A program made the position numbers and the translations under genes. A stretch of 64,000 nucleotides of DNA from Streptomyces paludis. GTDB lineage: Bacteria; Actinomycetota; Actinomycetes; Streptomycetales; Streptomycetaceae. Of the stretch, positions 1 through 64,000 are shown piece by piece. How positions within the stretch are numbered: position 1 is the first letter of the stretch; every line of letters starts with the position of its first letter. A model generated the notes under the pieces. It was not told where the DNA came from. It made no database searches and saw only the letters and a list, made by a program, of their open reading frames with translations. The DNA lies in the NCBI RefSeq assembly GCF_003344965.1, contig NZ_CP031194.1:2356001-2420000 (forward strand), given 5' to 3'.

Positions 1-1047
1 TCCGAGCAGCCGGACGCCGTGGACCGGGTGCTGCGCGGCCGGATCGACGACCGGTTCTCCACCGTGCACCTGGGCGGGCTCAATCTGGACGCGCGCGAGG
101 CGCGGGGTGTGCGCCGGATCAAGATCCTGGGCTGCGGCACCTCCTACCACGCGGGTCTGATCGGCGCGCAGCTGATCGAGGAGCTGGCCCGGATCCCCGC
201 GGACGCCGAGCCGGCCTCCGAGTTCCGCTACCGCAACCCGGTCGTGGACCCCGACACGCTCTATGTCGCGGTCTCCCAGTCCGGTGAGACGTACGACGTG
301 CTGGCGGCCGTGCAGGAGCTGAAGCGCAAGGGCGCCCGGGTGCTGGGCGTGGTGAACGTCGTCGGCTCGGCGATCGCCCGGGAGACCGACGGCGGGGTGT
401 ACGTACACGCCGGTCCCGAGGTCTGTGTCGTCTCCACCAAGTGCTTCACCAACACCGTGGTCTCCTTCGCGCTGCTCGCGCTGCACCTGGGGCGGATCCG
501 CGATCTGTCCGTCGCCGACGGCAAGCGGATCATCGCGGGGCTGCGCAGGCTGCCCGAGCAGATCTCCGAGATCCTGGCGACGGAGGGCGACATCGAGAAG
601 CTGGCCGCGCAGTACGCGCAGGCCAGTTCGATGATGTTCATCGGCCGGGTGCGCGGCTATCCGGTGGCGCTGGAGGCGTCGCTGAAGCTCAAGGAGATCT
701 CGTACATCCACGCCGAGGCGTACCCCGCCTCGGAGTTGAAGCACGGTCCGCTGGCGCTGATCGAGCCGGCCCTGCCGACGGTCGCGATCGTCCCCGACGA
801 CGATCTGCTGGAGAAGAACCGGGCGGCGCTGGAGGAGATCAAGGCGCGCAGCGGTCCGATCCTGGCCGTGGCGCACCAGGAGCAGGAGAAGGCCGACCAC
901 ACGATCGTCGTGCCGAAGAACGAGACCGAGCTGGACGCGATCCTGATGGGCATCCCGCTCCAACTGCTCGCCTACCACACGGCGCTGGCGCTGGGCCGGG
1001 ACATCGACAAGCCCCGTAACCTCGCGAAGTCCGTGACGGTCGAGTAG
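1..1047 (+). CDS. glmS: Glutamine-fructose-6-phosphate aminotransferase, 3' part
   Basis: The frame is open from base 1, so the glutaminase half lies outside the window. What remains is the isomerase half, which makes glucosamine-6-phosphate for peptidoglycan precursors in the cytoplasm. Two SIS sugar-phosphate domains are visible: the first carries GCGTSYHAGLIG and the SQSGETYD phosphate loop (about residues 39-100 of the visible part), the second LKEISYIHAEAYPASELKHG. The carboxy end KPRNLAKSVTVE is the hallmark GlmS tail that closes the active site. In S. coelicolor a glmS gene lies just upstream of adpA, and the same neighbourhood is seen here. Two strong hairpins follow the stop codon. 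Confidence 0.95.
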   Translation, partial: SEQPDAVDRVLRGRIDDRFSTVHLGGLNLDAREARGVRRIKILGCGTSYHAGLIGAQLIEELARIPADAEPASEFRYRNPVVDPDTLYVAVSQSGETYDVLAAVQELKRKGARVLGVVNVVGSAIARETDGGVYVHAGPEVCVVSTKCFTNTVVSFALLALHLGRIRDLSVADGKRIIAGLRRLPEQISEILATEGDIEKLAAQYAQASSMMFIGRVRGYPVALEASLKLKEISYIHAEAYPASELKHGPLALIEPALPTVAIVPDDDLLEKNRAALEEIKARSGPILAVAHQEQEKADHTIVVPKNETELDAILMGIPLQLLAYHTALALGRDIDKPRNLAKSVTVE

Positions 1048-1094
1048 CCGGACTCTCCGGGGGGCGGGTCCTTCCGGGGCGGCCTCCGGTGGAC

Positions 1095-1140
1095 GGGAGC
1101 GCCTCCAGCGCGTGCCACCCGTCGCGCTGGAGGCGCTCCC
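1095..1140 (+). terminator. Strong hairpin terminator after glmS
   Basis: Two perfectly complementary 18-base arms (1095-1112 and 1123-1140) flank a 10-base loop. There is no U-tract, as is common in Streptomyces. It starts 48 bases after the glmS stop and, being symmetric, could also serve the convergent transporter gene. Confidence 0.8.
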
Positions 1141-1145
1141 CGGAA

Positions 1146-1175
1146 GGGGCCGGTGCTTGCCCGGGCACCGGCCCC
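1146..1175. terminator. Second GC hairpin between glmS and convergent transporter gene
   Basis: An 11-base perfect stem (1146-1156 with 1165-1175) and an 8-base loop lie directly after the first hairpin. It probably completes a bidirectional terminator between glmS and the transporter gene on the other strand. Confidence 0.6.
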
Positions 1176-1206
1176 TGGGCCGGCTGCCGCGTGCCCCTTC
1201 GGGGCA

Positions 1207-1797
1207 CTATCCGGTGGCCGTCACGCCCCGGTCGGCAGCACGACGCGGGAGCAGCCGGCGCGGCACCTCGGTCGGCCAGTGCGCGAGCGCGGCCGTCGCC
1301 CCGTACCAGGAGGCGAGGCCCGCCACGGCCGCGACCCAGCCGGCGACCTTGAAGAACACCGTCGACTCGCCGAAGAGCCCGATCGCTATCAGCAGCAGCG
1401 CGACCGTGAACAGCCCGTACGCCCCCTGGAAGAGGCGTCCGGCGCCCCCGGCGCCCAGGGTCAGGCTGAACGCCAGCAGGGCCCACAGGACGATGAAGAG
1501 CCCCGCCGCGTTCGACGACACGAGGTCGCCGGAGCTGATCGCCCAGATGAACCAGAAGGCGCCGAAGCCCGCGAAGGCCGTGCCGGTGGGTGTGTCGCCC
1601 GTCCGCAGGGCGAGCAGCCCGGCGAGGAACAGCGTCCCGCCGCCGAGGTAGAGCGCGAGGGGCAGGCTGGTGGCCGCCACGACGCCGTCTATGGCGCGGG
1701 TCTGGCCGATGCCGAAGGCCAGCAGGGTGAGTCCGAGGGCGAGATGACCGAGAACCGAGGTCGAGGTGGTGCTTCCCGCAGAGACGTCATTGTCCAC
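1207..1797 (-). CDS. Acetate uptake transporter, GPR1/FUN34/YaaH family
   Basis: A 196-residue membrane protein with about six hydrophobic helices, the usual size and pattern of the GPR1/FUN34/SatP acetate-succinate transporters. Family marks include the early LGLTLLAFG helix and the segments GFGAFWFIWA and FGESTVFFKVAGW. The family moves short-chain carboxylates, mainly acetate, across the cytoplasmic membrane. The start ATG is preceded on its strand by GAAGGGAG-type sequence. A 20-base inverted repeat lies 83 bases upstream and could be an operator. Substrate is inferred from the family only. Confidence 0.85.
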   Translation of the reverse strand: MDNDVSAGSTTSTSVLGHLALGLTLLAFGIGQTRAIDGVVAATSLPLALYLGGGTLFLAGLLALRTGDTPTGTAFAGFGAFWFIWAISSGDLVSSNAAGLFIVLWALLAFSLTLGAGGAGRLFQGAYGLFTVALLLIAIGLFGESTVFFKVAGWVAAVAGLASWYGATAALAHWPTEVPRRLLPRRAADRGVTATG

Positions 1798-1879
1798 GGC
1801 GGGCTCCCTTCATGATGCGCGGGTGTGCAGTGTCCCAGCGACCGTTATGTACCCTTCACAAGCGCGCAACGCACCTCTA

Positions 1880-1899
1880 CGCGTGAGTAAATTCACGCG
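1880..1899. promoter_or_regulatory. 20-base inverted repeat upstream of the acetate transporter
   Basis: CGCGTGA and TCACGCG half-sites flank an AT-rich 6-base centre (GTAAAT). The position, about 80 bases upstream of the transporter start, suits a repressor or activator site. No regulator is known for it. Confidence 0.4.
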
Positions 1900-2012
1900 G
1901 GGAGTAAGGGAGTTGACAGAAGTTGACGGGAGGCTCAGCCCTTCCGTCCGTTCCGCCGGAACAGCGCGCGGACCAGCGCCCCGAGCGGTGACCGGAACAG
2001 CGCGGAACAGCG

Positions 2013-2534
2013 CTACGGGATGACCACCACGGGCCGTCGCGCCCGGCGCGCGAGCCGTCCCGCGACCGAGCCGAAGATGCGCCCGACGATGCCGTGCGTG
2101 GATCCGACGACGATCGCGTCGGCCGAGTACTCCTGGCCGACCTCTTCCAGCTCGTGACAGATGTCACCGCCGCGCTCGACCAGGATCCACGGCACTTCGG
2201 CGAGATAGTCGGCGCAGGCCAGCTCCAGACCGAGCACTTCGGTGCGGTGGTCCGGCACGTCCACGAAGACGGGGGGCTCGCAGCCCGCCCAGACCGTGGT
2301 CGGGAGCCGGTTGGCGACATGGACGATGATCAGACCGGAGCCGAGCCGCCGGGCCATGCCGATGGCGTAGGCCAGCGCCCGTTCACTGGACATCGAGCCG
2401 TCGAAACCGACGACGACTCCGTGCATGAAGGCGGGATCGCAGGAGGCGTGGGTCTGGGCCGCAGGCCGTAGCTCCGACAGAGGGTCGGCTACGCGCTCGC
2501 GGTCTGCGGGTTCTGGGATTTCGTGACCGGCCAT
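2013..2534 (-). CDS. Universal stress protein, UspA family
   Basis: A 173-residue single-domain universal stress protein. After a roughly 35-residue hydrophilic leader the Usp fold begins with VVVGFDGSMSSERALAYA and ends with VVGSTHGIVGRIFGSVAG and RRPVVVIP. The terminal glycine-rich loop is the place where ATP-binding Usp proteins hold nucleotide, though its spacing departs from the strict G2xG9xG(S/T) form. I chose the ATG at 2534 over an in-frame TTG at 2570. Usp proteins are cytoplasmic and are induced by growth arrest, hypoxia or other stress; the specific role here is unknown. Confidence 0.85.
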   Translation of the reverse strand: MAGHEIPEPADRERVADPLSELRPAAQTHASCDPAFMHGVVVGFDGSMSSERALAYAIGMARRLGSGLIIVHVANRLPTTVWAGCEPPVFVDVPDHRTEVLGLELACADYLAEVPWILVERGGDICHELEEVGQEYSADAIVVGSTHGIVGRIFGSVAGRLARRARRPVVVIP

Positions 2535-3410
2535 GGGTGTCTCGGCGAAGAGGTCCTCGTGAAAGATCAACGGGGGCGTGACGGACGGAGCTGTGTCCGG
2601 GAATCATCTTCCCAAGCCCATACCCCGAAGGGTACGGCGACACTCCTCTCATGCCCAGAGCCCGGCGTCCCACACGCGGCATTTCAGGGGAGCATGCACG
2701 AGGCGGGGCCGGATCGCAATGGCGGATGGCCCCTACAGCCGTCGGGGCGCGGCGACCGTACCGTTTCCCCTGCCGTCGGCCATCGGCCACCTCGCAGCCC
2801 CCAGGGAGCCCCCTGTGTCCGCCGTGCCCGCCCCACCGCCCGCCCGGGTTCCCGCCGGCCACCCGCGCCCCCGTGGGGCCCACGCGGCCCGCCACGAGCC
2901 TCGCGCAGCGCCCGTGACGGCCCCTGAGGGGGCCGCGGAGGGCGGGAAGGGCGGCGGGGCGGGTCACGGGCCTCCCGGAGCGGCACACGGCCGTACGCGG
3001 ATTCCGGCCCCCCTGGTCGCGCTCCCACGCCCCGGGGGTACCGTCACACTCGCCGCACCGAACGTCCAGAAGTCGCCAATACGACGGAGGACACCGGAGC
3101 GCGCACGGAAGCGGACGGGGGCGCGTCCCGGCTCGCACGCACGCGAGAGGAGTGCGCCGGGGGGCTCAGGGCGCCCCCAAGACACACCCAGCACTTTTCA
3201 GCCAACTTCGCACTTGAGCAGAACCTTTGGTGGAATGGCCTGCCAACCCCCTTGCCACCAGGCAAGAAAGGACCGTTACCGTCGTCCGCACCCTACGGGG
3301 ACGGGCCATGCGCGTGAGGCCCACTTCCACTCTCGGCTTCCGAGTGGAACGCTTCGTGATCGAATGCTTCGCGCCAAGTTGCCTTGTCGACATAGCGCCG
3401 GTTGGGGAAC
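2535..3410. other. Long non-coding region upstream of adpA
   Basis: Almost 900 bases without a convincing gene. Several open frames cross it, but they lack starts with ribosome sites and have low-complexity Pro/Arg/Gly-rich translations. Long regulatory regions in front of adpA are usual in Streptomyces, where AdpA itself and gamma-butyrolactone receptors bind. The AT-richer part from about 3190 holds a clear inverted repeat, CTTGCC-ACCA-GGCAAG, at 3251-3266. Confidence 0.6.
3251..3266. promoter_or_regulatory. Inverted repeat in the adpA upstream region
   Basis: CTTGCC and GGCAAG are separated by ACCA, giving a perfect 6+4+6 palindrome about 300 bases upstream of adpA. Nearly the same motif, CTTGCC-CTTT-GGCAA, occurs at 53615-53629 in front of the ROK regulator and oxidoreductase genes. 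Confidence 0.35.
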
Positions 3411-3443
3411 TTGTCACGCCGGCACCACGGAACACAGTAGATT
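3411..3443 (+). promoter_or_regulatory. Candidate adpA promoter
   Basis: A TAGATT hexamer at 3438-3443 fits a housekeeping -10 element. Upstream, TTGTCA at 3411-3416 resembles a -35 element, but the 21-base spacing is too long, so the -35 may instead be degenerate. Transcription would start near 3449-3451, about 105 bases before the adpA ATG. Confidence 0.35.
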
Positions 3444-3448
3444 CGATC

Positions 3449-3550
3449 ATGAGTATCGACGGCTGGGGACCCGTGCAAAACCGAGGGGAATCGTGCAGGA
3501 GCGAAAGGCCCGACAAGAACGGGGAGACGCGAACACCGAGGGGGGCTTAG
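3449..3550 (+). other. Possible 33-codon upstream ORF ahead of adpA
   Basis: An ATG at 3449 opens a 33-codon frame ending in TAG at 3548-3550, four bases before the adpA ATG. No Shine-Dalgarno sequence precedes it, but it lies where the predicted transcript begins, so it could be translated as a leaderless ORF. The peptide (starting MSIDGWGPVQNRG) has no known relative I recognise. The gene call is speculative. Confidence 0.25.
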
Positions 3551-3554
3551 CACC

Positions 3555-4772
3555 ATGAGCCAGGACTCCACTGCCGCACCGGAGTCAGTACGGAAGCTTT
3601 CCGGGCGTCGACGCCGGGAAGTCGTCGCCGTGCTGCTCTTCAGCGGCGGCCCCATCTTCGAGAGCTCCATCCCGCTCTCCGTGTTCGGAATCGACCGCCA
3701 GGACGCCGGGGTTCCCCGCTACCGCCTGCTCGTCTGCGGCGGGGAGGACGGACCGCTGCGGACCACCGGCGGCCTCGAACTCACCGCGCCGTACGGACTG
3801 GAGGCGGTCAGCAGGGCCGGCACGGTCGTCGTACCGGCCTGGCGGTCGATCACATCACCGCCACCACCGGAAGCGCTGGACGCGCTGCGCCGCGCCCACG
3901 AGGAAGGCGCCAGGATCGTCGGTCTGTGCACCGGCGCGTTCGTGCTCGCCGCGGCCGGTCTGCTGGACGGCCGCCCGGCGACGACGCACTGGATGTACGC
4001 GCCGACGCTCGCCAAGCGCTATCCGTCCGTACACGTGGATCCGCGAGAGCTGTTCGTCGATGACGGGGATGTACTCACATCCGCCGGCACGGCGGCCGGA
4101 ATCGATCTGTGCCTGCATATAGTCCGGACGGACCACGGCGCGGAGGCCGCGAGCGCGCTCGCGCGCCGACTCGTCGTACCGCCGCGGCGCGGCAGCGGTC
4201 AGGAGCGCTATCTGGACAGGTCTTTACCAGAGGAAATCGGCTCCGACCCGCTCGCCGAGGTCGTCGCCTGGGCGCTGGAGCATCTTCACGAGCAGTTCGA
4301 CGTGGAGACGCTCGCGGCTCGCGCGTACATGAGCCGCCGGACCTTCGACCGGCGGTTCAGATCGCTCACCGGAAGCGCGCCGCTCCAGTGGCTGATCACC
4401 CAGCGGGTGCTTCAGGCACAGCGGCTGCTGGAGACCTCCGACTACTCGGTCGACGAGGTCGCGGGCCGCTGCGGCTTCCGCTCCCCGGTGGCCCTGCGCG
4501 GTCACTTCCGGCGGCAGCTCGGCTCGTCCCCGGCCGCCTACCGGTCCGCGTACCGGGCCAGGCGTCCGCAGGGCGAGCCCATGACGCAGGGCGGCATGGA
4601 TCCGGTCGTACCGGCCCAGGCGTCCCCGCACTCGCGGCGGACGGCGGCTTCCGGTGCCCCGGGGCACATGTCGGCCTCGTCGGCGCTCCCGGAGCACCCG
4701 AAAGCCAGTTCCGACATGTACGCGACAGGTTCGGGCCGTCCGAGTCTGCCCGGCCAGCGGAGCGCACCGTAG
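3555..4772 (+). CDS. adpA: AraC-family master developmental activator AdpA
   Basis: A 405-residue regulator with a DJ-1/ThiJ-PfpI-like dimerisation domain (about residues 20-200, with [12 protein letters not shown]) followed by an AraC DNA-binding domain (about 230-325, with [16 protein letters not shown] and [18 protein letters not shown]). This architecture, the orn neighbour 10 bases downstream and the glmS side identify AdpA, which activates aerial growth and secondary metabolism genes. Codon 224 (4224-4226) is TTA, the rare leucine codon read only by the bldA tRNA. It lies in the linker between the two domains, as in other AdpA proteins. The tail after about residue 335 is Pro/Ser/Ala-rich and disordered. 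Confidence 0.95.
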
Positions 4773-4782
4773 GGTAAGGCGC

Positions 4783-5385
4783 ATGAACGATCGAATGGTG
4801 TGGATCGACTGCGAGATGACCGGGCTCTCGTTGACGGACGACGCACTCATCGAGGTGGCCGCGCTGGTCACCGACTCGGAACTGAACGTGCTCGGTGAAG
4901 GGGTGGACATCGTGATCCGCCCGCCGGACGCGGCGCTGGAGACCATGCCCGAGGTGGTGCGGCAGATGCACACCACCTCGGGGCTCCTCGACGAGCTGGC
5001 GGGCGGCACCACGCTCGCGGCCGCCGAGGAGCAGGTCCTGGCGTATGTCCGCGAGCATGTGAAGGAGCCGGGCAAGGCGCCGCTGTGCGGGAACACGGTC
5101 GGCACCGACCGCGGCTTCCTGCTGCGCGACATGGCGACGCTGGAGAGCTATCTGCACTACCGGATCGTCGATGTCTCCTCGATCAAGGAGCTGGCCCGCC
5201 GCTGGTACCCCCGGGCCTACTTCAACAGCCCGGAGAAGAGCGGCAACCACCGTGCCCTCGCCGACATCCGCGAATCCATCGCGGAGCTGCGCTACTACCG
5301 CGAGGCCGTCTTCGTGCCGCAGCCCGGCCCGGACTCGGACACCGCGAAGCAGATCGCCGCGAAGCACGTGCTGCGCGAGGTCTGA
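4783..5385 (+). CDS. orn: Oligoribonuclease
   Basis: A 200-residue DEDDh 3'-5' exonuclease that degrades two- to five-base RNAs, including pGpG from c-di-GMP breakdown, in the cytoplasm. The catalytic residues are present: WIDCEMTG near the start, [10 protein letters not shown] in the middle and [10 protein letters not shown] near the end. The ATG at 4783, preceded by AGGGTAAGG, gives the standard family length; an upstream in-frame start would add an unrelated leader. It starts 10 bases after adpA, as in the known adpA-ornA pair, so the two are probably cotranscribed. A hairpin overlaps its stop codon. Confidence 0.95.
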
Positions 5386-5410
5386 AAGGCTGGTGCGAGC
5401 ACCCTTTCAG
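5382..5410 (+). terminator. Hairpin overlapping the orn stop codon
   Basis: CTGAAAG (5382-5388) pairs with CTTTCAG (5404-5410), and GGTGC (5392-5396) with GCACC (5399-5403), leaving a three-base bulge. The left arm includes the orn TGA. It probably ends the adpA-orn transcript and separates it from tRNA-His. Confidence 0.5.
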
Positions 5411-5460
5411 ACCCTGTACACTTTTTCTCGGCCGGTCGGAGAAAAAGAAGACCGGGCGTG

Positions 5461-5533
5461 GTGGGTATAGCTCAGCTGGTAGAGCACCTGGTTGTGGTCC
5501 AGGATGTCGCGGGTTCAAGTCCCGTTACTCACC
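5461..5533 (+). tRNA. tRNA-His (GTG)
   Basis: A complete cloverleaf: acceptor arms GTGGGTA and TACTCAC, D-loop AGCTCAGCTGGTAGAGC, anticodon GTG in the CTGGTTGTGGTCCAG stem-loop, and T-arm GCGGGTTCAAGTCCCGT. G at 5460 and discriminator C at 5533 provide the extra G-1:C73 pair specific to tRNA-His. CCA is not encoded. A TACACT element at 5417-5422 may be its -10. Confidence 0.95.
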
Positions 5534-5541
5534 CTTGATGA

Positions 5542-5579
5542 AGGAAGGCCCGGTCCGCGGAAGCGGACCGGGCCTTCCT
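5542..5579 (+). terminator. Terminator after tRNA-His
   Basis: A perfect 17-base stem (5542-5558 with 5563-5579) closed by the GNRA-type tetraloop GGAA, starting 8 bases after the tRNA. It may also end cebR transcription from the other strand. Confidence 0.85.
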
Positions 5580-5624
5580 CGTGTGCGACGCCTTGACGCG
5601 CCTGCGCGCCGACGGCCCCCGGCC

Positions 5625-6674
5625 CTACGACGACTCCCGCACCACCAGCTCGGTCGGCAGCACGAGATGGCGCGGTCCGGACTCCCCCGCCACGACCGCC
5701 AGGACCAGTTCGGCCATCGCCCGGCCCATCTCCTCGATCGGCTGGCGCACGCTGGTCAGCGGCGGGTCCATGTGGCGGGCCACCGCCGAGTCGTCGAAGC
5801 CGATGAGGGCCACATCGTCCGGGGTACGGCGGCCCGCCGCGCGGAGGGCCTGGCGGGCGCCCGCGGCCATCACGTCGGAGGCGGCGAAGACCGCGTCCAG
5901 GTCCGGGCGGCGGGCCAGCAGGCCGGCCATGGCGCGCCGGCCGCCCTCCTCCGAGAAGTCGGCCACCGCGATCAGCCCGGGGTCGGGCGCGTGGCCCGCC
6001 TCGGCGAGGGCCCTGCGGTAGCCGTCGAGGCGGCAGGCCGCGCCGTACACCTCCAGCCGGCCGGTGATCGTCGCGATCGTACGGCGGCCCCGGGCGAGCA
6101 GGTGGGAGACGGCCGTACGGGCGCCCTCGGCGTTGTCGGAGTCGACGGACGGCAGCGGTTCGGCGGCCGAGCGGGGGCCGCTGATGACCGTCGGGATGCC
6201 GATGCCCGTGAGCAGCTCCGGGAGCGGGTCGTCGGCGCGTACGGAGACGAGGAGCGCGCCGTCGGCGCGGTGGGCGGCGAGGTACTGGGCCAGCCGGCGG
6301 CGCTCGCGGGCGCCCCCGGCGAAGGTCAGCAGCAGCTGCATCCCGGAGTCGGCCAGGGCGTCCCCGATGCCGCCGACGATGTCCGAGAAGTACGGCTCGG
6401 CGAAGAACCGGGCCTCGGGCTCGGGGACGACCAGGGCGATCGCGTCGGCCCGGTTCGCGGCGAGCGCGCGGGCCGCGCGGTTCGGTACGTACCCCAGCTC
6501 GGCGACGGCCGCCTCGACGGCGGCCCTGGTGCGCTCGCTGACGCGCGGGGAACCGTTGATCACCCGGGAGACCGTGCCGCGGCCGACACCGGCGCGCACG
6601 GCGACCTCTTCCAGCGTGGGTGGCCGGCCGTCGCGCGCTTTTCCTTCCCGCGAGCGGGTTCCCCGTGATGTCAT
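5625..6674 (-). CDS. cebR: LacI-family cellobiose repressor CebR
   Basis: A 349-residue LacI/GalR repressor. The helix-turn-helix is LEEVAVRAGVGRGTVSRVINGS near residues 20-43, followed by the hinge VPNRAARALA and a periplasmic-binding-like ligand domain ending PTELVVRESS. It is divergent from cebEFG, and a perfect copy of the CebR operator lies between them, so it very probably represses that operon and is released by cello-oligosaccharides. I start at the ATG at 6674, which gives the usual family length; an in-frame start 34 codons upstream adds an atypical leader. Confidence 0.92.
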   Translation of the reverse strand: MTSRGTRSREGKARDGRPPTLEEVAVRAGVGRGTVSRVINGSPRVSERTRAAVEAAVAELGYVPNRAARALAANRADAIALVVPEPEARFFAEPYFSDIVGGIGDALADSGMQLLLTFAGGARERRRLAQYLAAHRADGALLVSVRADDPLPELLTGIGIPTVISGPRSAAEPLPSVDSDNAEGARTAVSHLLARGRRTIATITGRLEVYGAACRLDGYRRALAEAGHAPDPGLIAVADFSEEGGRRAMAGLLARRPDLDAVFAASDVMAAGARQALRAAGRRTPDDVALIGFDDSAVARHMDPPLTSVRQPIEEMGRAMAELVLAVVAGESGPRHLVLPTELVVRESS

Positions 6675-6737
6675 GTCCGCCTCCACACCCTGGAGCCGTG
6701 GGTCCGCCCCCGGCCGTTCAACCCACAAATGGATAAA

Positions 6738-6750
6738 GGAGCCAGCTCCC
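6738..6750. promoter_or_regulatory. Imperfect secondary CebR-like site
   Basis: GGAGC-CA-GCTCC has the CebR half-sites but two extra central bases. It lies between the perfect operator and cebR, so it may be an auxiliary or autoregulatory site, or chance. Confidence 0.25.
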
Positions 6751-6807
6751 GCCGCCCGGTCCCTTGACACCCCCACAGGGACGGGCGACCCTTCAACACA
6801 TCACACA

Positions 6808-6821
6808 TGGGAGCGCTCCCA
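6808..6821. promoter_or_regulatory. CebR operator
   Basis: TGGGAGCGCTCCCA is a perfect 14-base palindrome identical to the published CebR binding consensus. It lies 122 bases upstream of cebE and 133 from cebR, where bound repressor would block the cebE promoter. Confidence 0.92.
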
Positions 6822-6943
6822 CCGTACCCGACCCATACATGCCCCGCACGTGGCCCGACCGCGCCGGACCCCCCTCCCGCAGCGGACGCAGCACGCAGCA
6901 GTCGGCCGGAGTCCGGCCCCGTCGGTGCACTAGGAGGACGTCA

Positions 6944-8293
6944 ATGCGTACACGTACTCGTTCGTCACGCCGGGCGGTGGTTCTCATGGCCGTCGCCGCC
7001 CTGGCGGCCGGAGCCCTCTCCGGCTGCTCGAAGGACAGCGAGGAACCCTCCGACGGCGCTACGAGCGCTTCGAGCTCCGGCGGCGGTGGCAGCGACAAGG
7101 GCAAGACCACGCTCACGATGGGACTCTTCGGCGCCTTCGGCTACCAGGAGGCCGGGCTCTACGACGAGTACATGGCGCTCAACCCGAACATCGTCATCAA
7201 GCAGACGACGATCGAGCGGAACGAGAACTACTACCCGCCGCTCCTCACCCACCTGGGCACCGGCAGCGGGCTCGCCGACATCCAGGGTGTCGAGATCTCC
7301 AACATCAACGAGGTCACCAACACCCAGGCCGACAAGCTGATGGACCTCGGCAAGGCGCCGGGCGTGGAGAAGGACAGCTTCCTGCCCTGGAAGTGGGGGC
7401 AGGCCACCAACGCGGCCGGCAAGACCATCGGGCTCGGCACCGACATCGGGCCCCAGGGCATCTGCTACCGCAAGGACCTCTTCGCCAAGGCGGGGCTGCC
7501 CACCGACCGCGAGGCGGTCGGCAAGCTCTGGGCCGGCGACTGGCAGAAGTATCTGGAGGTCGGGAAGCGGTTCCAGGCCAAGGCGCCCAGCGGGGTGTCC
7601 TTCGTGGACGCGGCCGGCGGGGTGCTGAACGCGATCCTCGGCGGCAGCCCGGACCGGTTCTACGACAAGAACGGCAAGATCATCTACAAGACCAACCCGG
7701 GTGTGCGCGCGGCCTGGGACACCGCCGCCGGCTTCGCCGAGGCCAAACTGAGCGCCCGGCTCCAGCAGTTCACGCCCAGCTGGGACCAGGGCTACGCCAA
7801 CAGCAAGTTCGCCACCGTGGCCTGCCCGCCGTGGATGCTCGGCTATATCCAGGACAAGGCGGGCGCCGCGGGCAAGGGCAAGTGGGACGTGGCCGCCACA
7901 CCCAAGCCCAGCAACTGGGGCGGTGCCTTCCTCACCGTGCCCGAGGCGGGCAAGAACAAGGACGAGGCAGCCAAGCTCGCCGCCTGGCTGACCGCGCCCG
8001 AGCAGCAGGCCACGCTCTTCACCAAGCGCGCCAGCTTCCCCAGCTCCCAGGCGGCGTACGCGCTGCCCGCCGTGGGTGAGGCCAAGCACGAGTACTTCGA
8101 CAACGCGCCCATCGGGCAGATCTTCGTCAAGGCGGCCAAGGACATGCCGATCCAGACCCTGGGCCCGAAGGACCTGATCATCCAGCAGAACCTGTCCGAC
8201 GTCGGCATGCTCCAGGTCGACCAGAAGGGTACGTCGTCCAAGGACGGCTGGAACGCCGCCGTGAAGGCGATCGACAACGCGCTGGACCAGTGA
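6944..8293 (+). CDS. cebE: Cellobiose/cello-oligosaccharide-binding lipoprotein CebE
   Basis: A 449-residue extracytoplasmic solute-binding protein (family 1). The signal peptide has an Arg-rich start, a hydrophobic core to about residue 27 and the lipobox LSGC, so the mature protein should be a membrane-anchored lipoprotein. A Ser/Gly-rich linker leads to the binding fold (TTLTMGLFGAFG onward). The start is fixed by AGGAGG at 6932-6937. It is the first gene of the cebEFG transcript behind the CebR operator and should capture cellobiose and cellotriose for import. Confidence 0.93.
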   Translation: MRTRTRSSRRAVVLMAVAALAAGALSGCSKDSEEPSDGATSASSSGGGGSDKGKTTLTMGLFGAFGYQEAGLYDEYMALNPNIVIKQTTIERNENYYPPLLTHLGTGSGLADIQGVEISNINEVTNTQADKLMDLGKAPGVEKDSFLPWKWGQATNAAGKTIGLGTDIGPQGICYRKDLFAKAGLPTDREAVGKLWAGDWQKYLEVGKRFQAKAPSGVSFVDAAGGVLNAILGGSPDRFYDKNGKIIYKTNPGVRAAWDTAAGFAEAKLSARLQQFTPSWDQGYANSKFATVACPPWMLGYIQDKAGAAGKGKWDVAATPKPSNWGGAFLTVPEAGKNKDEAAKLAAWLTAPEQQATLFTKRASFPSSQAAYALPAVGEAKHEYFDNAPIGQIFVKAAKDMPIQTLGPKDLIIQQNLSDVGMLQVDQKGTSSKDGWNAAVKAIDNALDQ

Positions 8294-8296
8294 CCG

Positions 8297-9298
8297 ATGG
8301 CCACGGACGCACCCGCCGCGCCCTCCGAAAAGGAGGGCGCGGCCCCGGCCACGGACCAGGACGCCATCCTCCGGGAGGAGCGCCGCCGGGAGCGGCGCAG
8401 CCGCTGGTACCGCCGCGATGTGCGGTGGAGCCCGTACGCGCTGATCGCCCCGTTCTTCGTCTTCTTCCTGGCCTTCGGGCTCTTTCCGCTGCTCTACACC
8501 GGCTGGGCCTCGCTGCACCGGGTGGAGCTGACGGCGCCCACCGACATGGAGTGGGTGGGGCTGCGGAACTTCTCGCGGCTGCTGAGCGACGACTTCTTCT
8601 GGAACGCGCTGCGCAACACCCTGACCATCGGGGTGATCTCGACCGTCCCCCAGCTGCTGATGGCGCTGGCCATCGCCCATATGCTCAACTACCGGCTGCG
8701 CGGCTCGATGTTCTTCCGGGTCGCGGTCCTCACCCCGTACGCCACCTCGGTGGCCGCCGCGACGCTCGTCTTCGTCCTGCTCTTCGGGCGGGACTACGGG
8801 ATGATCAACTGGGCGCTGAACATGGTCGGTATCGACCCGGTCGACTGGCAGAACGGCACCTGGACCTCCCAGTTCGCCGTCTCGACCATCGTCATCTGGC
8901 GCTGGACCGGCTACAACGCGCTGATCTATCTCGCGGCGATGCAGTCGATCCCCGACGATCTGTACGAGTCGGCGGCGCTGGACGGGGCCTCGCGCTGGCA
9001 GCAGTTCCTGCATGTGACCGTGCCGTCGCTGCGGCCGACGATCCTGTTCACGGTCGTGGTCTCGACGATAGGGGCGACCCAGCTGTTCGGTGAGCCGCTG
9101 CTGTTCAACGGCTCGGCGGGCGCGAACGGCGGGTCCGACCACCAGTTCCAGACGCTGGGTCTCTATCTGTACGAGCAGGGCTGGGTGAATCTGCATCTCG
9201 GCCGGGCCTCGGCGATCGCCTGGACGATGTTCCTGATCCTGCTGCTGATCGGCGCGGTGAACTGGCTCGTCAGCCGTCGTCTGCGCAAGAGTTCGTAG
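8297..9298 (+). CDS. cebF: Cello-oligosaccharide ABC transporter permease CebF
   Basis: A 333-residue MalF-type permease with six membrane helices. The cytoplasmic EAA loop, which docks the ATPase, is visible as YESAALDGASRWQQFLHVTVP near residues 222-242. The gene starts three bases after the cebE stop and 9 bases precede cebG, so the three are translated from one mRNA. No ATPase gene is present nearby; in Streptomyces the shared ATPase MsiK, encoded elsewhere, energises this importer. Confidence 0.92.
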   Translation: MATDAPAAPSEKEGAAPATDQDAILREERRRERRSRWYRRDVRWSPYALIAPFFVFFLAFGLFPLLYTGWASLHRVELTAPTDMEWVGLRNFSRLLSDDFFWNALRNTLTIGVISTVPQLLMALAIAHMLNYRLRGSMFFRVAVLTPYATSVAAATLVFVLLFGRDYGMINWALNMVGIDPVDWQNGTWTSQFAVSTIVIWRWTGYNALIYLAAMQSIPDDLYESAALDGASRWQQFLHVTVPSLRPTILFTVVVSTIGATQLFGEPLLFNGSAGANGGSDHQFQTLGLYLYEQGWVNLHLGRASAIAWTMFLILLLIGAVNWLVSRRLRKSS

Positions 9299-9307
9299 AG
9301 GAGACAC

Positions 9308-10258
9308 ATGTCGACGACGACTTCGCGGACCCCGGCCCTCGGCGGGGAGCACGGCGAGAACGGCAGCGCCGGCCAGCGCGACCAGGACGGCAAGGGCGGC
9401 AAGCGCGGTAAGGGCGGTAAGGGCAAGGGCGCGGGCCGCCAGCTGCACGGCGGAAAGATCACCTACGCCGTGCTGACCCTCTTCACCGTCGGTTCGCTCT
9501 TCCCCCTGGTGTGGACGGCGATCGCGGCGTCCCGCAACAACACCCGGCTCGCCCAGACGCCGCCGCCGTTCTGGTTCGGCGGGAACCTCTTCAAGAACCT
9601 GGAGATCGCCTGGACCGACGCCAACATGGGGACGGCCCTCTTCAACACGACGCTGGTCGCCGGGTCCATCGCCGCCGGTACGGTCCTCTTCTCGACGCTC
9701 GCCGGCTTCGCCTTCGCCAAGCTGCGCTTCCGGTTCCAGAACGTGCTGCTGCTGATGGTGATCGGCACGATGATGGTGCCGCCCCAGCTCAGCGTCGTAC
9801 CGCTCTACATGATGGTCGCCAAGCTGTCGTGGACCGATCAGCTCCAGTCCGTCATCCTGCCCACCCTGGTCAGCGCCTTCGGGGTGTTCTTCATGCGGCA
9901 GTACCTGCTCGGCGCGCTGCCCGGCGAGCTGGTCGAGGCGGCGCGCGTGGACGGCGCGAGCAGCTGGCGTGTCGTGTGGCACGTCGTCTTCCCCGCCGCG
10001 CGGCCCGCGATGGCCGTGCTGGGGATGCTGACCTTCGTCATGGCCTGGAACGACTTCTTCTGGCCCATCATCGCGCTGACGCAGAACGGCAGTCCCACCG
10101 TGCAGGTGGCGCTGACCGGGCTCGGCCGCGGCTATATCCCCGACCAGTCGGTGATCATGGCCGGCGCGCTGCTGGGCACGCTGCCGCTGCTGATCGCCTT
10201 CGTACTGTTCGGCAAGCACATCGTCGGCGGGATCATGCAGGGCGCGGTCAAGGGCTGA
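9308..10258 (+). CDS. cebG: Cello-oligosaccharide ABC transporter permease CebG
   Basis: A 316-residue MalG-type permease. A 40-residue Gly/Lys-rich hydrophilic amino end ([16 protein letters not shown]) precedes the first helix; the EAA loop reads [20 protein letters not shown]. It partners CebF in the membrane. The basic Gly-Lys leader is longer than in most MalG homologues and may touch lipid head groups or RNA; that is speculation. Confidence 0.92.
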
Positions 10259-10442
10259 GCCGGTACGTCGGCGTTCCGCCCGCGCCGCCGCCCCCGCTCG
10301 TACCGCCCACGCTCGGACCGCGCCCGTCCGTACAGCGACCGTCCGAACAGCGCCCACCGCCGACAGACCCCGCCGCGGCGCGTCCCATGGACGCGCCCCG
10401 CGCCCCTCACCCCCCATCCCTACGGTCATTGGGAGCTGCATC

Positions 10443-11852
10443 ATGTCCGACACCTTTCCGGCGGGCTTCCTGTGGGGCACCGCCACAGCCGCTTATCAGA
10501 TCGAGGGCGCGCCCCAGGAGGACGGCCGTACGCCGTCCATCTGGGACACCTTCAGCCATACGCCCGGCAAGACCGAGGGCGGCGCGACCGGCGACATCGC
10601 CGTCGACCACTACCACCGCCGGGCCGAGGACGTCCGGCTGATGGCCGACCTCGGGCTCAACGCGTACCGCTTCTCCGTCTCCTGGCCGCGGGTCCAGCCC
10701 ACCGGCCGGGGACCCGCCGTCCAGCGCGGGCTGGACTTCTACCGCGGGCTCGTCGACGATCTGCTCGACCACGGCATCGAGCCCGTCCTCACCCTCTACC
10801 ACTGGGACCTGCCGCAGGAGCTGGAGGCGGCAGGCGGCTGGCCGGAGCGCGAGACCGCGTACCGCTTCGCCGAGTACGCCCGCCTGGTCGGCGAGGCGCT
10901 GGGCGACCGGGTGCGGCGCTGGACCACCCTCAACGAGCCCTGGTGCAGCTCCTTCCTGGGGTACGGCTCCGGGGTGCACGCCCCCGGCCGGACCGACCCC
11001 CTGGCCACCCTGCGCGCCGCCCACCACCTCAATCTCGGCCACGGTCTCGCGGCCCAGGCGCTGCGCTCCGTGCTCCCGGCCGGCGGCCAGGTCTCCGTGA
11101 GCCTCAACCCGTCGTGCGTACGGGCCCGTACACAGTCGCCGGACGACCTGGACGCGCGCCGCCAGATCGACGCCCTCGCGAACCGGATCTTCAGCGGGCC
11201 GATGCTGAACGGCGCGTACCCCGAGGACCTCATCGCGGACACCGCGCGCCTCACCGACTGGTCCTTCGTGCAGAGCGGTGACGAGGCGCTCTGCAAGCAG
11301 CCGCTGGACTCGCTGGGCATCAACTACTACACGCCCGCGGTGGTCTCGGCGTCCACCGACCCGACCGCCGAGCGCCACGACGGTCACGGCGCGAGCGACC
11401 ACTCCCCCTGGCCGGGGGTCGACTCGGTCGCCTTCCACCAGCCGCCCGGCGAAGTGACCGAGATGGGCTGGTCGGTGGACCCGACCGGGATGTACGAGCT
11501 GCTGATGCGCTACTCCCGCGAGGCGCCGGGCGTACCGTTGCAGATCACCGAGAGCGGCGCCGCCTACGACGACAAGCCGGACGCCGACGGTGTCGTCCAC
11601 GACCCCGAGCGGATCCGCTATCTGCACGCCCATCTGTCGGCCGTACGGCGCGCGATCGACGACGGCGCCGATGTCCGGGGCTACTTCCTCTGGTCGCTCA
11701 TGGACAACTTCGAGTGGGCGTACGGATACACCAAGCGCTTCGGCGTCGTCCGCGTCGACTTCGAGACCCAGCGCCGCACCCCGAAGTCCAGCGCCCACTG
11801 GTACGCGAAGCTGGCCGCCACGGGCGTCCTCCCGGACGTGCCCCTCGGCTGA
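10443..11852 (+). CDS. bglC: Intracellular beta-glucosidase BglC, GH1
   Basis: A 469-residue family-1 glycoside hydrolase that splits imported cellobiose to glucose in the cytoplasm. The acid/base glutamate is in TTLNEPWC and the nucleophile in [10 protein letters not shown]; the amino end [19 protein letters not shown] is the family signature. There is no signal peptide. It follows cebG after 184 bases without an obvious terminator, and GGGAG nine bases before the ATG is its ribosome site. Removal of cellobiose by BglC sets how long CebR stays released. Confidence 0.95.
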
Positions 11853-12088
11853 CGCGGCCCCGTCACTACTTGACGGTGCCTATCTCCCGGTCGGCCGCCC
11901 CGACACCTCTCGGCGCGGCCGGCACGGCGGCGAGCGGCATTCTTCGTACGGTCACGGTCACGGTCATTGTCACAGCTGGCCTCCCCCGAGTACGGCGCTC
12001 CCTGGAACCTGGAGCCTGGAACCTCTTCAATCCGTCACTCTGCGTAATATGCCCACGCTGTCGGAGCGTTGAACCGCGCCACCGCCCC

Positions 12089-12106
12089 TTGGCGACTTCA
12101 CGCCAA
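12089..12106. other. 18-base inverted repeat between bglC and a sensor kinase gene
   Basis: TTGGCG and CGCCAA flank ACTTCA. It lies in the 282-base gap between the convergent bglC and kinase genes and may be a weak terminator. Short GGTCAC and CCTGGAA repeats are also present in this gap; I see no gene. Confidence 0.3.
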
Positions 12107-12134
12107 TACGCGCTCTGATGTTTGGTAAGCGCTC

Positions 12135-13571
12135 TCACGTCCTGGCCGTCGCCGCCCTGCGCGAGGGCCACCAGCTCCGCCCCGGCCCCCTCCCCCGGCC
12201 GCGCAGCCGGTGGCCCGCGCGCCGGGCGTCCGGGCCATGGAGGCCGTGCATGCCGTGCAGGCCGATCCAGATCCGGATCTCGGTGCCGCCGAGGACCGAG
12301 CGGCCGATCCGTACATCGCCGCCCGTCGACTCCGCGACCCGGCGCGCGATGTCGAGGCCGAGGCCGGTGGAGCCGTCACGGGCCCCGCTGTTGCCCCGGG
12401 CGAGCGCGGCCTCGGGGTCGGCGATGCCCGGGCCCGCGTCGGAGACCAGGACGATCACGGCGTCGTCACCGTTGTGGACATCGACGGCGAACGCCGTGCC
12501 CTCCGGGGTGTGGCGGAAGACATTGCCGAGCAACGCGTCCAGCGCGGCGGCGAGTTCGGCGCGTACCACCGGGATACGTACCGGCCGGTCAACGCCCGCG
12601 AGGCGTACCGTACGGCCCTCGTCCTCCGCCAGCGCCGACCAGAAGTCCATCCGCTCCCGGACGACCTCGGAGACGTCGCAGCCGCCCGCCGGCCCGGCCG
12701 CGACCGTCCTCGGGGTGGCCTCGCGGGCGGTGCGGATGATCGTGTCGACCTCGCGCTCCAGCTGCGCGACCGCCGCCCTGGTCTGGTCGGCGGCCGGCCC
12801 CTCACCCAGCGAGGCGGCGTTGAGACGGAGCACGGTGAGCGGGGTGCGGAGCCGGTGCGAAAGGTCGGCGGCGAGTTCGCGTTCATTGGCGAGAAGCCCG
12901 ACGACCTGGTCGGCCATCGAGTTGAAGGCGAGCGCGGCGGACCGCAGTTCGGCGGGCCCCTCCTCCGGGACCCGTACGCCGAGCTTCCCCTCACCGAGGG
13001 CGTGCGCCGCGCCCGCGAGCCGCCGGGCGGGCCGCACCATCCGTACACCGAGCCGGTCGGCGACCGCGACCGACCCGACGATCAGCGCGAGACCGACCCC
13101 CGAGAGGACCAGCCACGCGGTGGTGACCCCGTTGGTGACCTCGTCCCGGGGCACATGGATCTCGACGACCGCGATCCGGCCGGAGCCGAGGGCGATCGGC
13201 TGGAGCAGTACGGAGCCGCCCGGCGCGGCGGCGGTGGCGGCGCGCGGCTCACGCTGGACGGTGCGCAGGTCCTTGGCGGCGGCCCGGGTCGTGCCGATCT
13301 CCAGCGCCGGCGCGGACCCGTCGGGCGCCGCCGGGACATGGACCGCCATCCGCCCGGCCGCCCCGGCCTGGGTGGAGGCCATCGCGCGCTCCAGGGCGCC
13401 CCGTTCGGTGGTGATGGAGAGGGTCGGGCCGATCGCGGCGGCCTGCCGCTCGGCATTGGTCAGGGCCCGGTCCCGGGCCATCTCCTTGATCACCAGCCCG
13501 AGGGGCACGGCGAAGGCCACCACGACCATCACCGTCGCGGCGAGCGCCACCTTGACCAGGGCCCACCTCAT
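12135..13571 (-). CDS. Two-component sensor histidine kinase
   Basis: A 478-residue membrane kinase: TM1 near residues 5-27, a roughly 120-residue extracytoplasmic sensor loop, TM2 near 148-170 (TTAWLVLSGVGLALIVGSVA), HAMP, the dimerisation box with phospho-acceptor His in DLSHRLRTPLTVLR, then an ATPase domain with LLGNVFRHTPEG (N box), DAGPGIAD (G1) and GSTGLGLDIARR (G2). The final 30 residues are Arg/Gly-rich and unconserved. It overlaps the upstream regulator gene by four bases (ATGA), so the two are translationally coupled. The signal is unknown. Confidence 0.92.
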   Translation of the reverse strand: MRWALVKVALAATVMVVVAFAVPLGLVIKEMARDRALTNAERQAAAIGPTLSITTERGALERAMASTQAGAAGRMAVHVPAAPDGSAPALEIGTTRAAAKDLRTVQREPRAATAAAPGGSVLLQPIALGSGRIAVVEIHVPRDEVTNGVTTAWLVLSGVGLALIVGSVAVADRLGVRMVRPARRLAGAAHALGEGKLGVRVPEEGPAELRSAALAFNSMADQVVGLLANERELAADLSHRLRTPLTVLRLNAASLGEGPAADQTRAAVAQLEREVDTIIRTAREATPRTVAAGPAGGCDVSEVVRERMDFWSALAEDEGRTVRLAGVDRPVRIPVVRAELAAALDALLGNVFRHTPEGTAFAVDVHNGDDAVIVLVSDAGPGIADPEAALARGNSGARDGSTGLGLDIARRVAESTGGDVRIGRSVLGGTEIRIWIGLHGMHGLHGPDARRAGHRLRGRGRGPGRSWWPSRRAATART

Positions 13572-14260
13572 AGGGGCGGCTCCAGCTTCACACCGACACC
13601 GCGCAGTGTGTGCAGATAGCGCGGGCGCGCCGCCGTCTCGCCCAGTTTCCGCCGCAGCCAGGACAGATGGACGTCAATGGTCTGGTCGTCGCCGTACGAC
13701 TGCTGCCACACCTCGGCGAGCAGCTCCTTGCGCGGTACGACAACACCCGGGCGCGCGGCGAGAAAGGTCAGCAGGTCGAACTCCCGCCGGGTCAGATCCA
13801 GCCGTCTGCCGTCCAGTTCGGCCTGGCGGCGCAACGGATCGATGGCCAGCCCACCGACCCGGAGCACCCGCGGCGACGCGGCCCCCGGCTCGGCGGTGGC
13901 CCGCGCCCGGCGCAGCACGGCGGCCATCCTGGCCGACAGGTGCTCCACGGAGAACGGCTTGGTGAGGTAGTCGTCGGCGCCGTCGTTGAGCAGCCGTACG
14001 ATCTCCGTCTCGTCGTCGCGCGCGGTGGCGACGATCACAGGAACGTCGGTGATGCCGCGCAGCATCTTCAGCGCCTCCGACCCGTCGAGATCGGGCAGTC
14101 CGAGATCGAGAATGACCATGTCGAACCGGAAATGAGCGACTTCACGCAGCGCCTCCAGGGCCGTCCCGACGCTGCGCACGGTGTGGCCCGCCTCGGTCAG
14201 ATGCCGGATGAGGGCGGAGCGTACGAACTGGTCGTCCTCGACGACGAGCACACTGGGCAT
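13568..14260 (-). CDS. OmpR-family response regulator
   Basis: A 230-residue regulator with a receiver domain (acidic pocket VVEDD, phospho-acceptor Asp in MVILDLGLPDLDG, switch Thr in VIVATARDD, Lys in LTKPF) and a winged-helix DNA-binding domain (LTRREFDLLTFLA to YLHTLRGVGVKLEPPL). The ATG at 14260 gives the standard OmpR length; earlier in-frame starts add an unrelated low-complexity stretch. It is cotranscribed with the kinase gene downstream. Confidence 0.93.
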   Translation of the reverse strand: MPSVLVVEDDQFVRSALIRHLTEAGHTVRSVGTALEALREVAHFRFDMVILDLGLPDLDGSEALKMLRGITDVPVIVATARDDETEIVRLLNDGADDYLTKPFSVEHLSARMAAVLRRARATAEPGAASPRVLRVGGLAIDPLRRQAELDGRRLDLTRREFDLLTFLAARPGVVVPRKELLAEVWQQSYGDDQTIDVHLSWLRRKLGETAARPRYLHTLRGVGVKLEPPL

Positions 14261-14429
14261 GGGCGGCACCGTACGCCATTCGGGTGAGGCGGGGAGGCGT
14301 GTCGCGACGGTCGGGCATCGGTGGGGGCATCGGTGGGGCGGTACGCGGAACCGGTTCTGACGCTCCGTTGTCCTGGGAGACGGGTGTTCTGTGGGGCTCC
14401 TGGGACAACTGGTGGGTGTGTGGGGCACT

Positions 14430-15059
14430 ATGGCCCCGATGAAGGCCCCGACGCGTACCGGACTCGTCCACACCACGGCATGGCTGCTCGCCACAGGTGC
14501 CGCCGTCACGCTGTCGTGGTGGGGGGTCCATACGGTCATGGCGGGTACGGCGTACGACCCTCCGCGTGCGCTCCCGTTGCCCGCCGGCAGTGCGCCGGAG
14601 CGGAGTGCCGAGCCGGCCGCCTCGTCCACCCGGCGGGCGGAGAGCCCGGCGGCGAAGCGGACACGGGCGGACGGGCCGGGCACGGAGTCACCGGCCGGTG
14701 GCGGCTCCGATTCGGGTTCCGGAAGCGGAAGCGGGAGCAGTGCCTCCGATCCGCCTGGGCCCAGCCCCTCGGCTCCGGCGCCGGAGCCCTCCCGTACCTC
14801 CGAACGCACCGGCGGGGGAACGGAGTCGGCGGCCGGTGGCCAGGTGAAGAGCTATACCGTCGACGGCGGCCGGGTCGCGCTCGATCTGGGCGAGTCCTCG
14901 GCGGAGCTGGTCTCGGCGACGCCGGAGGCGGGCTGGCGGATGCAGGTGTGGACCGAGCCGTACTGGATCCGGGTGACGTTCACGCTGGACGGCCGGGAGG
15001 TCTCCGTCTTCTGTACCTGGTACAACCATCCGCCGTTGGTCGAGTTCGACGACCGTTGA
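14430..15059 (+). CDS. Exported or membrane-anchored protein of unknown function
   Basis: About 209 residues. A hydrophobic segment near residues 12-35 (AWLLATGAAVTLSWWGVHTVM) is a signal anchor. A 95-residue Ser/Gly/Pro/Glu-rich linker without predicted fold follows, then a compact 70-residue carboxy domain (SYTVDGGRVALDLGESSAEL to FCTWYNHPPLVEFDD) rich in Trp and beta-type residues. It is divergent from the two-component system and could be its target or sensor partner. ATG at 14430 or 14439 are both possible. I recognise no family. Confidence 0.7.
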   Translation: MAPMKAPTRTGLVHTTAWLLATGAAVTLSWWGVHTVMAGTAYDPPRALPLPAGSAPERSAEPAASSTRRAESPAAKRTRADGPGTESPAGGGSDSGSGSGSGSSASDPPGPSPSAPAPEPSRTSERTGGGTESAAGGQVKSYTVDGGRVALDLGESSAELVSATPEAGWRMQVWTEPYWIRVTFTLDGREVSVFCTWYNHPPLVEFDDR

Positions 15060-15105
15060 CGGCATCAGCAGCATCTTTAAAGAAGCGAACGCCAAAGGGC
15101 GATCG

Positions 15106-15981
15106 TCACGAAGCGAACGTGCCCGCCGGCGGCAGCGGTGACGCCTTGGCCGTCGCGTCCGTGACCGCGGGGGCGCCGCCGGTGAAGTCCGTGAGGTCAC
15201 GCCCGTGTTCGACCCGTCCGGGGTGCGGGTCGCCCGCGATCCGGCGGGTCAGTTCGGCGAGGGGCAGCTCCCGGTCCGACGCCATCAGGACGGCGTTGCC
15301 GAAGCGCTTTCCGCGCAGCACGGCCGGATCGGCGGCGAGCGCGAGCTGTCCGAACACCCCGGCGGCGGTGGAGATCTGGCCGCGCAGATGGGCGAGGGGC
15401 GGTCCGTCGGCGAGGTTGGCCGCGTACCAGCCGTCCGGCCGCAGCGCCCGCCGTACCTCCCGCAGGAACTCCGTACTGGTCAGATGCGCGGGCGTACGGG
15501 CGCCGCCGAACACATCGGCGATCACCAGATCCGCCCATCCGTCCGGCACCTTGCCGAGCCCCGCGCGGGCGTCGGTGGCGCGGACGCGGATCCGGGCGCC
15601 CGGGTCGAGCGGCAGCCGCTCGCGTACGAAACGGATGAGCGCCGCGTCCAGTTCCACGATCTGCTGGGTGGACCGGGGGCGGGTCGCGGCGACATAGCGG
15701 GCGAGCGTGAAGGCGCCGCCACCGAGGTGGACGACGTGCAACGGGCGGCCGGGGGGCGCGACGAGGTCGGCCACATGCCCGAGCCGGCGCTGGTACGCGA
15801 ACGAGAGATACGCCGGGTCCGCCAGGTCGACATGCGACTGCGGGGCACCGTCGATCAGCAGCGTCCAGGCGCGACGGCGCTCCCGGTCGGGTATCAGCTC
15901 GGCAGTACCGCCGTCGACGGCCTCGGCGGTCCCGACGGGCTCGACGTCGCCGTCGCGCGCACTGCGTTTGTTCTTTGCCAC
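15106..15981 (-). CDS. Spermidine-synthase-like methyltransferase-fold protein
   Basis: A 291-residue protein with the Rossmann fold of spermidine synthases: nucleotide-binding VVHLGGGAFTLARY, acidic strand QIVELDAALIRFVRE, and VIADVFGG at the aminopropyl-transfer site. Lacking an amino-terminal oligomerisation domain and full polyamine-site motifs, it may not make spermidine; such short SpeE-like proteins are common in Actinobacteria and mostly untested. The start is a GTG. A 40-residue charged leader precedes the fold. Confidence 0.75.
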   Translation of the reverse strand: MAKNKRSARDGDVEPVGTAEAVDGGTAELIPDRERRRAWTLLIDGAPQSHVDLADPAYLSFAYQRRLGHVADLVAPPGRPLHVVHLGGGAFTLARYVAATRPRSTQQIVELDAALIRFVRERLPLDPGARIRVRATDARAGLGKVPDGWADLVIADVFGGARTPAHLTSTEFLREVRRALRPDGWYAANLADGPPLAHLRGQISTAAGVFGQLALAADPAVLRGKRFGNAVLMASDRELPLAELTRRIAGDPHPGRVEHGRDLTDFTGGAPAVTDATAKASPLPPAGTFAS

Positions 15982-16036
15982 CCGCCCATTATCGGCCGGG
16001 CCGGTGCCGGGAGGGGAATCAGTGCCGGGAGGAGCG

Positions 16037-16426
16037 TCAGGAGCAGCGGTCGGCGGCCTCGATCAGCCGCGCCGCCTCGCCCAGCGCCTCCCGCAGCACC
16101 GCCGGGTCCGTGACCGGTCCCGTCGTGTCGGGCGGCAGGAGCCAGTCCGAGCCGGTGACCGGCGGTTCGGCCGGGATACGCAGGCCGCGGCCGTCCGTCC
16201 GCGTACAGGCGCTGCCCGGCACGTCCCAGGCCGCCGCCGTGCCGGGCGGCACCAGAAAGCCGAGGGTGTCGCACGGGCCGTCGTGCAGCACGGGCCCCAC
16301 GGCCGGGGCTGCGCCGCGGCGCAGGATGTCGACCGCCTCCAGCCCCTGCCGGGCGGGCACCGTCACCAGATCGCACGGTTCCTCCGCGGGCCCGACCGCG
16401 TCCCCGGAATGCGCGCTGAACTCCAT
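16037..16426 (-). CDS. Small conserved streptomycete protein, primase/polymerase-like fragment
   Basis: A 129-residue soluble protein. Motifs such as LHDGPCDTLGFLVPPGTAAAW and GSDWLLPPD resemble the amino region of proteins labelled bifunctional DNA primase/polymerase in Streptomyces, but the acidic catalytic residues of a true prim-pol are not evident. I start at the ATG at 16426 because GGAGG lies five bases before it. It is divergent from the HTH/TPR regulator at 16691, a pairing that may be functional. Function unknown. Confidence 0.6.
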   Translation of the reverse strand: MEFSAHSGDAVGPAEEPCDLVTVPARQGLEAVDILRRGAAPAVGPVLHDGPCDTLGFLVPPGTAAAWDVPGSACTRTDGRGLRIPAEPPVTGSDWLLPPDTTGPVTDPAVLREALGEAARLIEAADRCS

Positions 16427-16690
16427 ACCGACCTCCAACGTGGGCGTCTTCCATGAGGTTCAACGCGACATCGCGTCAACAGCTACGGCGGCACGCCGCC
16501 GCAAAGGATGGCATTTCATGGCGGATCGTGGGCGAGAAATCCGATTTGTAGCAGAACTCGGTGTGAAGACCCCATCACAGACGGTACGTTCTTGATCCGC
16601 CGGAACAACCGGAGTCGGGCGCCGCGAGGCCGTGTCATCCATGGCACCGCGCCCGCGGCACCGACGGCTGTACCAGGAGAGGGCTCGGCC

Positions 16691-18133
16691 ATGGCGTCGT
16701 CTCGGGCAGTTCCCAACCTCGCCTTCCGCCGGTTGCGCGCCACGCACTCGCCGGGGGAGTTCGCCGCCGCCGTACGCCGGGCGGCACGCGAGATCGGTGA
16801 GCAAGTCGCCTGTGACGCACGTTATATCGGACGGGTCGAGGCAGGCGAGATCCGCTGTCCCAACTACGCGTACGAACGGGTCTTCCTGCACATGTTCCCC
16901 GGACTGACGCTCCAGGACCTGGGCTTCCGCGCCCGCGCGGAGGTACGGGGCAGAGCGGCGCGGCCCGCGCCGTTCCCCGTGACCGATCCACCGACCGATG
17001 CACTCACCGATCCGCCGGCCCGGCCCCCGGGTGGAACCGGCGCCCTCGGCGCAACCAGCGAAACCAGCGAAACCCAAGAGGAGAGCGACGTGCTGCGTCG
17101 CGCATTCATGACCAGCGGCTCCGTCACCGTGATGGCGGCGTCCCTCGGCCTCGGCGGTGTGCCCGCCGCCGCGGCCCCGCCCCCGCCCCCCGTCCTCTCC
17201 GTACCCGTGATCCCCTCCCCGCGGCGGGTCGGCGAGGCCGAGGTGAACGCCGTCGAGGACGCCGTACGGCGCATCCGGCTGCTCGACGACCGGCACGGCG
17301 CCGACGGCCTGTTCCGGCGCGCGGCCCAGCCGCTGCGCGCCGCGTACGCCCTGCTCGACGCGGGGGCCACGACCCGGCAGTCCACGGCGGACCGGCTGCA
17401 CGCCGGCGCGGGCGAGCTGTCGATCTCGGTGGGCTGGCTGGCGCACGACTCGGGCCGTCTCGACGACGCGCGCTCGTACTACGCGGAGGCGCTGGCGACC
17501 GCGCGGATCGCGGGCGACCAGGCGCTGGAGGCGCACGCCTTCTCCAACACCTCGTTCCTGGCCCGGGATTCGGGCCGCTGCCGGGAGGCCGTACGGGCCG
17601 CTCAGGCGGGCCGGCGCGCGGCGGGGCCGCTGGGCTCGGCCCGGCTGCTGTCGCTGCTCGCGCTCCGGGAGGCGGCGGGATGGGCCGGCCTCGGCGACCG
17701 CGCGGGGTGCGAGCAGTCCCTCGCCCAGGCCCACCAGCTCTTCGCCAAGGGCCCCCACGACGCCGACCCCGAGTGGATGTCCTTCTTCGGGGAGCCCGAA
17801 CTGGAGGCGCAGGAGGCGCTGTGCCACGAGGCGCTCGGCGACTGGGCGCGCGCGGCCCGGCACGCGCACCGCGCGACGGTCCTCCAGGAGCCGCACTTCG
17901 CCCGCAACCTCGCCCTGTACCGCGCGGAGCTGGCCACCTACCTGGCGCGCGCGGGGTCGCCGGACGAGGCCGCGGCGGCCGGCCACCAGGTGCTGGATCT
18001 GCTCGACGAGGTCCAGTCGTCCCGTATCCAGACGAAGCTCGCGTCCACCGCCCGCGCGCTGCTGCCCCAGCGGCGGATGCCGGAGGTCGGCGCCTTCCTG
18101 GAGCGGCACGCGTCGACGAACGTACGGGCGTGA
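16691..18133 (+). CDS. XRE-type regulator with TPR-like repeats (NsdA-like)
   Basis: A 480-residue protein. Residues about 10-75 form a helix-turn-helix (FAAAVRRAAREIGEQVACD ... YIGRVEAGEIRCPNYAYE). A variable linker and an Ala/Pro-rich hydrophobic stretch (FMTSGSVTVMAASLGLGG, near 138-160) that looks like a remnant signal segment follow. From about 185 on the protein is alpha-helical with tetratricopeptide-like pairs. This plan matches NsdA-type regulators that restrain sporulation and antibiotic genes in Streptomyces; the exact paralogue cannot be named. ATG at 16691 follows GGAGAGGG. Confidence 0.75.
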   Translation: MASSRAVPNLAFRRLRATHSPGEFAAAVRRAAREIGEQVACDARYIGRVEAGEIRCPNYAYERVFLHMFPGLTLQDLGFRARAEVRGRAARPAPFPVTDPPTDALTDPPARPPGGTGALGATSETSETQEESDVLRRAFMTSGSVTVMAASLGLGGVPAAAAPPPPPVLSVPVIPSPRRVGEAEVNAVEDAVRRIRLLDDRHGADGLFRRAAQPLRAAYALLDAGATTRQSTADRLHAGAGELSISVGWLAHDSGRLDDARSYYAEALATARIAGDQALEAHAFSNTSFLARDSGRCREAVRAAQAGRRAAGPLGSARLLSLLALREAAGWAGLGDRAGCEQSLAQAHQLFAKGPHDADPEWMSFFGEPELEAQEALCHEALGDWARAARHAHRATVLQEPHFARNLALYRAELATYLARAGSPDEAAAAGHQVLDLLDEVQSSRIQTKLASTARALLPQRRMPEVGAFLERHASTNVRA

Positions 18134-18157
18134 CGGCGGCGTTTTCGTCAGCCTAAG

Positions 18158-18202
18158 GGCGTAAGGCCGTGCGCCTTACGCCTTACGGCCTTACGCCTTA
18201 CG
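18158..18202. repeat. GCCTTACG tandem repeats with alternative hairpins, between convergent genes
   Basis: Four GCCTTACG copies (starting 18173, 18180, 18188, 18195) follow one inverse copy GGCGTAAGGC at 18158-18167. The inverse copy can pair with the first repeat (18173-18182) or with a later one (18188-18197), and GTAAGGCCGT at 18161-18170 can pair with 18185-18194, so mutually exclusive hairpins form. It should terminate the regulator gene on one strand and the phosphatase gene, whose TAA lies inside, on the other. Confidence 0.65.
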
Positions 18203-18794
18203 GCGTGAGGTGCCCGGTGTCGTTCCACACGTGGATCGCGGTGTTGCCGTACGCCCAGCCGAGCACCGACAGCGAGGTCGGGTCGAGCCGGACGCGGGCC
18301 GCGAAGGAGATGTCCTCGCCCAGCCAGCGGGCGGCGATCACGCGCAGGATGTGGCCGTGCGCGAAGACCAGCACATCGCGGTCGGCCGAGCGCGCCCAGT
18401 CGACGACCTCGTCGGCCCGCCCGGAGACCTGCGCCAGCGTCTCGCCGTCCGGGACGCCGTCGCGCCAGATGAGCCAGTCCGGCCGGTCCGCCTTGATGTC
18501 GTCCGGCGTCATGCCCTCGTACGCGCCGTAGTCGAACTCCATCAGCGCGTCCCACGGCTCGGCCCGCTCCCCGAAGCCCGCGAGCGCGCAGGTCTCGGCG
18601 GCGCGGGCCAGGGGGCTGGTGCGTACTTCCATGTCCTTGAGGCCCGCCCAGGGCTCGCGGTGCAGCCGCTCACCGAGCAGTTTCGCGCCGCGACGCCCCT
18701 CCTCAAGGAGGGGGATGTCCGTCCTGCCGGTGTGCTTTCCGGACAGTGACCAGGCCGTCTGGCCGTGCCGGGCGAGCAGGATGCGCGGTGCCAT
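18198..18794 (-). CDS. Histidine phosphatase family protein
   Basis: A 198-residue phosphoglycerate-mutase-like phosphatase. The catalytic LARHGQT is at residues 6-12, a second basic residue in [12 protein letters not shown], the acidic proton donor region [11 protein letters not shown] and the second His in [11 protein letters not shown]. The ATG at 18794 places RHG at the expected position; the longer in-frame start adds 25 atypical residues. The substrate could be a sugar phosphate, an acid-phosphatase substrate or a cofactor precursor. Confidence 0.88.
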
Positions 18795-19026
18795 GGTGGT
18801 ACTCCCTGAGTTCAATACGGGTGCACCTACGGGTGCCGTTCCATCATCACGCACCTGAATAAGAGGCAACCTTCAGGGGGATACGGACGTCCCTCATGGC
18901 AGCCGGAAAGTGTCCCAGCCGTACAGCCGATCGAGACACCACCCGGCCGGGGGGGCGTGAGCGCCTACACCGTACGGTTGAACGTCGGCCGACCGCTGCA
19001 CGAAAACATGATGGAGACCGTCCCGA

Positions 19027-20088
19027 ATGCCGTACAGCGCCAGCGCGACCAGCGGACCGCTGCCCAGCCCGGGTCCCAGGACCCTGCCCCGCTGGTGGAC
19101 CGAACTGCTCCTGATAGTCGTGGTGTACGGCGCGTACTCGGGCGGCCGGCTGCTGGCCCGTGGCGATGTGTCGACGGCGGTCGATCACGGGCTGGCGATC
19201 CTGCGCATAGAGAAGATGTTCCTCCTCAACGCCGAGCACCCGCTCAACCGGCTCTTCACCAGCACCCCGGCGATCGGGATACCCGCCGACTTCATCTATG
19301 CCTCGCTGCACTATCTCGTCACTCCGGCCGTGCTGATCTGGATCTTCCGCCGCCGGCCCGCCGCCTACCGGGCGGCCCGTACCTGGCTGATGCTCTCCAC
19401 GCTCCTCGGCCTCGTCGGCTTCACCCTCCTGCCCACCTGCCCGCCCCGGCTGCTCGACGCCGGGCACGGGTTCGTCGACACGATGGCGCAGTACAGCTCG
19501 TACGGCTGGTGGGGCGCCGAGGCGAGCGCGCCGCGCGGGCTCGGCGGTATGACCAACCAGTACGCGGCGATGCCGAGCCTGCACGTCGGCTGGGCCCTGT
19601 GGTGCGGGCTGCTGCTGTGGAGGCACGCCCGTACGCCGCTGGTCCGGTGGCTGGGCCTGGCGTATCCGCTGCTGATCACGGTGGTGGTGATGGGGACCGC
19701 CAACCACTACTTCCTGGACGCGGTCGCGGGCTGCGCGGTGATGGGCCTGGGCGCGCTGCTGACCGCGCCGGGGATGCGCGCGGCGGCCCGCGCGCGGGCC
19801 TGGGCGGGGACCAGGACCGGAGCCACTTCCGGTGCCCGGGTGACGACGGAGAACACCGCCGCGCAGGGCGTGCCGTCCGCGTCGCCGGCACGGTCGTCCA
19901 CAGCCTCCGCCCCGCGTTCCGCCCCGATTGTCAGTGCCGGATGCGAGACTTCCGCGGGTGAGCGATTCCCTGAGCAGCGGACCCGCGCCAACAGCGCCGA
20001 CGACGGCGTCAGTGGCGTCGTCAGCGGTGGCAGCGGCGATGGCAGCAGCGCCTCCGCGGCGGACGACACTCCGGCGGCGACTCGCTGA
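19027..20088 (+). CDS. PAP2-superfamily membrane phosphatase/transferase
   Basis: A 353-residue protein with about six membrane helices between residues 20 and 240. The acid-phosphatase/AUR1-type motifs are visible: YAAMPSLHVGWAL (catalytic His) and NHYFLDAVAG (second His and Asp). The amino Arg/Lys-rich motif is weak, as in inositol-phosphotransferase-like PAP2 proteins. The last 95 residues are disordered Ala/Ser/Thr-rich. Its 3' end overlaps the start of the nuclease gene by about 130 bases in another frame. Confidence 0.85.
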   Translation: MPYSASATSGPLPSPGPRTLPRWWTELLLIVVVYGAYSGGRLLARGDVSTAVDHGLAILRIEKMFLLNAEHPLNRLFTSTPAIGIPADFIYASLHYLVTPAVLIWIFRRRPAAYRAARTWLMLSTLLGLVGFTLLPTCPPRLLDAGHGFVDTMAQYSSYGWWGAEASAPRGLGGMTNQYAAMPSLHVGWALWCGLLLWRHARTPLVRWLGLAYPLLITVVVMGTANHYFLDAVAGCAVMGLGALLTAPGMRAAARARAWAGTRTGATSGARVTTENTAAQGVPSASPARSSTASAPRSAPIVSAGCETSAGERFPEQRTRANSADDGVSGVVSGGSGDGSSASAADDTPAATR

Positions 20089-21223
20089 GCTGCGCGGTCC
20101 CGCCGTCGCGCCGCATCCGCTGGACGCCCGCGCGCTGGCCGCCCTCGCCGCCAACCCCGGCTGCCGGCGGCGCGCCCTGCTGGACGGCGCCGGGGTCGAC
20201 AAGTCGGCGCTCGCGGCGGCGCTCGGCTCGCCCGCGCCGTTCGGCCAGTCCCAGTTCGCCTTCATGCGCGGGAACGCGTTCGAGGCGAAGGTCAAGGCCG
20301 ACGGCGGTACGGAGCTGATGCGCCTCCTCGCCGAGCGCCTCGGCGACGGGGTCCCGGCGCCCGAGCCCGGCGAGGTGCTCGTCCCCGACCTCTCGGCGGC
20401 CGGTCCCGAGGGGCGTACGGCCCGTACGGCGCTGGCCCTGCGGGAGGCCACCGAGGCGGGCGCCTGGGCGCTGCTGGACCATCCGCTGCTCGCCCTGGAG
20501 GTCGCCGGCTCGCCCGCGTATCTGGAGCCGGACGCGGTCGTGGTGCGCCCCGACGGCCGGTGGACGGTCGTGGAGATCAAGTCCTTCCCGATGATCGACG
20601 GTTCCGCCGACGCGGCGAAGGTCGGCGCGGCGGCGCGGCAGGCCGCGGTGTACGTCCTGGCCCTGGACCGGGTCGCCGCCCGCACCCGGGGCGCCGAGGT
20701 CGGTGACCGCGTCCTGCTGGTCTGCCCGATGGACTTCTCGAACCTGCCGACCGCGTCCGTCGTGGACGTACGGAAGCAGTTGTCGGTGACGCGCCGTCAA
20801 CTGGCCCGGCTGACCCGGATCGAGGACATCGCCGCCGCGCTGCCCGAGGGCACCACGTTCGATGTGGGCGCCCGCACCGGCGAGGAGCTGACCACCGCCG
20901 TCGAATCCGTCGCCGCGGCCTACGCGCCCGAGTGCCTGGCCGCCTGCGAACTGGCCTTCCACTGCCGCTCCCGGGCCCGCGAGGCGGGCGCGGTGGAGGC
21001 GCTGGGCCGGAGCGTACGGGGCGAGCTGGGCGGTCTGACGACCGTCGCCGAGGTCCTCGCGGCGGCGCACGGCGAGGCGGGCGACCCGGCCGACCCGACG
21101 GTCGCGGCGCTGCGCAGGGCGGCGGCGCTGCGGGCGGAGGCCCTGGGCTCTGCCCGGACGAAGGCCCTGGGCTCCGCCCAAGCCGATGTGACGGGCACGA
21201 CGGGGGTGGCGGCATGTCGCTGA
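19958..21223 (+). CDS. RecB/Cas4/Dna2-like PD-(D/E)XK nuclease with probable Fe-S cluster
   Basis: About 421 residues. The RecB-nuclease motifs are in order: GNAFE near residue 109, YLEPDAVVV (Asp about 192), WTVVEIKSF (Glu about 206, Lys about 208) and RQAAVYVLAL with the QxxxY motif near 228. One Cys near 69 (NPGCRRR) and three at about 326, 330 and 336 (ECLAACELAFHC) match the one-plus-three layout of the iron-sulfur cluster in Cas4, AddB and Dna2. I choose GTG at 19958, but ATG at 20039 is possible; both lie inside the PAP2 gene. It overlaps the next gene by ten bases, so they are translationally coupled. Probably a DNA end-processing enzyme. Confidence 0.75.
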   Translation: MSDSLSSGPAPTAPTTASVASSAVAAAMAAAPPRRTTLRRRLAELRGPAVAPHPLDARALAALAANPGCRRRALLDGAGVDKSALAAALGSPAPFGQSQFAFMRGNAFEAKVKADGGTELMRLLAERLGDGVPAPEPGEVLVPDLSAAGPEGRTARTALALREATEAGAWALLDHPLLALEVAGSPAYLEPDAVVVRPDGRWTVVEIKSFPMIDGSADAAKVGAAARQAAVYVLALDRVAARTRGAEVGDRVLLVCPMDFSNLPTASVVDVRKQLSVTRRQLARLTRIEDIAAALPEGTTFDVGARTGEELTTAVESVAAAYAPECLAACELAFHCRSRAREAGAVEALGRSVRGELGGLTTVAEVLAAAHGEAGDPADPTVAALRRAAALRAEALGSARTKALGSAQADVTGTTGVAACR

Positions 21224-22791
21224 TCGGCACCCTGGCCCGGCTGGAGGCGGTGCACAGCGGGCGGGCCCAGCCGCTGGCCACCGTCCGGCACCGCCGTATC
21301 TCCGACCGGCCGCTCGTGCTCGTCCCGCTCAGCACCTCGGGCGAGGCCGGCGCCCCGCTCGGCGCGCTCGTCGGTACGGACCGGGACGCGCCCCGGCTGC
21401 TCGCGGTCGCGCAGCCGCGCGACCGCGATCTGCGGTTCGCGTTCCTCGGTGAGCTGGCCGAGGCCGTCCTGCCGCATCTGGACGCCCACGCCGATGTCGT
21501 CGAGCCCGCCGAGCGGAACGAGACCGACCCGGAGACCGGCAAGCGGGTCAAGGTCGAGGTCGAGCTGTGCGTGGACGCGCCGCAGCTGATCGTGCCGAGC
21601 CGGCCCGGTATCGACTTCGTCCGGCTGCTGGGCCGGTCCATGCGGTTCCGCCGCACCGCCGAGGACGACCCGGACGCGCCGTACCCCGCGCCCCCGCGCG
21701 TGCCGCTGCTCGGCCGCTGGCTCACGCACTACGGCGAGCGCGCCCGGGTGCCCGGGTCGTCCCTGCTGCTCGCGACGACCGATCTGCTCAACCGGCACTG
21801 GGCGACCGGCCAGTCCAGCCTGGAGGACCAGCACCTCGGCGCGCTGCTCGCCTGGCTCGACGCCCCGGCGGGAGCCTCCGGCGCGGAGGCCGCGCTCCAC
21901 GCGGAGCTGGACCGGGACCGGGAGGGCCAGTTGCGGTGCCCGCCCGCGGGCCCGGCGACGGACCCCGCCTTCGACAACCGGCTGCTGGCCCCGGCCATCG
22001 AAGCGTACGACCGCGCCCGCCAGGCGCTCGCGGCGGCCGAGGACGGACCGGGCGCGGAGGAGCAGCTCGCCCGGCTGACCGCGGCGGAGCGGCGGATCCG
22101 CGAGCTGCTGGCCGCCGTCATGCGGCCGACCTGGGACGCGGTCTGGCACAGCCTCGACCTGCTGCGGGAGCTGCCGGAGGGGCCGCGCGTCGGCGACCGC
22201 TGGACCCGCGACCGCTGGTCCTTCACCGGCCACCGCGACCGGGTCCGCGCGGGCGAGCCGCCGCAGCCGCGCCACGACGACGCGGTCACGGCCGCGCAGA
22301 AGCTGGCGTCCCGCGAGACGGCGCAGGCGCAGCTGGACGCCCAGGAGGCGCTGGACGATCCGCTGGTGCTGGCGGGCCGCCGGCTCTCCGGCGAGGCGTT
22401 CCTCTGCGAGGTGACGGAGGCCGTCATGGCCTACACCGAGACCAAACGCCCGAGCCCCCGGCCTCTCCTGACCGTCCGCACCGACGACGACCCGAGGCTG
22501 ACCGCCGGCACAAAGGTCTACCGCTCCCTGGACGGCAAGCCCCAGTCCGCGGAGTTCGTCCACGCAGTGCCCGCCGACGGCGTGCTCGTCCTGCGGCTGC
22601 TGGACCGCATGGGCCGCGGCCGGGAACCGGCCCCGGGCTCCGTGCCGGCCAAGGGCGACCGCATCGCCTGGACCCTCTTCGAGCACGACCAGCGCGGGGG
22701 CCCGAAGCTCCCGGCTCCGGAGGAGACCCCCTGGACCCATGGCGGCCCGCCGGCACCGCCGGGAGACGCGCTTCCCGGCGTGGGGCCGTAA
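21214..22791 (+). CDS. Unknown coiled-coil protein in the nuclease-helicase operon
   Basis: A 525-residue soluble protein with no domain I recognise by name. Residues 1-215 are mixed alpha/beta; 261-320 form a long amphipathic helix pair (AIEAYDRARQALAAAEDG ... AAERRIRELLAAVM); another helical run spans 354-400; 417-490 read like a small beta-barrel (AGTKVYRSLDGKPQ, DGVLVLRLL, KGDRIAWTLFE). Helices followed by a barrel, directly upstream of the helicase gene, resemble the stalk and 1B barrel of SF1B helicases. It starts inside the nuclease gene and lies in the same frame as the helicase, with one TAA and 17 sense codons between. Confidence 0.75.
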   Translation: MSLIGTLARLEAVHSGRAQPLATVRHRRISDRPLVLVPLSTSGEAGAPLGALVGTDRDAPRLLAVAQPRDRDLRFAFLGELAEAVLPHLDAHADVVEPAERNETDPETGKRVKVEVELCVDAPQLIVPSRPGIDFVRLLGRSMRFRRTAEDDPDAPYPAPPRVPLLGRWLTHYGERARVPGSSLLLATTDLLNRHWATGQSSLEDQHLGALLAWLDAPAGASGAEAALHAELDRDREGQLRCPPAGPATDPAFDNRLLAPAIEAYDRARQALAAAEDGPGAEEQLARLTAAERRIRELLAAVMRPTWDAVWHSLDLLRELPEGPRVGDRWTRDRWSFTGHRDRVRAGEPPQPRHDDAVTAAQKLASRETAQAQLDAQEALDDPLVLAGRRLSGEAFLCEVTEAVMAYTETKRPSPRPLLTVRTDDDPRLTAGTKVYRSLDGKPQSAEFVHAVPADGVLVLRLLDRMGRGREPAPGSVPAKGDRIAWTLFEHDQRGGPKLPAPEETPWTHGGPPAPPGDALPGVGP

Positions 22792-22842
22792 AAAACACCA
22801 AGCCCTTCCCCGAACCCGAACCGACCACGCCCCGGAGCCCAG

Positions 22843-24192
22843 ATGCCCCCGACCGCCCCTGCCGGCCCCGCCGATCCCGCCGTCGCCGCCGGTCTCGCGA
22901 CCGAGGCGATCCTCCGCGACACGCTCCACAGCCCCCACCGCGGCATCGTCGTCGACTCGCCGCCCGGGGCCGGGAAGTCGACGCTCGTCGTGCGGGCCGC
23001 GCTGGAGCTGGCGGCGGCCGGGCGCCCGCTGATGGTCGTCGCGCAGACGAACGCGCAGGTGGACGATCTCGTCGTGCGGCTCGCGGAGAAGAACGCCGAA
23101 CTGCCGGTCGGCCGACTGCACAGCAATGACGCCGATCCGTACGACAAGGCGCTGGACGCGCTGCCCTCCGTACGGAAGTCGGCGAAGGCCGCGGACCTCG
23201 CGGGGCTGGACGTCGTCGTGTCGACGGCCGCGAAGTGGGCGCATGTGCGGGTAACCGAGCCCTGGCGGCACGCGATCGTGGACGAGGCGTACCAGATGCG
23301 GTCGGACGCGCTGCTCGCCGTCGCGGGGCTCTTCGAGCGCGCGCTGTTCGTGGGGGACCCGGGCCAGCTGGACCCGTTCAGCGTGGTGGGCGCGGACCAG
23401 TGGGCGGGGCTGTCCTACGACCCGTCGGCGAGCGCCGTGTCGACGCTCCTGGCGCACAACCCGGAGCTGCCGCAGCACCGGCTGCCCGTCTCGTGGCGGC
23501 TGCCCGCGTCGGCCGCGCCGCTGGTGTCGGGCGCGTTCTATCCGTACACCCCGTTCCGCAGCGGTACGGGCCCGGGCGACCGGCGGCTCGCGTTCGGGGT
23601 GGCGTCGGACGGTTCGGGCCCGGACCGGGTGCTGGACGAGGCGGCCGAGTCGGGCTGGGGCCTGCTGGAACTGCCGGCCCGGCACACACCCCGTACGGAC
23701 CCGGAGGCGGTACGGGCGGTGGCCCAGGTCGTGCGCAGACTGCTGGACCGGGGCGCGGCGGCGACGAGCGAGCGGTCGCCGGATCCGGTGCCGGTGACGG
23801 CGGACCGGATCGCGGTCGGCACGGCCCACCGCGACCAGGCGGCGGCGGTCCGCGCGGCGCTGGCCGGGCTGGGGGTGAGCGGGGTGGCGGTGGACACGGC
23901 GAACCGGCTCCAGGGCCGCGAGTTCGATGTGACGGTCGTGCTGCACCCCCTCTCGGGCCGCCCGGACGCGACGGCATTCCATCTGGAGACGGGCCGGCTC
24001 TGCGTCCTCGCCTCCCGGCACCGCCACGCCTGCGTCGTGGTCTGCCGCGCGGGCGTCGCGGAGCTGCTCGACGAACACCCGTCGACGGAGCCGGTCCAGC
24101 TGGGCGTGACGGTGAAGTTCCCGGACGGCTGGGAGGCCAACCACGCGGTCCTGGCGGAACTCGCCGAACACCGCGTGAGCTGGCGTCCGTAA
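22843..24192 (+). CDS. SF1B (Upf1/Dna2-like) DNA helicase
   Basis: A 449-residue helicase core. Walker A is DSPPGAGKST (about 38-47), motif Ia VVAQTNAQVDDL, Walker B IVDEA (145-149), motif III LFVGDPGQLDP (168-178), motif IV SWRLP, motif V DTANRLQGREFD (351-362) and motif VI ASRHRHA (390-396). The motif spacing fits the Dna2/Upf1 branch but the 1B barrel and stalk usually inserted or preceding are missing, which the upstream protein may supply. With the nuclease two genes upstream the operon contains every catalytic part of a Dna2-type nuclease-helicase. Role is probably DNA repair, replication-fork processing or defence. Confidence 0.85.
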   Translation: MPPTAPAGPADPAVAAGLATEAILRDTLHSPHRGIVVDSPPGAGKSTLVVRAALELAAAGRPLMVVAQTNAQVDDLVVRLAEKNAELPVGRLHSNDADPYDKALDALPSVRKSAKAADLAGLDVVVSTAAKWAHVRVTEPWRHAIVDEAYQMRSDALLAVAGLFERALFVGDPGQLDPFSVVGADQWAGLSYDPSASAVSTLLAHNPELPQHRLPVSWRLPASAAPLVSGAFYPYTPFRSGTGPGDRRLAFGVASDGSGPDRVLDEAAESGWGLLELPARHTPRTDPEAVRAVAQVVRRLLDRGAAATSERSPDPVPVTADRIAVGTAHRDQAAAVRAALAGLGVSGVAVDTANRLQGREFDVTVVLHPLSGRPDATAFHLETGRLCVLASRHRHACVVVCRAGVAELLDEHPSTEPVQLGVTVKFPDGWEANHAVLAELAEHRVSWRP

Positions 24193-24299
24193 GCGGAACC
24201 GAGGCCCGGACCCGGCCGGATCCGGAGGCCCCCTTGCGCCGGGTTGGACAATGGACGGTGGCCCATGGGGCCGGTACCCGTACGAGCAGGAGGAACCAC

Positions 24300-24662
24300 A
24301 TGGCGGATGCCGAGCGGAGTGAGCGGCGGACGCGTCCCGCGCCGCTGCTCTTCGAGCCGTCGGAGGCGGCCGCCGATCCGGAGCACTTCTTCGATCTGGA
24401 ATCCATCGAGGATCCGGCCGAGCTGCTGTCCCGCGCGACCGAGCTGACGCTCGCGTTCCGGGCGGCGACGGACCGGGCGGTGGAGTTCCAGGCCGTGGCC
24501 GCGGCCCAGCTCGCGGATCCGCGGCGGTTCGACCGGCTGACGACCGCGGACATCGCGCTGCGCGCGGAGTGGACCGAGGACTACGCGAAGAAGATGGTCG
24601 AGTTCGGCCGGGAGCTGCTCAGCGGCGAGGGCGGGGCGGGCGGGGCCGCGAACGGGCGTTGA
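24300..24662 (+). CDS. Small acidic protein of unknown function
   Basis: A 120-residue, mostly alpha-helical acidic protein beginning MADAERSERRTRPAPLLFEP. A perfect AGGAGG lies six bases upstream of the ATG. The central part (ELLSRATELTLAFRAATDRA, VEFQAVAAAQLADPRRFDRL) looks like a helical bundle. I recognise it as a conserved streptomycete type without assigned function. It follows the helicase gene by 107 bases and may belong to the same locus, but it could have its own promoter. Confidence 0.7.
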   Translation: MADAERSERRTRPAPLLFEPSEAAADPEHFFDLESIEDPAELLSRATELTLAFRAATDRAVEFQAVAAAQLADPRRFDRLTTADIALRAEWTEDYAKKMVEFGRELLSGEGGAGGAANGR

Positions 24663-24751
24663 GCGGGGGCCGCACCCGGGAGGGGCGGCGGACCGGTGGG
24701 CGCGAGGGCGGCGGCCGGTAGGCGCGGCAAACCGGTGCGCGCGCCAGCCGC

Positions 24752-24767
24752 CTGGCATATGCCGGGG
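24752..24767. promoter_or_regulatory. TGGCATATGCC palindrome, copy 1
   Basis: The near-palindrome CTGGCATATGCCGG lies about 90 bases upstream of the gene at 24854. A perfect version, CTGGCATATGCCAG, occurs at 34897-34910 in front of the IclR regulator, suggesting a shared regulator. Confidence 0.35.
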
Positions 24768-24853
24768 CGCAGGTTACGCGCATGCGTACCGTCCCGTCCC
24801 GGTTTTCGGAAACTCTCGGGAGCAGGATCGTCACTCCCGGTAGACATGAACGT

Positions 24854-25438
24854 ATGAGCGCATGGCTGCGAGACGAATCCCCCCACCGTCGCCCCGACAT
24901 CCTCGGCCTTCTCCGTGACGAGAGCCGCCACCAGACCGCCTACGTCACCCCCGCCGGAGCCGAGTGGCTGGCGTCCGCCGGACCGTACCCCCGCGCGACC
25001 CGTTCCCTCTGGGCCGCCCGGCCCGCCGCGCCGAGTGTGCTGCCGTGCGGCTCCGCCTTCGACGTGGTGAGCGCCCCGGTCGTGTTCGGCCGCCGGATGC
25101 TGGACCGGCTGTGGTGCGACGGGCCCGGCTCGGGGCCGGTCGCCGAGCACCGGAGCCGTACGCTCCTGTTCGCCGCGCCGGGCACCGCGCAGCGGCTGCC
25201 GTCGCTGCTGTCCTGGGAGGAGTGGGGCAGCGGCCGGGGCAGCGCGCCGCCGCCGCTGCTCTGCCACGGCGCCGGTGACGCCGTGACCGTACCGCCGCTG
25301 ACGCCGGGCCCGGCGGCGGGTCCGCGCTGGCTGGTCGCCCCCGACACCCGGCATCCATGGCTGCCCGGCCCCGAGGTGCTGCTCTGGGCGTGCGTACGGG
25401 CCGCGCGGGCCGCCGCGCGTACCGCCCTGACCACCTGA
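24854..25438 (+). CDS. Short primase/polymerase-like protein of unknown function
   Basis: A 194-residue protein of the type labelled bifunctional DNA primase/polymerase in Streptomyces. It shows FDVVSAPVVFGRRMLDRLW, RTLLFAAPGTAQRLPSLLSW, PPLLCHGAGDAVTVP and a WLVAPDTRHPWLPGPEVLLW ending. These follow the order of prim-pol amino domains, but I do not see the paired catalytic aspartates, so it is probably not a polymerase. The start ATG is at 24854. A palindrome sits upstream, and tRNA-Lys follows downstream. Confidence 0.65.
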   Translation: MSAWLRDESPHRRPDILGLLRDESRHQTAYVTPAGAEWLASAGPYPRATRSLWAARPAAPSVLPCGSAFDVVSAPVVFGRRMLDRLWCDGPGSGPVAEHRSRTLLFAAPGTAQRLPSLLSWEEWGSGRGSAPPPLLCHGAGDAVTVPPLTPGPAAGPRWLVAPDTRHPWLPGPEVLLWACVRAARAAARTALTT

Positions 25439-25537
25439 AACGCCCCCGGAACGGCCCGGGACCGACACCCGGACGGCCCTGGCGATATCGATTTTTCCTC
25501 GCGGCGATCCGGATGCTAAGGTCTACGACGTCAGCAG

Positions 25538-25611
25538 GCGCCGCTAGCTCAGTTGGTTAGAGCAGCTGACTCTTAATCAGCGGGTCCGGGGTTCGAGTCC
25601 CTGGCGGCGCA
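25538..25611 (+). tRNA. tRNA-Lys (CTT), copy 1 of 3
   Basis: Acceptor arms GCGCCGC and GCGGCGC, discriminator A, D-arm AGCTCAGTTGGTTAGAGC, anticodon CTT in GCTGA-CTCTTAA-TCAGC, T-arm CCGGGGTTCGAGTCCCTGG. CCA is not encoded. TAAGGT at 25517-25522 is a likely -10 element 21 bases upstream. Confidence 0.96.
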
Positions 25612-25619
25612 CCGACAAC

Positions 25620-25651
25620 GAGAAGCCCCTCACCTTGGTGAGGGGCTTCTC
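25620..25651 (+). terminator. Terminator after tRNA-Lys copy 1
   Basis: A perfect 15-base stem (25620-25634 with 25637-25651) with only TT between the arms. It probably also ends the convergent protease gene. Confidence 0.85.
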
Positions 25652-25693
25652 GCGTATGCCGTATGTCACGGGGTCGGCTCGCGGCGCCGGCTG

Positions 25694-26938
25694 TCATGGG
25701 TTCGGGGTGATCTTCACCGTCCACGCGCCCGTCGCCGTACGGTCCTCCACCTGCACCCGTGTTCCCTCACCCGGCACCGTGAAGGTCTCGCCGACGCCCA
25801 GCGGCGCGTCCGCCAGCTGCGGGTAGACCGACCGGTCGGGGCACGCCTCGCTGCGCGGATGGGTGTCGACGACCTCCACCGGGCCGCCGCCCGAGGCGGT
25901 GGAGCCCCGTACGCGGTAGATCAGCACCCCCTCGGTGCAGGTGTGGACATCGTTGCCGGTGGCGGCGCGCGCCTCGATGGCCAGCGCCGTGTCCTTGCCG
26001 GTACGGACGACCGCGAGCCGGGTCCCGGCGGCGCCGGCGACGGAGGCCGGGGCGGAGATCGGCTCCAGGGTGAGCAGGCTGGTGCCGGCCGGCGATACAC
26101 AGCTGACCTGGCGCCGGTCCAGCCAGCCCAGCTTCCACTTGTGCCAGCCGAAGAGGTCGGGGGCCAGCCCGAACTGGCTGCCCATCACGTCCCAGTCGCC
26201 CACGTAGGTGTCCCAGTCGCCCTTGCCGTCCATGGGCCGGTGGTAGAGATCCGCCAGGTCGAAGATGTGCCCGGTCTCGTGGGCCAGCACATTGCGGTCG
26301 GGGGGATGCCGTTCGAAGACGGTGACGACGCGCTTGATGTCCGTCCCGCCCGCCCGCATCGGCCGTTCGAAGTTGACCACCTTCGTGGCGTCCGAGTCGA
26401 CGCCCGGCGCGTCCGGGTCGGCGACGAAGTAGACGATGTCGTACCGCGAGAAGTCGACCGTCCGTTCGGCGACGGCCAGCGCGTCGCGCAGATAGGCGGT
26501 GCGCCGGGCCGGCGCCCAGTCGCGCCGTATGCCGTACGCGGTGGACGGGCGCGGCATCCGGAGCCAGCGGAGCCGCGGGTGCGCGCGCAGCCGGAACTTG
26601 CCGTACGAGGCGCGCTCGTAGAACGTGCCGGTGGCGGGGAAGTGGTCGGCGGCCAGCGCGCCCGGAGCGGTCAGCGGCTCCGCGTCGGGGAAGGACAGGA
26701 AGATCATGACCGCGTCGAGGGCCCGGTCGGGGCGCGGGTAGGAGGAGTTCCAGGTGTCGAGCCCGAGGGAGTGGTGCGCGGCGGTCCGGGGCAGGGCGCA
26801 CGGCCCGCGCGCGGTCCCGGCCGCGGCGGAGCCGGCCACCAGGGAGGTGGCGGCGAGCGCCATGAGCGAGGTGAGGGCCGCCGCGGTCCTGCGCAGTCGG
26901 GGCCGCTCCCCCGCCCCGGGTGGCTGCGGACGCTCCAC
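25694..26938 (-). CDS. Secreted M6-type zinc metalloprotease
   Basis: A 414-residue exported protein. The leader has twin Arg (RLRRTAAAL) and a hydrophobic core ending SAAAG near residue 40, so Sec or Tat export. The catalytic zinc motif HETGHIFDLADLYH (HExxH plus downstream residues) is near 235-250, and DWDVMGSQFG provides the Met-turn region typical of immune-inhibitor-A-like peptidases. The carboxy part is a beta-rich domain with a likely disulfide. Start is a GTG at 26938. Probably an extracellular protease used in nutrition or development. Confidence 0.85.
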   Translation of the reverse strand: MERPQPPGAGERPRLRRTAAALTSLMALAATSLVAGSAAAGTARGPCALPRTAAHHSLGLDTWNSSYPRPDRALDAVMIFLSFPDAEPLTAPGALAADHFPATGTFYERASYGKFRLRAHPRLRWLRMPRPSTAYGIRRDWAPARRTAYLRDALAVAERTVDFSRYDIVYFVADPDAPGVDSDATKVVNFERPMRAGGTDIKRVVTVFERHPPDRNVLAHETGHIFDLADLYHRPMDGKGDWDTYVGDWDVMGSQFGLAPDLFGWHKWKLGWLDRRQVSCVSPAGTSLLTLEPISAPASVAGAAGTRLAVVRTGKDTALAIEARAATGNDVHTCTEGVLIYRVRGSTASGGGPVEVVDTHPRSEACPDRSVYPQLADAPLGVGETFTVPGEGTRVQVEDRTATGAWTVKITPNP

Positions 26939-27207
26939 ATCGACCTCCGGCTGCGGGATTGAGGGACACCACTCCCACCTTGTGGGATTTTGTGGTGATA
27001 CGCCCTGTTCCGCTGCCCCACCCGGGTGAGGAGCCGTCAGCCGGTGCCGCCGCGCGGGGCCGTCAGCCCGGCGACACCCCGGGACTCACGGAAAGTCACC
27101 TCGGATCCGGACCGGGCCATTCGGCGTCCGCCGAGGCCAGACGCACAGAAACGATCGTTCAATCACTCGTCCGTGGATTTCCGCGGCCCGCTTCTCGACC
27201 CAGGAGC

Positions 27208-27237
27208 TGGAACGGCCACCCGGCCTACCTCTATGAT
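27208..27237 (+). promoter_or_regulatory. Candidate cdgA promoter
   Basis: TATGAT at 27232-27237 is a good -10 element; TGGAAC at 27208-27213 is a possible -35 with 18-base spacing. A transcript would start near 27244, about 60 bases before the GTG start. The rest of the 367-base gap to the divergent protease gene holds no gene. Confidence 0.4.
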
Positions 27238-27305
27238 CGGCACACTTTCTCTGGCTGACCGTCCCGAACCCCCTGTACGCCACCACTGCACCGCGGGAGC
27301 GAGCC

Positions 27306-29372
27306 GTGAGCGGAACCTCCGAAGGGCCGCGACCCGCGGCAGTCGCGGCGGCCGGCACCGTACGACAATCCGTGACGGAGAGTCACGTTCTCGGTAGAGA
27401 ACTCACAGCCGAGGCGGAGCCGGAGGCCGAACCCGAGACCGGGACCGCCGCACCCGTCGTGTCCGGCACGTCCGCCGGGACCACCGCGTCCGCGCCCGGC
27501 CCGGCCGCCGCGGCGCGCGACTACCGCGCCGCGTTCCAGATCGCCCAGCTCGCGATGGCCGTCGTGGACCACGAGGGCGCGGTCGTCCGCGCCAATGACG
27601 CGCTGGGCGCGCTCCTCGGCACGGAACCCGCCGCGCTGCGCCGACGGCCCGCGGCCGACCTCGTCGACCTCGCCTCCGACAGCCGCACCTGGCACTCCTA
27701 CCGCCAGGTGCTGGACAACCGGCGCGCCCGGTTCCGCTGCACCCGCCGGCTCAAGCACGCCGACGGGCGGACGGTCTGGGCCGAGGTGACCGTCGCCCCC
27801 GTACCCGGGAGCGGCGACATCCTGCTGTCGGTCACGGACATCAGCGACCGGCGCGAACTCCAGGCGCGGCTGCGCCATCTCCAGATGCACGACTCGGTGA
27901 CCCTGCTGCCGAACCGGGCCCTGTTCTTCGAACGGCTCGCCTCCGCGCTGGAGTCGGCGTCGGGCGGCATGGGGGCCTTCGACCCGGCGACCCGGCCGTA
28001 CGGCGACGCCGGGGCCGGTGGCGGCGCGGGCGGCGCGGCCGATAGCAGAGCGGACGGCGTCGTGGACGGCGGCGCGCGCCGCAGGGGGGATGGCAGAACA
28101 GGGCGGATCGGTCTCTGCTATCTGGATCTCGACGGTTTCAAGGCCGTCAACGACACCCTCGGGCACCGCACCGGCGACCGGCTGCTCGCCGCCGTCGCCA
28201 GCCGGCTGACCGAGTGCGCCGAGCACGACGAGCACGACGACCGCACCGGCGGCGGGGGCCATCTGGTGGCCCGGCTCGGCGGGGACGAGTTCGCGGTCCT
28301 CGTCGAGGACTCCACCGGTACGGAGCAGCTCGCCGGCCTCGCCCGCCGGATCCTCGCCGCGCTCCAGCGCCCGTTCGACCTGGCCGGGCAGCGGCTGTCG
28401 ATGTCCGCGTCGATCGGGGTCGTGGAGCGCGCGGCCGAAGGCACCACGCCGACCGGTCTGATGCAGGCCGCCGACACCACGCTGTACTGGGCGAAGGCGG
28501 ACGGCAAGGCGCGCTGGACGCTCTTCGACCCGGAGCGCAACGCCCACCGGATGACCCGGCAGGCGCTCAGCTCGACGCTGCGGCCGGCCGTCGAGCGCGA
28601 GGAGTTCGTCCTCCAGTACCAGCCGCTGGTGGGGATGGCCGACGGAGTGGTGCGCGGGGTGGAGGCGCTGGTGCGCTGGAACCACCCGCAGTTCGGGACT
28701 CTCGCGCCGAATCGGTTCGTCGGGATCGCCGAGGAGGACGGCTCGATCGTGCAGCTCGGGCGGTGGGTGCTGCGGACCGCGTGCCGCCAGGCGCGCCGCT
28801 GGCAGCTGGACCACCCGGGCGTGGCGCCGCTCTTCGTCAGCGTCAATGTGGCCGTCCGGCAGGTCTGGGACTCGGATCTGGTCGCGGATGTCGCCGGGAT
28901 CCTCGCCGAGACGGGGCTCGCGCCCGACCTGCTGCAACTGGAGCTGACCGAGTCCGCGGTGATGGGCTCCGCGGGCCGCCCGCTCCAGGCGCTCCAGGCG
29001 CTGAGCAACATGGGGGTGCGGATCGCCATCGACGATTTCGGCACCGGCTACTCGAATCTCGCGTATCTGAGCAGGCTGCCCGTGTCGGTCCTCAAGCTGG
29101 ACGGCTCGTTCGTCCGGGGCTTCCGCTACGACGAGGGGGTGCACCCGAGCCCGGCCGACGAGACGATCGTCGAGGCGCTCGTCCAGCTCGCGCACCGGCT
29201 GGGGCTGACGGTCACCGCCGAGTGCGTGGAGACCTCGGGCCAGGCCGCGCGTCTCCAGCGGATCGGCTGCGACACGGGCCAGGGCTGGCTGTTCTCCCGT
29301 CCGGTCGCGCCGGAGCGCATCGCGGAGATGATCGTGGCCCTGGACACCAGTCGCGTCACACCAGGCGCCTGA
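27306..29372 (+). CDS. cdgA: PAS-GGDEF-EAL cyclic-di-GMP enzyme CdgA
   Basis: A 688-residue cytoplasmic protein. A variable leader is followed by PAS (about 72-190), GGDEF (RLGGDEFAVL near 322) and EAL (EALVRWNHP near 454, DDFGTGYSNL near 578) domains; both catalytic signatures are intact, so synthesis and breakdown of c-di-GMP are both possible. A 45-residue Gly/Ala/Asp-rich insert sits inside the GGDEF domain after LPNRALFFERL. Position and architecture match S. coelicolor CdgA, a BldD target that controls development. A BldD-like box lies 67 bases inside this reading, so the true start could be further downstream. No RxxD inhibitory site precedes GGDEF. Confidence 0.88.
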   Translation: MSGTSEGPRPAAVAAAGTVRQSVTESHVLGRELTAEAEPEAEPETGTAAPVVSGTSAGTTASAPGPAAAARDYRAAFQIAQLAMAVVDHEGAVVRANDALGALLGTEPAALRRRPAADLVDLASDSRTWHSYRQVLDNRRARFRCTRRLKHADGRTVWAEVTVAPVPGSGDILLSVTDISDRRELQARLRHLQMHDSVTLLPNRALFFERLASALESASGGMGAFDPATRPYGDAGAGGGAGGAADSRADGVVDGGARRRGDGRTGRIGLCYLDLDGFKAVNDTLGHRTGDRLLAAVASRLTECAEHDEHDDRTGGGGHLVARLGGDEFAVLVEDSTGTEQLAGLARRILAALQRPFDLAGQRLSMSASIGVVERAAEGTTPTGLMQAADTTLYWAKADGKARWTLFDPERNAHRMTRQALSSTLRPAVEREEFVLQYQPLVGMADGVVRGVEALVRWNHPQFGTLAPNRFVGIAEEDGSIVQLGRWVLRTACRQARRWQLDHPGVAPLFVSVNVAVRQVWDSDLVADVAGILAETGLAPDLLQLELTESAVMGSAGRPLQALQALSNMGVRIAIDDFGTGYSNLAYLSRLPVSVLKLDGSFVRGFRYDEGVHPSPADETIVEALVQLAHRLGLTVTAECVETSGQAARLQRIGCDTGQGWLFSRPVAPERIAEMIVALDTSRVTPGA
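27373..27386. promoter_or_regulatory. BldD-like box at the start of cdgA
   Basis: TGACGGAGAGTCAC matches the BldD consensus TNACNC(A/T)GNGTNA at all fixed positions but one and sits within the CGTGAC/GTCACG inverted repeat. cdgA is a known BldD target in S. coelicolor. It lies just after the predicted translation start. Confidence 0.55.
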
Positions 29373-30795
29373 TCTCGCCGCGCACCCGGTAGAAGCCCGC
29401 CCTGGCCGGGTGCAGGGAGTCGACCACATAGCGGGTGCCGGCCTCGCGTATGCCGCGCGGGAACTGCACGTTCCACGAAGGCTCGTAGCCGTCCGAGACG
29501 ACCTGGACGCGGAGCCGGCCGCCCGCGTCGACGCACTCCACGACCACTCCGCCGGCCGGGGCGGCGCTCACCGTCGCGACCGTACGCACCGAGGTGGCCG
29601 GGGTGTAGGTGGGCAGCGCGGCGGCCGACTTGACGTCCATGGCGACGGGGACGGTGCCCTCCTGGGCGGCGGCGATCGCGGCGGGGCTCGCGTCGACGCA
29701 GACCAGGGTGCCGTCGGTGGTGACCATGTACAGCTTGTCGTCCAGGAACTGCATGGAGAGCGCCGAGCCGCCGCCCGTGCCCAGCTTCCACAGCCGTGTC
29801 CCGTCGGCGTCGAAGCAGTAGACCGAGGAGGAGCGGTCGCCGGCGAAGACATGGCGCCCGTCCGGCGCGGTCGCGCACGAGTAGACCGTCCCGTCACAGC
29901 GGTAGGTCGCCTCGATCGCGCCGGTGGTCTTGGCGAGCCGCTGCACGACATGGCTGGACGTGCCCGCGTACACCGCGTCGTCCTCCTGCCAGCCGAAGAG
30001 CACCCCGCCCTTCGTCCGGGTGTGCCACAGCTCCCCGGCGCCGCCCGGCTCGTACGCCGTGACGCCGTCGCCGTGCCCGTGGTAGACGGCGCGGTCGTCG
30101 GCGCGCACCATCCAGCCGTACGAGCCGGTGGACTTACGGGCCCACTGGTGCTCGTCCTCGTGGTTGATGACCGTCAGGCCGCCGTTGTGGTCCGAGACGT
30201 TCAGCACGCCCTCGTGGATGTCCAGCCAGAAGATGTCGACGTCCGGCGCGATGTCGTACGCGGCGAAGGGCAGCTTGGACGAGAGGTCGTAGACCTTGCC
30301 GTCGTCGCAGCCGGCGTAGATCCAGAAGTCGTCCGCCACCAGGCACTTGACGCCGTCGGGGAGCGCGTAGCGGGAGAGGACCTCGCCGCTGTGGCTGAGC
30401 GTGTAGACGTCCCCCGCCTGATTGCCCACCCAGCAGTGGTCCTCGTCGATGTGGATGCCGAACGCCGCCGAGCCCGTACGGAACCGCCACAGCACCGGGG
30501 CGACGGAGCGGGACGTGGTGGGCGCCGAGGAGACCTCACGGCGGGTGACCGGGCGGGCCGCGCGCTGCCCCTCGACGGCCGGGGCGTACCCCTTGCGGAT
30601 CTTCTCGCCGATCTTCTTGGCCGCCGCCGCCTCCGCCTTGGCCCGCGTGGGGAAGGACGAGGTCTGGGCCTGGCCGCCGGCGCCGATCCGTCCGTACCGC
30701 ACGGAGACGACGGTGTCCTCGACGATCACCTCGTAGAACTTGTGTGCCCCGGCGCCGTCCTGCGACAGCTCCAGATACGTCCTCGTACGCGACAT
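29356..30795 (-). CDS. WGR-domain protein with PQQ-like beta-propeller
   Basis: A 479-residue cytoplasmic protein. Residues 1-75 are a WGR domain (YLELSQDGAGAHKFYEVI, VSVRYGRIGAGGQ, FPTRAKAEAAAAKKIGEKIRKGY), a fold seen in PARPs and bacterial nucleic-acid-linked proteins. From about 100 to 400 it forms a WD/PQQ-type propeller with repeated strands such as HCWVGNQAGDVYTLSHSGEV and HVFAGDRSSSVYCFDADGT. A small carboxy beta domain follows. ATG at 30795 gives a clean WGR start. Its 3' end overlaps the convergent cdgA by 17 bases. Function unknown; a DNA- or RNA-linked sensor or scaffold is a guess. Confidence 0.8.
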   Translation of the reverse strand: MSRTRTYLELSQDGAGAHKFYEVIVEDTVVSVRYGRIGAGGQAQTSSFPTRAKAEAAAAKKIGEKIRKGYAPAVEGQRAARPVTRREVSSAPTTSRSVAPVLWRFRTGSAAFGIHIDEDHCWVGNQAGDVYTLSHSGEVLSRYALPDGVKCLVADDFWIYAGCDDGKVYDLSSKLPFAAYDIAPDVDIFWLDIHEGVLNVSDHNGGLTVINHEDEHQWARKSTGSYGWMVRADDRAVYHGHGDGVTAYEPGGAGELWHTRTKGGVLFGWQEDDAVYAGTSSHVVQRLAKTTGAIEATYRCDGTVYSCATAPDGRHVFAGDRSSSVYCFDADGTRLWKLGTGGGSALSMQFLDDKLYMVTTDGTLVCVDASPAAIAAAQEGTVPVAMDVKSAAALPTYTPATSVRTVATVSAAPAGGVVVECVDAGGRLRVQVVSDGYEPSWNVQFPRGIREAGTRYVVDSLHPARAGFYRVRGEIRRLV

Positions 30796-30952
30796 GGCAG
30801 ACCTCTCCCCCACGTGGAGGTGCGGCGGCCGGTCCGCCGCACCCACTACGAGAACGCTACGAGGGGGCACTGACAATCGGCCCTGACCTGCGACAACGCC
30901 CGCCGCACAGCGGACCGTTCACGCCCGCGCCACTCCGTCGGCGCGGCCCGCG

Positions 30953-32116
30953 TCACTCCGTCGGCAGGCCGTACGCGTCCGCGATCAGGTCATAGCTGCG
31001 CAGCCGCGTCGCGCCGCCGTGGGAGTTGGCCGTGAGCATCAGCTCGTCGGCTCCGGTGCGCTTCTGAAGGTCGTTCAGGCCCTCGCGCACGGCGTCCGGG
31101 GTGCCGTGGACGATGTTGGTGAGCCAGCCGTCCACGAAGTCCCGCTCCATGGCGGTGTACGGGTACGCCGCGGCCTCCTCCGGCGTCGGGATGAGCCCGG
31201 CGCGGCCGGTGCGCAGCCGGAGCATGGACAGGGCGCCGGTCAGCACCTGCGCGCGGGCCTCGGCCTCGTCGTCGCAGGCCAGGGCAGCGACGCCGATCAG
31301 CGCGTACGGCTCGGCCAGTACCGAGGAGGGGCGGAAGGACTCGCGGTAGAGGTCCAGCGCGGGGACGGTGTTCTGCGCGGAGAAGTGGTGCGCGAAGGCG
31401 AACGGCAGCCCCAGCGTCCCCGCCAGCCGCGCGCTGAAGCCGGAGGAGCCGAGCAGCCAGACCGGCGGGCGGCCGGGCGGCCCCTGCACCGGTCCGGGCA
31501 CCGCGTGGATACGGGAGTAGGGGTGGCCGTCCGGGAAGTCGTCGTCCAGGAAGCGGATCAGCTCGGCGAGCTGCTGCGGGAAGTCGTCGGCGCCCTCGTT
31601 CAGCCGCTCGGAGCGGCGCAGCGCGGCGGCCGTCGCCCCGTCGGTGCCCGGCGCGCGGCCGAGGCCCAGATCGACGCGGCCCGGGGCGAGCGCCTCCAGG
31701 GTGCCGAACTGCTCGGCGATCACCAGGGGCGCGTGGTTGGGGAGCATCACCCCGCCGGAGCCGAGCCTGATGCGCTCGGTGTGCGCGGCGAGATGCGCGA
31801 GGATCACCGCCGGGGAGGACGACGCGACGCCCGGCATGGAGTGGTGCTCGGCGACCCAGTGGCGGTGGTAGCCCCTGCGCTCGGCGAGCCGGGCCAGCTC
31901 TGCGCTCGTCCGGAGCGCCTGGGCGGCGGTGGAGCCGCTGCCCACGGTGACCAGGTCCAGTACGGACAGGGGTACGGGTGCGGTGCCGCGCGTCACCCCC
32001 CGGATCGCGTCGTCCGTGCCGGCCGCACCGGTCGCGTCTCCCGTGTTCTCCGGGACGTCCGTGCCTTCCGTGCCTTCCGTGCCGTTCTCCGTGGTGCCCC
32101 GGCTCGCCTCGTCCAC
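30953..32116 (-). CDS. LLM-class flavin-dependent oxidoreductase
   Basis: A 387-residue luciferase-like monooxygenase. After a roughly 45-residue acidic Gly/Thr-rich leader the TIM barrel starts at [13 protein letters not shown]. Family marks include [19 protein letters not shown] sequence ([20 protein letters not shown]), [20 protein letters not shown] and [13 protein letters not shown]. Such enzymes use reduced FMN or F420. The start is a GTG and a shorter version is possible. Substrate unknown; its neighbours give no pathway. Confidence 0.85.
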
Positions 32117-32308
32117 CTGTTCAAACCCTCCGCGCGTCGCGTTGCGTACAGTCCAGGCACAACAGGAGGGGTACTCCGGTTATTCCCGGCCGGACCTTTC
32201 CGGCCCGGCCACGCCGGGCCGGGCCGCTTGTTGACGTTGGCCGGAGCCGGGTGCGAGCGTGGTCGATCGTCACCTCTCCGACGTCGCACGGCGGAAGGGC
32301 TCATCCAT

Positions 32309-33328
32309 ATGCCGTCATCGCAGCCCGAAACCCGTTCCGGCCGCCCTGTCCACGCCGCCCGGCCGGACCTCCCCACGCTCCTCGTGCTCGAAGCGGACCC
32401 CGCCGCCGGCAAGCCGTCCCCGCGCCTGGGCCGGCTCACCGGCCGGGCCCGGATCCGTACCACCGACGCGGCCGGGCTCGCCGCCGAACTGCCGGCCGCC
32501 GACGCCCTGCTGGTCTGGGACTTCACCTCGGAGGCCGTCCGGGACGCCTGGCCGGGCGAGGGCCCGAGGCCGCGCTGGGTGCACACCGCGAGCGCCGGGG
32601 TGGACCGGCTGCTCTGCCCCCCGCTGGTCGCCTCCGACACGGTCGTGACCAACGCCCGGGGGATCTTCGAGGAGCCGATCGCCGAGTACGTGGCCGCCCT
32701 GGTGCTCGCCATGGCGAAGGATCTGCCCGGCACGCTGGACCTCCAGCGGCAGCGGCGCTGGCGCCACCGCGAGGGGCTGCGGGTCGCGGACAGCCGCGCC
32801 GTCGTGATCGGCTCGGGCCCGATCGGCCGGACCGTGGCCCGTACGCTGCGCTCCCTCGGCGCGACCGTGGCAGTCACGGGGCGTACGGCCCGCCCCGGGG
32901 TGTACGGCGCCGACCAGCTGGACCGGCTGGTCACCCGGGCCGACTGGGTGATCGGCGCGGCGCCGCTCACGGACGCGACCAAGGGGATGTTCGACGCCCG
33001 GCTGTTCGGGCTGATGCAGCCCTCGGCGCGCTTCATCAACGTGGGGCGCGGCGGGCAGGTCGTGGAGAGGGACCTCGCGGCGGCCGTGTCGAAGCGGTGG
33101 ATCGCGGGCGCGGCGGTCGATGTCTTCGAACACGAGCCGCTGGACGCCCGGAGCCCGCTGTGGGACGTGCCGGGACTGATCGTCTCCCCGCACATGAGCG
33201 GTGACACGGTGGGGTGGTGCGACCGTCTGGGTGAACAGTTCGTAGAGCTTTACGGACTTTGGTCGGCCGGAAAGCCCCTACTCAACGTGGTGGACAAGAA
33301 ACGTGGGTACGTCCCCATGCATGACTGA
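32309..33328 (+). CDS. D-2-hydroxyacid dehydrogenase family protein
   Basis: A 339-residue NAD(P)-dependent dehydrogenase. The dinucleotide loop is VVIGSGPIGRTVARTLRSLG, the catalytic Arg lies in INVGRGGQVVE, and the final His in IVSPHMSGDT. The substrate side is the amino half (VHTASAGVDRLL). It overlaps the amidase gene by eight bases, so the two are coupled: one may reduce or oxidise a 2-keto acid whose amide is opened by the other. Confidence 0.88.
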   Translation: MPSSQPETRSGRPVHAARPDLPTLLVLEADPAAGKPSPRLGRLTGRARIRTTDAAGLAAELPAADALLVWDFTSEAVRDAWPGEGPRPRWVHTASAGVDRLLCPPLVASDTVVTNARGIFEEPIAEYVAALVLAMAKDLPGTLDLQRQRRWRHREGLRVADSRAVVIGSGPIGRTVARTLRSLGATVAVTGRTARPGVYGADQLDRLVTRADWVIGAAPLTDATKGMFDARLFGLMQPSARFINVGRGGQVVERDLAAAVSKRWIAGAAVDVFEHEPLDARSPLWDVPGLIVSPHMSGDTVGWCDRLGEQFVELYGLWSAGKPLLNVVDKKRGYVPMHD

Positions 33329-34775
33329 TCACACACTTCTCACCGACTTGACCCGACTCTCCGCACATCAGCTGCTGGCCGGCTACGCGCGCGGCGACTT
33401 CTCCCCCGTCGACGCGGTCCGGGCCGTGCTGGACCGGATCGACACGGTCCAGCCGCTGGTCAACGCGTTCGTACGGATCGACTCCGGGGCGGCGCTCGAC
33501 GCGGCCGAGAAGTCGGCCGCCCGGTGGCGGAACAAGGAGCCGCACGGACTGCTGGACGGGGTGCCGGTGTCCGTGAAGGACCTCTTCCTCCAGAGCGGCG
33601 GCCCCACCCTGCGCGGTTCACGGACCGTACGGACGGCCGGCGCCTGGGCCGAGGACGCCCCGGCGGTGGCGCGGCTGCGCGAGCACGGCGCGGTGCTCGT
33701 CGGGAAGACGACGACGCCGGAGTTCGGCTGGAAGGGCGTCACGGACTCCCCGCTGAACGGCGTGACGCGCAATCCGTACGACCTCTCCCGCACCTCCGGC
33801 GGGTCCAGCGGGGGCAGCGCGGCGGCGGTGGCGACGGGCGCGGCTCCGCTGTCGATCGGGACGGACGGCGGCGGCTCGGTCCGTATCCCGGCGTCCTTCT
33901 GCGGGATCTTCGGTTTCAAACCCACGCACGGGCGCGTACCGCTGTATCCGGCCGGACCGTTCAGCACGCTCGCGCACGCCGGTCCGATGGCGCGGGACGC
34001 GGCGGACGCGGCGCTGTTGCTGGATGTGATCAGCGGCCCCGACTGGCGCGACTGGTCCCAGCCCGCCCCGGCCGCGCCGCTCACCTCCACGCTCACGGAC
34101 GGCGTGAACGGCGTGAAGGGGGTGCGGATCGCCTACTCCCCCTCCTTCGGAGGGCAGGTGGCGGTCCGGCCGGCGGTGGCCTCGGCGGTACGGCGGGCGG
34201 TGGAGCGGCTCGCGGAGCTGGGCGCGTACATCGAGGAGGCCGATCCGGACATCACCGATCCCGTGGAGACCTTCCACACCCTGTGGTTCGGCGGCGCGGC
34301 CCGGCTGGTGCAGCCGTACGGCGAGGACCGGCGGGCGCTGCTCGACCCGGGGCTGCGGGAGATCGCCGCGGCGGGCGAGCGGTACAGCGCGCTGGACTAT
34401 CTGAAGGCGGTGGACGCGCGGATGGAGCTGGGGCGGCGGCTGGGCAGGTTCCACGCGTCGTACGACCTGCTGGTCACCCCGACGCTGCCGATCACCGCGT
34501 TCGAGGCGGGCCGGGAGTCGCCGCCCGGCGCGCGCGGGGTGCCGGGCTCGCGCAGTTCGGGGCAGCGCCGGTGGACGACGTGGACACCGTTCACGTACCC
34601 GTTCAATCTGACGCGGCAGCCGGCCGCGACCGTGCCGTGCGGGGTGGACGGGGACGGGCTGCCGATCGGGGTGCAGCTGGTCGCGGCCCGGCACGGCGAC
34701 GCGCTGGTGATGCGCGCCGCGCACGCGCTGTACGAGGCGGGGGCGGCCCGGATCCCGGAGCCCGCGCTCCGCTGA
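33321..34775 (+). CDS. Amidase-signature family amidase
   Basis: A 484-residue enzyme of the amidase-signature family. The Ser-Ser-Lys triad is visible: Lys in GVPVSVKDLF, the two serines in the Gly/Ser-rich stretch TSGGSSGGSAAAVATG and SIGTDGGGSVRIPASF. The ATG at 33321 overlaps the upstream stop. Family members hydrolyse small amides or act in tRNA-dependent amidation; without gatB/gatC neighbours this one is probably a catabolic amidase. A hairpin 140 bases downstream probably ends the operon. Confidence 0.88.
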   Translation: MTDHTLLTDLTRLSAHQLLAGYARGDFSPVDAVRAVLDRIDTVQPLVNAFVRIDSGAALDAAEKSAARWRNKEPHGLLDGVPVSVKDLFLQSGGPTLRGSRTVRTAGAWAEDAPAVARLREHGAVLVGKTTTPEFGWKGVTDSPLNGVTRNPYDLSRTSGGSSGGSAAAVATGAAPLSIGTDGGGSVRIPASFCGIFGFKPTHGRVPLYPAGPFSTLAHAGPMARDAADAALLLDVISGPDWRDWSQPAPAAPLTSTLTDGVNGVKGVRIAYSPSFGGQVAVRPAVASAVRRAVERLAELGAYIEEADPDITDPVETFHTLWFGGAARLVQPYGEDRRALLDPGLREIAAAGERYSALDYLKAVDARMELGRRLGRFHASYDLLVTPTLPITAFEAGRESPPGARGVPGSRSSGQRRWTTWTPFTYPFNLTRQPAATVPCGVDGDGLPIGVQLVAARHGDALVMRAAHALYEAGAARIPEPALR

Positions 34776-34896
34776 GCGCCAAGAAAAATCCTCGCGCCCG
34801 CCCGGCGCGGGCAAACCTACTCGCGGGTTACCCGCGCGGCGCTCCGGTTCCCGCCCGCACGGCTCTGACCTCACACTCTGTTGAAGTGGTATGCGT

Positions 34897-34910
34897 CTGG
34901 CATATGCCAG
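34897..34910. promoter_or_regulatory. CTGGCATATGCCAG palindrome, copy 2
   Basis: A perfect 14-base palindrome 126 bases upstream of the IclR-type regulator gene, so possibly its own operator. A close copy is at 24752-24767. Confidence 0.45.
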
Positions 34911-34914
34911 CGTA

Positions 34915-34946
34915 GTGCGGCCCAGTACAGGGGCCCTGGGCCGCAC
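34915..34946 (+). terminator. Hairpin terminator after the amidase operon
   Basis: GTGCGGCCCAG (34915-34925) pairs perfectly with CTGGGCCGCAC (34936-34946) over a 10-base loop. It lies between the amidase and the IclR gene and may act as a terminator or leader structure. Confidence 0.6.
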
Positions 34947-35036
34947 CTGGATCCGTGGTCCACAGCGGCCCCGTCGCGGTCCCCCGGCGGCTATCGTGGT
35001 CCGTGAGCTTGCGGTCACAACCTGCTAGGGGGAACC

Positions 35037-35795
35037 GTGGTGCTGAAGCCGGAGCCGACCGCGCCCTTCCACTCGGTGCGGTACGTCCTGCGCGTACTGG
35101 AGACCGTTTCCAAGTACGGCGGCGGCGTCACGGACACCCAGATCGCCCGCGAGAGCGGACTGCCGGCCGGTCATCTCGTCCCCCTGCTGTCGATGCTGCG
35201 CCGCGAGGGATACGTGGAGCGGGTCCCGGACGGCGCGTATGTGATCGGCGACTCGCTCGCGCTGCTCGGCTCGGGCGCCGACCGGAAGCAGGCGCTGGCC
35301 GCCCGGGTGCGGGACAGCCTCGACGAGCTGCGCGACACCGTGGGCGCGGCGGTCTACGTCAGCCGCTACATCGACGGGGAGATCCGGGTCACGGAGGTCT
35401 CCGACGGCCCGCTCACCCCCGCGGTCAACGAGTACGTGGACTTCCGCGCGACCGGCCACGCCAGCGCGATCGGCAAGTGCCTGCTGACCCAGCTGGACCA
35501 CCACGGCCGCAAGGACCATCTGGCCCGGCACCGGATCGCCCGGTTCACCTCGCGGACGATCACCAGCGAGCAGCTGCTGCTCTCCCGGCTGGACAGCCAG
35601 CCGGCGACCATGCCCGTACTGGACCTCCAGGAGTACGCGCTGGGCACGGTCTGCGCGGCGGTCCCGCTGACGGCGGGGGCCACGGTGGGCTGCCTCGCGC
35701 TCTCCCTCCCGCTGGACAACATGCACCGGCTGCGCGCGGCGGCGGAGACGCTGAACCGCAGCGCGGCCCCGATGGCGCTGGCCCTGACGATCTAG
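35037..35795 (+). CDS. IclR-family transcriptional regulator
   Basis: A 252-residue regulator: winged helix-turn-helix at about 10-70 (VRYVLRVLETVSKYGGGV, DTQIARESGLPAGHLVPLLS), then the IclR effector domain with FRATGHASAIGKCLL and GTVCAAVPLTAGATVGCLALS. The GTG at 35037 follows AGGGGGAA. It may control the dehydrogenase/amidase operon next to it, since a perfect palindrome lies in the gap. The same regulator type is widespread in Streptomyces. Confidence 0.88.
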   Translation: MVLKPEPTAPFHSVRYVLRVLETVSKYGGGVTDTQIARESGLPAGHLVPLLSMLRREGYVERVPDGAYVIGDSLALLGSGADRKQALAARVRDSLDELRDTVGAAVYVSRYIDGEIRVTEVSDGPLTPAVNEYVDFRATGHASAIGKCLLTQLDHHGRKDHLARHRIARFTSRTITSEQLLLSRLDSQPATMPVLDLQEYALGTVCAAVPLTAGATVGCLALSLPLDNMHRLRAAAETLNRSAAPMALALTI

Positions 35796-35897
35796 GACCT
35801 GCCCCCCTAGGACCGGGACCGGACCAGGACCGGGACGACGGCGTGGGTGCTGGTCCCGAGCACCCCGGAACAGCGGGTATTATTTTCGAGTCAGCAG

Positions 35898-35971
35898 GCG
35901 CCGCTAGCTCAGTTGGTTAGAGCAGCTGACTCTTAATCAGCGGGTCCGGGGTTCGAGTCCCTGGCGGCGCA
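35898..35971 (+). tRNA. tRNA-Lys (CTT), copy 2 of 3
   Basis: Identical in sequence to the copy at 25538, including the leading TCAGCAG. TATTAT at 35878-35883 is a good -10 element. Confidence 0.96.
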
Positions 35972-35979
35972 CCGACAGG

Positions 35980-36017
35980 GTGAGGCCCCTCGTGAGAACG
36001 AGGGGCCTCACTTTTTT
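35980..36017 (+). terminator. Rho-independent terminator after tRNA-Lys copy 2
   Basis: A perfect 14-base stem (35980-35993 with 35998-36011), tetraloop GAGA and a T6 tract: one of the few classical U-tract terminators in the window. It sits in front of the convergent phospholipase stop. Confidence 0.9.
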
Positions 36018-36033
36018 CCGTGCGGGGTCCCGA

Positions 36034-36513
36034 TTACGCCGCTGTCCCGTTCGCCGGGGAGACCCCGAAGATGTCGACCGCCTTGTAGTACGTCCACGCC
36101 GTGCTGGTGCACGAGACCTTCGTCGCGCCCGAGTACGCGGCGCACACCCGCTTCAGGTCCTCGTAGAAGGCCGAGTCGAGCCGGGCCTTGTTGGCGCTGA
36201 ACGTGCCGGCCGCCTTGTAGTTGCGGTAGCCGAAGTCATGGCGGGCGCAGGAGTTCTTGAAGGGGAAGCCGAAGGGGTTGTCGGGGGACTTCGAGCAGTA
36301 GTCGGTGGACCAGTCGAACCCGTACGCCGACCACGCGCCCGGGTTGGCCCGAGCGGCCGCCCAGGCGTTGTAACTGGCGGCGCTGGTCTGCGTCCAGGAG
36401 CTGAGCACCTGCGGCTTGTCGGCGGGGGCGGCATGGGCCTGAGTGCTGGTCAGCAGGACGGCGGGGAGCGCGAGTGCCGCGGATATGAGGGAGAGCGACA
36501 GGCTTCTGCGCAT
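36034..36513 (-). CDS. Secreted phospholipase A2
   Basis: A 159-residue precursor. A signal peptide (MRRSLSLSLISAALALPAVL, cleavage near AHA-AP) leaves a mature enzyme of about 125 residues, the size of the S. violaceoruber-type phospholipase A2. The catalytic helix is NSCARHDFGYRNYK with the His-Asp pair; DWSTDYCSKSPDNPFGFPF supplies the calcium site, and four Cys make two disulfides. It hydrolyses the sn-2 ester of phospholipids outside the cell. The ATG at 36513 is preceded by GGAGG seven bases upstream; the longer frame upstream is not coding. Confidence 0.93.
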   Translation of the reverse strand: MRRSLSLSLISAALALPAVLLTSTQAHAAPADKPQVLSSWTQTSAASYNAWAAARANPGAWSAYGFDWSTDYCSKSPDNPFGFPFKNSCARHDFGYRNYKAAGTFSANKARLDSAFYEDLKRVCAAYSGATKVSCTSTAWTYYKAVDIFGVSPANGTAA

Positions 36514-36783
36514 GACGGAAAACCTCCGGGCGGAAGTGGGGGGATGGGGACGCGAAGGGGGAATCCGGGTGGAACAGGGGAAAGATGGGGGAAATCTGGG
36601 GGAACTGTCGGGGATACGTCGCTCCCCGCCCGGGACGGCGCGGAGCGACCACAGCGCGAACCACACAGTCACCGCAAGGTTCTACGCGCGGTGACCGTCG
36701 TCGAAATGGTCCCCCACAATCCGGTGGGGGCAAACCCCTCCGACACCGAACTCCCCAATAAACATGGCTTGTTACCGACACAG
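36514..36783. other. Phospholipase upstream region with purine-rich tract
   Basis: No gene seen. Bases 36535-36605 are strikingly G-rich on the + strand with repeated runs of four or five G (GGGG-A-type repeats), able in principle to form quadruplexes in the transcript or template. The promoter of the phospholipase gene should be here. Confidence 0.4.
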
Positions 36784-36808
36784 GAGCCCCGGGGTTCACC
36801 CGGGGCTC
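36784..36808. terminator. Hairpin downstream of the SPFH gene
   Basis: GAGCCCCGGG (36784-36793) pairs with CCCGGGGCTC (36799-36808) over a 5-base loop. It would end the SPFH transcript coming from the other strand. Confidence 0.6.
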
Positions 36809-36846
36809 ACTCGTGGTTCACGCCATTGCGCGCGGCCCGGGGAGCG

Positions 36847-36898
36847 GCGCCCCGCCCGGCACCCCGCCCGGAGCCCCACCCGGCGCCCCGCCCGGACC
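36847..36898. repeat. GC-rich tandem repeat of about 12 bases
   Basis: Four imperfect copies of GCCCCGCCCGGC-type units immediately after the SPFH stop codon. No function is evident. Confidence 0.5.
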
Positions 36899-36903
36899 CG
36901 GTC

Positions 36904-38433
36904 TCACAGCCGCTCGCCGCCCCCCTGACGGCCCGTGTAGAACGCGACGGTGAGGTCCTTGACCAGCGCCTTGCGCTCGTAGTCGTCCAGTTCGACCAGC
37001 CCGCGCGAAGTCAGCCTGCCGACCGTGTCGTCCACCGCGTCCACCACCGAGGTCAGCACGCTGTCCCGGTGCTGGGCGTCGATCGCCGCGATCCGGCTGC
37101 GCTGCATGGCCGCGGCGATCTCCGGGGCGTACTCGATCCGGGTCGGCTGCGCGGAGAAGACGTCGATCCCCACCGGCAGGCACTCCGCCGACAGCAGCCG
37201 CGTCAGCGCGTCACCCACCGCCTCGGCGTCGCGCAGGGTCGGCGCCTCGTCGTGGAACGCGTCGGCGGGCAGCTGCGAGAGGACCCGCGCCATCGCCGCC
37301 TCCACCTGCTCCCGCAGATACTCCTCGTGGTCCTGGACGCCGAGGGCCGCGCGTACGGTGTCCCCGACCCGCCAGATCACCAGCACGACGACGCGCAGCG
37401 CGGTGCCGTTCGAGTCGACCGCAGGCATCGGCTCGCTGCGCCAGTGCCGCAGCCGTACGTCCACGCCCCGGCGCAGCAGCAGGGGGCTCATCCAGAGCAG
37501 TCCCGTACGGCGCACGCTCCCCCGGTAGTCGCCGAAGAGCGTCAGCACCCACGCCTGGCCGACCCGGCCGCGGCCCAGTCCGCCGAAGGCGAGGAGCGCG
37601 ACGGTCAGACCGACCGCGAGCAGCACCCAGAGCCCGGCCCCGACGCCCGGCCCGTGGTACGGGCGCGACGGCAGCCGGAGCGCGCCGCTCACCCCCGCCG
37701 GCAGCGCCCCCGCCCACCACACCGCTGCCGCGCACCCGAGCAGCGCGGCGGTCCCGGTGAGGACGGCGGCCCAGCCGGGGAGCGCCGGCCCCGGCCGCTC
37801 GGCCAGCCTGGGATCGCAGGGCGGCGCGGCGCGCGGCGGCCGGACGGGGGCCGGCGCGGGCGCCCGTACCCACTCCCGCACCCGGGGCTGCTCGCCGGTG
37901 CCCCGGCGCCGTCCGATGACGGTGGACCGGGCGGGGCCGCCGGCCGCTTCGAGGGCGTCGGCCTCGTCACGGAAGAGAAGATGGACGGGGATCTCCTGGG
38001 TGGCCTCCCCCACGATGAGCGGGTTCCAGCGGGGCAGCTGACCGCTGTTGACGCGTCCGTCGCCGTTCGCCGGACCGAAGGACGCGGCGGATACGGCGGG
38101 GGCGGCGATCACCGCAGGTACGTCGGGAATGGATGCGGGGACGGTGACCGTCGAAGGAACAGCGGGCCCGGCCTCCACCACGGCCTCGGTCTCCGGTTCG
38201 GGCTCGCGTTCGGATTCGCGTTCATATGCGCGTTCCGGCTCGCGTTCGCGTTCGACGACCGGCTCGGGCGGCGCCTCGGCCGGCTCCACCGGGTGCGTCG
38301 GCTCCGCCACCTCCGCCGCCGGATCCCGCACCAGCACTCCGTACCCGGCGTCCGCCGGGGACGACTCGGGCCGTACGACGAACACGCCCCGCAGGTCGGG
38401 CACGTCGTCGTTCGATTGCGAGGTCGTCGTCAT
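36904..38433 (-). CDS. SPFH/prohibitin-like membrane protein
   Basis: A 509-residue protein. The first 230 residues are disordered, Glu/Pro/Ala-rich, with a PV-rich patch. Two membrane helices follow (LPGWAAVLTGTAALLGCAAAVWW and GLWVLLAVGLTVALLAFGGLG), then a band-7/SPFH domain (about 315-500) with ALRVVVLVIWRVGDTVRAAL and IDVFSAQPTRIEY. SPFH proteins form membrane microdomain scaffolds. ATG at 38433 is chosen because GGAGG lies eight bases upstream; an ATG at 38451 overlapping the upstream stop is also possible. It is cotranscribed with the cell-wall hydrolase gene. Confidence 0.82.
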   Translation of the reverse strand: MTTTSQSNDDVPDLRGVFVVRPESSPADAGYGVLVRDPAAEVAEPTHPVEPAEAPPEPVVEREREPERAYERESEREPEPETEAVVEAGPAVPSTVTVPASIPDVPAVIAAPAVSAASFGPANGDGRVNSGQLPRWNPLIVGEATQEIPVHLLFRDEADALEAAGGPARSTVIGRRRGTGEQPRVREWVRAPAPAPVRPPRAAPPCDPRLAERPGPALPGWAAVLTGTAALLGCAAAVWWAGALPAGVSGALRLPSRPYHGPGVGAGLWVLLAVGLTVALLAFGGLGRGRVGQAWVLTLFGDYRGSVRRTGLLWMSPLLLRRGVDVRLRHWRSEPMPAVDSNGTALRVVVLVIWRVGDTVRAALGVQDHEEYLREQVEAAMARVLSQLPADAFHDEAPTLRDAEAVGDALTRLLSAECLPVGIDVFSAQPTRIEYAPEIAAAMQRSRIAAIDAQHRDSVLTSVVDAVDDTVGRLTSRGLVELDDYERKALVKDLTVAFYTGRQGGGERL

Positions 38434-38447
38434 CCTTCTTGCCTCCG

Positions 38448-40004
38448 TCATGCGAAGAGTCGCCGCCAGGTCTGCGGGCCGGGGTAGCCGTCGGCCTCCG
38501 CGCCGCGCCAGCCCTGCGCGCGTTGGAACGCCTCGACATTGCGCCGGTCCGCCTCGGTCCATCGCGTTCCCGGGCCCGAGACGTAGTGCTTGCCGAAGCC
38601 CTTGCGCACGAGCTGCCGGCCGAGTTCGGCGACGTACGCGCTGGAGCGGCCCGGCCGGAAGTGCCCGGCGCCGGGAAACGCCGACGCCTTCGCCCCGGCG
38701 CTCACCTGCGTACCCCTGCCGCCCTGCGCGCCGGGACCAGCACCGGCACCGCCCGCGAGTCCGGCTCCCGCTCCCGGTCCGGCCGCAGGTGCTGCGCCCG
38801 CGCCCGCCGGCGGGATGTCCTTGCCCAGCCCCTTCACCAGATACCGCCAGGTCTCCGGGCCCGGCAGCCCGTCCGCCTCCGCGCCGCGCCAGCCCTGCGC
38901 GAGCTGGAACGCCTGGGTGGCCCGCCGGTCCGCCTCGCCCCAGCTCGGCCCGGGGCCCTGGGTGTAGAAGCGCCGGCCGCCGCGCTCGACCAGCATCTGG
39001 CCGAGCTGTGTGACGTACTTGTTGTGCGCGCCGGGACCGAAGGCCGACGCCCCCGGATACGTGGCCGACGCGCCGGTGCTGGTCGGCTTGCCGGCGCCGG
39101 TCCCCGTACCCGTACCGGTGTCCGGGCCCTTGCCGTCGGTGTCGTCCGTCACCCCCTTGTAGCGGTACGGCACGTAGCGGCTGGAGTTGCTCCAGTACGC
39201 CATGGGCGTGGCCTGCGCGCGGGTGTACGGCTTGGTCTGCTCGTAGGCGACGTACGACGCGTGCGTGTAGTCGGTCCAGCCGCCGAAGATCGTGACGTGG
39301 GAGCCCTTGTTGGGGTCGGCGGGGTTGTGGAAGAGCAGCATGTCGCCGGGCTGGAGTTCCTCGCGGTCGATTTTCACCCCGTACTCCGCGAGGCTGCCCG
39401 TCCATTCGTTGCTCCCGAGGTTCCAGGCCATCGAGACATAGCCGGAGCAGTCCTGGCGGTACCCGTCCGACCAGTACTTCTCCATGCTGTACGGCACCTG
39501 CGCGTCCACCCACCGCTTGGCCCGGTTGATGATGTCGGCGCGGGTGGACTTACGGAGCTGCCCCGAAGGCGAGCTGGAGCCGGGGCCCGGCAGCGGGCGG
39601 CCGTGGAGGGGGCCGCTGCCGCCCTGCGGGGTGTCCGGGTCGGGAGCGGCGGGCAGCGCCACCGCGTCGATCCGGTCGGCGATGTCCGGCAGGCCCACCG
39701 TGTCGATCCGGTCGGCCGTGTCCGGCAGCCCCACCGCGTCGAGCTGGGACAGGCCCGCCGGTGTCCCCGTCGGCGTCCCCGCCGGAAGGCCGGCCGCCTG
39801 CGCCGCGTGGGCACCGGCCCCCGGCGTGCCGAACGCGACCCCGGCGGCGGTCGCCAGGACGAGCGCCCTGCGCACGCCGTGCGCGGCCGGGTGACCGCCC
39901 GCGCGCACCGGCAGCCCTCTGGCCAGATCCCGACGGCGCTCCGCGCACCCCGCGCAGGCGCAGTCGAGAGCGGGCTCGTACTCCTCGAAGACCGGGACGG
40001 TCAT
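38448..40004 (-). CDS. NlpC/P60-type peptidoglycan hydrolase with two PG-binding domains
   Basis: A 518-residue protein. A hydrophobic segment near residues 45-65 is a non-cleaved or late signal, preceded by a Cys-rich cytoplasmic start (CACAGCAERRRD), so it may be anchored. A duplicated GLPDxADRID motif follows (three partial copies at about 92-118). The catalytic domain (about 150-290) shows Cys in GYRQDCSGYVSMAW and His in GSHVTIFGG. Two homologous PG-binding domains end it (AFGPGAHNKYVTQLGQ..., AGHFRPGRSSAYVAELGR...). It probably cuts peptide bonds in the wall. The SPFH gene starts right after it. Confidence 0.82.
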   Translation of the reverse strand: MTVPVFEEYEPALDCACAGCAERRRDLARGLPVRAGGHPAAHGVRRALVLATAAGVAFGTPGAGAHAAQAAGLPAGTPTGTPAGLSQLDAVGLPDTADRIDTVGLPDIADRIDAVALPAAPDPDTPQGGSGPLHGRPLPGPGSSSPSGQLRKSTRADIINRAKRWVDAQVPYSMEKYWSDGYRQDCSGYVSMAWNLGSNEWTGSLAEYGVKIDREELQPGDMLLFHNPADPNKGSHVTIFGGWTDYTHASYVAYEQTKPYTRAQATPMAYWSNSSRYVPYRYKGVTDDTDGKGPDTGTGTGTGAGKPTSTGASATYPGASAFGPGAHNKYVTQLGQMLVERGGRRFYTQGPGPSWGEADRRATQAFQLAQGWRGAEADGLPGPETWRYLVKGLGKDIPPAGAGAAPAAGPGAGAGLAGGAGAGPGAQGGRGTQVSAGAKASAFPGAGHFRPGRSSAYVAELGRQLVRKGFGKHYVSGPGTRWTEADRRNVEAFQRAQGWRGAEADGYPGPQTWRRLFA

Positions 40005-40187
40005 GCGATCCCCTCCACACTCATCAAGATCTTTGGGCGCGATGGCACGGGCGTCAGTGTCTCAACTGTCCAGACAATTCGCATTTTGACGGATCAAAGG
40101 TAAGAAAAGACAATCCGACAGGCCGCAACACCCATCAAATGGTCGGAGCCATCTACCGCGATCGGGTAGAGTTCTCCAGGTCAGCAG

Positions 40188-40261
40188 GCGCCGCTAGCTC
40201 AGTTGGTTAGAGCAGCTGACTCTTAATCAGCGGGTCCGGGGTTCGAGTCCCTGGCGGCGCA
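40188..40261 (+). tRNA. tRNA-Lys (CTT), copy 3 of 3
   Basis: Sequence identical to the copies at 25538 and 35898. TAGAGT at 40167-40172 is the likely -10 element, again 21 bases upstream. Confidence 0.96.
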
Positions 40262-40271
40262 CGCACAGCGA

Positions 40272-40300
40272 AAGCCCCCTCACCTCACGTGAGGGGGCTT
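40272..40300 (+). terminator. Terminator after tRNA-Lys copy 3
   Basis: A 12-base stem (40272-40283 with 40289-40300) with a 5-base loop and further partial pairing outside it. Confidence 0.85.
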
Positions 40301-40856
40301 CGCGCATTCCTTCGACGCCGGGCCGGCCATCACCGCACACCCCGGCACCCAGGGGCACTCCACGACACCGGAGCGTCCCCACCGGGAAGCTTTACGACAT
40401 CCACGGCATACCGCCCCACACCGCTTCGCGCGTTTGAAACCCGTGAGGCGTGGCGCATGGTCGCCACGACATCCATCACACATGCGTCACACCAGGCGCT
40501 CAAATCGCCCAAATGACCGACATTCGGCCTTTTTCTTCCTTGCGATCACGCCGGGGGTCGGACAACCTATCCTGAACTCATTGACTCCAATGGGTTATGC
40601 GGTCCGAACAGTTCCGAACAGTTGGACAGGGCACGAGGAGACGTTCCGGCGGCGAGGCCCGCCGGGGCAGGGGGACCTCCGTGCCACGCGTGGCCGCCGT
40701 CACAGGTCCGTATGCAACCGGACGGCCGCTGTTTCCTGTCCACTCCGGACAGGGGACGCAATGGACGCGTCCGGAGCGACGGTCGAGGGCGACCGGCCCG
40801 GACGGACGAACCGATCGACCAGACACGCAGCGAAGTGCGTGCGGGGGGATGGACTC
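40301..40856. other. Upstream region of cslA
   Basis: About 560 bases without a convincing gene. The TATCCT at about 40567-40572 is a possible -10 element, giving a leader of nearly 280 bases before the cslA ATG. The leader is GC-rich with several potential stems; I recognise no known riboswitch in it. Confidence 0.4.
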
Positions 40857-42845
40857 ATGGCGTCGACGCCGGACGGCGACCCGCAGGACAACGACGTTTC
40901 ACGGACCACTCAGCTCCGGCTTCCCCCGCAGCTCAGAAGGGGCGGAGCGAGAGCGCGGCAGAAGAAGGCCGAGCTGCCCCGGTACGACTACGAGCACTAC
41001 AGCCGGCTCGCGGGACCGCTGACGCGCCCCGACCCGTCGAAGCCGTACCGCGTGCAGTACCGCTCGCTCCTCTCCCAGGAGCCGCACCGCGTACGGGCGG
41101 CGCTGCTGCTCGGCGCCGCGCCGCTGCTCTCGCTCGGGCTCTTCGTCTGGCTGATGCAGCCGCAGCACTGGACCGAGCGCGACCCCAACCTCCAGAACGA
41201 CACCCTGCTCGTCCTGGACATCGTCATGCTCGTCTCGATCGGTCTGATCGAGCTGTTCCGGACGATGAACGTGCTGTCGAACGCGCACGCGACGCTGGTG
41301 GCCCGCGACCCGATCCCCGTCATCCCCGAGCCCGACACCCGGGTGGCCTTCCTCACCTCCTTCGTCCCGGGCAAGGAGCCCCTGGAGATGGTGACGAAGA
41401 CGCTGGAGGCCGCGGTCAAGATCCGGCACCGCGGGCTGATGCACGTCTGGCTGCTGGACGAGGGCGACGACCCGGCCGTCAAGGAGGTCTGCGCCCGGCT
41501 CGGCGTCCACCACTTCTCCCGCAAGGGCATCGCGAAGTGGAACATGGCCAAGGGCCCGCACCGCGCCAAAACCAAGCACGGCAACTACAACGCCTGGCTC
41601 GACGCGCACGGTGACCACTACGACTACTTCGCCTCCGTGGACACCGACCACATCCCGATGCCCAACTATCTGGAGCGGATGCTCGGTTACTTCCGCGACC
41701 CGGACATCGGCTTCGTCATCGGCCCGCAGGTCTACGGCAACTACGACTCGTTCGTCACGAAGGCCGCCGAGTCGCAGCAGTTCCTCTTCCACGCGCTGAT
41801 CCAGCGCGCGGGCAACCGCTACGGCGCGCCCATGTTCGTCGGTACGAGCAACGCCGTCCGGATCAAGGCGCTCAAGCAGATCGGCGGGCTGTACGACTCG
41901 ATCACCGAGGACATGGCCACCGGTTTCGAGATCCACCGCCACAAGAACCCGGCCACCGGCCGCAAGTGGCGCTCCGTCTACACCCCGGACGTGCTGGCCG
42001 TCGGCGAGGGCCCCAGCGCCTGGACGGACTTCTTCACCCAGCAGCTGCGCTGGTCGCGCGGTACGTACGACACGATCCTCCGGCAGTACTGGCGCGGCTT
42101 CACCACGCTCCCGCCGGGCAAGCTCTTCAACTACACGATGATGATCATCTTCTACCCGATGTCCGCCCTCAACTGGATCCTGGCCGCGCTGAGCTGCGCG
42201 CTGTTCCTGGGCATGGGCGCCTCGGGTGTGCAGATCGACCCGACGATCTGGATGATGCTGTACGGGAACGCCTCCGCCCTCCAGATCGGCCTCTACATCT
42301 GGAACCGCCGCCACAACGTCTCGCCGCACGAGCCCGAGGGCTCCGGCGGGCTGGCGGGGATGGCGATGTCCGCAATGTCAGCGCCGCTCTACGCCCGGTC
42401 GCTGATGGACGCCGTACTGAACCGCAAGAGCAAGTTCGTGGTGACGCCGAAGGGCGACTCGTCCAGCCCGGACACGCTCTCCGGCACGTTCCGGATCCAT
42501 CTCTTCTTCATCGTGATCTTCGGCGGGTCGATCGTCGCGTCGTTCTTCAACGGGCACTCCCACCCGGCGATGGTCATCTGGGCCTCGCTCGCGATGCTGA
42601 TCACGGCGGCGCCGATCATCGTGTGGCGGCTCGGTATGCGCGAGGAGAAGAAGAAGCGGCGGCGGGCGCGGTCTCCGCGGCACCAGGGGCCGCCTCAGGG
42701 CACGCCCGGCGGGCCACCGGCGGGCGGACCCCTCCCGCACACCGCGCCCCTCCCGGTCACCCACGACCAGACACAAGCACAGACATCAGCACCGACGTCG
42801 GCACCGACGTCCGCACAGATTTCCCTTGGGGGACGTAAGAAATGA
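40857..42845 (+). CDS. cslA: Cellulose-synthase-like glycosyltransferase CslA
   Basis: A 662-residue family-2 processive glycosyltransferase of the membrane that makes a beta-glucan at hyphal tips. Two helices come first (AALLLGAAPLLSLGLFVWLM, TLLVLDIVMLVSIGLIELF), then the catalytic domain with LLDEGDDP, SVDTDHIPMP, SITEDMATG and the QQLRW product-binding motif, then further helices. The carboxy tail is Pro/Thr/Ser-rich. The ATG at 40857 follows GGGGGGA. It overlaps glxA by four bases (ATGA), as in the known cslA-glxA pair, so they form a translational unit. Confidence 0.95.
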   Translation: MASTPDGDPQDNDVSRTTQLRLPPQLRRGGARARQKKAELPRYDYEHYSRLAGPLTRPDPSKPYRVQYRSLLSQEPHRVRAALLLGAAPLLSLGLFVWLMQPQHWTERDPNLQNDTLLVLDIVMLVSIGLIELFRTMNVLSNAHATLVARDPIPVIPEPDTRVAFLTSFVPGKEPLEMVTKTLEAAVKIRHRGLMHVWLLDEGDDPAVKEVCARLGVHHFSRKGIAKWNMAKGPHRAKTKHGNYNAWLDAHGDHYDYFASVDTDHIPMPNYLERMLGYFRDPDIGFVIGPQVYGNYDSFVTKAAESQQFLFHALIQRAGNRYGAPMFVGTSNAVRIKALKQIGGLYDSITEDMATGFEIHRHKNPATGRKWRSVYTPDVLAVGEGPSAWTDFFTQQLRWSRGTYDTILRQYWRGFTTLPPGKLFNYTMMIIFYPMSALNWILAALSCALFLGMGASGVQIDPTIWMMLYGNASALQIGLYIWNRRHNVSPHEPEGSGGLAGMAMSAMSAPLYARSLMDAVLNRKSKFVVTPKGDSSSPDTLSGTFRIHLFFIVIFGGSIVASFFNGHSHPAMVIWASLAMLITAAPIIVWRLGMREEKKKRRRARSPRHQGPPQGTPGGPPAGGPLPHTAPLPVTHDQTQAQTSAPTSAPTSAQISLGGRKK

Positions 42846-44797
42846 GTGCGATTCCCGTCCGGCAACAGAACCATCGCAAGAACCGCGCGCGGCGCATCGC
42901 GATAGGCGCCGCCGTCGTGGTCGCGGTTGCCGGGTTCAACGGACCCGCCCTCTACCGGTTCAGCTCGCAGCAGTACCACGAGTACAAGATCAACCGGGCC
43001 GACTACAAGGCGGAGAACGGCCACTGGGACTTCCTCGACGTCCCGGCCCGGTTCCGGATCAACTCGATCCACGCCTCGCTGCTGCACACCGGCAAGGTGC
43101 TGCTGATAGCCGGCTCCGGGAACAACCAGAAGAACTTCGACGCGGGCAAGTTCGAGTCCGTGCTCTGGGACCCGGTGAAGAACACGTACAAGATGATCCC
43201 CACCCCCAAGGACATGTTCTGCTCCGGGCACACCCAGCTGCCCGACGGGAACCTGCTGGTGGCGGGCGGTACGAAGCGGTACGAGAAGCTCCAGGGCGAT
43301 GTCACCAAAGCGGGCGGCCTGATGGTCGTCCACAACGAGGACCCGGACAAGCCGATGACCCTGCCCGCAGGCACGGTCTTCACCGGCAAGAAGAACGGCA
43401 AGACGTTCGTCTCCAAGGACCCGGTCCTCGTCGAGAAGGCCGAGAAGATCTTCGACCCGGACACGGGCGAGTTCCTCCGTACGGAGGCGGGTCTCGGCCG
43501 TATCTACGTCGAGGCGCGGGAGTCCGGCGCGAAGTACGAGACCGGCGCCGAGGACAACTACCGGGTCCAGGGCATGAAGGGCTCCGACGCCCGCAATGTG
43601 TACGGCATCGCCCAGAAGCTGGCGCTGGACAAGAAGGACTTCCAGGGCATCAGGGAGGCGTACGAGTTCGACCCGGTCGCGGAGAAGTACATCACCGTCG
43701 ACCCGATGAACGAGGCGCGCTGGTACCCGACGCTCACCACGCTCAAGGACGGCAAGGTCCTGGCGATGTCCGGCCTGGACGAGATCGGCCAGATCGTGCC
43801 CGGCAAGGACGAGATCTACGATCCGGAGACGCGCGGCTGGGAGTACACCGGGATCATCCGGAAGTTCCCCACGTACCCGGCGGTCTTCCTGCTGGACAGC
43901 GGCAAGCTCTTCTACAGCGGCTCCAACGCGGGATACGGGCCGGCCGACGTCGGCCGCGATCCCGGCGTCTGGGACCTGGAGACCAACAAGTTCAGCAAGA
44001 TCCCCGGGCTGAGCGACCCCGACAAGATGGAGACCTCCGCGACGGTCATGCTGCCGCCCGCGCAGGACCAGAAGTTCATGGTCATCGGCGGTGGCGGGGT
44101 CGGCGAGTCGAAGAAGTCCAGCGAGAAGTCCCGGCTGGTCGACCTGAAGGACCCCGAGCCCCGCTTCAAGGACGGCCCGAGCCTCGACAAGGGCACCCGC
44201 TACCCGAGCGCCTCCCTGCTGCCGGACGACACGGTGCTGGTCACCGGCGGCTCCGAGGACTACCGGGGGCGCGGCGGCTCCAACGTCCTCCAGGCCCGTA
44301 CGTACGATCCGGCGACCGGCACGTACACCCGCCTCGCGGACCCGGCGGTGGGCCGCAACTACCACTCGGGCTCGGTGCTGCTGCCCGACGGCCGGGTCAT
44401 GATCTTCGGCTCGGACTCGCTGTACGCGGACAAGGCCAACACCAAGCCGGGCGTCTTCGAGCAGCGCATCGAGATCTACACGCCGCCGTATCTCTACCGC
44501 GACTCCCGCCCCGAACTCACCGGTGGCCCCAAGGAGATCGAGCGCGGCGGCACGGCCGTCTTCAAGGCGGCGGACCCGGCCTCGATCAAGACGGCGAAGC
44601 TGATGCGCCCGAGCGCGGTCACCCATGTGACGGACGTGGAGCAGCGCTCGATCGCGCTGGACCTGAAGAAGACGAAGGACGGCATCGAGATCACGGTCCC
44701 GAAGAACACGGCCCTGGTCCCGGCCGGCTGGTACATGCTCTTCGTGACGGACGAGAAGGGGACGCCGTCGGAGGCGGTGTGGGTGGACATCCCGTAG
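42842..44797 (+). CDS. glxA: Radical copper oxidase GlxA
   Basis: A 651-residue galactose-oxidase-like enzyme with one amino-terminal membrane anchor (IAIGAAVVVAVAGFN) and a kelch-type beta-propeller. Cys127 in KDMFCSGH is the expected partner of the Tyr-Cys cross-link; RWYPTLTTL and GRNYHSGSVLLPDGR supply Trp/Tyr and His ligands for copper. A carboxy immunoglobulin-like domain follows. GlxA oxidises the tip glucan made by CslA and is needed for aerial growth and glucan deposition. It needs copper loading by a Sco-type chaperone, not encoded here. Confidence 0.94.
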   Translation: MSAIPVRQQNHRKNRARRIAIGAAVVVAVAGFNGPALYRFSSQQYHEYKINRADYKAENGHWDFLDVPARFRINSIHASLLHTGKVLLIAGSGNNQKNFDAGKFESVLWDPVKNTYKMIPTPKDMFCSGHTQLPDGNLLVAGGTKRYEKLQGDVTKAGGLMVVHNEDPDKPMTLPAGTVFTGKKNGKTFVSKDPVLVEKAEKIFDPDTGEFLRTEAGLGRIYVEARESGAKYETGAEDNYRVQGMKGSDARNVYGIAQKLALDKKDFQGIREAYEFDPVAEKYITVDPMNEARWYPTLTTLKDGKVLAMSGLDEIGQIVPGKDEIYDPETRGWEYTGIIRKFPTYPAVFLLDSGKLFYSGSNAGYGPADVGRDPGVWDLETNKFSKIPGLSDPDKMETSATVMLPPAQDQKFMVIGGGGVGESKKSSEKSRLVDLKDPEPRFKDGPSLDKGTRYPSASLLPDDTVLVTGGSEDYRGRGGSNVLQARTYDPATGTYTRLADPAVGRNYHSGSVLLPDGRVMIFGSDSLYADKANTKPGVFEQRIEIYTPPYLYRDSRPELTGGPKEIERGGTAVFKAADPASIKTAKLMRPSAVTHVTDVEQRSIALDLKKTKDGIEITVPKNTALVPAGWYMLFVTDEKGTPSEAVWVDIP

Positions 44798-44865
44798 CGC
44801 ACGGGGCGGGGCGGGAGACGAGCACCCTGCCGGAGAGGGAGAACGGACCACTTTCCTACTCGTTT

Positions 44866-44879
44866 GATAAAGTCGGCCC
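44866..44879 (+). promoter_or_regulatory. Putative leaderless promoter/operator of the toxin-antitoxin pair
   Basis: GATAAA at 44866-44871 is a plausible -10 element only eight bases before the antitoxin ATG, so the mRNA may be leaderless. ACTTT (44850-44854) and AAAGT (44869-44873) form an inverted repeat over it, where the antitoxin could bind. Confidence 0.35.
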
Positions 44880-45194
44880 ATGAGTGATTCTCCCTCTCCT
44901 CCTCCCCCTCCCACCCCTTCTCCGTACAGCGTCGGAGAAGGCCCCGCGACAAGAGTCAGCCTCTCCCTGCCGGAGGGCACGGCAGAGGCGATCCGCCGGC
45001 GCGTCGGCAAGCGTGAATTCTCGGCGTTCATCACCCTGGCGGTCGAGCGCGAGCTGCGCGGTCAGATCCTGGACGAGTACCTGGCCGACTACGAGCGCCG
45101 GAAGGGGCCGGTCTCGGAAGCGGAGCAGGAGCGGGCGCGCCGGGTGTTCGACGAGGTGTTCACGGAGGAGAGCCAGTGGCCCGCCGCAAGCTGA
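44880..45194 (+). CDS. VapB-like antitoxin
   Basis: A 104-residue protein. After a Pro/Ser-rich 25-residue leader comes a ribbon-helix-helix-like region (TRVSLSLPEGTAEAIRRRVG, EFSAFITLAVERELR), then an acidic tail (EYLADYERRKGPVSEAEQERARRVFDEVF) that should wrap the toxin. It overlaps the PIN gene by 19 bases in the next frame, the usual antitoxin-first layout. Likely DNA-binding and autoregulated. Confidence 0.75.
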   Translation: MSDSPSPPPPPTPSPYSVGEGPATRVSLSLPEGTAEAIRRRVGKREFSAFITLAVERELRGQILDEYLADYERRKGPVSEAEQERARRVFDEVFTEESQWPAAS

Positions 45195-45589
45195 GCCACG
45201 AGGGCACGCTCGTCCTCGACTGCGAAGGACTGTCGAAACTCGTCTCCGACGACGAGCCCGCGGTCGCCCTGGTCTCCGAGGCGCGCAGACGTGGCATGGA
45301 GGTGGTGATCAGCGCATTGACCATCATCGAAGCCGCACACCGCCGTACGGACAAGGCGCGGCTCGCCTGGATCCTGTCAGGTGTGCGGATCGTCCACATC
45401 GGCGACGAGGAGGCGAAGGCGGCCTCGGAGCTGCTGATCAGCACCGGACTCCACGGTCACAAGTACGCCATCGACGCCACCGTCGCCGAGATGGCGCTGC
45501 GGCAACAGCGCCCGGTCGTCATGCTCACCTCGGATTCCGACGACATGACGAAGCTCTGCGGCAATCAGGTACGGGTCGTGGCTGTATAG
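45176..45589 (+). CDS. PIN-domain toxin, VapC-like
   Basis: A 137-residue PIN-domain ribonuclease. Acidic residues in the right order form the Mg2+ site: LVLDCEGLSKLV, ISALTIIEAAHR, YAIDATVAEMAL and LTSDSDDMTKL. The start, overlapping the antitoxin gene, is GTG with GGAGAG eight bases before. Target RNA unknown; most VapC toxins cut tRNA or rRNA loops. The pair sits between glxA and glyA, an interruption of an otherwise housekeeping neighbourhood. Confidence 0.82.
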   Translation: MARRKLSHEGTLVLDCEGLSKLVSDDEPAVALVSEARRRGMEVVISALTIIEAAHRRTDKARLAWILSGVRIVHIGDEEAKAASELLISTGLHGHKYAIDATVAEMALRQQRPVVMLTSDSDDMTKLCGNQVRVVAV

Positions 45590-45671
45590 CCGTGCTCGGC
45601 GCGGCGGAGGTACGGGTCCGTGGATGCGCGGCCGTGATCGGCGCGGAGCGGTGGCCCCCGGCTATGCTGGC

Positions 45672-45780
45672 CGGGACGCGCGGCGACTGGCGCACGGGGA
45701 AGTGACCCCGGGGAAGCCGCGCGGGCCGAGCACACGGGGTGCCGCCCGCCTGGGCACCTACGGGACATGTCCCGTACGGG
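45672..45780 (+). promoter_or_regulatory. ZTP (pfl-type) riboswitch and hairpin upstream of glyA
   Basis: The leader holds the marks of the ZTP riboswitch: CGACTGGCG at 45683-45691, an internal helix, CCGGGGAAGC near 45708-45717 and CCGCCCGCCTGGGCA ending at about 45756. Right after it, TACGGGACATGTCCCGTA (45759-45776) is a perfect palindrome flanked by GCACC and GGTGC, so a stem can form that competes with the last riboswitch pairing. ZTP riboswitches control folate/one-carbon genes such as glyA in response to the purine alarmone ZTP. Confidence 0.75.
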
Positions 45781-45860
45781 TGCGCGGCGGGGCAGGTGGC
45801 CGGGCACCCGGGACGGGACGACGACCGAACGATACGGATCGCGCCCCCGGAGGCCCCACA

Positions 45861-47150
45861 ATGACAACAACGCCCGCAACAACTCCCGTTCCCACTCCCC
45901 ACCCCACCCTCTCGGCCGCCGACCCCGAACTGGCGGCGCTGATCGGGGCGGAGGAGCGGCTCCAGTCCGACACGCTGCGGCTCATCCCGAGCGAGAACTA
46001 CGCGTCGAGCGCGGTGCTGGAAGCGTCCGGCACCGTCCTCCAGAACAAGTACAGCGAGGGCTACCCGGGCCGCCGCTACTACGAGGGCCAGCAGATCATC
46101 GACCAGGTCGAGCGGCTCGCGGTGGCCCGCGCCAAGGCCGTCTTCGGCGTCGAGCACGCCAATGTGCAGCCGTACTCCGGCTCCCCGGCGAACCTCGCCG
46201 TCTACCTCGCCTTCGCCCGGCCCGGCGATACGGTCATGGGCATGGCGCTGCCGATGGGCGGCCACCTCACCCACGGCTGGAGCGTCTCGGCGACGGGCTC
46301 GTGGTTCCGGGGCGTCCAGTACGGCGTACGGGCGGACACCGGCCGGATCGATCTCGACGAGGTGCGCGACCTGGCGCTCAAGGAGCGGCCGAAGATCATC
46401 TTCTGTGGCGGTACGGCTCTCCCCCGGACGATCGACTTCGCGGGCTTCGCGGAGATCGCCCAGGAGTCCGGCGCCGTCCTGGTCGCCGACATCGCGCATA
46501 TCGCCGGCCTGATCGCGGGCGGCGCGCACCCGTCGCCCGTCCCGTACGCGGACGTCATCTCGACGACCACGCACAAGACCCTGCGCGGCCCGCGCGGCGC
46601 GATGCTGATGTCGCGCGCGGAACACGCCAAGGCGCTCGACAAGGCGGTCTTCCCCGGCCTCCAGGGCGGCCCGCACAACCAGACCACCGCCGCCATCGCC
46701 GTCGCCCTGCGCGAGGCCGCGGCGCCGTCCTTCCGCGACTACGCCCACGCGGTCGTCGCGAACGCCGCCGCCCTGGCCGACGCACTGCGGGCCCGAGGCT
46801 ACGACCTGGTCTCCGGCGGCACCGACAACCACCTGATCCTGATCGACCTCACGGCCAAGGACGTCCCGGGCAAGACGGCGGCGAAGGCCCTCGACCGCGC
46901 GGGCATCGTCGTCAACTACAACACCGTCCCCTACGACCCCAGGAAGCCCTTCGACCCCTCCGGCATCCGCATCGGCACCCCGTCCCTCACCTCCCGCGGC
47001 CTGTCCACGGAACACATGGCAACGGTCGCGGAGTGGCTCGACCGAGGCATCACGGCGGCGAAGACAGACAACGAGGCCGCCCTCCTCGAACTCCGCACCG
47101 AGGTAGCCGACCTCCTGTCGGCATATCCGGCCCCGGGCCTGCCGGTCTGA
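45861..47150 (+). CDS. glyA: Serine hydroxymethyltransferase
   Basis: A 429-residue pyridoxal-phosphate enzyme that interconverts serine and glycine and charges tetrahydrofolate with a one-carbon unit. Family marks: LIPSENYASSAVLEASG, NKYSEGYPGRRYYEGQQ, VADIAHIAGLIAGG, and STTTHKTLRGPRGA with the PLP Lys in THKT. GGAGG precedes the ATG at 45861. It is slightly longer at the amino end than the E. coli enzyme. A ZTP riboswitch lies upstream, so expression should rise when 10-formyl-tetrahydrofolate is short. Confidence 0.95.
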   Translation: MTTTPATTPVPTPHPTLSAADPELAALIGAEERLQSDTLRLIPSENYASSAVLEASGTVLQNKYSEGYPGRRYYEGQQIIDQVERLAVARAKAVFGVEHANVQPYSGSPANLAVYLAFARPGDTVMGMALPMGGHLTHGWSVSATGSWFRGVQYGVRADTGRIDLDEVRDLALKERPKIIFCGGTALPRTIDFAGFAEIAQESGAVLVADIAHIAGLIAGGAHPSPVPYADVISTTTHKTLRGPRGAMLMSRAEHAKALDKAVFPGLQGGPHNQTTAAIAVALREAAAPSFRDYAHAVVANAAALADALRARGYDLVSGGTDNHLILIDLTAKDVPGKTAAKALDRAGIVVNYNTVPYDPRKPFDPSGIRIGTPSLTSRGLSTEHMATVAEWLDRGITAAKTDNEAALLELRTEVADLLSAYPAPGLPV

Positions 47151-47172
47151 CGCGGGGGCCGCGGTCCGGGTG

Positions 47173-47214
47173 CCCGGTCCGGCGGGATCTCGTACGGGAT
47201 CCCGCCGGACCGGG
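47173..47214 (+). terminator. Terminator after glyA
   Basis: A perfect 17-base stem (47173-47189 with 47198-47214) around the loop TCGTACGG, 23 bases after the glyA stop. Confidence 0.88.
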
Positions 47215-47344
47215 CCGCCCTCCCGGGGCTCGTGTCAGCGCCGTAGCTCCGACAGCTCCTCGTCGCCGAGACGGCGGTGGGCCCCACCGCCCGGGAAAAC
47301 CCGTGGCAGTGGCGGTGTTGGCCGTGTGAGAGTGGCGGCAGCGA

Positions 47345-47421
47345 AGGGGCGTAGCTCAGTTGGCCAGAGCGCCGGTCTCCAAAACCGGATGCCGCAGGTT
47401 CGATTCCTGCCGCCCCTGCCA
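47345..47421 (+). tRNA. tRNA-Trp (CCA)
   Basis: Acceptor arms AGGGGCG and CGCCCCT, anticodon CCA in CCGGT-CTCCAAA-ACCGG, T-arm GCAGGTTCGATTCCTGC, discriminator G, and the 3' CCA encoded at 47419-47421, unlike the other tRNAs in the window. Confidence 0.96.
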
Positions 47422-47431
47422 GTTCGGAGTC

Positions 47432-48106
47432 TCAGAAGAACCCGCCCGGGCCGCCGCCCATGCCGTGGCCGCCTGGACCGCCGAACCCGGGGCCGCCGTG
47501 GTGGAAGGTGTTCAGCAGGGAGTCCGCCAGGAGGAGGCCGCCGAAGCCTGCCGCGCCCGCTACGAGGGCGGTCTTCCACCATGGGGTGCTGTACCAGCCG
47601 CCGGGTACGGTGCGGCCGGCGACGGTGCCGCCCGGGAAGTAGTACGGGGTGGTGGCGCCCTGGGCGGCGGAGGGGGTGTAGGTGCGGCCGTCGACCGTGA
47701 CCGTGCCGCCCTGGCCGACCGTGATCGGTGTCGGGAGTTCGGGGCCGGGGTCCAGGCCGAGGGCGGTGCGGGCCGCGCGGAGGTGGTGGAGGCCCTCGGT
47801 GGCGGTCTGGACGACCAGGGCGTACTGGGCGGAGCCGTACGCGGTGGCCAGTTGGGCCTGTGCGGCGCGGTGGCGTTCGGCGGCGTCGGCCAGCGACTGG
47901 GCGGCGGCCCGGCTGCCGCGCGCCTCCAGCGTGGAGAGCCCGCCGCCGAGCCGGTCCACCCAGCTGTGGGCCTCCACCTCGGCGTCCCGCGCGTCGGTGA
48001 CCGTACCCGCGCCCGGGCCCGGTGGGGTGTTTCCGGTCCGGGCCCGCTGTGTGAAGAGGATCGCCCCGCCCACGATCATGGCCAGCAGAAGCACGATCAC
48101 GACCAT
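47432..48106 (-). CDS. Membrane protein of unknown function
   Basis: A 224-residue protein. One helix opens it (VVIVLLLAMIVGGAILF), a coiled-coil region of about 110 residues follows (EAHSWVDRLGGGLSTLEA, AQSLADAAERHRAAQAQLAT), and a second hydrophobic patch (WWKTALVAGAAGFGGLLLADSL) precedes a Gly/His/Phe-rich tail. ATG at 48106 has GGAGGG eight bases upstream. Similar proteins are common in Streptomyces; function unknown. Confidence 0.75.
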   Translation of the reverse strand: MVVIVLLLAMIVGGAILFTQRARTGNTPPGPGAGTVTDARDAEVEAHSWVDRLGGGLSTLEARGSRAAAQSLADAAERHRAAQAQLATAYGSAQYALVVQTATEGLHHLRAARTALGLDPGPELPTPITVGQGGTVTVDGRTYTPSAAQGATTPYYFPGGTVAGRTVPGGWYSTPWWKTALVAGAAGFGGLLLADSLLNTFHHGGPGFGGPGGHGMGGGPGGFF

Positions 48107-48180
48107 CGCTCGTTCCCTCCGGAGTGTCACGGGCCATCAGCCACCGGGGGCCGTCGACCCCCGTGGCTCCATGGCACACC

Positions 48181-48198
48181 GGCCCCCTTTGAGGGGCC
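48181..48198. terminator. Small hairpin downstream of the glucanase gene
   Basis: GGCCCC and GGGGCC flank CTTTGA. It lies 48 bases after the glucanase stop on that strand. Confidence 0.45.
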
Positions 48199-48245
48199 TG
48201 TGAACCCGCTTCGGGTGGGCTGAGCGCACCGAGCCCGCGCTCCCC

Positions 48246-49289
48246 CTACTTGGCGTTCCGCGCCAGGCCCAGGGCGTACTCCTCGTACCAGTCGCCCGCC
48301 TTGGGGCCGCCCTTGCAGTCGCCGTCGGATTCGCCGGGGCGCTTGATCCAGAGATACGCCTTCACCAGGGGGTCGGAGGTCTGTGTGGTGGGGCGCTCGC
48401 CCAGGGCGCGGCCCGGGGGGTTGCACCAGTTCTCGGCCGGATCGCCCCCGGTGTAGGGGCCGTTGCCGTTGCGGCTGGTGTCGATGACGAAGGGCTTGCC
48501 GCCGACCTTGGCGGAGAGGCGCTTCCCGAAGTCCGCACTCGCTTTCGTGGGGTAGAAGTTGGACACATTGACGGAGAATCCGTCGGCCGCGGCGATGCCG
48601 GCGCGCTGGAGCGGCTCGAAGAGCGTGTCCGGCGACTGCCAGCCGGCGTTGCCCGCGTCGAGGTAGACCGTGGTGGCGGGCTGCTGCTTGAGACGTTCGA
48701 CGGCGCCCTTGAGCAGGTCGTACCGCTCCTCGTGGAACTCCTGGGGGGTGCAGCCGTCCACCAGGTGCAGCACGGCGTCGGGCTCCAGGATCACCGTGGT
48801 ACGGCGGTCACCGATGCCCTTGGCGACCTTGTCGACCCACGTCCGGTACTCATTGCCGTCCGCGGCGCCGCCCCTGGAGAACTGGCCGCAGTCGCGGTGC
48901 GGGACGTTGTAGAGGACCAGCAGGGCCTCGCGGTCGGCCGCGGCCGCCGCTTCGGTGAAGCCCTTGGCCTGTTCCTCGGGGGTGTCGGGGGATATCCACT
49001 CCCCGACCGGCTGTTCCGCGATCTTCTTGATCAGCTCGGCGTTCTCGTCGTCGCCCTTGCCCACATACGCGGCGACCTGCCGGGCCGCGTTCCCGTCAGG
49101 GTTCACCCAGAACGGGTCGACCGCCTTGGGCTGCTGGCTGACCGGCGGGGCCTTCTTCTTTCCGTCTGCCTCGCCGTCCTCCTTCGACGAACAGCCCGCC
49201 ACCAACAGGACCACCCCCGTCGCGGCCATCGCCGTACGGACGAACCCGCCCGCGCGCACGCGACCCCGGCCGGGATAACTGCCGTACAT
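48246..49289 (-). CDS. cslZ: Family-6 glycoside hydrolase lipoprotein, CslZ-like endoglucanase
   Basis: A 347-residue secreted enzyme. A signal peptide with lipobox LVAGC near residue 22 suggests membrane anchoring. The family-6 fold shows FWVNPDGNAARQ, LVLYNVPHRDCGQFS, the catalytic Asp in TTVILEPDAVLHL and VYLDAGNAGWQ, and the late ENWCNPPGRALG and AYLWIKRPGESDG motifs. In S. coelicolor the endoglucanase CslZ follows cslA-glxA; here it is on the opposite strand 3.4 kb away. It probably trims the tip glucan or opens the wall. ATG at 49289 follows AAGGGGGAG. Confidence 0.85.
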   Translation of the reverse strand: MYGSYPGRGRVRAGGFVRTAMAATGVVLLVAGCSSKEDGEADGKKKAPPVSQQPKAVDPFWVNPDGNAARQVAAYVGKGDDENAELIKKIAEQPVGEWISPDTPEEQAKGFTEAAAAADREALLVLYNVPHRDCGQFSRGGAADGNEYRTWVDKVAKGIGDRRTTVILEPDAVLHLVDGCTPQEFHEERYDLLKGAVERLKQQPATTVYLDAGNAGWQSPDTLFEPLQRAGIAAADGFSVNVSNFYPTKASADFGKRLSAKVGGKPFVIDTSRNGNGPYTGGDPAENWCNPPGRALGERPTTQTSDPLVKAYLWIKRPGESDGDCKGGPKAGDWYEEYALGLARNAK

Positions 49290-49408
49290 CCGCTCCCCCT
49301 TGGTGCACTGTTCCACGTTGCCGCATGACCACCCCCGACCGGACCCTCCCGGCTTTCGTCAATCCTGGCATACCGGGCCCGGCGGCCACGGGTCCTGTGG
49401 AAAACCAC

Positions 49409-50368
49409 TCAGCGGCCGGCCGCGGCGGGGGTCGCAGACGGGGAGACCGGCGCCGCGGGGGTCGCTGCCGCGGGGGTCGCCGTCGGGGGATTCGCGGGCG
49501 TGACCGGTTCGCGTACGCCGGTCAGATACGCGGAGACCACCACGTTCGCCGTGTACGCACGCGCCTTGCGGTCAAACGTTCCGCCGCAGGTGATCAGCCG
49601 CAGCTCGGCGCGGTTCTTCACGCGCGGGCCGTAGACCTTCTTCGCGTCGAAGCGGTCGAGGGGAACGACCCGTACGTCCTCGATGGTGAACTCAGCGATC
49701 CGCCCGTCGGCCCTGGTCACCCGGACCTTCCCGCCGGGCTTGGCGGCGCTCAGCCCGTAGAACACGGCGGCGTCCTCCGCCGTGTCGACATGCCCGACCA
49801 AGAGGGCCGCGCCCGCCGCGCCCGGCTCCGCGCCGTCGCCGTACCAGCCGACCGTGTCCGGTGTCCCGTACGGCGGCGGGTCGACCGCGCCCGTGGCATC
49901 GAGGCCGCGGGCGACGACGGGCGCGGCGATGCCGAGGGACGGGATCTCGACCCTGCGCGGGGTCGGGGCCCGGTCCGGGCCCGAGTTCGCCGCTCGCACG
50001 TCGGGCAGCGGGGCCCGAGCGGACGGCAGCGCCGCCGCCACGAACGGGCGGCCCACCGCCGCGACATCCCCGGTGGTGGGCAGGGACTGCCCGCGGGGCA
50101 CGCCCGGTCCGTCGCCGGGGCCCGTGCCGGGGCCGGTCCCGAGGCCGTGGCCCCAGAACCAGAGCCCGAGCAGGAGGACGGCCCAGGCCGCGCCCGCGCT
50201 GGTGAACAGCCGTCGGGTTGCCCCATGGGCTCGGGGGGAGCCATGGGTTCCGGTGGAACCGGTGATTCCGGTGGAACCGGTACCGTCGCGGCCCGTTGAG
50301 CCCGTACGGAAACGGCCTCCGAAGCGGACTCGAAAGCGGCGGCGTGCCCAGCGGCGTCCGATCCGCAC
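49409..50368 (-). CDS. Class F (actinobacterial) sortase
   Basis: A 319-residue membrane protein: a basic Arg/Gly/Thr-rich start (STGxxGSTG repeats), one helix (SAGAAWAVLLLGLWFWGHGLG), then the sortase beta-barrel with the catalytic His in LLVGHVDT, Cys in ELRLITCGGTFD and Arg in RKARAYTANVV. The carboxy end is a Pro/Thr/Ala-rich tail. Start is GTG, six bases after the neighbouring gene. Class F enzymes attach sorted proteins to wall or process pili-like fibres; the substrate here is probably the upstream neighbour. Confidence 0.85.
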   Translation of the reverse strand: MRIGRRWARRRFRVRFGGRFRTGSTGRDGTGSTGITGSTGTHGSPRAHGATRRLFTSAGAAWAVLLLGLWFWGHGLGTGPGTGPGDGPGVPRGQSLPTTGDVAAVGRPFVAAALPSARAPLPDVRAANSGPDRAPTPRRVEIPSLGIAAPVVARGLDATGAVDPPPYGTPDTVGWYGDGAEPGAAGAALLVGHVDTAEDAAVFYGLSAAKPGGKVRVTRADGRIAEFTIEDVRVVPLDRFDAKKVYGPRVKNRAELRLITCGGTFDRKARAYTANVVVSAYLTGVREPVTPANPPTATPAAATPAAPVSPSATPAAAGR

Positions 50369-50373
50369 GACGG

Positions 50374-51117
50374 TCAGTCCGCGTCGCGCGCCGACGTGCG
50401 CTGCCGTCGCACGCTCCTGAACGCGACGGTCACCGCCGCCACGCCCGCCAGCACCAGCCCGATCACCGCGTGCTGGGTACCGGGACCACTGCCACCGCCG
50501 GTCTCGGCCGCGGCCTCCGTCGCGGCTGTCGTCGTCGCCGTACCGCCGCCTCCGGCGTGCACCGGCGCGTACGGAGTGGGGCGGTGCTCGGAGCGTTCGT
50601 GGTCGGAGCGCCGTTCGTGATCGGGCCGTTCGTGATCGTTCCGCTGGCCTTCTGGTCTGTGGCCCTCGGTCCGGCGGCCCTCGCCGCGCCCGGCGGGCGG
50701 CCCTGACCCCCTGCCGACCTCGAAGCTCCCGGCCGCCACATGGTCGCGGCCGTCACAGGTGACGCTGATCTCCTGCCGTCCCCGCGCGGCGTCCGGTTTG
50801 ACGTCGACGTGTCCGCGCAGCGGGATGACGTAGTTGGGGTTTCTGGCGACTTCGGCCTGATCCTGGTTGTACTCCTCGCCGAAGGCACGGCGCGCGAGAT
50901 CGGCGGCCGAGGTGAAGGCCCGGGACGTGGCCGTGGCCGTCTGGGCCTTGCAGCCCTCGACCTGGACCTCGACCCTGCCCCCCGGCTGGATGGTGGACGG
51001 TTTGACGGTGACCCGTACGGAGTCGTCGGCTTGGGCGGCGGTGGTGCCGAGGGCGGGCGCGGTCACCAGGACAGTGACCACGCTCGCGGCACGGAGAGCG
51101 AGCAGAGCAGAGCGCAT
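50374..51117 (-). CDS. Exported protein with charged repeat tail and membrane anchor, sortase partner
   Basis: A 247-residue secreted protein with a signal peptide (LRAASVVTVLVTAPALGTTAAQA), a roughly 110-residue beta-rich domain (SVRVTVKPSTIQPGGRVEVQVEGC to ISVTCDGRDHVAAGSFEV, two Cys), a highly charged His/Asp/Glu/Arg stretch with DHER repeats (about 150-180), and a terminal helix (HAVIGLVLAGVAAVTVAF) plus basic tail. No canonical LPxTG is visible. AGGAGG precedes the ATG. It is cotranscribed with the sortase. Confidence 0.75.
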   Translation of the reverse strand: MRSALLALRAASVVTVLVTAPALGTTAAQADDSVRVTVKPSTIQPGGRVEVQVEGCKAQTATATSRAFTSAADLARRAFGEEYNQDQAEVARNPNYVIPLRGHVDVKPDAARGRQEISVTCDGRDHVAAGSFEVGRGSGPPAGRGEGRRTEGHRPEGQRNDHERPDHERRSDHERSEHRPTPYAPVHAGGGGTATTTAATEAAAETGGGSGPGTQHAVIGLVLAGVAAVTVAFRSVRRQRTSARDAD

Positions 51118-51252
51118 CGTTAACCTCCTGGACCGAGACTCACCCGCGCGGGCGGTTTTCGCATCCGGAGCGCGCCGTCACCGGCGCGTCGTCACCCCGT
51201 ACACCCCGCTGACGTGCTGTGACGTACGTCGGATGACGTGCCGGTACGCGGG

Positions 51253-52032
51253 TCAGACGCGGTCGATGAGATCGGCGATCGAGTTCATGACCCGGGACGG
51301 CCGGAAGGGGTAACGGTCGATGTCCGCGTGGGTCGTGACCCCGGTCAGCACGAGGAAGGTCTCCATCCCGGCCTCCAGCCCCGCCAGCACATCGGTGTCC
51401 ATCCGGTCACCGATCATCGCGCTGGTCTCGGAGTGCGCGCCGATGGCGTTGAGCCCGGTCCGCATCATGAGCGGGTTGGGCTTGCCCGCGAAGTACGGTT
51501 CCTTGCCGGTCGCCTTCGTGATCAGCGCGGCGACGGCGCCGGTCGCGGGGAGCGGGCCCTCGGTGGAGGGGCCGGTCTCGTCCGGATTGGTGCAGATGAA
51601 CCGCGCGCCGCCGTTGATCAGCCGGATCGCCCTGGTCAGGGCCTCGAAGCTGTACGTACGGGTCTCGCCGAGGACGACGTAGTCCGGCTCGTGGTCGGTG
51701 AGGATGTAGCCGATGTCGTGCAGCGCGGTGGTCAGACCCGCCTCACCGATGACATAGGCCGTGCCGCCGGGCCGCTGGTCCTCCAGGAACTTGGCGGTGG
51801 CGAGCGCGGACGTCCAGATGTTGTCCACGGGTACGTCGAGACCCATGCGGGACAGCCGGGCCTGGAGATCGCGCGGGGTGTAGATGGAGTTGTTCGTGAG
51901 GACGAGGAACGGCTTGCCCGACTCCCTCAGTCGCTTGATGAACTCGGCGGCGCCGGGGATCGGGACACCCTCGTGGATGAGGACGCCGTCCATGTCGGTG
52001 AGCCAGGACTCGATCGGCTTGCGCTCTGCCAC
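51253..52032 (-). CDS. HAD-IIA family phosphatase (NagD/4-nitrophenylphosphatase-like)
   Basis: A 259-residue cytoplasmic hydrolase. Nucleophile motif SWLTDMDGVLIH, Thr/Ser motif VLTNNSIYT, Lys in FAGKPNPLM and acidic pair in IGDRMDTDVLAG complete the HAD active site, with the IIA-type cap between. Substrate is a small phosphorylated metabolite. Start is a GTG at 52032. Confidence 0.88.
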   Translation of the reverse strand: MAERKPIESWLTDMDGVLIHEGVPIPGAAEFIKRLRESGKPFLVLTNNSIYTPRDLQARLSRMGLDVPVDNIWTSALATAKFLEDQRPGGTAYVIGEAGLTTALHDIGYILTDHEPDYVVLGETRTYSFEALTRAIRLINGGARFICTNPDETGPSTEGPLPATGAVAALITKATGKEPYFAGKPNPLMMRTGLNAIGAHSETSAMIGDRMDTDVLAGLEAGMETFLVLTGVTTHADIDRYPFRPSRVMNSIADLIDRV

Positions 52033-52086
52033 TGGACTGTTCTCCGCTCTGCGGTGGCCAATAATGCACTGTCCGACACGCCCAGC

Positions 52087-53592
52087 CTATCCGGGTGTTC
52101 CCGGGGCGCGGAGAGGGCGTACGGAGCCGGCGTACGCGGTGGTGAAGCCGGCGGTCGACCCGGTGCTGAAGCCGGTGGTGGGCCCGGTGGTGAACCCCTG
52201 CCCGAAGAGCGGCGCCAGGATGAGCTGCGCGGCCCCCTCGGCCACCAGATGCGGGCCGCCCCCGGCGGCGCCGACAGGGACAGCGGTACCGATTGCCGTA
52301 CGTGGCGCACGTCCGGCGACGGCCGCGCGCACCCCCCGGACGAAACGTTCCTCGTACGCGGCGACGGTACGGCCGCCGAGCAGTACGCGGTCAATGCCGA
52401 GGAGCCCGACGAGGTTCGCCGCACCGGCGCCGAGCACGCGCGCGGCCTCGTCCGGATCGCCGCGTTCGACGGCGGCGAGGCAGAGCGCCTCGATACAGCC
52501 GCGGTTGCCGCAGTCGCACGTACGCGGGGGCACGCGCGCGTGCCGGACGCTGGCGTCCGGCCGGGGTCCGTCCGTGGGCCATGGCCCGTCGGGCCCGTCG
52601 AGCTGAATGACCTGGTGGCCGAACTCGCCCGCGCCGGTACGCGCGCCGCGGTGAAGCGCGCCCCGGAGGACCAGGCCGGCGCCCAGGCCCGTACCGAAGT
52701 GCAGATACGCGAACGAGTCGCCGGCCCCACGCAGGGCGAGGGCGAGGGCGGCGGCGTTGGTGTCCTTGTCGAGCACGACGGGGAGCCCGAGACGGGCGGC
52801 GAGATCGTCGCGCAGGGGGTGGCCGGCCCACTGCGGAAAGCCGGTGACGCGGCCGAGGACGCCGGTGGCGTGGTCGAGCGGGCCCGGCATGGCGACGCCG
52901 ACGCCGAGCAGATTCCCAACGGGAGCGGCAGGACCGGTTAAACCGGCGGGACCGGCGGGACCGGCGGGACCGGTAGAACCGGCGGGACCGGCAGGACCGG
53001 CGGGTCCAACGGGAAGCCCTCCGGCGCCGGAACCGCCACCAGCACGCCCGCCCGGGCCGGCCGCCCGCACCACCGCGGCCACCTGCGCCGCCAGCTCCCC
53101 CGCGACGCGCGCCGCACCCGCGCCCGTACCCGCGCCGAGGTCGAGCGGTGCGGTCCGTACGGCCACCGGCCCGCCCGCCAGGTCCACCAGCACCGCCGTC
53201 ACCTCGTCCCGCTCCAGGTGCAGCCCCACCGCGTAACCGGCCGACGGGACCAGCCGCAGTACGGTCCGGGGCTTGCCTCCCGTGGACGCGCGGCGCCCGG
53301 CCTCCGCCACGAGGCCCTCCGTGCGCAACCTCGCCGTGATCTTGCTGACCGCCTGCGGGGTGAGCCCGGTGCGCTCGGCGAGTTCGAGCCGGCTGATGCC
53401 GCCCTCACCGGCCGTGCGCAGGAGGTCGAGCACCAGGGCGGCGTTATGACCGCGCAGCACCGGGAGGTTGGCACCGGCGCCGCTTCTGCGCGCGCCTGCC
53501 GCGCCTGCCGCGCCCGCCGCGCCTCTCGTCCCTGCGGTGCCCGCCGCTTCTGCCGCACCCGCTGTGCCCACCGCGTCTTTCGCATCTCGCAT
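52087..53592 (-). CDS. ROK-family transcriptional regulator with collagen-like insert
   Basis: A 501-residue regulator. The helix-turn-helix (about 55-100: GGISRLELAERTGLTPQAV) is followed by the ROK sugar-kinase-like domain (VGVAMPGPLDHATG, DKDTNAAALA, HFGTGLGAGLVL, GEFGHQVI) and the zinc cluster CDCGNRGCIEA. Two low-complexity parts stand out: an Ala/Gly/Thr leader (about 10-40) and a collagen-like Gly-Pro-Ala run at 192-224, encoded by nine-base DNA repeats. ATG at 53592. It is divergent from an oxidoreductase gene, with a palindrome between, so probably represses it. Confidence 0.85.
   Translation of the reverse strand: MRDAKDAVGTAGAAEAAGTAGTRGAAGAAGAAGARRSGAGANLPVLRGHNAALVLDLLRTAGEGGISRLELAERTGLTPQAVSKITARLRTEGLVAEAGRRASTGGKPRTVLRLVPSAGYAVGLHLERDEVTAVLVDLAGGPVAVRTAPLDLGAGTGAGAARVAGELAAQVAAVVRAAGPGGRAGGGSGAGGLPVGPAGPAGPAGSTGPAGPAGPAGLTGPAAPVGNLLGVGVAMPGPLDHATGVLGRVTGFPQWAGHPLRDDLAARLGLPVVLDKDTNAAALALALRGAGDSFAYLHFGTGLGAGLVLRGALHRGARTGAGEFGHQVIQLDGPDGPWPTDGPRPDASVRHARVPPRTCDCGNRGCIEALCLAAVERGDPDEAARVLGAGAANLVGLLGIDRVLLGGRTVAAYEERFVRGVRAAVAGRAPRTAIGTAVPVGAAGGGPHLVAEGAAQLILAPLFGQGFTTGPTTGFSTGSTAGFTTAYAGSVRPLRAPGTPG
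52931..53013 (-). repeat. Nine-base tandem repeats encoding GPA triplets
   Basis: Repeated GGACCGGCG-type units inside the ROK gene encode Gly-Pro-Ala triplets. Such a tract is prone to length change by slippage in nine-base steps that keep the reading frame. Confidence 0.8.
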
Positions 53593-53614
53593 CGTCCCTG
53601 TATTGTGCCGCGCG

Positions 53615-53629
53615 CTTGCCCTTTGGCAA
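53615..53629. promoter_or_regulatory. Putative operator between ROK regulator and oxidoreductase genes
   Basis: CTTGCC-CTTT-GGCAA forms an inverted repeat in the 58-base gap between the two divergent genes. Its sequence nearly equals the repeat at 3251-3266 upstream of adpA. Confidence 0.45.
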
Positions 53630-53650
53630 CAGCGTTGCTTAAGTGGGCGC

Positions 53651-54769
53651 ATGACTGGCACGACTGATACGCCCGGCGCTCCTTCCCCGCTGCGCGTCGG
53701 ACTCATCGGCTACGGCGTCGCGGGCGCCTTCTTCCATGCCCCGCTGATCGCCGCCACCGACGGGCTGGTGCTGGACACGATCGTCACGTCCAGCGAGGAG
53801 CGGCGTGCGCGGGCGCGCGCCGAGTTCCCGGACGTACGGTTCGAGGTCGCGCCGGAGGCCCTGTGGAGCGCGGACCGGCCCGGAAAGCTCGACCTGATCG
53901 TCATCGCCTCCCCCAACAGGACCCATGTCCCCTTCGCGACCGCCGCCCTGAAGGCCGGTCTGCCCGTTGTCGTGGACAAGCCGCTCGCGGGCAGCGCGGC
54001 CGAGGCGCGCGAGCTGGCGGCGCTCGCGGAGGAGCGCGGACTGCTGCACTCCGTCTTCCAGAACCGCCGCTGGGACAACGACTTCCTCACGCTCACCCGG
54101 CTGATCGGCGCCGGCGAGCTGGGCGACGTACAGCGCTTTGAATCGCGCTTCGAGCGGTGGCGGCCCCAGCTCAAGGGCGGCTGGCGCGAGTCGGGCGCGG
54201 CGGAGGAGATCGGCGGGCTGCTGTACGACCTCGGCAGCCATGTCGTCGACCAGGCGCTGACGCTGTTCGGCCCGGCGGTACGGGTGTACGCGGAGGCGGA
54301 CGTACGGCGGCCGGGCGCCGCGGCGGACGACGACACGTTCATCGCGATCACGCACGCGGGGGGCGTGCGCTCCCATCTGTACGTCAGCGCCACCGCAGCC
54401 CAGCTCGGCCCGCGCTTCCGGGTGCTGGGCTCGGCGGCGGGATACGTGAAGTACGGCCTCGACCCCCAGGAGGCGGACCTGCGCGCGGGTCTGCGGCCGG
54501 GCAGCGGGGTGGGCTGGGGCGTGGAGCCCGAGGCGCTGTGGGGCCGGATCGGCGCCGGGCAGTCGCCGCTGACGGGCGGCGGCAACCCGGTGGAGACCGA
54601 GCCGGGCGACTACCCGGCGTACTACGCGAACATCGCGAGCGCCCTGCGCGAGGGTACGGAACCGGCGGTGACGGTGCGCCAGGTGGCGGCGGCGCTCGAT
54701 GTGCTGGAGGCGGCGGTGCGCTCGGCGCGCGAGGGTGTGACGGTGACGCTGGGGGACGGGGAGCAGTAA
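53651..54769 (+). CDS. Gfo/Idh/MocA-family oxidoreductase
   Basis: A 372-residue NAD(P)-dependent dehydrogenase. The Rossmann start is LRVGLIGYGVAGAFFHAPLI, the active-site stretch VVVDKPLAGSAAEA carries the Lys, and GGLLYDLGSHVVDQALTLFG the catalytic Asp/His region. Family members act on sugars, inositols and their phosphates. The divergent ROK regulator suggests a sugar signal. ATG at 53651. Confidence 0.9.
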   Translation: MTGTTDTPGAPSPLRVGLIGYGVAGAFFHAPLIAATDGLVLDTIVTSSEERRARARAEFPDVRFEVAPEALWSADRPGKLDLIVIASPNRTHVPFATAALKAGLPVVVDKPLAGSAAEARELAALAEERGLLHSVFQNRRWDNDFLTLTRLIGAGELGDVQRFESRFERWRPQLKGGWRESGAAEEIGGLLYDLGSHVVDQALTLFGPAVRVYAEADVRRPGAAADDDTFIAITHAGGVRSHLYVSATAAQLGPRFRVLGSAAGYVKYGLDPQEADLRAGLRPGSGVGWGVEPEALWGRIGAGQSPLTGGGNPVETEPGDYPAYYANIASALREGTEPAVTVRQVAAALDVLEAAVRSAREGVTVTLGDGEQ

Positions 54770-54855
54770 GGGGCCCGCGCGCAGGCGGCCCGCTTGGGGA
54801 GGGCCGCGCAGGGGGGCACTCCTGGGTCACCCCGGAGACCCCCCTGACGACGCGC

Positions 54856-54921
54856 CCTTGAACGCCTGAGTCTCCTTGAACGCCTAAGCGTCCTTGAACA
54901 CCTAAGCGTCCTTGAACACCT
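54856..54921 (-). repeat. 18-base tandem repeat at the 3' end of the FAH-family gene
   Basis: About 3.5 copies of an 18-base unit starting at 54856, 54874, 54892 and 54910. On the gene strand they encode VFKDA or related codons followed by TAG or CAG, so the gene's last codons and its stop have been duplicated downstream. Confidence 0.85.
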
Positions 54922-55777
54922 GCCGCTGCCGCCCCAGCCCGTCGATCTCCAGCTCCACCACGTCCCCGGCCCGCAGATACGGCTTGGGGTCCGGCCGCCC
55001 CATCGCCACGCCCGCCGGCGTCCCCGTGTTGATCACATCGCCCGGGTAGAGCGTCATGAACTGGCTGACGTAGCGGACGACCTCGCCCACCCCGAAGATC
55101 TGGTCGGCGGTGGTCCCGTCCTGCTTGGGGTCTCCGTTCACCCACAGCCGCAGGCCGAGGGTCTGTGGGTCGGGCACCTCGTCGGCGGTGACCAGCCAGG
55201 GGCCGAGCGGGTTGAACGTCTCGCAGTTCTTGCCCTTGTCCCAGGTGCCGCCGCGCTCGATCTGGAACGCGCGCTCGGAGACGTCGTGCGCGACGGCGTA
55301 GCCGCCGACATGGGCGAGGCCCTCCTCCGCCGAGTCCAGATAGCGGGCCGTACGTCCGATGACCACCGCGAGTTCGACTTCCCAGTCGGTCTTGAGGCTG
55401 CCTCGGGGAACGAGAACGGTGTCCTCAGGACCGATCACCGTGTCCGGCGCCTTGAAGAAGATGATCGGCTCGGCGGGGATCGCCGAACCAGTCTCGGCGG
55501 CGTGATCGTGGTAGTTCAGCCCGATGCAGACGATCTTCCCAATACGACCGAGGGGCGCCCCGACCCGTACCCCGCCATCGTTGCTGGAGTCGCTATCGAG
55601 CACAGGCAGCTCGCCGGAGGCCACGGCGGCCCGGATCCGGTCGAGCGCCGCATCGTCCGCGAGCAGCGCCCCGTCGATGTCGGTGACGAGCCCGGAGAGG
55701 TCCCTGAGGGTCGCCCCGTCCGGGTCGAGCAGTGCCGGGCGCTCCGCTCCGGCCGTACCGACACGCAACAGCTTCAT
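54902..55777 (-). CDS. Fumarylacetoacetate hydrolase family protein
   Basis: A 291-residue enzyme of the FAH/HpcE family, with a short amino domain and the metal-binding hydrolase/decarboxylase fold. GKIVCIGLNYHDHAAETG, PIIFFKAPDTVIGPED, DWEVELAVVIGRTA and DVINTGTPAGVAMG carry the usual acidic metal ligands and active-site residues. Probable role is hydration, decarboxylation or hydrolysis of a beta-keto or ene acid. ATG at 55777. The stop lies inside an 18-base tandem repeat that would extend the protein by VFKDA if read through. Confidence 0.9.
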   Translation of the reverse strand: MKLLRVGTAGAERPALLDPDGATLRDLSGLVTDIDGALLADDAALDRIRAAVASGELPVLDSDSSNDGGVRVGAPLGRIGKIVCIGLNYHDHAAETGSAIPAEPIIFFKAPDTVIGPEDTVLVPRGSLKTDWEVELAVVIGRTARYLDSAEEGLAHVGGYAVAHDVSERAFQIERGGTWDKGKNCETFNPLGPWLVTADEVPDPQTLGLRLWVNGDPKQDGTTADQIFGVGEVVRYVSQFMTLYPGDVINTGTPAGVAMGRPDPKPYLRAGDVVELEIDGLGRQRQVFKDA

Positions 55778-55998
55778 GGGCGACGACTCCCGACTCAACA
55801 AAACACGACAGTATTCGGCAGAAGAAAACAGAGACCCGTCCGACGGCCGCGACCGTCAGGAGCCATGACCGTCGAACGGGGATGGAGTGATCGTGCAAGA
55901 CATCGGATGACTGTGCAAGACCCCATTCACTCAGTGGACGCCCCGAGGACGCCCGAGAACATCCGTGGAGGCCTCTGGAGGCGCCCGCTTCCCGTCCC

Positions 55999-56781
55999 TC
56001 AGAGCGCGGTCACGGGCGCCGCGGCACCGGCCGCCGGCATGTCGCGGTAGAGGAAGTACCGCTCGGCCGCCGACCAGGTCGTGCTGGTCACCACGTACAA
56101 CGCGGCGGCCAGCGGCACGACGGCGACGGTGAAGAGCGTCGCGAACGACATCAGCGGCATCACCTTCATCATCGCCCCCATCCCGGGCACCGGCTGCCCG
56201 TCGGGCCCCTCCGGCAGCGCGGGCGCGGGCGCCGAGGCCATCTGGATCCGGGTCCGGCGGAAGTTGAACGTGGCGACGGCGGCGACGATCGCGAAGAGGG
56301 CCAGATACACGACCCCGGCGCCGCCGAACACCCCGCCCCCGGCGGCCGAGAGCGCGTCGGGCCAGCGATCACCGAGCGGGGCGGCGAAGAGGGAGTGGCT
56401 GAGCAGCTCGTTCGGCTCGCCGCCGATCTCGCGCTGCGAGAACAGGTGGTACATCAGGAAGAACGCGGGCATCTGCGCCAGGCTCGGCAGGCAGCCGGAG
56501 AGCGGCGAGACCTTCTCCTTGGTGTGCAGCTCCATGAGCGCCTTCTGCATGCGCTCGGGGTTCTTGCCGTGCTTCTTGCGCAACTCGGCGATCTGCGGCG
56601 CGAGCCGCGTCCGGGCCTTCTGGCCGCGCGCGGAGGCCCGGGAGAGGGGGTGGACGGCGAGCCGTACACAGGCGGTGAAGAGGACGATCGCCGCGGCGGC
56701 CGAACCGGTGTGGAAGAGGGGCTGGAGAAGATCGGCCAGTTGCCCGACCAGGTGGGCGAAGGCGGAGAAAAAGGCGGACAT
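55999..56781 (-). CDS. YidC/Oxa1-family membrane insertase, accessory copy
   Basis: A 260-residue insertase with five hydrophobic regions: the first helix LADLLQPLFHTGSAAAAIVL, the cytoplasmic hairpin (RLAPQIAELRKKHGKNPERM), LPSLAQMPAFFLMYHLF, and two more. The conserved positive residue in the groove is likely the Arg in FTACVRLAVHPLSR. The main yidC of Streptomyces is near dnaA/rnpA; this shorter one is an extra copy. It is probably cotranscribed with the DUF6412 gene 205 bases upstream. Confidence 0.88.
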   Translation of the reverse strand: MSAFFSAFAHLVGQLADLLQPLFHTGSAAAAIVLFTACVRLAVHPLSRASARGQKARTRLAPQIAELRKKHGKNPERMQKALMELHTKEKVSPLSGCLPSLAQMPAFFLMYHLFSQREIGGEPNELLSHSLFAAPLGDRWPDALSAAGGGVFGGAGVVYLALFAIVAAVATFNFRRTRIQMASAPAPALPEGPDGQPVPGMGAMMKVMPLMSFATLFTVAVVPLAAALYVVTSTTWSAAERYFLYRDMPAAGAAAPVTAL

Positions 56782-56986
56782 GGTGAGCCCTCCGAGGGGT
56801 CTCGTCGTGCCGGAAACGGGGATACGGCAGGACGACGCGCACGCGGGGAGGAAGCGACCAGAAGCCGCGGAACGGACAGAACCTCAACGGAACGGACCCG
56901 AACAGAACGGCCCTGAACGGAAGCGAACCCAAAACCGAACTCAAAACCGAATCCGAATCCGAGGCCGCCGGACCGACCGAGCCGCC

Positions 56987-57304
56987 CTACGCGTACGCGA
57001 TCGTCGCGAGACCAAGCCCCGGCGCCCGGGGCCTCGTACGGCCCGAGGCGTCCGGATCCCGTTGCGGCAGGAACGCGGTGCGCTGCTCGCGGTCGCGGAT
57101 GGCCGTCCGTACACGCTGGCGCGGCACGGCGGGCACCGTACGGGCGCTGATGACGGCGCAGAGGGCGAGCGCGGACCCGGCGGCGGCGGTGGCCGCGAGG
57201 GCGACGGCGGCGGAGAGGGTGCCGGCGTCGAGCAGGAGGACTTCGGTGAGGAGGAAGAGGAGCAGGCCGGCGCGGCGCAGCAGCCGGTAGGCGCTGAGAT
57301 CCAC
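56987..57304 (-). CDS. Small membrane protein, DUF6412 type
   Basis: A 105-residue protein with two adjacent helices (RRAGLLLFLLTEVLLLDAG, LSAAVALAATAAAGSALALCAV) and a basic tail (PAVPRQRVRTAIRDREQRTA). Proteins of this kind stand beside YidC-like genes in Streptomyces. GTG at 57304 is chosen because GAGAGGAG lies about eight bases upstream. Function unknown; a YidC partner is possible. Confidence 0.7.
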   Translation of the reverse strand: MDLSAYRLLRRAGLLLFLLTEVLLLDAGTLSAAVALAATAAAGSALALCAVISARTVPAVPRQRVRTAIRDREQRTAFLPQRDPDASGRTRPRAPGLGLATIAYA

Positions 57305-57359
57305 GGGGTCCACTCCTCTCACTCGGTACGCGCGGTGCGTACGGCAACAGTCCCAGCCG

Positions 57360-58973
57360 TTATACACGAGAGGAGCCGAGGCCATCGAGTGCGCCCGGCG
57401 CATCCGGGGAATCGCGGGAATCACGGGACCCGAGAGAACCCCGAGCCCCCTCAGCATCCAGCGAATCCAGCGAACTCACCGAATCCAGCGAGTCGTGGGC
57501 AAGCACATCACCATCGGGCCTGCCGTCAAGGCCATCGGCCTCCCCCGCGTACGTGACCGCCAGCGCCACCGCCAGATTCGCGGCGAGGGCGACCAGCCCG
57601 GCGTTCGTCCCCCACACCGGATCATGGCCGCTGAACACCAGGGCGCATACGGTCGCCACCCCCACGACCAGCCCGCTCACGCCTCCCGCCAGGGTGAACC
57701 GGCGCCACACCAGCCCCAGCAGCAACAGCGGAAGGAGCTGCGCCATGCCCTCGTACGAGATGAGCGAGAGCCGTACGAGCGTCTGGGGCGCCCCGTACGT
57801 CAGCCCCAGCGCGATCCCGCCCGCCACGACGACGACCACTTGCGCGGCGCCCTTCTGCCCCTGCCCGGACCGTCGGCGCGGCAGCAGGGAGAGCACGCTG
57901 CGCCCCCACATCGTGCCGATGACCAGCATGAACACAGCCATCGGCACAATCGAGGAGAGGGCCGCGGCGACCCCGATGAGACCGACCGCCCAGGCGGGCA
58001 GCGAGTCGACGACGAGCCGGAAGAGCGCGAGGTTGGAGTCGGCGCCGGAGAGGCCGGGGACGACGAAGAGCGCGGCCATGCCGAGGAGCATCGGAACGAA
58101 GAGGAGGACGTTGTAGGCGGGCAGCCAGATCGCGTTGCGGCGCAGCGCGTCGGCGTCGCGGGCGCCGAGGTAGCCGGCGACGGTGGTGGGAAAGATGACG
58201 ACCGTCAGCGCGTTGAGCAGCGAGGTACTGACGAACCACCCCGCGCCCAGCCCGCCGCCGCCGGCGCTCCCGTGCCCGGGCAGCGTCAGCCACTCGCCCT
58301 TCTCGGCGACGAGCCGGTCGAGGAGCGGACCGTACCCGCCGAAGTAGTGCAGGGGTACGTACACGGCGAGGAACCCCAGCGTGCCGATCACCAGCACGTC
58401 CTTGAGCACGGAGACCCAGGCGCTGCCGCGCAGCCCGCTCACCACGACAAAGCCGGTGGTGACCGCGAAGGCGATGAAGTAGCCCCAGTGGAGGCTGATC
58501 GCGCCGTAGGAGATGGTCGAGACGACGACGCCCATGCCGGTGATCTGGAGCTGGATGTAGGGAAGGAGGAAGACCGTCACCAGAACGGCGACGAGAGCGC
58601 CGGCCCAGGGCCGGCCGTAGCGGTGGGCGATGATGTCGCTGAGGCCGACGAGTCCGTGGCGGCGGGCGTAGCGCCAGAGCATGGGGCCGACGAGGTAGCC
58701 GAGCGCGTAGCCGCAGGACATGTACGCGACGACGTAGAGGACGGGCGCGCCGTAGTTGTAGCCCCAGCCGGCGGCGCCGAGGTAGCTGAAACTGGTGTAG
58801 CTCTCGCCCGCCATCAGCACCCAGATGAAGACGGTGCCGAGGCTGCGCCCTCCGACGGACCACTCGGCGAGCCCGCCACCGCCACCACCGCCGCGGCGGA
58901 CGGCGAGCAGCCCGAGAACGACAGTCCCGACCATAAAGAAACCAAAAACGGCGATAGCCACAGAAGCATTCAC
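57360..58973 (-). CDS. Sodium:solute symporter family transporter
   Basis: A 537-residue transporter of the SSS family with about 13 membrane helices. Family marks include WSVGGRSLGTVFIWVLMAGES, GAAGWGYNYGAPVLYV and the sodium-site region ALSSIVPMAVFMLVIG. The carboxy tail is Ser/Asp/Leu-rich with repeated SLDS/RDS units. GTG at 58973 overlaps the stop of the DUF3311 gene by two bases (GTGA). The substrate, as with most actinobacterial SSS/DUF3311 pairs, is unknown; organic acids are likely. Confidence 0.88.
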   Translation of the reverse strand: MNASVAIAVFGFFMVGTVVLGLLAVRRGGGGGGGLAEWSVGGRSLGTVFIWVLMAGESYTSFSYLGAAGWGYNYGAPVLYVVAYMSCGYALGYLVGPMLWRYARRHGLVGLSDIIAHRYGRPWAGALVAVLVTVFLLPYIQLQITGMGVVVSTISYGAISLHWGYFIAFAVTTGFVVVSGLRGSAWVSVLKDVLVIGTLGFLAVYVPLHYFGGYGPLLDRLVAEKGEWLTLPGHGSAGGGGLGAGWFVSTSLLNALTVVIFPTTVAGYLGARDADALRRNAIWLPAYNVLLFVPMLLGMAALFVVPGLSGADSNLALFRLVVDSLPAWAVGLIGVAAALSSIVPMAVFMLVIGTMWGRSVLSLLPRRRSGQGQKGAAQVVVVVAGGIALGLTYGAPQTLVRLSLISYEGMAQLLPLLLLGLVWRRFTLAGGVSGLVVGVATVCALVFSGHDPVWGTNAGLVALAANLAVALAVTYAGEADGLDGRPDGDVLAHDSLDSVSSLDSLDAEGARGSLGSRDSRDSPDAPGALDGLGSSRV

Positions 58974-59203
58974 CGCGACCGCTCCCGCTCCCGCTCCCGC
59001 TCCCGCGAACGTCGTAGCCGCTGGTCCCCGCGCCAGGCGAGCGAGACGGAGAGCGGGGTGAGGAGGGTGGCGGCGAGCAGCCAGAACGGAAGGAAGGGCA
59101 GCCCGAGGACGACGGGCCGGACCCGGTTGACCCAGGGCAGCGCGACAAGGAAGAGGACGAAGGGCACCAGGAGCCAGAGCAGGTGCGGACGGTGTCGGAG
59201 CAC
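58970..59203 (-). CDS. DUF3311 family small membrane protein, symporter partner
   Basis: A 77-residue protein with two helices (LLWLLVPFVLFLVALPWVNR, LPFLPFWLLAATLLTPLSVSLAW) typical of DUF3311 proteins that precede SSS transporters. The carboxy end RERERERERSR comes from a hexanucleotide repeat. The start is probably GTG at 59203. Confidence 0.8.
   Translation of the reverse strand: MLRHRPHLLWLLVPFVLFLVALPWVNRVRPVVLGLPFLPFWLLAATLLTPLSVSLAWRGDQRLRRSRERERERERSR
58981..59004 (-). repeat. Hexanucleotide repeat (GCTCCC)4
   Basis: Four perfect GCTCCC units encode the Arg-Glu tail of the DUF3311 protein close to its stop. Slippage by six bases would keep the frame and change tail length. Confidence 0.85.
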
Positions 59204-59385
59204 GGGAGGACGGTATCCGGTGATACGGGACGAGTAGCACCGGAGCAGACGCGAAGCCCCAAACCACCTCACGCGAAACCACCCCGAAGGAGAACCTCCG
59301 GAGAACCTCCCCCCGGGGAATCCGGCGGAAAACCGGGGCCCGGTCCCCCTCCGCCGGTACGCCGCACGGCAGTACGGTGTGCATC

Positions 59386-60387
59386 ATGCGCCCAGACATG
59401 CTGCCTGCCGACCACACCGCGGAAGCCGAGCGCCTGCTGCGCACCGCGACCCAGTACCCCGAGGACAACGAGCCCCTGCTCCTCCAGGCGGCGGCCCATC
59501 TCGAACTGGCCGGCGACCGCTCCCGCGCCACCGGCCTCTACGACAGCCTCCTGGCGGGCTCCCCGGACCACCCCCACCTGGTCAAGGCCCTGAAGGCGGC
59601 CAACCTGTGGGAGTACGGCCATGAGGCGGAGGCCCGCGCGATCATCGAGGGCCTGCGCGCCGCGGCCCCGCTGGAGCCGGCGCCGTGGGAGATCGTGGCG
59701 GAGACCCTGGAGGCCCACGACGAGCTGGAGGCGGCTCACGCCACCTTCACCACGGCGCTGAAGCTCCTCCTGGCGCCGGACGAGGACGTCCCGTACCCCA
59801 CCCAGTCCCTGCTGATCGGCCGCCACCGCGTCCGCCGCCTGCTGGGCCTGGACCACGACACGCTGGACGCCCGCGCCGACCACGTCAACCCGGCGCCCGT
59901 CCCCCTGGACGAACTCCACGACCCGAAGCGCCTCTGGGCCCTCGGCTCCGACAACCCGGCCGAACTCCAGGCCGAGATCACCCGCCTCCGCGCCGAACTG
60001 GGCTCCTACCGCACGGCCCTGTCCCGCCCGTTCCCCGTAGCGGTCCTCCACTGGCCCACGGCCGAACTGACGGAACTCCTCACCGCGTACCCCGCCCTCA
60101 CCACCGAATACCCCTCCCACGCGGCCCACCTGTCCGACCTCGAATCCTCCCTGCGCGACCTGGCCGCCACCGGCACCCCCAACCTGGGCATCGTCACCGC
60201 CACAGTCCCGTCATACGAAGCCTTCGCCGCCTCCGAACAGTCCTCCCCCGCCCACCCCCCACTCCTCCCCCAATACGCCACCACCCTCGCCGCCCGAGGC
60301 CGAGCCACCCCCTGGCCCCCACCCAAAAACGCCCCCTGCTGGTGCACCGCAGAAACCACCTACGGCAAGTGCCACGGCGCGCCGTAA
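59386..60387 (+). CDS. TPR-like protein with SEC-C zinc motif
   Basis: A 333-residue soluble protein. The first 150 residues are tetratricopeptide-like helices (TAEAERLLRTATQYPEDNEP, AAAHLELAGDRSRATGLYDS). A coiled region follows and the carboxy end APCWCTAETTYGKCHG fits the SEC-C pattern CxC...CH that binds zinc and touches the ribosome or SecB in other proteins. Start ATG at 59386 is one option; GTG at 59377 is another. Role unknown. Confidence 0.8.
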   Translation: MRPDMLPADHTAEAERLLRTATQYPEDNEPLLLQAAAHLELAGDRSRATGLYDSLLAGSPDHPHLVKALKAANLWEYGHEAEARAIIEGLRAAAPLEPAPWEIVAETLEAHDELEAAHATFTTALKLLLAPDEDVPYPTQSLLIGRHRVRRLLGLDHDTLDARADHVNPAPVPLDELHDPKRLWALGSDNPAELQAEITRLRAELGSYRTALSRPFPVAVLHWPTAELTELLTAYPALTTEYPSHAAHLSDLESSLRDLAATGTPNLGIVTATVPSYEAFAASEQSSPAHPPLLPQYATTLAARGRATPWPPPKNAPCWCTAETTYGKCHGAP

Positions 60388-60468
60388 CCGCCCGAGACGC
60401 CCCCGCGCACAGCGCCCCTCTCCCGCCCGACCACGCCCCGCCCCCGTTCCCGGGGGCGCGCAGGAGCC

Positions 60469-60900
60469 ATGAGCACAGCGAAGCCCTCATCCCCCGGTGT
60501 CTCCGCCCGCATGAGTCGCCAGACATCTCGGGACACCGCACCGGAAGTAGCCGTACGAAAGCTGCTCCACGCCTCCGGCTACCGCTACCGCGTCAACGTG
60601 CGCGTACCCGACATGCCACGGCGGACGATCGACATCGTCTTCCCCCGGGTCAAGGTCGCGGTCTTCCTGGACGGCTGCTTCTGGCACGGCTGCCCACAGC
60701 ACGCGACACAACCGAAGGCGAACGCGGCCTGGTGGAGGGAGAAACTCGACCGCAACATGGCCAGGGACCGGGAGACCACGGAGCACTTGGCAGATCTCGG
60801 CTGGATTGTCCTACGGTTCTGGGAACACGAGGCATCCGGAACCGTGGCCGATCAGGTAGCGGCGGCCGTACATCGACAGAAGACGGATGGCGCGGTCTGA
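60469..60900 (+). CDS. vsr: Very short patch repair endonuclease (Vsr)
   Basis: A 143-residue endonuclease that nicks beside T:G mismatches left by deamination of 5-methylcytosine. The Vsr pattern is present: MSRQTSRDTAPEVAVRKLLH, TIDIVFPRVKVAVFLDGCFW, HGCPQHATQPKAN and WW-RE-KLDRN. The catalytic Asp in RRTIDIVF is kept, and Cys/His zinc ligands follow. CAGGAG precedes the ATG. Vsr genes normally lie beside a cytosine methylase; none is seen here, but a predicted restriction enzyme is convergent with it. Confidence 0.9.
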   Translation: MSTAKPSSPGVSARMSRQTSRDTAPEVAVRKLLHASGYRYRVNVRVPDMPRRTIDIVFPRVKVAVFLDGCFWHGCPQHATQPKANAAWWREKLDRNMARDRETTEHLADLGWIVLRFWEHEASGTVADQVAAAVHRQKTDGAV

Positions 60901-60966
60901 TCTCGCCAACCGTTCCTCGAACGGAGTTGAGTTCCGCGCCATCCGGCCGTCGACGGGTTCAGGGAG

Positions 60967-62082
60967 CTATCTAACCATTCCCCACTCCCCCGCGAGGGGA
61001 GAACCTTCCCACTCATCCCCCTTCTGCCATATCGAGGCGATTCCATGCTTCTCCAGGTAACTGGAGTATCCCCCGATATCTTCAGTGAATAGACCTACGA
61101 GATGCGGTTCAGGCCGACGCCTCTCCTCGTACAGGAAATGGCTGTACTCGAAGAGTTGACCCACAGCTTGCCGCACCGCCTCGGTGGGGTTGCCACGACG
61201 GACCACCTTTGCCTCTACGAGCCATTCCTCATCGGCGCTCCTCCGCTCCTCGGCACGGTGAAGCACAAGGTCTTTGGGATGCATCAGATGCGTCGTCGGC
61301 GTGAACCCACGCTCCACCACATACACCCCAAAAGAGTTGATGAGCTTCTCGTGGGAACGTTTCTTCACCTGCTGTCGAGCTGCAATTTTGGCAAAGTAGT
61401 CCGAGCTGTCCTTCGGATGGAACCCCGAGAGCGGATCCTCGGACGCAGTGGAATGGACACTGGATGAGTACCCCGCAGTCACGAAATCAGCATTGTCCTG
61501 GGACCACCAGGAGAGATCCACTTCATTCACATTCGTCAACAATTGGGCCGCATGCGAGAGATCATCCATCAGGTCGGATTCAGCAGGTAGTTGATCGGTC
61601 TCATAGCATCGCGAGATGACACTGGCCGCCTCGTATGCCCTCGGCCTCTCAGCGCGATGCCGTAGCTCAGGTTCGTCCATCCACCCGTTTCTGCGCTGCG
61701 CCCCCAAGGCCGCTCGCAGTCGTGCAGCATTACGCCGAAGGTGAATCTGCCTCGCCAAACCTCTACCGAGACGCTGCTCAAGATAAGAGATACTTTGCTG
61801 GAGGGTCAGAGACACCGTCCGAAGATCCGCGCTAAAAATGTACGCGAGATAGAGACCTTCCCCTGGCTTCTCGTTGATCCTTGGATCAAAAACGCCGATC
61901 CAAGGCGTGGCGGCGGGAGTCGTCCGTCCCCCGTACCCCTTGGCACGGAGAGGGGACGGGAGCGCCAAGTCCGATCGACTCGCCACACCACGCAGCACCT
62001 GCTGCCCAACGACGTGACGGTACGACCCCGCGCTCGCATCGTAGGTATTAGCGACTTCACGTAGCAGCTCTTGTATCCCCAT
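60967..62082 (-). CDS. MrcB-domain restriction endonuclease, type IV-like
   Basis: A 371-residue two-domain protein. The amino half (about 1-180) has the MrcB-like DUF3578 pattern: GYGGRTTPAATPWIGVFDP, GLYLAYIFSADLRTVSLTLQ, likely reading modified DNA. The carboxy half (about 235-345) is a PD-(D/E)XK nuclease: PKDLVLH (Asp271), EEWLVEAKVVRRG (Glu290, Lys292) and QLFEYSHFLY (Gln309, Tyr313). The gene is visibly less GC-rich than the neighbours, a sign of transfer. It probably cuts incoming methylated DNA, alone. Confidence 0.8.
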   Translation of the reverse strand: MGIQELLREVANTYDASAGSYRHVVGQQVLRGVASRSDLALPSPLRAKGYGGRTTPAATPWIGVFDPRINEKPGEGLYLAYIFSADLRTVSLTLQQSISYLEQRLGRGLARQIHLRRNAARLRAALGAQRRNGWMDEPELRHRAERPRAYEAASVISRCYETDQLPAESDLMDDLSHAAQLLTNVNEVDLSWWSQDNADFVTAGYSSSVHSTASEDPLSGFHPKDSSDYFAKIAARQQVKKRSHEKLINSFGVYVVERGFTPTTHLMHPKDLVLHRAEERRSADEEWLVEAKVVRRGNPTEAVRQAVGQLFEYSHFLYEERRRPEPHLVGLFTEDIGGYSSYLEKHGIASIWQKGDEWEGSPLAGEWGMVR

Positions 62083-62117
62083 GCACCAAATCTAGAACAG
62101 GGCAGCTCCGTTGACGA

Positions 62118-62725
62118 TCACCTTTGCGCGGCACGCCGGGACAACTCCGCTTCGTAGCGGGTCTGGGCGCGGTCCAGGGCTTCGTCCGGGTCGCGGCCGT
62201 GGGTGCGGAGCCAGTGGAGGAGGTCGGCGATCATGTTGATCGCCACCTCCTCAGCGATGGCGACGGCGAGTCGTTCGTTGCGACGAGGCCCAACGCCGCC
62301 TTGATGGCAGTAGAGGGCAAGGAGAGCTTCCGCCTTGGCTACTTGGGGGCTTCCTGCGTGGTCAGAGGCCGAGTTGAGGTTGGTGGGGAGTTCGCACCAG
62401 GTGGTCTTGGACGCTTCTTGGGGGATGACGCCCCAGCGGGCGGCGATGGCGCCCACCAAGGCCATACCCCTGCCCGACCCTTCTTCGGTTGTTGCCGAGA
62501 TGAGTGGAGACCGTCAGGGGGGTGGGGGGTTCCGGGGCCGACGTGGGTAATGACGTTGGTTACCAGCTCCGTCACGCAGAGCTGAGCGGTGTCGATCAGC
62601 TCCGGCAGGCCCCAGAGGTTCAGATGCAGGCGCAGGACGCGCCGCAGGCCGGCGAGTTCCTCGGCTTCCGCCAGGAAGGGTAGATCCCACCCCTTCCTGG
62701 CGATATCGAATCGGCATTTACTCAT
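62118..62725 (-). pseudogene. Broken anti-sigma-type ATP-binding protein (HATPase, RsbW-like)
   Basis: The start MSKCRFDIARKGW and the N box region LIDTAQLCVTELVTNVITHV are intact up to GPGTP near 62540. Then the frame changes at a CCCCCCACCCCCC run. The later G box GSGRGMALVGAIAARWGV and the tail TTWCELPTNL are in another frame, and the about 30 residues normally between are missing. A 115-residue frame at 62118-62465 is the detached 3' half. In intact homologues it is a serine kinase partner of the XRE/DUF397 pair that follows. Interpretation: frameshift plus small deletion. Confidence 0.7.
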
Positions 62726-62882
62726 ATCAATCACCCCCTGACACGTCGGAACTCTCATTTTGGAACTCCCGGAAGTGTTGTCAGGGAGCACGCAGGGTTG
62801 TCGCGCGCCCCGGCGTGCGCTCTGTTGCTCGGGGCGCGTGGCACCAGGCACGCTCGGGGAGGCCAACGCGGAGGACCCAGAT

Positions 62883-63728
62883 ATGGCAGTCGGACCAACG
62901 ACCAGAAGGCGCCAACTCGGCGCCGCCCTACGGCGACTACGGGAGAAGAAGGGCTTCACGCTGGACGAGGCGGGAGCACTGGTGAACATCTCCAAGGCAA
63001 CCTTGAGCAGGTACGAGACCAAGGAGGGCACCGTCAAATGGCCGGCAGTCGACGCGCTCTGCCGGGGATACGACGCCTCCGAGGACGAGCGGCTCACACT
63101 GGTCGAGTTGGCCAAGGGCGCGAAAATCCGCGGGTGGTGGCGGTCGCTGGCGGATCCGATCCCCGAGTCGATGAACCTCATGCTCGCCCTTGAGGACGAG
63201 GTCGTACGCGAGGATCACTACGCCTGCATGTACGTCCCGGGCCTGCTCCAGACCCGCGCGTACGCGGAGGCTGTGCACCGCGCTTCGGAGATGCGCTGTT
63301 CCGACCAGGAGATCACGCACATGGTCGACATCCGCATGAAACGACAGGAGCTTCTGGCGCGGGACGAGCCGCCGCACGTCTGGGCAGTGATCGATGAGGC
63401 GGTGGTCCGGCGTGTGGTCGGCGGGCGCGATGTCATGCGTGAGCAGGTGCGTTATCTGCTCGATCGGGCGCGCGAGCCGCACATCACCTTCCAGATCCTG
63501 CCGTTCGAGACGGGCGCCCACGCCGCCGCTGTCGGTAGCTTCCTGATTCTCGGTGGCCCCACTCCCGAACTCGACGTCGTGTACGTCGACATCATCGGCG
63601 GTGGCCTGTTCATGGAGAAGCCGGAGGAACTGGCGCGCTATAAGTTGGCGTTCGAGTACCTGCGCGCACAGGCGTTGGACATCGATGCGTCCGTCGCGCT
63701 CCTGAATCGGGTCTGCGAGGAGCTGTAA
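62883..63728 (+). CDS. XRE-family regulator with DUF5753 domain
   Basis: A 281-residue regulator: helix-turn-helix at about 10-65 (LGAALRRLREKKGFTLDEAG, NISKATLSRYETKEG), then the DUF5753 domain (YVPGLLQTRAYAEAV, RQELLARDEPPHVWAVIDEA, ITFQILPFETGAHAA). Such regulators are multiplied in Streptomyces, paired with DUF397 proteins (WhiJ/BldB-type networks). The ATG at 62883 gives the standard amino end. The DUF397 gene starts five bases after its stop. Confidence 0.9.
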   Translation: MAVGPTTRRRQLGAALRRLREKKGFTLDEAGALVNISKATLSRYETKEGTVKWPAVDALCRGYDASEDERLTLVELAKGAKIRGWWRSLADPIPESMNLMLALEDEVVREDHYACMYVPGLLQTRAYAEAVHRASEMRCSDQEITHMVDIRMKRQELLARDEPPHVWAVIDEAVVRRVVGGRDVMREQVRYLLDRAREPHITFQILPFETGAHAAAVGSFLILGGPTPELDVVYVDIIGGGLFMEKPEELARYKLAFEYLRAQALDIDASVALLNRVCEEL

Positions 63729-63733
63729 CTGCG

Positions 63734-63964
63734 ATGGATCGCGACAACGCACAGTGGTTCAAGTCGTCGTACAGCGGCGGAAGTGGCACCGAGTGCGTTG
63801 AGGTGGCCGGGCTTCGGGGTGGGGGAGTTGTTGGGGTGCGGGACTCTGGGTGGCTTCGGGGGGAGTCCATAGGCGTGGGGAGTCTCGCTTGGGGGGTGTT
63901 CTTGGGAGGCGTTCGGGGCTCGGGGTTTGGGGCTCGGGGCTCGGGTGGTGATGGAGGCCGTTAG
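63734..63964 (+). CDS. DUF397 domain protein
   Basis: A 76-residue partner of the XRE regulator. The family opening WFKSSYSGGSGTECVEVA is clear and VVGVRDS follows; the last part (SLAWGVFLGGVRGSGFG) is a diverged form of the usual ending, and a Gly/Arg-rich extension of about 12 residues follows. DUF397 proteins act with the XRE regulator. The 3' region up to the window end is very G-rich and shows nothing else. Confidence 0.8.
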   Translation: MDRDNAQWFKSSYSGGSGTECVEVAGLRGGGVVGVRDSGWLRGESIGVGSLAWGVFLGGVRGSGFGARGSGGDGGR

Positions 63965-64000
63965 TGAGGCTGGGGTGGGGGGTGGTTCGGTGTTCTGGGG

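Follow-up and report, generated by a model that had tools for sequence, protein, structure and literature searches.

The Nuc-Mid-Hel operon of Streptomyces paludis

The window analysed here, a stretch of 64,000 nucleotides from Streptomyces paludis (NZ_CP031194.1), holds at positions 19958-24192 a three-gene operon, Nuc-Mid-Hel, whose reading frames all lie on the + strand. Nuc (421 aa) extends from a GTG codon at 19958 to 21223 and shares 10 nt with Mid (525 aa; ATG at 21214 to 22791), and Hel (449 aa; 22843-24192) follows after a gap of 51 nt, in line with the original prediction that the genes overlap or nearly touch. We retained GTG 19958 as the start of Nuc because the distance between the promoter motif (see below) and the start codon is 7 nt in 102 of 104 loci, no start having been found in the other two. 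The opposite strand carries an open frame of 1083 codons (20920-24171), which we take as a high-GC shadow since it is the three + strand proteins that show conservation across families.

Judging from its sequence, Nuc is a RecB-type PD-(D/E)XK nuclease with a Dna2/AddB-like cysteine pattern and a putative Fe-S cluster. The assignment relies on the motif pattern and on a weak match to PDDEXK_1 (E 0.031), all matches to Pfam being below cut-off; a sub-cut-off response-regulator match (E 0.0011) was judged to be due to chance. The full RecB-type site (D, ExK, QxxxY) previously proposed was recovered as D192, E206-x-K208 and Q228-x3-Y232, and so was the proposed cysteine layout, with one residue upstream of the nuclease core and three downstream (51/51 rows): C69, C326, C330 and C336 are invariant in 23/23 aligned homologues and in 51/51 rows of a second set; conservation does not extend to C256 and C420. 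The RecB-type site is intact in the window's Nuc and in the core rows, and is not intact in 12 of the 51 rows, all of them from the X form of the operon described below.

Hel is a minimal Upf1/Dna2-like SF1B helicase core (1A, 2A), predicted to lack the stalk and the 1B barrel. The families AAA_11, AAA_30 and AAA_12 all match above the Pfam cut-offs and, in profile comparisons, Hel comes nearest, among solved proteins, to SMUBP-2/IGHMBP2 (E 1e-10, positions 24-89) and to mouse DNA2 (E 2e-9, positions 26-185), which agrees with the SF1B core originally ascribed to the third gene. The Walker A motif lies at residue ~40 and therefore leaves no space on its N-terminal side for a 1B domain.

Mid has no family name: its best Pfam match is at E 0.09, and neither NCBIfam nor PADLOC gave a match. 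Residues 1-354 (21214..22275, + strand) comprise an alpha/beta N-terminal region, possibly but not surely of RNase H-like fold, and long helices. The AlphaFold2 model (pLDDT 87) supports the view that residues 355-506 (22276..22731, + strand) form a helix and a beta barrel resembling the stalk and 1B domain of Upf1-like SF1B helicases. In the fold search this part was closest to IGHMBP2, senataxin and Sen1, and the top five of the 50 matches listed were Upf1-like SF1B stalk and 1B domains, with the unrelated barrels of ribosomal L3 scoring within 1 Z of the best matches; Dna2 itself was absent among these 50. The confident model is thus not unrelated to a helicase barrel, and the proposal that the middle protein supplies the stalk and barrel that Hel lacks finds support in it.

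Distribution and a second form of the operon

Each of the three genes was found in the same 48 of 296 Actinomycetes genomes, and for this reason we consider Nuc, Mid and Hel as one unit; these genomes, surveyed for X as well, are related and the counts are not independent events. The threshold for Hel was set at E <= 1e-30 to keep out other helicases, the best match per genome being 1e-167 or stronger, and in two of the 48 genomes Hel lies ~36 and ~49 kb away from the rest of the trio. Mid occurs in 99 of 101 Streptomyces, and the trio extends to Streptosporangiaceae, Micromonosporaceae and Frankiaceae, so that it is conserved beyond this lineage, as the original prediction required. Pairwise distance correlations between the three proteins range from 0.89 to 0.95 over 51 selected loci, from which broken, duplicate and Hel-less loci (e.g. 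L040, L044, L099, L101, L102, L196, L198) and most near-identical core loci were omitted; trees were quick builds supported by SH-aLRT only.

A second form of the operon carries a fourth gene, X, and was matched in 32 of 392 Streptomyces. Of these 32 genomes, 30 had the wider surroundings of the locus read, and in 17 of the 30 the X form adjoins an SbcD gene. Where SbcD is absent, the nuclease site of Streptomyces X loci has decayed in most cases, with all cysteines kept. Gene X, the copies linked to SbcD close to the ends of replicons and the branch with a decayed nuclease had all been overlooked in the original prediction.

A predicted DNA-damage promoter

Upstream of Nuc, at 19928..19950 (+ strand) and 7 nt 5' of the GTG, lies a RecA-NDp/PafBC-type promoter, TTGTCAGTG-N8-GAGACT, with one mismatch to the strict consensus tTGTCRgtg-8nt-TannnT as given in PMC5656591. 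The window holds three matches to this consensus at <=1 mismatch against 0.07 expected, and recA of the same genome, our positive control, carries such a site. A score of at least 10/12 was reached by 102 of 111 core Streptomyces loci, the window's own included (spacers 7-9, 260-nt stretches), vs 24 of 3000 random windows (spacer 8 only, 280-nt stretches of other loci). Conservation of the motif columns is 0.92 vs 0.53 upstream in loci chosen because the motif is present, and a relaxed motif, drawn up after the window's site had been seen, finds 57 genomic sites vs 2 for the reversed pattern. The Streptomyces operon is thus probably induced by DNA damage through this predicted PafBC-type promoter, a feature that had escaped the earlier reading of the locus.

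Relationship to known helicase-nucleases

The gene order Nuc-Mid-Hel is the domain order of Dna2, that is, nuclease, barrel and stalk, then helicase, and the predicted parts of the trio are those of eukaryotic Dna2, which combines a Fe-S-stapled RecB-type nuclease with a stalk, a barrel and an Upf1-like SF1B helicase (PMC4716839, mouse structure). Unlike Dna2, which is one polypeptide, the operon has three ORFs, its Mid has about 350 additional N-terminal residues, and its second form carries X. We therefore class the trio as predicted to work like Dna2 and do not file it as Dna2. Of the suggestion that the parts of Dna2 are spread over three proteins, the nuclease, the cysteines, the SF1B core and a helix-plus-barrel region, seen in the model of a separate protein encoded between nuclease and helicase, have held up; that the barrel is of 1B type is less sure, given the L3 scores and the absence of Dna2 from the 50 matches listed. 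The bacterial Dna2-like helicase-nuclease Bad of Geobacillus has a Fe-S cluster and, like Nuc, four cysteines but is described as one enzyme (PMC7430649), and neither Streptomyces nor Actinobacteria appears as a term in the main text of that paper.

In the TM0106 family (TIGR03491), a RecB-like nuclease is followed by an SF1B helicase, in one long frame in most above-cut-off rows, and the helicase portion of these proteins aligns with the profile of Hel (hhalign probability 99, E 7e-17). Nuc and Mid gave no significant match to 20 TM0106-type frames, some of them cut, and TIGR03491 hit none of Nuc, Mid and Hel at E <= 1 and nothing in the window's genome at E 0.001; only one (G130) of the 59 genomes above its cut-off has the trio. 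IGHMBP2, UPF1 and senataxin share the stalk and 1B barrel fold and the SF1B core, but in a single chain, and we know of no RecB-type nuclease partner for them. The helicases of AddAB and AdnAB are UvrD-type, unlike Hel, whose match to UvrD-helicase (E 0.063) is below cut-off. These complexes resemble the putative complex of the trio in combining a helicase with a Fe-S RecB-type nuclease (AddB; PMC4716839).

Proposed function

We propose, with a probability of roughly 0.6, that the trio is a damage-induced multi-subunit Dna2-like complex processing DNA ends or flaps. In Streptomyces, DNA damage would switch the operon on through the PafBC-type promoter; Mid would dock onto Hel, completing a 5'-3' single-strand motor, and bridge this motor to Nuc, single-stranded DNA being drawn into the nuclease tunnel. 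Such a complex may act on DNA ends, flaps or stalled forks, and the form with X and SbcCD would add a Mre11-Rad50-type end binder, by analogy with resection by MR and Dna2. For the window's copy, where the original prediction had made no choice between repair, fork processing and defence, the promoter and the near-universal presence in Streptomyces lead us to favour repair.

That the complex degrades incoming DNA as an anti-phage or anti-plasmid defence seems unlikely. The X copies are accessory in Streptomyces and occur on two plasmid records, six X loci adjoin a complete or cut JetABCD (Wadjet) set (PADLOC check on L039 only), and Hel weakly resembles the PLuB, Mko and Hhe helicases; but Mid is near-universal in Streptomyces, the core locus sits behind a DNA-damage-type promoter, and a PAP2 gene lies upstream of it in the 95 loci where one was found. 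Among the system models of PADLOC-DB 2.0.0, moreover, Nuc and Mid matched nothing at E <= 1 and Hel gave partial helicase matches only, and a tblastn search of 50,697 phage records with Mid as the only query yielded no hit at E 1e-5.

It is harder still to argue that the SbcCD, X and trio form serves to process or protect the telomeric ends of linear replicons. PMC8743542 describes some classes of streptomycete telomeres as being without known end-patching proteins. Among the 11 genomes where X sits on a contig >4 Mb, it lies <25 kb from a contig end in four, and in three of these as identical inverted copies at both ends (binomial 3e-7 if placement were uniform and 2e-5 if confined to arms, for a 25-kb limit set after seeing the data). 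This treats the end of a contig as the end of the chromosome, and the count leaves out genome G611, where the distance to the end is 44.9 kb and the contig is 1.2 Mb long. All four end-borne copies are SbcD-linked (4/5 linked vs 0/6 unlinked, Fisher 0.015), and further copies lie close to the end of linear plasmid NZ_CP108489 (10.7 kb) and to one end of record NZ_CP027023 (2.3 kb), the latter being flagged as circular. On the other side, accessory genes cluster near ends anyway, X is restricted to a small share of Streptomyces, the other seven of the 11 copies lie >500 kb inside, the window's own copy is internal, and the trio is found in Streptosporangiaceae, Micromonosporaceae and Frankiaceae, families in which most chromosomes are circular. 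Least probable of all is an RNA or R-loop enzyme of Upf1/senataxin type, as might be suggested by the RNA helicases SETX, Sen1 and UPF1 among the top fold and sequence matches of Mid and Hel, against which stand the RecB-type site and Dna2/AddB-like cysteines of the partner Nuc, the SbcD-linked second form and the DNA-damage-type promoter.

Returning to the damage-induced Dna2-like complex, it is tempting, albeit speculative and rather doubtful as a whole, to imagine that Actinomycetes hold a complete and separable analogue of eukaryotic MR and Dna2 resection, made of a three-protein Dna2 with its barrel in trans, X, and SbcCD near linear ends; the core copy would be a damage-induced housekeeping repair system in Streptomyces, the end-borne copy would tend linear ends, and a third branch would be a nuclease-dead motor.

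An operon near-universal in antibiotic-producing bacteria thus seems to code for a DNA-processing complex that has not been described before. If this is true, it would offer a natural dissection of Dna2 in which the contributions of motor, barrel and nuclease are separable, with the nuclease-decayed branch as a natural comparison set, and would strengthen the case that Streptomyces has a PafBC-type damage regulon, besides supplying a candidate processing factor for the ends of linear chromosomes.

Results

The positions that the original prediction had given for the three genes match exactly the open reading frames that we found on the forward strand at 19958-24192 of the window, which itself covers 2356001-2420000 of an 8.45-Mb genome. 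Nuc (421 aa) carries the active site D192, E206-x-K208, Q228-x3-Y232 together with cysteines 69, 326, 330 and 336, and is assigned as a nuclease because of this motif pattern, PDDEXK_1 being matched weakly in 7 of 23 homologues (best E 0.0015). Hel (449 aa) has an SF1B core, whose profile ranked IGHMBP2 (E 1e-10) and then mouse DNA2 (2e-9) highest among solved proteins; the sequences SPPGAGK, DEAYQ, GDPGQLDPF and, with few exceptions, NRLQGRE are conserved, and we take them to be the helicase motifs. Mid (525 aa), which has no family assignment, is 78-89% identical to named Streptomyces proteins among the best 120 matches. In further lists of 120 rows, the named homologues from outside the genus belong to Streptosporangiaceae, Micromonosporaceae and Frankiaceae; annotation is nearly always as hypothetical or secreted protein.

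The three genes travel together. Mid is present in 99 of 101 Streptomyces genomes (missing from G037 and from G050, which is 82% complete). Across the class, 48 of 296 genomes have it, and Nuc and Hel profile searches (E <= 1e-30 for Hel) of these 296 returned the identical 48; profile searches found none of the three in Streptomyces G328. Pairwise distances correlate at 0.89-0.95 over 51 chosen loci where the trio lies together. In G190 and G290, both of one family, Nuc adjoins Mid but Hel is distant (about 36 and 49 kb), and in the draft genome G246 the matches are divided between two contigs. A GGDEF-EAL gene lies close to the window trio (27306-29372) and follows Mid in the two genomes with the distant Hel, directly at one locus (L101) and next but one at the other (L102), so that the neighbourhood looks shared. 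The Hel frame of L099 (10778-12397, genome G154) is apparently broken close to its end. The window also holds a Prim-Pol-like gene (24782-25438) and three tRNA-Lys genes (25538, 35898 and 40188), possibly traces of integrated elements.

A putative promoter at 19928-19950, TTGTCAGTG-N8-GAGACT, differs by one mismatch from tTGTCRgtg-8nt-TannnT, which PMC5656591 gives as the LexA-independent damage promoter of mycobacteria. A score of at least 10/12 is reached in 102 of 111 core Streptomyces loci against 24 of 3000 random windows, scanned with slightly different settings. Across 104 loci chosen for the motif, column conservation is 0.92 within it versus 0.53 in the 60 nt upstream, and in 102 of them a spacing of 7 nt separates its end from a GTG in the Nuc frame. 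The upstream PAP2-family frame (19027-20088 in the window) spans the promoter and extends 131 nt into Nuc; it likewise reaches past the start of the motif wherever a PAP2 match was found (95 loci). There are 57 sites of the relaxed pattern TTGTCRGTG-N9-A-N3-T in the S. paludis genome and 2 of the reversed pattern. One of the 57 lies 65 bp before a recA match, and the set is a candidate PafBC-type regulon in Streptomyces. S. coelicolor SCO6735 is preceded by a RecA-NDp promoter, according to PMC5087735; however, an initial search described in PMC9380542 pointed to a lack of conservation of the mycobacterial motif in S. venezuelae, which counts against the promoter reading. A full-match RecA-NDp-type site (30854-30876, reverse strand) also precedes a WGR-domain and beta-propeller gene (29356-30876, reverse strand), whose true start is probably downstream because the listed one overlaps the site.

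A second form, seen in plasmid and subtelomeric paralogues, bears directly before Nuc a fourth gene, X, of about 280 aa, two examples of which gave no Pfam family above cut-off. Nine of 101 Streptomyces carry X, the very genomes that have a second Mid; it also occurs in 32 of 392 Streptomyces at E <= 1e-20 and in 15 of the 296 genomes across the class, where 13 copies adjoin the trio, one is a fragment (G363) and one is decayed in a genome lacking the trio (G183). Its distances correlate with those of Nuc, Mid and Hel at 0.92-0.95 (38 loci). In a scan of 48 X-bearing and other-family loci, no promoter motif scoring >=10 was found before X, Nuc or SbcD. In wider neighbourhoods, a divergent SbcD match adjoins X in 17 of 30 Streptomyces genomes and is lacking in 13; it was not found in the short flanks of the remaining two (G502, G605). 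An SbcC-like SMC match, partial in some, accompanies SbcD in 16 of the 17, and G022 has neither a full SbcD match nor an SMC match. A single branch (SH-aLRT 99 in a quick tree, 89 for Nuc, 95 for Hel) sets the 19 SbcD-linked rows apart; L105, without SbcD, falls inside or beside them.

The nuclease site is intact in all 18 SbcD-bearing Streptomyces X loci from the 51 chosen. Of the 13 that lack SbcD, 11 have a decayed site (7 D-L-R; 4 Q-E-R with Y lost), K208R being common to both decayed types; L204 and L205 keep theirs intact. The association (Fisher 9e-7) ignores relatedness, the 11 decayed rows (L046, L047, L054, L055, L199-L203, L212, L213) being one clade. All Streptomyces X-bearing loci, decayed ones included, retain the four cysteines. 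In other families the site is mostly intact without SbcD, with independent decay in L106 (A-K, Q to E).

Discussion

The X-bearing form invites explanations of its own. JetABCD (Wadjet) genes follow X and the trio, with SbcD before them, in six loci (L039, L040, L050, L197, L206, L207), the set being cut by the stretch end in some, and these neighbourhoods may have a defensive role. A bold alternative for them is end maintenance. Several JetABCD-bearing loci sit at replicon ends; on contigs longer than 4 Mb the distance of the X form from an end is 4.7 (G093), 6.7 (G579), 24.1 (G049) and 24.3 kb (G417), and the last three genomes have it twice, as inverted copies, one near each end, identical over at least 16.4, 14.1 and 15.6 kb. 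The linear plasmid NZ_CP108489 carries it 10.7 kb from its end. Against this, it is more than 500 kb inside in seven other genomes. For the core copy, without X, defence is the less likely account.

From its parts, their linkage, the Mid model and the promoter motif, the core copy is best read as a Dna2-like DNA-processing complex of several subunits that is inducible by damage. The trio would work like Dna2, but as separate proteins rather than a single chain. TM0106-type nuclease-helicases, mostly with one long open frame, score above the cut-off in 59 of 197 genomes (G101-G289 sample), and of these 59 G130 alone also has the trio; this rare co-occurrence, kinship of genomes ignored, hints at replacement. 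In the fold search with the predicted Mid structure, the best row tied with unrelated barrels and Dna2 was absent among the matches listed, which lowered our confidence in the Dna2-like reading from 0.62 to 0.60. It seems reasonable, at a probability of about 0.6, to argue that in Streptomyces the three core proteins would assemble into one complex that would move 5'-3' on single-stranded DNA and act on DNA ends, flaps or stalled forks, and whose synthesis would be induced by DNA damage.
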